Source: a virus. From it: 20,178 bases of DNA. Both the position numbers and the translations under genes were made by a program. Numbering within the stretch: the stretch's first letter is position 1; each line of letters starts with the position of its first letter. The DNA lies in IMG/VR virus record IMGVR_UViG_3300044678_000690, positions 1 to 20,178 of that record; one strand, written 5' to 3'. Shown piece by piece: positions 1-20,178 of this stretch. Below the pieces are notes generated by a model. It was not told where the DNA came from and made no database searches. It saw only the letters and a program-made list of their open reading frames with translations.

Positions 1-946
1 GGGAGGCTTGCTCAATCCTGAGCAATCCGCAAGATTCCTCGATTACATGTTCGATGCAACAGTAATCGGTAAAGTAGCACGTACAGTTCGAATGAGAGCT
101 GACACTACAGAGATTGATCGTATTGGCGTTGGCGAGAAGCTTATGAAGCTTGCAGCTGAAGCAGAGAACACTGGCACAAATGCTGCCGTACAATTCTCAA
201 AGATTTCTCTCACAACAAAGAAGCTTCGCCTAGATTGGGAGCTTTCAACTGAGTCTCTAGAAGACAACATTGAAGGTGCAGATCTAGAAGATCACATTGC
301 AAGACTTATGGCAACACAGGCTGGTAACGATCTTGAGGACGTAGTCCTTAACGGTAATACAGCTCTAACAAATGATGCACTATACAAGTCATTTGATGGT
401 GTTGTAAAGATTGCAAAGGCAAACGGCCACGTAGTAGCTGGAGCGGGCGCAAACGTGTCTCGTGAAATCTTCAACAAGGCACTTAAGGCTATGCCACGTA
501 AGTACAAGCAACGTCGTCCAGACCTACGCTTCCTTGCAGGCTCAAACCTAATTCAAGACTACTTGTACTCAACTTCACAGTTGGGTAACTACGGTTCTGC
601 TAACCCACAGGATATTGCTTCAAGCATCATCCGTGGAAATGAAGGCGGACTCGGTGGTCCAGCAGGGTATGTAGCGCCATTCGCATTTGGTATTCCAATT
701 GTTGAGGTTCCACTACTTAAGGAAACACAGACTGGCTCATATGCAACACCAACAGGAGATCACGGAGACGTTCACTTGACATTCCCTAATAACGTAGTTA
801 TTGGTATCAAGCGTGACGTAACTGTTTACCGATTCTTCTGGCCAAAGAAGGACTCAATCGAATATACAATGTATACTCGTGTGGGTACCCAAATTGAGCA
901 GGCAGATGCATGGGTAGTCGTTAAAGACGTTAAGGTTGCTTCTTAA
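1..946 (+). CDS. Major capsid protein, 5'-truncated by the window edge
   Basis: This is the coat subunit that assembles the icosahedral head. The reading frame is open to the left edge (first full codon at base 2, reading G-G-L-L-N-P-E-Q). The TTG at 8 is therefore probably internal and the true start lies upstream. The N-terminal part (F-L-D-Y-M-F-D-A-T then a basic R-T-V-R-M-R-A stretch and E-I-D-R-I-G-V-G-E) and the C-terminal beta-rich part (G-D-V-H-L-T-F-P-N-N-V-V-I-G-I, then Y-R-F-F-W-P) look like capsid proteins of long-tailed actinobacterial phages, presumably HK97-fold; the fold is inferred. It is the first gene before head-tail connector genes, the usual place for a capsid gene. Of 16 arginine codons 13 are CGN, unlike the AGA-rich genes that follow, which suggests high expression. 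A terminator follows directly. Portal or scaffold identities are unlikely given the order. Confidence 0.85.
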   Translation, partial: GGLLNPEQSARFLDYMFDATVIGKVARTVRMRADTTEIDRIGVGEKLMKLAAEAENTGTNAAVQFSKISLTTKKLRLDWELSTESLEDNIEGADLEDHIARLMATQAGNDLEDVVLNGNTALTNDALYKSFDGVVKIAKANGHVVAGAGANVSREIFNKALKAMPRKYKQRRPDLRFLAGSNLIQDYLYSTSQLGNYGSANPQDIASSIIRGNEGGLGGPAGYVAPFAFGIPIVEVPLLKETQTGSYATPTGDHGDVHLTFPNNVVIGIKRDVTVYRFFWPKKDSIEYTMYTRVGTQIEQADAWVVVKDVKVAS

Positions 947-966
947 TTTAAGAAATAACTTGCTGG

Positions 967-1000
967 AAAGGCCCCCAATTAATTTTGGGGGCTTTTCATT
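967..1000 (+). terminator. Rho-independent terminator after the capsid gene
   Basis: The arms aaggcccccaa (968-978) and ttgggggcttt (985-995) can pair with one G-T mismatch around a short AT loop, and the downstream side ends in a T-rich stretch (gcttttcattttaatttt). It lies 20 bases after the capsid stop codon and immediately before a promoter, so it probably ends or attenuates a capsid transcript before the connector genes. Confidence 0.8.
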
Positions 1001-1021
1001 TTAATTTTCTAGTGCTATAAT
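993..1021 (+). promoter_or_regulatory. Extended -10 promoter for the connector genes
   Basis: TATAAT at 1016-1021 is preceded by TGC, giving the extended -10 form TGnTATAAT. A weak -35 candidate, TTTTCA at 993-998, is 17 bases upstream and shares bases with the T-rich tail of the terminator. The predicted start is about 1028, leaving a short leader that carries the ribosome binding site AAAGGAG at 1035-1041 before the ATG at 1047. The same TGCTATAAT element recurs at 5103-5111. Confidence 0.65.
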
Positions 1022-1046
1022 TTATATACATACCAAAGGAGTATAT

Positions 1047-1445
1047 ATGTCATTTGACACACTTAAGGTCAAGGATCTAAAGACATTAGCAGCAAACTTT
1101 GCAGTTGATGTCGATGGACTAAAAAATAAAGCAGATGTAATTGCGGCACTTGCAGAAGAGGGAGTTACTTGGTCAGTTTACCAAGGTACACTCAAGAATA
1201 TTGAAAGCGCAAAAGAAGATGCAGATGAGATTCTTCCTAGACTGGATCCAAATCAAAAACTTGATGAAGATATGATTCTAGTAAAGATGGATAGACCAAA
1301 TGCTAGATATGATGCCCTAGGCTTCACATTTACAAGAGATCATCCATTCGTAGCAATGAAGCCCGATGTGGCTCAAGAAATTTTTGATAAGGAGGAAGGG
1401 TTTAGATTAGCTACCCCTAGAGAAGTACAGGAGTACTATAACTAA
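1047..1445 (+). CDS. Conserved small head protein with SAP/HeH-like N-terminus
   Basis: This 132 aa protein is encoded directly after the capsid gene and its terminator/promoter. Residues about 5-38 (L-K-V-K-D-L-K-T-L-A, then L-K-N-K-A-D-V-I-A-A-L) look like a short helix-extended-helix motif of the SAP/HeH/Rho-N type, which often binds nucleic acid in small phage head proteins. The C-terminal half contains a compact segment (G-F-T-F-T-R-D-H-P-F-V-A, then E-E-G-F-R-L-A-T-P-R-E) of the kind seen in conserved capsid-adjacent genes of actinobacterial phages. Start choice is clear: AAAGGAG lies five bases before the ATG. Position suggests a head accessory or head-tail joining role, but I cannot assign a specific function. 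No membrane segment or signal peptide is visible. Confidence 0.7.
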   Translation: MSFDTLKVKDLKTLAANFAVDVDGLKNKADVIAALAEEGVTWSVYQGTLKNIESAKEDADEILPRLDPNQKLDEDMILVKMDRPNARYDALGFTFTRDHPFVAMKPDVAQEIFDKEEGFRLATPREVQEYYN

Positions 1446-1454
1446 GCCTAACAA

Positions 1455-2438
1455 ATGGCAGAGATATATGTAAACACAAGCACACCTGCAACAACAAAGA
1501 TTTATGTAAAGGGTGAAGCTGTAACACCTAGCTCTCCAGTAACTGTCAAAGTTTATGACATAACTGGCGATCCAGTCATATCTCCACCAATTAATCCAAC
1601 ATCAATACTTACAACCCTTACAGCTGAGCAAAGCGAAGTTGATATAGGATCATACAGCGTTTATCTACCACTCTCGTACACAGCAAGAACAAGAAAGTTT
1701 AAGCTGGTATGGGAATGGCAGTACGAAGGCGCCTCATATTCTAATACAACAATGCTTGATATTGTAACTCCTTATGTAGATATACAAGAGGCTGCACAGG
1801 AAATGGGATTGGGTTCAGATTCTAATGATCCAAATCACAAGACCTATCAAGAGCTTAAGCTTGCTGAAAGATATGCAAGAAATATAATTGATGGCTATAC
1901 TGGTCAAAAGTTTTTCCTACATGATGATTATTTTTCTTCAGTAGGAAATGATTCTGACACTATGCCTCTTACTAAAAAAGTAAATAGACTTCACACCCTT
2001 CACGCAAATGATCAGCTACTTGTTGATAATTTAAATGAAGTCAATAACCTTGGGCTGACTATTGATATAACTACAAGCGGTTTTGGGCTAAAGGTAAATA
2101 TAGCATCTATTTTAGATAACGATGTTTATATAGCTAACGGAATGGTGCCTCCATCAATTCACGACTCTTCTCCAGATATATTTAGAAGGTCTAAGAATTA
2201 TAAGGTCTACGCCAGATTTGGATGGGAGTATGTTCCAAATGAGGTTCGTGACGCAGCTGTAGAAATAATGAAGATGTACTTTGCAAAAGATCGTGTTTGG
2301 AAAGACAGGTACGTTAAAAAGGTTTCCACAACAGATTGGGACTTCGAGTATTCTTCAGAAGCATTTAGCGGAACTGGCTCTTCATACGCAGACAAGCTAC
2401 TTGCAGACTATGTAATAACACAAATGGTTTTGGTGTAA
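1455..2438 (+). CDS. Head-tail adaptor (connector) with extra N-terminal beta domain
   Basis: This 327 aa protein probably docks under the portal as the first ring of the head-tail connector. Residues about 1-105 are beta-rich (I-Y-V-K-G-E-A-V-T, then F-K-L-V-W-E-W) and resemble an Ig-like or tail-sheath-type accessory domain. The remainder starts with a helical adaptor-like stretch (Y-V-D-I-Q-E-A-A-Q-E-M, then Y-A-R-N-I-I-D-G-Y-T-G). It ends with V-R-D-A-A-V-E-I-M-K-M-Y-F-A-K-D-R-V-W-K, a pattern typical of HK97 gp6/SPP1 gp15-type adaptors. It is longer than the usual 100-200 aa adaptor because of the N-terminal domain. No good Shine-Dalgarno sequence lies just before the ATG (nearest AGGAG is about 20 bases away), so translation may be coupled to the stop codon nine bases upstream. 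It overlaps the next gene by one base (TAATG). Confidence 0.65.
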   Translation: MAEIYVNTSTPATTKIYVKGEAVTPSSPVTVKVYDITGDPVISPPINPTSILTTLTAEQSEVDIGSYSVYLPLSYTARTRKFKLVWEWQYEGASYSNTTMLDIVTPYVDIQEAAQEMGLGSDSNDPNHKTYQELKLAERYARNIIDGYTGQKFFLHDDYFSSVGNDSDTMPLTKKVNRLHTLHANDQLLVDNLNEVNNLGLTIDITTSGFGLKVNIASILDNDVYIANGMVPPSIHDSSPDIFRRSKNYKVYARFGWEYVPNEVRDAAVEIMKMYFAKDRVWKDRYVKKVSTTDWDFEYSSEAFSGTGSSYADKLLADYVITQMVLV

Positions 2439-2863
2439 TGTTTGACTTAGTAGATGGCCTTATGACCATGAAGATGGATGTATATAGACAAACTGAGCAG
2501 CAGGATAAAGATACTGGGGCAATGATAAGAGAGTTTTCTTTTATAAAAACAATTGATTGCTATGCTAGAGGAGTAATTACCGAAAGCAGAAACAGGTCTA
2601 ATGATAGCCAGAAGTTTTCAAATAAATATTCAAACAACCAATACATAGAGGCTAGAACATCTGACAGATTAACTGCAAGAGATAAGGTTAAGAATATCCG
2701 AGATGTAAATGGAAAGCCTATCTGGTATGAGCTAAACTATCCAAGCGATACAGATACAGTTTTTGATGTCGTAGGAACCACACCAATCTCAGACCCATTT
2801 GGAAATGTTGTAGGTTACAACTCTTCATTACAAAGAGCGGAGAATCAACAAATTGGCATCTGA
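2438..2863 (+). CDS. Head closure (stopper) protein, putative
   Basis: This 141 aa protein is placed where the head-completion or stopper protein (SPP1 gp16 / HK97 gp7-like position) is normally encoded, between the adaptor and the neck/tail terminator genes. It begins with M-K-M-D-V-Y-R-Q-T, a feature of small closure proteins that start with a strand describing a short beta barrel. It then has beta-rich segments around I-D-C-Y-A-R-G-V and Q-Y-I-E-A-R-T. The start overlaps the stop of the previous gene (TAATG), implying translational coupling. Nine of its ten arginine codons are AGA/AGG, in sharp contrast to the tail tube gene. The assignment rests mostly on gene order and size; no signature motif is decisive. 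Confidence 0.55.
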   Translation: MFDLVDGLMTMKMDVYRQTEQQDKDTGAMIREFSFIKTIDCYARGVITESRNRSNDSQKFSNKYSNNQYIEARTSDRLTARDKVKNIRDVNGKPIWYELNYPSDTDTVFDVVGTTPISDPFGNVVGYNSSLQRAENQQIGI

Positions 2864-3644
2864 AGTTTTAGCAATTAAAGCAGCAAGCGGATTAGTTAAC
2901 CTTATGGCTAATAAGCCAGTAAGTGGTGCAATAAGAGATAGTACAGTTGCACAAATATCTGCTGCATTGTTTTATAAAACAAATGTCATGGCCAAGCTTG
3001 CAGAAAATCCTCAATTTCAATCGGCATTTAGAAATGTAATCTTTGATCAACTTCAAGTTGATTTTGGAGACTATGTAGATGCTAAGGCAAGAACAGCACC
3101 TAAATCTTTTCACCATGTTTATGAGTGGGGTAGAATAGGCGACGATCAGGCAAGATTATTTAAACTAAAGCAGCTCCCAGCCGATGGACTTTCTCTAAAA
3201 GTTAATTATGAACTAACGGACTCCAAATCTTTTGTTCCTTCTGAAAACTCTAACAATAAACATGTGTTTGTCAAGAAAGCTTCGATTATGGAAGAAGGCA
3301 AGACAGTAGTTATTGCCCCAAGGTTTTCTGAAAGACTCGTATTTGATATTGATGGATACACAATATTTATGCCAAAGGGAGAATCTGTTACTGTTAAAAA
3401 GCCAGGCGGAGCTGCAACTAAAAATGCATTCTTTGCACAATACAGATACTTCTTTACTGGGCAGCTAGTTAATATGTCTATAAAAAAATCGGGATTCCAA
3501 AGACTATTTAATTCATCATTGTCTAGAGCATTAGGTGTACCAGCACAAGTTAAATCAGTTAAGTATAGCTTCTCTCCAAATCAATTGGCAAATGAAGCAG
3601 AAATTGCAACATCAGCAGCATTTGCGAGGTTAGTAAATGGCTAA
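2853..3644 (+). CDS. Neck / head-tail joining protein, putative
   Basis: This 263 aa protein begins at TTG 2853, overlapping the previous gene by 11 bases. The start is supported by GGAGA at 2839-2843, nine bases upstream. The N-terminal third is helical (V-L-A-I-K-A-A-S-G-L-V-N-L, then Q-F-Q-S-A-F-R-N-V-I-F-D-Q-L). A middle beta-rich region follows (H-H-V-Y-E-W-G-R-I-G, then G-K-T-V-V-I-A-P). It contains no recognised catalytic motif, signal peptide or membrane segment. Its place between the closure protein and the tail terminator matches the HK97 gp10-like neck protein position, but it is longer than that family (about 120-150 aa). The role is therefore inferred from synteny. It overlaps the next gene by eight bases. 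Confidence 0.5.
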   Translation: MASEVLAIKAASGLVNLMANKPVSGAIRDSTVAQISAALFYKTNVMAKLAENPQFQSAFRNVIFDQLQVDFGDYVDAKARTAPKSFHHVYEWGRIGDDQARLFKLKQLPADGLSLKVNYELTDSKSFVPSENSNNKHVFVKKASIMEEGKTVVIAPRFSERLVFDIDGYTIFMPKGESVTVKKPGGAATKNAFFAQYRYFFTGQLVNMSIKKSGFQRLFNSSLSRALGVPAQVKSVKYSFSPNQLANEAEIATSAAFARLVNG

Positions 3645-4146
3645 TTATAAACTAGATGCAATGTTTGAAATAAGAAAGTTTTTGTGGAATAGACTCACAT
3701 GGCTTGGCATATTTGATGAAGAAAACTATTATTCAGATAATCTAAATGAGACCCTTGTCCCAATTGTCCCAGTCCAGCAACAGCCAGAGATGAATCAGTT
3801 CCTTAGCGGAAAGAAGCATATAGTATATGACAAGGTTGGAATGTCATATGAGAACAACTGGATGATATGCTGCGAGCAGATCCTTCTCACCCTATATTCA
3901 CCAGACTTGCTGGATATTGTTGAGATGAGAAACTTCCTTACAGATGAATTTAGAAGAATGGATGAGTCTGCCAGAGATGTGAATAAATGGGCGGGACTAT
4001 CAGATAAATTCAAGTTTCATAGCATCCATATAGCAGATATATCATCTACAGCCCCATCAGAAGAGATACAAGGCTTTTATGCAGCAGATGTAATATTAGA
4101 GGTAAAGTACTCAAGGATAACAAATGGGCAGGGAAGGTTTGCCTAG
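3637..4146 (+). CDS. Tail terminator protein, putative
   Basis: This 169 aa protein is encoded just before the tail tube gene, the usual place of the tail terminator (lambda gpU / SPP1 gp17 type) that caps the growing tube and sets the joining end. The N-terminal helix (A-M-F-E-I-R-K-F-L-W-N-R-L) is followed by I-V-P-V-Q-Q-Q-P-E. Later comes a helix-strand region (L-L-D-I-V-E-M-R-N-F-L-T-D-E-F-R-R-M, then F-Y-A-A-D-V-I-L-E-V-K-Y) reminiscent of the alpha/beta terminator fold. GAGG at 3626-3629 is seven bases before the ATG, which overlaps the preceding stop by eight bases. The gene ends the AGA-rich connector operon. No terminator hairpin follows it, so read-through into the tail tube is possible. 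Confidence 0.6.
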   Translation: MANYKLDAMFEIRKFLWNRLTWLGIFDEENYYSDNLNETLVPIVPVQQQPEMNQFLSGKKHIVYDKVGMSYENNWMICCEQILLTLYSPDLLDIVEMRNFLTDEFRRMDESARDVNKWAGLSDKFKFHSIHIADISSTAPSEEIQGFYAADVILEVKYSRITNGQGRFA

Positions 4147-4147
4147 T

Positions 4148-4176
4148 TTGCCTTTTATAAGCTAGTAGAGTAAAAT
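4148..4176 (+). promoter_or_regulatory. Possible promoter before the tail tube gene
   Basis: TTGCCT at 4148-4153 and TAAAAT at 4171-4176 are separated by 17 bases, each a partial match to the consensus -35 and -10. The predicted start near 4183 would leave a leader of about 65 bases containing an alternating AT run (4207-4218). Support is weak but fits the separate, high expression expected of the tube gene. Confidence 0.35.
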
Positions 4177-4233
4177 TAGAACAGAGGAAAGGGCCTAGCC
4201 AGCCACATATATATATATTAATTTCATGAAATC

Positions 4234-4239
4234 AGGAGG
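4234..4239 (+). promoter_or_regulatory. Ribosome binding site that selects the tail tube start
   Basis: AGGAGG lies inside the longer open frame that begins at ATG 4226 and is ten bases before ATG 4250. A ribosome bound here would start at 4250, giving M-A-Y-Q-N-T-G. The upstream ATG 4226 has no such site and sits in the centre of a 12-base palindrome (4221-4232). Confidence 0.65.
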
Positions 4240-4249
4240 CAATACAATT

Positions 4250-5032
4250 ATGGCATATCAAAATACAGGTGACGCTAAGAATATTCTTGTTGGCGCATCA
4301 CCACTATTTTTGTCAGTAGAAGACTCAACAACACCAGGTTACGTCACAAACATGGAAGCGGGAGTAGCGAAATCTTTCGTTGCAGATAAAAACCGTCTTG
4401 TACCAGGATTTGTGGAAGCAGAGTCTTATACTACAACACTAAACAAAGTTTTACCAGCTACAGCAGCTACACAACAGACATCACCAACAGAGGCAAACCC
4501 TCTAAAGGGTGCAGCATACCGTAACGTTGGTTACACAAATAACGGTCTTCAGATCAGTTACCAGCCAACATACGATTCTGTAACAGTTGATCAGCTTCTA
4601 GATACAGCTAAGCTATTTAAATCTGCAATGCAGGTTCAAATTTCAACTGAAATGGCAGAAGGAACTCTAGAAAATATTCTTGCAGTATTTGGCCAGAAGT
4701 CAGATACACTAAAGCCAAAGAAGGGTGGAACTCCAGAAGCAGTACTAACAGGACTAGCAGCAGAAGATCACCTTGGCCTAGAAGCAGGTGCACTTGGTTC
4801 AGCTCCAACAGAGCGTCAACTAATTGCAATTGGACAGGCTCCAACATCAGAAGCAGCAGCAACTGAGCGTGTATACTATGCACGTCGTGTTTTGTCTGTT
4901 GAGCAGTCACAGTTCTCTTTGGCTCGTACAGCAGCAACAACATTCCCAGTAACATTCCGTCTTCTACCAGACGGTAATTATACTGGTTCAGAATACGGTA
5001 AGATTATTGACCGTGTACTAGCATTAAACTAA
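4250..5032 (+). CDS. Tail tube (major tail) protein
   Basis: This 260 aa protein probably polymerises into hexameric rings to form the tail tube around the tape measure. Evidence is position (after the tail terminator, before the two frameshift-linked chaperones), size, and composition. It is rich in Thr, Ala and Gly with beta-strand patches near L-V-G-A-S-P-L-F-L-S-V and F-P-V-T-F-R-L-L-P-D-G. All nine arginine codons are CGT, as in the capsid gene and unlike the AGA-rich neighbours, which marks a highly expressed virion protein. I chose ATG 4250 because AGGAGG at 4234-4239 precedes it; starting at 4226 would add M-K-S-G-G-N-T-I. A strong hairpin follows 14 bases after the stop, making this close to a monocistronic unit. 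Confidence 0.8.
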   Translation: MAYQNTGDAKNILVGASPLFLSVEDSTTPGYVTNMEAGVAKSFVADKNRLVPGFVEAESYTTTLNKVLPATAATQQTSPTEANPLKGAAYRNVGYTNNGLQISYQPTYDSVTVDQLLDTAKLFKSAMQVQISTEMAEGTLENILAVFGQKSDTLKPKKGGTPEAVLTGLAAEDHLGLEAGALGSAPTERQLIAIGQAPTSEAAATERVYYARRVLSVEQSQFSLARTAATTFPVTFRLLPDGNYTGSEYGKIIDRVLALN

Positions 5033-5046
5033 TTATATAAATAATT

Positions 5047-5084
5047 AACACTAAAGCCCTCAAGAAATTGGGGGCTTTAGTGTT
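5047..5084 (+). terminator. Strong GNRA-capped hairpin after the tail tube gene
   Basis: Arms aacactaaagccctcaa (5047-5063) and ttgggggctttagtgtt (5068-5084) pair over 17 positions with a single G-T pair and enclose the tetraloop gaaa. The T-tract expected of an intrinsic terminator is short (only gtacccg follows), so it may act as a terminator, an RNA-stabilising 3' structure, or both. Confidence 0.75.
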
Positions 5085-5111
5085 GTACCCGTATAATGGT
5101 TATGCTATAAT
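5083..5111 (+). promoter_or_regulatory. Extended -10 promoter for chaperones and tape measure
   Basis: TATAAT at 5106-5111 is preceded by TGC (TGCTATAAT, identical to 1013-1021). A weak -35 candidate, TTGTAC at 5083-5088, lies 17 bases upstream and overlaps the hairpin end. A second TATAAT occurs at 5092-5097. The predicted start near 5118 leaves a leader of about 22 bases with AAGGAGG at 5128-5134 before the TTG start. Confidence 0.6.
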
Positions 5112-5139
5112 AATTTAGACGATCCTTAAGGAGGATAAA

Positions 5140-5472
5140 TTGGCAAGTACAGTATATGATGTAGAAGAGATTGAACTACAAAGCGGAGCTAAAGTAAAGC
5201 TCAAGCCATTATCAATCAAGCAACTACGAAAGTTTATGGAAGTAATTAAGAAAGTGCAAGACGCAGAAGATGAGACTGCAACACTTGGCATTTTGGTTGA
5301 AGCGTGTGGAGTAGCATTAGAAACTCAACTGCCAGATCTAGTTGCTGATCTTGACAAGCTCGAAGATGCATTGGATGTTCCAACAATTAATAGAATCCTT
5401 GAAGTTTGCGGAGGAATTAAGATGGACGACCCAAACCTAATAGCGGCAGCGGTACTGGCTGGTCAGAACTAG
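5140..5472 (+). CDS. Tail assembly chaperone G (short, non-shifted product)
   Basis: This 110 aa protein is the unshifted product of the tail assembly chaperone pair, functionally like lambda gpG. These proteins bind the tape measure during assembly and are not kept in the virion. It starts at TTG 5140 behind a strong AAGGAGG five bases upstream. The protein has a short beta start (V-Y-D-V-E-E-I-E-L), a helical middle (I-K-Q-L-R-K-F-M-E-V-I-K-K-V) and D-V-P-T-I-N-R-I-L-E-V-C-G-G, a layout usual for phage tail chaperones. The last 12 codons overlap the -1 open frame that encodes the T part. A slippery heptamer CCCAAAC at 5430-5436 is in the correct register. Position directly before the tape measure and the frameshift make the identification strong. 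Confidence 0.85.
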   Translation: MASTVYDVEEIELQSGAKVKLKPLSIKQLRKFMEVIKKVQDAEDETATLGILVEACGVALETQLPDLVADLDKLEDALDVPTINRILEVCGGIKMDDPNLIAAAVLAGQN

Positions 5473-5810
5473 ATTTAGCCGCTTTAGAGGGACAAGTTTT
5501 TCTTTTAGGACATTGGAAGAATTACGAAGATTTAGAAGAAAATTTATCAATGCCAGAATTGATTCAGACCATAACAGCAATGAATCAAAAAGAACATAAC
5601 CAGAGAAAGTTTGCAGCATCGCTAAAGGGAATCCAATTAGATGATGATGCAGAAGAAGAAAAAGAAAAAGGTTCTACCTTTGAAGATATCCAAAGAAGAG
5701 CCCTTGGAATTAAAGCATCAGCAGATGATGTTGTTGGTTTACAAGGACCCTTCGCAGCACAAGCTGGATTTGGAATTGGCGCAGGGTTAGGATACTCTAG
5801 GAGTAATTAG
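5140..5810 (+). CDS. Tail assembly chaperone G-T, made by -1 frameshift
   Basis: This is the extended chaperone, joining 5140-5436 to 5436-5810, about 223 aa. After the Asn codon at 5434-5436 the ribosome would slip back one base and read P-N-S-G-S-G-T-G-W-S-E-L-D-L-A-A-L-E-G. It then reads Q-V-F-L-L-G-H-W-K-N-Y-E-D-L-E and M-P-E-L-I-Q-T-I-T-A-M. This reads as the well-conserved T domain of tail chaperones and has no start codon and binding site of its own at its natural beginning. The -1 frame is open only from 5421, so the shift must fall between 5421 and 5472. The T half ends in an acidic/basic linker and G-L-G-Y-S-R-S-N. Its stop overlaps the tape measure start by one base (TAGTG). The T domain is expected to bind tube subunits while G binds the tape measure. 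Confidence 0.85.
5430..5483 (+). promoter_or_regulatory. Programmed -1 frameshift site with downstream stem
   Basis: The zero-frame codons GAC CCA AAC contain the canonical X-XXY-YYZ heptamer C CCA AAC (5430-5436), on which both tRNAs can re-pair as CCC AAA. Five bases downstream, agcggc (5442-5447) can pair with gccgct (5478-5483) as a GC-rich 6-bp stem around a 30-base loop. An alternative is agcgg (5448-5452) with ccgct (5479-5483). The stem has the spacing usual for stimulatory elements; a pseudoknot is possible but not clear. The zero-frame stop (5470-5472) lies in the loop. Confidence 0.85.
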
Positions 5811-8800
5811 TGGCTGACGAACAAATTGTAACCTCCATAGTCGCCAAAGCCGACTTGTCTAGCCTTGTGTCTGAAGTACACAGGGCTAGTGCTAGTCTTC
5901 AGCAACTTCAAAGAGAGCTGCTTGCTTCTAACAGAGCAATTTCTGCTTCAACAAAATTAGCAAACAATTTATTTAGAGATACATTAACTGGAAGCGGGCA
6001 GTTCTCCAGCCACTTCGTAAACCTTAATTCAGATGTCGATAAGTTTGGTAAGAATTTAGATGCAGGCAGATTAAAGCTTAAGAACTATTTCCAAACTTTT
6101 AGAGAGCATGCTACTACTCAAAAAGGAATGATCAGAGAGCTTGCCAAAGAGCAAGTTATGCTTCAAAACTCAGTCCTACAACCTTTAGGCAGAAATGCTC
6201 AAGGCTTAATGCAGTACAATGTCATGATTCCAAGAGGATTAGATGCTGTAAAGAATAGTGCACAGCTAGCTCGCATGGAACTGCAGATAATGAATCGTGC
6301 ACTATCTGAAGGAGCAGGATCTTTAATTAACTGGGGTAAGAATACTCAGTGGGCAGGTCGTCAGCTTACAGTTGGTCTCACAGTGCCATTAACAATGTTT
6401 GGTGCTGCAGCAGGAAAAGCTTTTAGAGAAGCAGACCAAGAGCTCGTAAGACTTACAAAGGTTTACGGTGGGCTAGCAGCAACATCTGCAACAGATTTAA
6501 AAGCAATTAGAGAAGAAGTTATTCAGACAGCAAAGTCTTTGTCTCAAACAATGGGTGCTTCTTTTAAAGACACAATTGCTCTAGGTGCAGATATTGCGGC
6601 AACTGGAAAGATGGGCAGCGACCTCCTTGGCTCAATAGAAGAAACAACAAGACTTGCTATCCTTGGTGAAGTAGACAGACAAGATGCAATGAAGGCCACT
6701 CTATCAATTCAAACAGCTTTTAAACAAAATACAGAACAGCTTACAGAGTCAATTAACTTTCTTAACGCAGTTGAAAACCAGACATCTACAACTCTTAATG
6801 ACTTAGTGGAAGCAATTCCAAAAGCTGGCCCAGTTGTTCAACAACTTGGAGGCAGCATTGAAGACCTAGCTCTTTATATGACTGCAATGAGAGAGGGCGG
6901 AATTAATGCGTCTGAAGGTGCAAACGCATTAAAGTCAGGTTTAGCTTCTTTAATTAATCCAACAAAACAAACAGTTGGAATTATGTCAGACTTCGGCATA
7001 GATGTTATGGGCATGGTTGCAAAAAATACTGGTAATACAACTGGCATGCTGTTGGACCTGCAAACAGCTCTTAATAAACTAGATCCTTTAAGCAAAGCTA
7101 GAGCGCTAGAACAGATGTTTGGTAAATTCCAATTTGCAAGAATGAGCGCACTCCTAAACAACCTTGGCAAAGAAGGAAGCCAGACGCTTCAGGTTATGGA
7201 TCTAATGAAAGCAAGCACTTCAGATTTGGCGGGAATTGCAGAGCGAGAATTAGGAATGATTACAGAATCTGCATCTGGTAAATATAGAAAAGCTATGGAA
7301 AGCCTAAAGGCAGAACTGGCAAGCGTAGGAGAAGAATTCCTTGGCATAGGAACTAAGATTATAAATGCAGCATCAAAGATTTTGAATTTCTTTACTGAGT
7401 TGCCAACACCAATTAAAAAAGCTCTTACATTTATGGCAGGATTTACAGCATTAGTAGGTCCACTTATTATGTTAACTGGTGTGCTTGCAAACTTCTTCGG
7501 ATATATAACAAAGGGAATAGTACAGCTTAGATCTTTCTTTATGAGAGCAAACGGATGGAAAATGCTCACACCAGAAATTATTGCTGCTCAAAAAGCAGCA
7601 GAGATGGTTGAAAATGCATTCTATTCAGATGCAGCCGCAGCTCAAGTTTTACACAACGCATTGCAAAAGCTTGTTTTAGATTATCAAAATCTGCAAGCAG
7701 CTTCAATGAAAAATGCAGTTCCTGTAAACCCAGGAGTTAGCACAGTTGCTGGAAATGCAGTTGTTGCAGCTGGAAGAAGAGTTGTAGATCCCAACGATCC
7801 ATATGTTGGCGACCCTAATACTAGAGCAATGTCTCATATTAGACCAAGAGATGTAAACAATCCAGCAACTATATTTGGCGGGGTCCCAGGAGCTATTCCA
7901 GTTAATAGAGGAATATCAAGAACTCCACAAATGTATATGCATGATAGACTTCCAAATATTGAAGGACTAACAAGCGTTAAGGGAATATCTACAGGAATTG
8001 TTCCAGGAGAAGCAGCTAAGTTCCATGCATTAATGGCAACTCTAGGAATGCAGACAGAGCAAGAGGTTGCCACATTAAAGAAGACTATTGCTATGGGCGG
8101 AACAGTAAGCAGAGAACTATTAGATACATTTGATGACATACTCCCTATAACTCAAAGATTTGCAAATAGCGCAGCAGATCAATCTGCATTAATTGTGCAG
8201 CAAATGAGAAATGCCGAAATTACTGTAGACCAAGCAAAGGCAAGAATCCTTGCACTCAATGCACAGATAGAAGCAGAAATGGGATCTGCTGTAAGTGCAT
8301 ATGCAGCAGGCAGAGGACGCACATTAGACTTAACAAAAGCTCCAATGATGAATCAACCAGTTGTTGATGCAAATGGGCAGTTTACGTTAAGAGATTTATA
8401 TAAGAAGCAAGCAAATGCTTCTGTCATGGAAGAGTTTGGAAGAGTGCGTGGAGTTAGAACATTTGGTGCTCCGTATAGTATTCAGACAACACGACTACCT
8501 AAATTTTATGAGGGTGGAGACATTGAATCATTTGGCCCAGGCAAGACTATGGTTTCTGGTCCATCTTCAATTAATTACGACGATAGACTAGGAAGCGTTC
8601 CACTAGGCGGATATGTTTTAAATCAATCTGCGTCTATGGATCCTGCAAACGCACCACTTGTTGCAATGGCTTCTGCTACTTATGAAAATGGTGGAGAAAT
8701 AACAGCAGCCCTAACCCCACGGGAAGTTGTTTTTGGGCCTAAGATTCAAAGAATGCCTGAGCTGTATGCAGCAGTAGATGCAGCAAATAGTGGATATAGT

Positions 8801-11800
8801 TTTGGCGGCCAGATCATGAAGGGCACATATGGATATGGAAGAGAAAGCGTTCTATCAATATGGGCAAGATTAGTTAACTCTAAGGATTATCCAAATGTTA
8901 TTAAGGCAGCAACAGTTGCCTCTGATGCTGCAATATTGTCGCAGCTTACTGGAATGGATATTAAGGATGCTACAAAGCGTACTGCTTCAGACTATGATTC
9001 AGCAACAAAGCATGCAAAGAAAGCGGCTAATGCAAATGGAACCACAAAGCTAGAAGAGTTTGTAAAAGCAAGAACAGCTCAGCTTATTAGATTAAGCAAA
9101 GAGCATCCAGATGCAAACTTAATTCTAGATGCTTATTCAAATAAAAATAAGTATAACCAATCTGCAAAAGCAGCTGGTCACAAAAAGATAGACACAATGA
9201 GTTACACAAGAACAATGATGTCTGTAGTCGATGATCTTGTTGCCCAAGGTATTATAAGCCCAGGACAAGCTAAAAAGGTTTTTGGAATTCTGGGTGGAGT
9301 TTCAGATTCATATGATCCTATTCATAAATCTCACTTTATGACTGCAAAAGAATCTGCTTCAGTATTTAAGCCAGGAGAGCTAGAGAAGCTGCTTGTAGCA
9401 GACGGAATGTCAAAGGCTGAGGCAGCAAAATACGCTGGTGTTACTGGAGTTAGATCAAATAACTATGTTGGTCAATCTGCTGGACTTATGGGATCTTTCA
9501 ATACTATGTTTGCTGGTATAGCATCAGGTAAGGGCGGCAACTTTAAAGATGAGCTTTCTCCATTTCAAGATGAGGCAAAGCGGAATTTTATACAAGGCAT
9601 CAAAAAGATTAAAGCCAAGCTAGGCATAAAAGGCAAAACAACAATGCCTGAAATTATTAAACAGCTTACTATGATGAAAATGAAATCTGGAATTGGATTT
9701 AATGCTAGAATGATTCCAACACTTGGTGGAAGACTAGCTTCAATGAACAGCTCTTGGATGAGACAATTAACTGGTCCAGCTGTTGGGTTTTTTAACAAGG
9801 GCGGAATGATTCCAGGTGGATCTATATCTAAAGGTAGATCAAATTATGGAAACATATCCCCACTATTAAGATTAATAGCACCATCCAAGCAATTAGAAAT
9901 TTTGAAAAAAGCTCGTGATATGTCAAAGGCAACAGCGACAGGAACCTATAAAGACATGGCTCCAGTTAAGTATGGGCATATGGTTTCTCCAAGCTCTGGC
10001 ATGAGCTATCCAATTCCTGGAGTTTCAGGTTTGTATAAAGATGCAGATGGAAATTTAAAATTCTTTAAGGGTGTTCCAAATGAAATATCTGCAAAGGCTG
10101 AGATTTATGGCACCAGGATGGCTAGAGAAGTTTTTGAACTTGATGCTCCAGAACAAACAATTAGAACAATAGCAAACCCATTAGACCCAACTGGCAAGTC
10201 AAAACTACTTGGATTAGAATCGCCATTTGATAAAAAATTTGTGGGTGGAGGAACTAAGTTCTCAGAAGATGAAATGATTAGACAAACAATTGCATCTTTA
10301 GTAATGAACAATAAAGACTTGTCACCAAGCAATGTGTATGGAAATGTTTTAGCAGATGTTGGAGCAGCAGGAGTATTCCCTAAAGCTTCAGGTAACACCG
10401 AATTTGCAAAGACCTTGCCTTCTATGGGCGATCAAGCAATGATCAACCTTCTTGCAGTTAAGGGCGGTGCAAGAAAAGACTTTGCTGTAAATACTGCGCC
10501 AATAGCTGCAGGAATGACACCTACACAATATTCTAGAAAAATGAAAAAAGCAATGGAAAAAATGTATCCAAAGCTTGTTAAATTTGTTGCTACTATTCCA
10601 AAAGAAGACAGAGGTCCATACATTAGTCTTCTTAAAAGATTTGAAGATGGAATGGAGCGCACTGATTTTAAAAAGCTTCATGGAGTGCATGTTCAAGCTA
10701 AAAGAAATATGGGTGGTCCAATTGGTGGTGGGCCAGTTAGGTCAGGAAGATATGCCTATGGCCGTCCAGGAAATCCAGCCGCTAGAGCAGAGTGGGAAGC
10801 CAAGCAACGTGCACAAAGAGAAAGAGATGCGGAAGCTGCAAGGTCTAGAGCAGCATCTCATCAGATTCGAGGACAGCAGGCGCTTACAAGCGGTTTGGGC
10901 AGACAAGCGGTAAGAACAGGAACAACAAGCTTTTACAACCCTGGTCAGGTAATTGTTAATAACGCACTTGACCCATTTAGAAACTCTGCAATGATGAAGG
11001 CCAGATACCTTGAAGCTGGGTTTAACACTCTTGCAAATTCTGCAGCAAGAGGTGCAGTTACATTAAGATATGGATTGATGACATCTGGAACGCATGTCAA
11101 GCAAGCTTATCAAGAGTTTACAAAACAAGTTGTTAATTCAGGAAGAGCATCTCTTGCTACAATGAAAATGAAAGCGGCAATAGCTCAAGCCGCTGGAAGC
11201 GTTTTTGCATCTGGAGTACGTGCAGAAAATGCTGGAAGACTTGGACAAGCTTATCCTGGACAATATAGTATTAATCCCGCAACTGGACTTCCAATAAACA
11301 CTGCAACTGGAAAGCAAGTTGGAATGATGAGTGGACCAGCAATTATTGGAAACTGGAAGCAAGCTGGAGATGGTGTCAGCAGCAGAAAAGTTGGAACTTT
11401 AGGTTTTAGAAAAACAGAGTACATGGTTGGCGACAAGGTAATGACAGCAGCTCAGATGAAGGCTGCTGGAATGGCTGTTCCTCAAAAGCCAATGGGTATG
11501 GGCGGCGGAGCAATGGGTGCATCTATGGCTGGCTCAATGGCTGGTATGGCAATGATGAGTCAAGAAAAAGTTTTGGGTATGAGTGGACAAGCCGCTGGTA
11601 TGGGAGTTATGGGAGCCGCATCAATATTGCCTTTCATAGCTGGACCAGCTATAACTAAAGCTAGGGCTGGTCTTTCAGGATTAGGAGCTGGTGTCAAGGC
11701 AATTACTGCAGGCACAATGAGTTTAACTAAAGCTATGCATAATGTTTTAATGGTTGCAAAAGGATTTGGTCCAGTAGGGTTAGCAATAAGCGCAGTTTTT

Positions 11801-14194
11801 GCAGGCTTTAAGATTTACAAGCAAGTTCAGGATGATTGGCAAGACGCAAGAATGGGTCTTTCCATGACAGCTAAAGCTGCAGAGCAAGCTGGAATAAAGT
11901 ACTTTAACTTGCAGGAAACAATGCAAGGCTACATAGATAAGCAAAAACTAGCAACAGCCGCTGCAAAAGGTTCAGAAGGTATTGCGCTAGGAATGCCTGG
12001 ACTTCCAAGATCAATTGAAGAACTCAAGAAAGCAAAAGAAGAGGGCAAGGGTCTAAAGGATTTAATTGAATCTTTAAATAGATCAAGCAGCACTAAAGAA
12101 ACTCAAAGGCTAGTAAGCAATCAAAAGGCACAAATGGTTGCCGCTGGAATGAGCATTGAAGAAGCAAACAAGAAGATTTATGGCGCATTAGCAAATAGCA
12201 ATAAGTCTAAGCAAACATATCAATTGTTAGCTGATCAAGGTTTTGGTGCAATTGTAGACAAGTCAACTGCTGCCGAGTTTGCTGTTGAAAACCTAGTAAA
12301 CACTTTAAATAGGGGTGAGGGTACTGCTGATTGGTATAAAGAAGTAGGAAATGGATTTGAAGGACTTATTAACGTATTCCAAACAGCCACATCTAGTTTG
12401 ATCGGCACAAAAGATGCGGCAGGAAATGTTATAGATGAGTTTAGAGCTTATCAAATAGTTATGTCAAAAGCAGAAGCTAATAATCCAGGAATAAATGATG
12501 CCATCGGAGAAAGTGTTTATTCTAATTTGGTTAAGACTCAACCTTTGCTAGAACTAATTGCAAACAAGTCCGACTCAATTAAGGGTATACTCGCAAAGTG
12601 GAAGCTGTTTACTTCTGGAATTAATATTGATTTAAGTAAGATTGATTCTACATTGGCTAGCAAGCTTGCTGGATTTACATCAGCAATCGGAAGCGGAATT
12701 GATCAGCTTACTAAAGCTGCTGGAGATGCAACAACATATGGAAAAACTGGAGCAGCATTAACTAAGTTGCAAAAAACAATTGCCGCAACTTCTGCAGCAG
12801 CGCAACGAGCAAACGCAGCTTCTCAAAGAAGCGCTCAAGAAGAACTAAAAGCAATTTCTAAAAAAATTAAGCTTATAGAAGAAGAAAAGAATAAAAAGCT
12901 TGAAGCATTAAGAGCAACTCAAGATGCTTCAAATTATGCATTAGAGCTACAAAAGCTACAAATTGAATATGCCGATGCAGTATCACGGGGAGATACCGCC
13001 GCAGCTGCATCAGCAAGACTAAGTATTGATCAGCTTACTTCAAATAGACAGAGCGATCTTGCAGCTAAAGCAATCGAAGATGCTGCAAATAAGGCAAAAG
13101 CACCTTTAGAGAAAGATGCAGAAAGAATTCAAGATCGTCAAGATAAAAAGAATACTTCTTTCCAGAATGCCACAGATAACTCAGCAGTTGCTGGTGAAAT
13201 TTCTGACTTAATTAAAAAATTCCAGGGTTCATATAATGATCTAACAACTAGAGGAATAAGCGCAGAGCTTCTACCAGCAAAAGAAAGAGCTGCTGAAGAA
13301 GCAAAGATCAGATCAGAGCTAGTCGCACTTATAAAAGAAATTCAAAAATCTGGAACTGGTAGCAGCACAACTGCAAAAACAGTTAGAGATGCTTTTGGCC
13401 TCTATTTTGATAAAAACGGAAAGCCTATTGCTCCAGAGACAACATCTACATCTTATAGTGGCTCTAGGCTTACAACTACATCAACACCAAACAAATCAAT
13501 TCTAGATACATTTAAAAATGATATGGCTGCCGTAAAGCAGCTTGCAACAGCAATTACTGGTGGAACAACTTTAGATAGACTTAGATTAGAATTAAAGGAA
13601 GCTTTAGGTAAGGGTGAAACTAATAAGCCAAAGCCTAATGTACCTACTGCAAAACAAGCTGCAAATAATGCAGTTGATCCAATGGCTCCTAAAGGCGGAA
13701 CAGTAAGAAAAGAAGGAAACATTACCTATATTTATGACAATATGGGAAAGAAGTACGACATAACAAGTCCAGAAGGAAAGAAGTTAAAGAAGGTATTTAA
13801 AAAAGCATCTGGAGGAATAGTTCAACATTTTGGTCCAGGTGGAGGAGTTTATGGTCCAGGCACTGGAACATCGGACTCTATACCAGCAATGCTATCAAAT
13901 GGTGAGTATGTTATTAGGGCGGAATCAGTTCAAGCAATAGGAGTCCCTATGCTAGACAAGATAAATAAATTAGCTGCTGGAGGAATGGTTAGCTATGATA
14001 TTCCTAAGATGTCAAGCGGTGGCCGTGTAAGATTTAACGAGGGAGGCCTTGCTTCATCTGGAAGCACATTGTATAATATCAATGTAGAGCTTAATGGAAC
14101 TAATCTTACAGCAGATCAAGTTGCTGCATCAATTCATAAAGAAATGAGACTTAGAGAAATGGCTTCTGGAGTAAATAGAAGGGTTGGCGGATAA
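5810..14194 (+). CDS. Tape measure protein with two embedded enzyme-like domains
   Basis: This 2794 aa protein should set tail length and help DNA ejection. It starts at GTG 5810, with AGGAG six bases upstream. Residues 1-170 are coiled-coil-like. About 180-500 match the TP901-type tape measure core (W-G-K-N-T-Q-W-A-G-R-Q-L, then F-G-K-F-Q-F-A-R-M). About 538-566 is a strongly hydrophobic segment (F-M-A-G-F-T-A-L-V-G-P-L-I). About 1012-1325 is an unknown domain with a DPIHKSH motif (1169-1175). About 1350-1630 has kinase-like motifs: GLYK 1407-1410, FFK 1418-1420, N-x-D-x4-N 1501-1508, D-V-G 1516-1518. About 1895-2005 is Met/Gly-rich and hydrophobic. About 2325-2450 is a charged coiled coil. 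The C-terminus has G-P-G-T-G-T-S-D-S-I-P-A-M-L-S-N-G-E-Y-V, common in tape measures. No peptidoglycan hydrolase motif was seen. The enzyme-like parts are inferred. Confidence 0.9.
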   Translation: MADEQIVTSIVAKADLSSLVSEVHRASASLQQLQRELLASNRAISASTKLANNLFRDTLTGSGQFSSHFVNLNSDVDKFGKNLDAGRLKLKNYFQTFREHATTQKGMIRELAKEQVMLQNSVLQPLGRNAQGLMQYNVMIPRGLDAVKNSAQLARMELQIMNRALSEGAGSLINWGKNTQWAGRQLTVGLTVPLTMFGAAAGKAFREADQELVRLTKVYGGLAATSATDLKAIREEVIQTAKSLSQTMGASFKDTIALGADIAATGKMGSDLLGSIEETTRLAILGEVDRQDAMKATLSIQTAFKQNTEQLTESINFLNAVENQTSTTLNDLVEAIPKAGPVVQQLGGSIEDLALYMTAMREGGINASEGANALKSGLASLINPTKQTVGIMSDFGIDVMGMVAKNTGNTTGMLLDLQTALNKLDPLSKARALEQMFGKFQFARMSALLNNLGKEGSQTLQVMDLMKASTSDLAGIAERELGMITESASGKYRKAMESLKAELASVGEEFLGIGTKIINAASKILNFFTELPTPIKKALTFMAGFTALVGPLIMLTGVLANFFGYITKGIVQLRSFFMRANGWKMLTPEIIAAQKAAEMVENAFYSDAAAAQVLHNALQKLVLDYQNLQAASMKNAVPVNPGVSTVAGNAVVAAGRRVVDPNDPYVGDPNTRAMSHIRPRDVNNPATIFGGVPGAIPVNRGISRTPQMYMHDRLPNIEGLTSVKGISTGIVPGEAAKFHALMATLGMQTEQEVATLKKTIAMGGTVSRELLDTFDDILPITQRFANSAADQSALIVQQMRNAEITVDQAKARILALNAQIEAEMGSAVSAYAAGRGRTLDLTKAPMMNQPVVDANGQFTLRDLYKKQANASVMEEFGRVRGVRTFGAPYSIQTTRLPKFYEGGDIESFGPGKTMVSGPSSINYDDRLGSVPLGGYVLNQSASMDPANAPLVAMASATYENGGEITAALTPREVVFGPKIQRMPELYAAVDAANSGYSFGGQIMKGTYGYGRESVLSIWARLVNSKDYPNVIKAATVASDAAILSQLTGMDIKDATKRTASDYDSATKHAKKAANANGTTKLEEFVKARTAQLIRLSKEHPDANLILDAYSNKNKYNQSAKAAGHKKIDTMSYTRTMMSVVDDLVAQGIISPGQAKKVFGILGGVSDSYDPIHKSHFMTAKESASVFKPGELEKLLVADGMSKAEAAKYAGVTGVRSNNYVGQSAGLMGSFNTMFAGIASGKGGNFKDELSPFQDEAKRNFIQGIKKIKAKLGIKGKTTMPEIIKQLTMMKMKSGIGFNARMIPTLGGRLASMNSSWMRQLTGPAVGFFNKGGMIPGGSISKGRSNYGNISPLLRLIAPSKQLEILKKARDMSKATATGTYKDMAPVKYGHMVSPSSGMSYPIPGVSGLYKDADGNLKFFKGVPNEISAKAEIYGTRMAREVFELDAPEQTIRTIANPLDPTGKSKLLGLESPFDKKFVGGGTKFSEDEMIRQTIASLVMNNKDLSPSNVYGNVLADVGAAGVFPKASGNTEFAKTLPSMGDQAMINLLAVKGGARKDFAVNTAPIAAGMTPTQYSRKMKKAMEKMYPKLVKFVATIPKEDRGPYISLLKRFEDGMERTDFKKLHGVHVQAKRNMGGPIGGGPVRSGRYAYGRPGNPAARAEWEAKQRAQRERDAEAARSRAASHQIRGQQALTSGLGRQAVRTGTTSFYNPGQVIVNNALDPFRNSAMMKARYLEAGFNTLANSAARGAVTLRYGLMTSGTHVKQAYQEFTKQVVNSGRASLATMKMKAAIAQAAGSVFASGVRAENAGRLGQAYPGQYSINPATGLPINTATGKQVGMMSGPAIIGNWKQAGDGVSSRKVGTLGFRKTEYMVGDKVMTAAQMKAAGMAVPQKPMGMGGGAMGASMAGSMAGMAMMSQEKVLGMSGQAAGMGVMGAASILPFIAGPAITKARAGLSGLGAGVKAITAGTMSLTKAMHNVLMVAKGFGPVGLAISAVFAGFKIYKQVQDDWQDARMGLSMTAKAAEQAGIKYFNLQETMQGYIDKQKLATAAAKGSEGIALGMPGLPRSIEELKKAKEEGKGLKDLIESLNRSSSTKETQRLVSNQKAQMVAAGMSIEEANKKIYGALANSNKSKQTYQLLADQGFGAIVDKSTAAEFAVENLVNTLNRGEGTADWYKEVGNGFEGLINVFQTATSSLIGTKDAAGNVIDEFRAYQIVMSKAEANNPGINDAIGESVYSNLVKTQPLLELIANKSDSIKGILAKWKLFTSGINIDLSKIDSTLASKLAGFTSAIGSGIDQLTKAAGDATTYGKTGAALTKLQKTIAATSAAAQRANAASQRSAQEELKAISKKIKLIEEEKNKKLEALRATQDASNYALELQKLQIEYADAVSRGDTAAAASARLSIDQLTSNRQSDLAAKAIEDAANKAKAPLEKDAERIQDRQDKKNTSFQNATDNSAVAGEISDLIKKFQGSYNDLTTRGISAELLPAKERAAEEAKIRSELVALIKEIQKSGTGSSTTAKTVRDAFGLYFDKNGKPIAPETTSTSYSGSRLTTTSTPNKSILDTFKNDMAAVKQLATAITGGTTLDRLRLELKEALGKGETNKPKPNVPTAKQAANNAVDPMAPKGGTVRKEGNITYIYDNMGKKYDITSPEGKKLKKVFKKASGGIVQHFGPGGGVYGPGTGTSDSIPAMLSNGEYVIRAESVQAIGVPMLDKINKLAAGGMVSYDIPKMSSGGRVRFNEGGLASSGSTLYNINVELNGTNLTADQVAASIHKEMRLREMASGVNRRVGG
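8510..8800 (+). repeat. Degenerate internal copy of the tape-measure C-terminal motif
   Basis: Residues about 901-998 of the tape measure (G-G-D-I-E-S-F-G-P-G, then S-V-P-L-G-G-Y-V-L-N-Q-S-A-S) align with the C-terminal motif at 2668-2710 (G-G-I-V-Q-H-F-G-P-G, then S-I-P-A-M-L-S-N-G-E-Y-V-I-R-A-E-S). A third weaker echo follows (T-P-R-E-V-V-F-G-P). The copy sits directly before the first insert domain. Confidence 0.55.
8801..8841 (+). repeat. Gly-rich linker copy 1 before insert domain 1
   Basis: Residues 998-1011 read F-G-G-Q-I-M-K-G-T-Y-G-Y-G-R. The pattern G-G-x-I, then G, then Y-x-Y-G recurs at 9788-9853 and 10709-10768, so the two putative inserts are bracketed by related linkers. Confidence 0.5.
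8843..9784 (+). other. Tape measure insert domain 1, nucleotidylyltransferase-like motif
   Basis: This segment encodes tape measure residues about 1012-1325. It is rich in Lys and helix-forming residues and looks globular rather than coiled. At 1157-1176 it reads V-F-G-I-L-G-G-V-S-D-S-Y-D-P-I-H-K-S-H-F, which resembles the beta1/HxGH loop of the nucleotidylyltransferase superfamily (G-G-x-F-D-P-I-H-x-G-H). The glycine before the second histidine is serine here, and the motif lies mid-domain rather than near its N-terminus. A second family signature, (I)SSTxxR, was not found. The resemblance may be chance. Confidence 0.35.
9788..9853 (+). repeat. Gly-rich linker copy 2 between the inserts
   Basis: Residues 1327-1348 begin F-F-N-K-G-G-M-I-P-G-G and end G-R-S-N-Y-G-N, an imperfect copy of the linkers at 8801-8841 and 10709-10768. 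It separates insert domain 1 from the kinase-like insert. Confidence 0.5.
9854..10708 (+). other. Tape measure insert domain 2, protein-kinase-like
   Basis: This segment encodes residues about 1349-1633. In order it shows a nucleotide-loop-like G-L-Y-K-D-A-D-G (1407-1414), a strand with F-F-K (K1420 as candidate ATP-binding Lys) and a helix with E1431 in A-K-A-E-I-Y-G-T-R-M-A-R-E. L-G-L-E-S-P-F-D follows near 1473, then N-K-D-L-S-P-S-N (N1501, D1503, N1508) and L-A-D-V-G-A-A-G (D1516, G1518). The order and spacing resemble HipA/PI3-4-kinase-like folds (N-x-D-x4-N, D-x-G). The His found in many HipA catalytic loops is Ser1505. Fold assignment is inferred from motifs only. Confidence 0.55.
10709..10768 (+). 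repeat. Gly-rich linker copy 3 after the kinase-like insert
   Basis: Residues 1634-1653 include M-G-G-P-I-G-G-G-P-V and G-R-Y-A-Y-G-R-P, resembling the linker at 8801-8841 most closely in Y-x-Y-G-R. It closes the second insert. Confidence 0.5.
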
Positions 14195-14781
14195 TGAGTT
14201 TTCAAAATTTATCAAAAGGATCAATCCTTTATATAGAAGCACTAGACCCGTTTGCAATTAATACATCAACAAATCAATTTAATTACAAGGGGGCAAATGT
14301 GTCTGCTCCTGGAAATACATATACAGAGTCAGTTGCAAACACAAATGGATTAGCGTTTGCAAATGCAGGTTCATTAGGATTTAGAAGAATTACAGAGCAC
14401 AACAGGTCTCCTCTTTCTATAAACACAGAAAGAATTGAATCTAGCCAAAGAATGGCAAATGGCACACTCAGAAAGTATTTTATAGCAGATAAGCTAAATC
14501 TAAGTGCTTCATGGGAAATGATTCCTTCTTTTAGAAATGAAACAGTTGATGGAGGATGGGGAGCAGAAGATATAAAAAATTTTTATGAGAGCTCTGCTGG
14601 TCGTGGTCCATTTAGAATTAAAATTAACCCAACAGTTTTTTCTCCTTCTTTAGTTGAGGGCACAGGCTCACTTTCAGATGACTATACATATACTATGGCA
14701 TTTACTTCATGCGACTTTACTGTTATAAAAAGAGGTCTTCAGCCATTTTGGAGCGTTAGCATATCCCTGGAGCAGGTATGA
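14194..14781 (+). CDS. Distal tail / minor tail protein, putative
   Basis: This 195 aa protein directly follows the tape measure, overlapping it by one base (TAATG). That is where siphophages usually encode the distal tail protein that forms the ring joining tube and tip. It has beta-rich stretches (I-L-Y-I-E-A-L-D-P-F, then L-N-L-S-A-S-W-E-M-I-P-S-F), an R-M-A-N-G-T-L-R-K-Y segment, and G-G-W-G-A-E-D-I-K-N-F-Y-E before a G-P-F-R-I-K-I strand. The R-x-A-N-G-T-x-R-K-Y motif recurs in minor tail proteins of actinobacterial phages. The length is shorter than classical Dit proteins of Gram-positive phages (about 250 aa), so it could be the first domain only. It overlaps the hub gene by four bases (ATGA), implying stoichiometric, coupled translation. 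Confidence 0.6.
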   Translation: MSFQNLSKGSILYIEALDPFAINTSTNQFNYKGANVSAPGNTYTESVANTNGLAFANAGSLGFRRITEHNRSPLSINTERIESSQRMANGTLRKYFIADKLNLSASWEMIPSFRNETVDGGWGAEDIKNFYESSAGRGPFRIKINPTVFSPSLVEGTGSLSDDYTYTMAFTSCDFTVIKRGLQPFWSVSISLEQV

Positions 14782-17700
14782 TATCTGTATCCAACACAAC
14801 TAAAGACTTGCTTAAAAAGGGATATGCTATATCAACTTCGGCTGGCGCCACAATAGAATATAATTTAAACTCAATGGTTGAAGATATAAAGGCAACCTCT
14901 TCTGCATTAACAAATACTTATTCTAATGCTTTTAAAAAATTGTTTCCGATAGATACAATATACAAACCATTTAGACCACTATCTCCAGGAATTAAATACC
15001 TAGTTCATACAACTAATAATACAGACACTCCAGAAAACTCATTTGAAAGACCAAGAGATGTGGATATGGGTACAAAGCCTAGATTATATTATCCTGGTCC
15101 AGATATAGTTTATAAATATTGGCTAGCTCCTAAAAATACAAACATAGATATTTCTTTGGAGTATTTTTCCGATAAAGAAAAGACTGTGGCTAAATTAGTT
15201 CCTGCAAATAAAATTATTGCTAGATTTGAAACTAGCCATGATACCCCAGCCTCATGGACAATAACTGGAGTCAAGCAAGATAACACTACAATATCCGCTT
15301 CTGGAACTACACTTAATTCAAGCGGGGAAGCAATAATATATTACAATGGCACTACATGGTCAACAACAGAACCTACTACATATACAACAACACAGTATTT
15401 AAAAAAGGTATCATTAACTGCAGTTAATTCAAATACAGGTAAGCTGCTTGGAGTAATTGAATTAAGCCCAAGATGGGTCATAAATATTGATTCAGATATA
15501 GTATCATTTTCAGTAAATAAAGAAACTAGCGCAGATGAGAACTCTATTGTTCCAGTTGGTGTCATTACTGCAAACTATATAACTATGTCTATCATGAAGC
15601 CCCATGTTCTTTCTAGATCAATTGTAGAGTATAACACCAAAAATGAAATAGATAACACAAAGCTATATCTGTTTAAGAATTCAGTAATTAAGCCACACAT
15701 AAATATTGGAGATGGATTAACATCAGAAAAGGCTCCGCAAGGATTGTTTTATGTAAACTCTTGGTCACTATCTGAATTTGGAGATGCTACTATTGAAGCA
15801 ACAGATGCAGCCAAGATTCTTCAGGATACCCTATGTCCACAAATTTTAGTTCAAGATTCTCCAATAACAGCAATTATTAAAAGAGTGCTAGACTCAATTG
15901 GATTCTCTAATTATAAAATTAATGTAAAAAAAGTCGATGGCAAAGTTGATGATGACTCTGTGCCGTCTTTAACGTATTGGTGGTCCGACGGAGACAAGAC
16001 TGTGTGGGATGTGCTTCAGGAGTTATGTAGAGATATACAGATGAACGCATTTGTAGATGAGTATAATGTTTTGAATTTTTACAGCAGAAACTTGATATAT
16101 GATAAAGATGCTGAATCAAAATGGACTTTTACTAGCGAAGAAATAAAAAATGGCTCAGCAGTCACTTATGTCCCTAACATAATAAAGCTATCTTCTAGAG
16201 AAATATTTTCTGCAAATCAGGTTAGAGTCAGATATTCCACCGCATTTGTTGCGACTAATAATACATCTGGATCACCACTGTGGACATCAGAAGAGTCATA
16301 TCTTGGAGCTGGTTCATTAGCAACAGATATTGAAGACTCAACAACAACGTTTAAGCTAAATCCAAATACAATAAACTCGGCAAGACCAGATAAGATTTTA
16401 GACTCTTTTGCAGGCTATGTTATGATAAACGGAGAGATTATTGAGTATGACGGATTGTGGTATCAATATGTACCATCTTCAGGAAACACACCAATTAGAG
16501 TTCTTATAAAAAACCAATCAGACATATGGAAGTATTCAGCGTTAGCAAAGCCTGGATATAAAAATTTTTACCCAACTGGTGAATACAATATTAAAACCAG
16601 AGGAGCCCTGTCAACATCAAAATCTGATCATAAAAAAACATTGGGGGATTACGTAAATGGCCCTGGCGAGACAAACCCAAATAAATTTACTAGATATAAC
16701 ATTACATTGGCTACACCAGATGTTGCAAAGCTAAAGCCAGGAATTGGCTCAGTTACTTCTCCAGCAAAAACATCAGACGCAACAAATATCAAAAGCTACC
16801 TTACTGTTTCAAATTTAGATAAAGATAAAAAGACATACGACATTGTTGTAAAACAATTTAATTCAATTGAAACTGGAGCCACATATCTTTCCTGTGGAGC
16901 TAGAATGTTTTTTGATAGTCAGTATGTAAGCCCAGATCAAGTAGGAGGAATTGGGTTTTGTCTTGATTCAACTGGCAAAAATGGATACTATGTTTTAATA
17001 CGCACAACAGCTTTTGCAGGATTGCAAAAAGATATAATGATTGTAAAAGTTAACAACAATAAGCTTACAGTTTTAAAAGATAGCCAGCAAACATCTACCA
17101 AGACAATGGCAGGAATATATGCGGGAAGCGCATACAACATTGATGTTCTAGTTAAAAGAGAATCTATGGCTGGATCTGTATTTAAAAATACAATTACAGT
17201 ATTTGTTAATGGGTTTAAGATAACTGCAGTTGATGCTGGATCTGACTCAACAAATGAATACGTACCTCCAACATCTATTACAAAAAATATTGGACTTCAC
17301 TGCGGTCAGGGCATAGTATTCTTTGAATATGCTTATGCAAAAAGTATTAAGGAAGAAGAGTACAAAGAGCAAAGCTTATCCAAGTCTTACGAGTACAATG
17401 GTGTATACTCTGACGACACCTTGTCAATGCTTTATGGCGATTTAATTTATAACAATGGTGACACTGTTGCAGATCAGAGCGGCTTTATGTTTGAGTTTGG
17501 AACAACTGCTAGAGAGATTAGAAAAATAAAGCAGCCTTATGAGGATAGGCCAGCTGTACCTATTCAGGTTAGAACTTCTTTAAATAAATACGTTAAGGTA
17601 TTAGATCAGAGACTACAACCGTTTTCTGCCGAAGCTTACATTTTAAATAATACATCTAGCTCCGTAGTACTGCACGACAACAACTACACAAGCCTATATA

Positions 17701-18041
17701 TCCTTGGAAACAAGATTCAGAGGTCTAATCCTATAGACTACGATACAGATCAATCTACCGATTCAGAAAATAAAGAATCTGTGATATTTGACTCTTCCTG
17801 GATTCAGTCAGAAGAAGATGCTAAAAATTTGGCGGAATGGATTAAGTCAAATTCTTTAAATAAGGGTAGGTTTGTTGACATGACAGTGTTTGGAAACCCA
17901 ATATTATCAGCAGGAGATATAGTAACTATAAATTATCCTATTTTAGGACTGACTGAATCTAGCGATAAATATATAGTAACTAGATGTACACTAGACTATT
18001 CGGAAGGGGTAAGTACCGTAATTTCGTGTAGGGCTATCTAA
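14778..18041 (+). CDS. Tail hub / tail-associated protein with lectin-like insert
   Basis: This 1087 aa protein is the likely central tail-tip hub. Translation starts at ATG 14778 within ATGA, with GGAG five bases upstream. The N-terminal part (about 1-350) is beta-rich and carries a module with N-I-G-D-G-L-T-S, W-S-L-S-E-F-G-D-A-T-I-E-A-T-D-A-A-K-I-L. Around 360-434 is a compact domain (I-I-K-R-V-L-D-S-I-G-F, then T-V-W-D-V-L-Q-E-L) like that of hub/gp44-type tail proteins that fold around the tail axis. About 600-625 has a T-R-G-A-L-S-T-S-K-S-D-H motif. About 670-856 looks like a concanavalin/laminin-G jelly roll (G-G-I-G-F-C-L-D, then N-T-I-T-V-F-V-N-G-F, I-G-L-H-C-G-Q-G). About 1001-1087 is a C-terminal hub segment (A-K-N-L-A-E-W-I, G-D-I-V-T-I-N-Y-P). 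The lectin-like part may bind host surface glycans. Confidence 0.7.
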   Translation: MISVSNTTKDLLKKGYAISTSAGATIEYNLNSMVEDIKATSSALTNTYSNAFKKLFPIDTIYKPFRPLSPGIKYLVHTTNNTDTPENSFERPRDVDMGTKPRLYYPGPDIVYKYWLAPKNTNIDISLEYFSDKEKTVAKLVPANKIIARFETSHDTPASWTITGVKQDNTTISASGTTLNSSGEAIIYYNGTTWSTTEPTTYTTTQYLKKVSLTAVNSNTGKLLGVIELSPRWVINIDSDIVSFSVNKETSADENSIVPVGVITANYITMSIMKPHVLSRSIVEYNTKNEIDNTKLYLFKNSVIKPHINIGDGLTSEKAPQGLFYVNSWSLSEFGDATIEATDAAKILQDTLCPQILVQDSPITAIIKRVLDSIGFSNYKINVKKVDGKVDDDSVPSLTYWWSDGDKTVWDVLQELCRDIQMNAFVDEYNVLNFYSRNLIYDKDAESKWTFTSEEIKNGSAVTYVPNIIKLSSREIFSANQVRVRYSTAFVATNNTSGSPLWTSEESYLGAGSLATDIEDSTTTFKLNPNTINSARPDKILDSFAGYVMINGEIIEYDGLWYQYVPSSGNTPIRVLIKNQSDIWKYSALAKPGYKNFYPTGEYNIKTRGALSTSKSDHKKTLGDYVNGPGETNPNKFTRYNITLATPDVAKLKPGIGSVTSPAKTSDATNIKSYLTVSNLDKDKKTYDIVVKQFNSIETGATYLSCGARMFFDSQYVSPDQVGGIGFCLDSTGKNGYYVLIRTTAFAGLQKDIMIVKVNNNKLTVLKDSQQTSTKTMAGIYAGSAYNIDVLVKRESMAGSVFKNTITVFVNGFKITAVDAGSDSTNEYVPPTSITKNIGLHCGQGIVFFEYAYAKSIKEEEYKEQSLSKSYEYNGVYSDDTLSMLYGDLIYNNGDTVADQSGFMFEFGTTAREIRKIKQPYEDRPAVPIQVRTSLNKYVKVLDQRLQPFSAEAYILNNTSSSVVLHDNNYTSLYILGNKIQRSNPIDYDTDQSTDSENKESVIFDSSWIQSEEDAKNLAEWIKSNSLNKGRFVDMTVFGNPILSAGDIVTINYPILGLTESSDKYIVTRCTLDYSEGVSTVISCRAI

Positions 18042-18049
18042 TAACGTAA

Positions 18050-18067
18050 TGGTATAATAAATAAATG
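18050..18067 (+). promoter_or_regulatory. Extended -10 promoter producing a probable leaderless mRNA
   Basis: TGG-TATAAT (18050-18058) is an extended -10 element with no recognisable -35 at the usual distance. Counting seven bases from its last T places the transcript start at 18065, exactly the A of the ATG of the next gene. No Shine-Dalgarno sequence precedes that ATG. Leaderless mRNAs are common in actinobacteria. Confidence 0.5.
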
Positions 18068-18406
18068 GGAATTGAAGTAGGAAAAATAGCGGTCATCTTT
18101 GATGATGACCCACGCTTAGCAGCAGTATGGAAAGGCGAGTCTGGAGAGACTAAGTCTACAACTGCATCATTCCCCTTTACCCAAGGATCATCAGATCCTG
18201 GTGGTCCACCGCCACCCCCACCGCCACCAAATGGTAAAAGGCCACAGCTTTCAGATATAGTGCTAAAAGGATTTGAGTTATACGAAGATTCTTCTGGGAT
18301 GCAAAGAGCAAAAGCAAAGTTTAGAATTTACAATTCAAGCGAGGAAAGCATTGACGGCTTCCTTTATGCAATAACTATTTCAGACCAACAGGGAGGCCGA
18401 TCATGA
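18065..18406 (+). CDS. Small tail-region protein with eight consecutive prolines
   Basis: I do not recognise the family of this 113 aa protein. Residues 1-35 are mixed (V-G-K-I-A-V-I-F-D-D-D-P-R-L-A-A-V-W). Then a linker rich in Ser, Gly and Thr leads to P48-P55, eight prolines in a row encoded by mixed CCA/CCG/CCC codons. A beta-rich C-terminus follows (D-I-V-L-K-G-F-E-L-Y, then A-K-A-K-F-R-I-Y-N-S). The proline tract should slow ribosomes unless EF-P is present, and could act as a rigid spacer. The ATG at 18065 coincides with the predicted transcript start and has no Shine-Dalgarno site. The stop overlaps the next start (ATGA at 18403). Location between hub and fibre genes suggests a structural or assembly role. 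Confidence 0.6.
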   Translation: MGIEVGKIAVIFDDDPRLAAVWKGESGETKSTTASFPFTQGSSDPGGPPPPPPPPNGKRPQLSDIVLKGFELYEDSSGMQRAKAKFRIYNSSEESIDGFLYAITISDQQGGRS

Positions 18407-19263
18407 TAACTAAGTTTGGTAAAAGATTCTTAGCTAACTTTGTTTCAGGCAACTCCCAGTTTGCTTCAAAAGAAATGGCATTAGGAATTGCAACTAATAC
18501 GGAGTATCCACTTTCTGACACAAACTCAAGACTTGGATTTGAGTTTTATAGAGTTCCAATCAGGGCGGGTGGAATAGACATAGATGCATCTGTATCACCA
18601 ACAAAATATACAGTTATATATTCAGCTACAATTCCTACCAATATAGCAGGTAAGATTAATGAAATTGGAATATATTCTGGAGAATCTTATTCAAAGAATT
18701 TATATGATAGCAAGTTTATATCTAATTTTGAATTGCCATATGAATGGAGCCCAGAACCAGCATTAGATCAATCTGATTATAGAGTTGGAGATAGCTCTTT
18801 AATATTTACATCAAATGGGGCGGCAGCAAGAGAGTATACATATGCCCTTAACAGTATGGATATATCTGGTTATAACCCATCTGATACATTATCATTTTCA
18901 TATAAGGTAAATGATTCAAACCTATCTTCATTAAAGGTTAGGCTATATAGCTCAAATACTGATTATTTAGAATTTACATTTACTGGACACTCTGTTGGTA
19001 ACAACATTAAATCAGTTAATATGTCTACAGGAGTTTCAACAGGTACATTTAATCCACAAAGTGTTGTAAAGCTAGGAATTGTTGTTACTCCAACATCTGC
19101 TCAAACATCAGTTTCTATGGACGGACTAAGAATCAATGACGAAGACACCTTTGATCCAGAATATGGATTGATTGCAAGATCAATACTTAATTCAACTATG
19201 ATTAAAGTAATTGGTAGAGAAGCAGCAATTGAATTTAAACTAGACCTATCGTTTGGAGACTAG
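18403..19263 (+). CDS. Minor tail / fibre-like protein
   Basis: This 286 aa protein starts at ATG 18403 with GGGAGG seven bases upstream and overlaps the preceding stop by four bases. Residues about 5-100 (F-G-K-R-F-L-A-N-F, then S-R-L-G-F-E-F-Y-R-V-P-I, K-I-N-E-I-G-I-Y-S) resemble the N-terminal attachment domain of phage minor tail or tail-fibre proteins, where E-I-G-L/I-Y is a typical motif. About 115-250 looks like a beta-sandwich carbohydrate-binding or galactose-binding-like domain (S-L-I-F-T-S-N-G, then S-F-S-Y-K-V, V-S-M-D-G-L-R-I). It probably forms part of the receptor-binding tip. No catalytic motif for a depolymerase is seen. The following gene starts two bases after its stop. Confidence 0.6.
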   Translation: MITKFGKRFLANFVSGNSQFASKEMALGIATNTEYPLSDTNSRLGFEFYRVPIRAGGIDIDASVSPTKYTVIYSATIPTNIAGKINEIGIYSGESYSKNLYDSKFISNFELPYEWSPEPALDQSDYRVGDSSLIFTSNGAAAREYTYALNSMDISGYNPSDTLSFSYKVNDSNLSSLKVRLYSSNTDYLEFTFTGHSVGNNIKSVNMSTGVSTGTFNPQSVVKLGIVVTPTSAQTSVSMDGLRINDEDTFDPEYGLIARSILNSTMIKVIGREAAIEFKLDLSFGD

Positions 19264-19264
19264 A

Positions 19265-20178
19265 ATGTCTGAACGCTATGAAGATCTAGGAATTACTCAG
19301 AGTCAAGATGGAGACTACTGGGATGTAGTTATCCCAGATCTAGACTGCAGTACCGACTACGCACTTCAAATAGCATGGGTCTATTCTGATAAAGCTTTAG
19401 GTTCCAGTGAATTTTCTGATAGATTTAATTTTAGAACTCCTGCACCAAGGAGAAGTTGTCCAATTAACGTTGTTGCAACGTGGGATGCAATTACCGCAGA
19501 CTTAAAAGTTTCTTGGGAAAAGCCATTTTTAGAAGATAACGTAACTCGTGACAATAGAATAAGACTTTTTCAACTTACATTAACTGCCGCAGGAGAAGAA
19601 CCTATCTTTGTCCCATTTGCTGAAAAGGATGAAGTAAATCAGTATAGCTATATCCTTAGCAGGGCAAACAATATGGCAAACTTTGGTGGAGTATTTCAAA
19701 CAACAATAACGGGAAAGATAACAAGCATATACGGAGATGGGTCATCTGATGATTGCCCGTTCACAATACCAGTTTATGTCGATCCTATATGTGCTGCTAC
19801 TGCCTTAACTCCAGTAGCAAAAAGCACAGTAGAGGGAATAATAGTTTCATGGCAGGACCCAGCAACAGGTTATGGAACTTATAGAGAAACTAAAGTTTAT
19901 ATATCTGAAACAAACAACCCGTATTCTTGGGAGTTAGCATACACTGGATTTGGCCCAGCTTTAATTAGTAAAGACACGCTTAATACACTTTATATAAAAA
20001 TAAATCATATATCTGACTCTGGATGTGAGTCTATAGATTCTCCAGTTATTGAAGCAAAAATTTTAGATCTTATTAACTTTAAAGATTATCCACCAGATGA
20101 ATTTGTAAATGTAACCTCAACATGGATACAAAACTCTAACTCTTTAAATGATTTAAGCATAACCTTTAATCTTCCTGC
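19265..20178 (+). CDS. Fibronectin-III/Ig-like minor tail protein, 3'-truncated by the window
   Basis: An open frame of 304 codons begins at ATG 19265, two bases after the previous stop, with GGAG at 19255-19258. It runs to the window edge without a stop. The protein begins M-S-E-R-Y-E-D-L-G-I-T-Q. It contains repeated W-rich beta segments typical of fibronectin type III or Ig-like modules: W-D-V-V-I-P-D-L-D-C-S-T-D-Y-A-L, then L-K-V-S-W-E-K-P, then I-I-V-S-W-Q-D-P with Y-R-E-T-K-V-Y-I-S-E. Cysteines occur in D-C-S, R-S-C-P, D-D-C-P, P-I-C-A and S-G-C-E. Such modules in tail proteins usually act as spacers or weak cell-surface binders. The C-terminal end and the true size are unknown. Confidence 0.7.
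   Translation, partial: MSERYEDLGITQSQDGDYWDVVIPDLDCSTDYALQIAWVYSDKALGSSEFSDRFNFRTPAPRRSCPINVVATWDAITADLKVSWEKPFLEDNVTRDNRIRLFQLTLTAAGEEPIFVPFAEKDEVNQYSYILSRANNMANFGGVFQTTITGKITSIYGDGSSDDCPFTIPVYVDPICAATALTPVAKSTVEGIIVSWQDPATGYGTYRETKVYISETNNPYSWELAYTGFGPALISKDTLNTLYIKINHISDSGCESIDSPVIEAKILDLINFKDYPPDEFVNVTSTWIQNSNSLNDLSITFNLP

Follow-up and report, generated by a model that had tools for sequence, protein, structure and literature searches.

The tape measure protein (TMP) encoded in this viral DNA carries in its middle, at residues 1349-1633, a domain whose predicted structure almost certainly has a kinase fold. Alignments indicate that this domain is exchanged between related phages as a self-contained cassette, between Gly-rich linkers. 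Our best explanation, which we favor with some reserve, is a virion-carried kinase, probably active, that is delivered onto a host or defense target during genome entry. The first-pass annotation had proposed a kinase-like domain embedded in the TMP, and the structural model supports this proposal, as one globular domain with its ATP/Mg-binding residues kept is predicted there. Beyond that proposal, the homologues indicate that the kinase module is exchanged as a cassette, and its relatives in IMG/VR number in the hundreds.

The window (the whole stretch of DNA analyzed, 20,178 bases with 38.6% G+C) is a virus record of its own, and one strand carries its long open reading frames (ORFs). The TMP ORF was identified by its matches to PhageMin_Tail (PF10145, E 1.5e-27), to 12 PHROGs tail tape measure families, and to tape_meas_TP901. 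The phage is probably long-tailed and non-contractile. The features are as follows.

2-946: capsid-family match (PF05065, E 2.7e-5, 24.1 bits, just under the cut-off of 24.2)
4226-5032: weak tail-tube match (E 0.0019, under the cut-off)
5810-14194, + strand: TMP ORF, 2794 aa, GTG start
6524-7123, + strand: PhageMin_Tail core of the TMP, residues 239-438 (Pfam E 1.5e-27)
7418-7507, + strand: hydrophobic segment, residues 537-566, possible membrane span (Kyte-Doolittle 19-residue windows of at least 1.6)
8831-9769, + strand: exchangeable module adjoining the kinase, residues 1008-1320, with an ALT version in the same slot of relatives
9791-9850, + strand: left linker FNKGGMIPGGSISKGRSNYG, residues 1328-1347
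9854-10708, + strand: predicted kinase-fold module, residues 1349-1633 (AlphaFold2 model, kinase-fold matches, invariant active-site set)
10067-10069, + strand: K1420, putative β3 lysine (115/115 members; strand 68-73 of the model)
10100-10102, + strand: E1431, putative αC glutamate (115/115; helix 77-92 of the model)
10316-10333, + strand: putative catalytic loop D1503-L-S-P-S-N1508 (D1503 and N1508 115/115; S1505 position Ser 70, Gln 39, Gly 6)
10355-10363, + strand: D1516-V-G1518, putative metal-binding DxG (Asp 115/115, Gly 109/115)
10706-10762, + strand: right linker NMGGPIGGGPVRSGRYAYG, residues 1633-1651
11744-11803, + strand: second hydrophobic segment, residues 1979-1998 (Kyte-Doolittle 19-residue windows of at least 1.6)

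Linkers resembling FNKGGMIPGGSISKGRSNYG are found at other module borders. The first 997 residues of the TMP match 277 annotated phage records, none of which covers more than 80% of the query, and the best matches, at about 32-33%, are to Streptomyces phages. The gene order of Wakanda and Blueeyedbeauty (Stanwilliamsviridae) is similar to that of the window by eye; alignment of their TMPs (2088 and 2075 aa) to that of the window stops at about residue 640 (E <= 1e-4). Upstream of the TMP, ORF 5119-5472 is overlapped by ORF 5421-5810, which lies in the -1 frame, and an in-frame slippery heptamer C-CCA-AAC is at 5430-5436. This arrangement resembles the frameshift commonly seen in tail assembly chaperone genes and is ordinary.

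Homologues of the module were collected by iterated searches of viral_contigs (IMG/VR), in which a relative was encoded in 9/14, 10/59, 119/129, 239/287, and 330/361 of the pattern-matching stretches in successive searches, with no more than 80 stretches retrieved each time. Alignment A5 holds 77 sequences less than 93% identical to each other, drawn from 104 unique sequences of at least 240 residues, and its members are 37-86% identical to the window kinase. AlphaFold2 predicted residues 1349-1633 on these 77 homologues with a pLDDT of 93.4 and a pTM of 0.90. The kinase model rests on the deeper alignment, since the same prediction with just 9 near relatives gave a pLDDT of 39.5. The model begins with strands 40-46, 59-63, and 68-73 (K1420 is residue 72 of the segment) and helix 77-92 (E1431 is residue 83). 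Strands 102-107 and 117-124 (with E1470, residue 122, at the place of the hinge) and helix 138-150 come next. D1503 and N1508 are in the loop that follows, and D1516 comes after two short strands and before helices 191-280. The order of elements is thus as in kinases: β3 Lys, αC Glu, catalytic Asp, Asn, and DxG, with the active site placed from the predicted model by residue position. With a β-rich N-lobe, an αC helix, and a helical C-lobe in the model, and with Lys, Glu, Asp, Asn at +5, and DxG in the sequence, the segment is predicted to be a complete kinase domain with both lobes, belonging to the protein-kinase-like superfamily.

The comparison with known structures agrees with this assignment at the level of a distant match (Z 9-12). 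VIA-align, which re-aligns the 1000 chains ranked highest by Foldseek, gave Z-scores of 11.8 for CotH, 10.6 for CtkA, 10.2 for PI4KII, 9.6 for MavQ, 9.4 for HipA, 9.2 for Fam20C, and 9.1 for HipT. Among the 50 VIA-align matches listed, 49 are kinase-fold proteins by title or by what we take to be their identity (for example, MDT as HipA); the remaining one is LepB (4jw1), whose title names no kinase. The best match, the spore-coat kinase CotH (PDB 5jd9/5jda), superimposes over 216-218 residues at 3.9 Å (218 for 5jd9). However, CotH is a cellular protein with only 8-10% identity to the module, and its profile is not among the nine Pfam families matched by 23 members at E <= 5. HipA, HipT, and CtkA share the kinase fold with the module at Z 8-10.6, and HipA also has the D-x4-N spacing, which is common to other kinase families too. 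On the predicted model, CotH and CtkA are structurally as near as HipA and PI4K or nearer. In Foldseek itself, no PDB match reached E <= 0.001; the best was CtkA (E 3.6e-3, probability 0.99), and the first matches were mostly kinases, with a lanthipeptide synthetase in fourth place.

Among viral structure models (BFVD), five matches reached E <= 0.001; at the top were a protein of Mycobacterium phage Onyinye, a portal fusion, and an ADP-ribosyltransferase (ART) protein. The viral matches listed include phage fusion proteins and annotated kinases, and other virion-associated fusions may therefore carry this kinase fold. The Onyinye protein (A0A6B9L6W7, E 1.4e-5), the portal fusion (A0A6J5S481, E 1.7e-5), and the HSTV-2 protein (L7TJZ0, E 1.0e-2) resemble the module, but they are annotated as ART, portal, and PI3K/PI4K proteins and not as TMPs. 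HSTV-2 gp16, taken as L7TJZ0 by its length, aligned with the module only at noise level in hhalign. As a side observation, the kinase-fold-like matches in A0A6B9L6W7, A0A6J5S481, and A0A6J5PWC9 lie within phage proteins named ART or portal.

The motif series that had first drawn attention to the segment was confirmed: GLYK at 1407-1410, FFK at 1418-1420, AKAEIYG at 1428-1434, NKDLSPSN at 1501-1508, and DVG at 1516-1518. A loose pattern of this motif order, devised after the sequence was seen, recurred in 9 of 1000 whole-TMP shuffles and in 1 of 2000 segment shuffles. The 77 homologues agree fully at 33 of 285 positions, and these include five of the seven residues named in the first-pass annotation (K1420, E1431, D1503, N1508, and D1516), for which the chance of at least five of seven is 2.8e-4 with positions taken as independent; the chance of all five catalytic residues falling among the 33 invariant A5 positions is 1.6e-5. 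Of the other two, position 1501 is Asp in 48/77 and position 1518 is Gly in 75/77. Across the 115 distinct members that are 230 residues or longer, the same five residues are invariant together with G1407 and Q1492, E1470 is kept in 114, and position 1501 is Asp in 74 and Asn in 41. The outcomes that the first-pass annotation had named as counting against a kinase were thus looked for and not seen: the confident model has a kinase lobe, kinase-fold structures match it, and D1503 and D1516 are conserved. A Ser at the place of the catalytic His had been taken as a possible sign of degeneration. This reading finds no support in the family, where that position varies among Ser, Gln, and Gly and the five catalytic residues never do (115 members). 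The dN/dS values across six kinase pairs are 0.09-0.26, with synonymous distances of 0.76-1.58. The conserved active site and low dN/dS together indicate that the kinase domain is under purifying selection and keeps the residues that ATP and metal binding require, and we consider its catalytic competence quite likely.

The window kinase segment alone had no match in Pfam, NCBIfam, or PDB sequences and a single PHROGs match at E 0.3. For the family members, the best profile and PDB matches were at chance level and all to unrelated or unnamed families: 0.013 in Pfam, 0.0074 in PHROGs (2/77 members), 0.067 in PDB, and 0.0033 in NCBIfam (8/77 members, a sugar-phosphate epimerase). The kinase sequence family is absent from the profile libraries searched (Pfam, PHROGs, and NCBIfam). 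By tblastn against 50,697 records of annotated phages, there was no match for the window module at E <= 0.1 or for one divergent member at E <= 1. In species genomes, a relative was encoded in 0/27 and 0/16 pattern-matching stretches, with queries built from the window module and near relatives that would miss divergent members. No cultured relative was found in these searches.

The retrieved loci hold 118 distinct kinase sequences, and in 112 of them the kinase follows a TMP N-terminus within one ORF and frame; in four of the other six the ORF extends past the start of the locus, and two are pieces in one frameshifted contig. No ORF among 278 carries two kinase copies. Of 69 nonredundant complete TMP ORFs, 43 have the kinase module and 26 do not, a sample that is biased because the kinase itself was used to retrieve many of the loci. 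When loci were retrieved by the TMP N-terminal part alone, the kinase was present in 21/80, and several of the others stop before the slot.

Pairs of TMPs show the exchange. One relative, L031, shares at least 83% identity with the window TMP in 44 of the 49 150-base bins that flank the module (range 76-99%), but six bins inside residues 1351-1650 are 53-69% identical. In translation, identity is 91% and 93% for the two flanks and 54% for the kinase. The left border of this exchange is at about residue 1341-1350, adjoining the left linker, and the right border is gradual, with identity climbing until about residue 1680. A similar dip (57-70%) between regions of 90% and 91-100% identity is seen in L026, with further divergence downstream too. 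In 59 pairs, the TMP N-termini are at least 94% identical, yet in 14 of them the kinases are just 51-56% identical; the pair L236 and L239 is the converse case, with 41% identity in the N-terminus and 67% in the kinase. In tree tests, the kinase data reject a nine-row TMP clade (dlnL 288.6, p-AU 0.0013) and the TMP data reject a fourteen-row kinase clade (dlnL 227.1, p-AU 0.0002), p-AU values that are optimistic because the groups were picked once the identities had been seen. That divergent alleles are swapped while the catalytic core stays the same fits a change of target specificity and suggests that the alleles differ in their target or in escape from host recognition.

The lumen of a phage tail may be too narrow for a 285-residue kinase in its folded form, which bears on its folding state and delivery. 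Enzymes fused to TMPs are known in kind. According to PMC10770324, gp96 of Thermus phage P23-45 is a biochemically proven virion RNA polymerase fused to a giant TMP. The two systems are alike in that an enzyme domain is fused to a TMP and is present or absent among related phages, but in P23-45 gp96 the RNA polymerase is at the TMP N-terminus, and here a predicted kinase lies mid-TMP and is cassette-exchanged. By this analogy, the kinase would be placed in the tail and would act in the cytoplasm, where ATP is. As a part of the TMP it would sit inside the tail tube, perhaps in an unfolded or squeezed state, and would enter the cytoplasm with the DNA or ahead of it, fold, and encounter ATP. There it would bind Mg-ATP, transfer phosphate (or AMP) to a host protein or small molecule, and so modify a host or defense target at the first moment of infection. 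For the module as a delivered effector, we put the chances at even or slightly better.

Other roles for such a domain have to be weighed against delivery. The kinase fold might be kept for structure with no catalysis, lining or spacing the tail or serving as an assembly scaffold or TMP stabilizer. The domain does sit within a structural protein, and among the 26 complete TMP ORFs that have no kinase, twelve have other segments in the slot; a segment of some kind is therefore needed there, but not this one in particular. However, the ATP/Mg set is invariant in 115/115 members, at identities to the window down to 37% in A5, whereas loss of the set would be expected in a domain that served purely as scaffold, and we regard a structural role as unlikely. 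An active kinase could also act on the phage itself, phosphorylating the TMP or tail proteins on meeting cytosolic ATP as an entry switch. The tethering of the domain to the TMP and its single copy per ORF are in line with this, and in some pairs (L164) the adjacent TMP segments diverge along with the kinase. The swap in L031 between otherwise similar TMPs makes another part of the TMP a less likely substrate, and the many TMPs with no kinase also speak against a self-acting kinase, a reading to which we give little weight.

The identity of the kinase was weighed in the same manner. The first-pass annotation had pointed to HipA or PI3/4-kinase-like proteins, and membership in either is unsupported: there is a fold-level likeness to HipA and PI4KII, but the sequence profiles stay at chance level. 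The PI3/PI4 kinase catalytic loop is of the D-R-H-x-x-N type; no member of 115 has the His there, although the fold is similar to PI4KII. Capture of a HipA-family member from a host toxin-antitoxin system, acting on a tRNA synthetase, would agree with HipA and HipT being among the structural matches and with an hhalign alignment, itself at noise level, in which Lys, Glu, Asp, and Asn fall opposite their HipA counterparts. Against it, HipA_C (PF07804) had no match in a search that finds this family in 5/14 control genomes, and hhalign was at noise level both with nine HipA proteins (probability 0.7%) and with E. coli HipA alone. The S-x-A-G-x-Q-x-K loop is absent by eye, as is the D-x-H-x-K-N motif, both invariant in the nine HipA proteins, with no His at position 1505 in 115/115 members. 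We therefore hold HipA capture to be very improbable. Kinase folds are known to catalyze other transfers, and the nearest folds here include spore-coat, protein, and lipid kinases, so that AMPylation, glutamylation, or lipid or sugar phosphorylation could be considered in place of protein phosphotransfer. No special feature was found that points that way, and we rate such a transferase as quite improbable. A virion-carried kinase acting on a host or defense target is still the reading that we prefer.

Kinases in other large phage proteins offer a second comparison. In PMC5512222 (Iyer et al. 2017), kinases of polyvalent phage and plasmid proteins are described as being without the C-terminal subdomain and as occurring primarily in Verrucomicrobia-Chlamydia and Bacteroidetes phages and prophages, and PMC7824862 says that polyvalent proteins are injected with DNA by certain phages. 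Like our module, these are kinase-superfamily domains inside large multidomain proteins; unlike them, the module lies in TMPs and is predicted to have helices 191-280 after DxG. The term 'tape measure' is absent from the main text of Iyer et al. 2017 (PMC5512222). In PMC8876498, a kinase-domain protein and the TMP are separate ORFs. Among the titles and abstract openings listed from open-licence literature, none concerns a kinase located within a TMP, although such a case could still have been published. With TMP-fused enzymes known in kind, what appears new here is the enzyme class, a kinase fold, and the cassette exchange.

These results suggest that, together with their DNA, phages of this kind may deliver preformed kinases into the bacterial cell. 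If the kinase is active and delivered, many phages would carry a tail kinase that modifies host proteins before phage gene expression. TMPs would then be effector carriers and offer a testable route of early takeover or counter-defense, and the natural allele swaps would offer a way to find the kinase target. The finding also raises the matter of how a 285-residue domain travels through the tail tube.

The neighborhood of the kinase is variable as well. Many relatives have another version, ALT, in place of the module at residues 1008-1320, and Pfam had no match on 8834-9829. By eye, a helical N-terminal part and an H...GY.(T/A).G(H/Y).G.A-like stretch seem common to this module and ALT. A nucleotidyltransferase reading of the module was rejected; the NadD match at its GG..DPIHKSH motif was weak (E 0.025, with 14.1 bits where the cut-off is 150), and the motif is disrupted in two homologues (L113 and L144). 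For the slot segments of the twelve kinase-less TMPs, Pfam gave nothing at E <= 0.1 on 10 of the 12. We propose tentatively, at somewhat less than even chances, that many uncultured phages have a mid-TMP cargo slot with interchangeable folded modules, this kinase among them, which are flanked by Gly-rich linkers, threaded through the tail, and released in the host as first-minute effectors. If so, the tail would be a programmable protein injector.

Some further features of these TMPs were seen by inspection. In seven kinase-less TMPs (L043, L053, L055, L061, L067, L076, and L093), globular-looking slot segments lie between NxGG..G linkers, and slot segments recur by eye, for example in L055/L061/L093 and in L067/L087/L093. 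Some TMPs (L005, L008, L015, L016, L023, and L030) are 3676-4711 aa long, with about 800-1900 additional residues between two matches to parts of the window segment 2641-2794.
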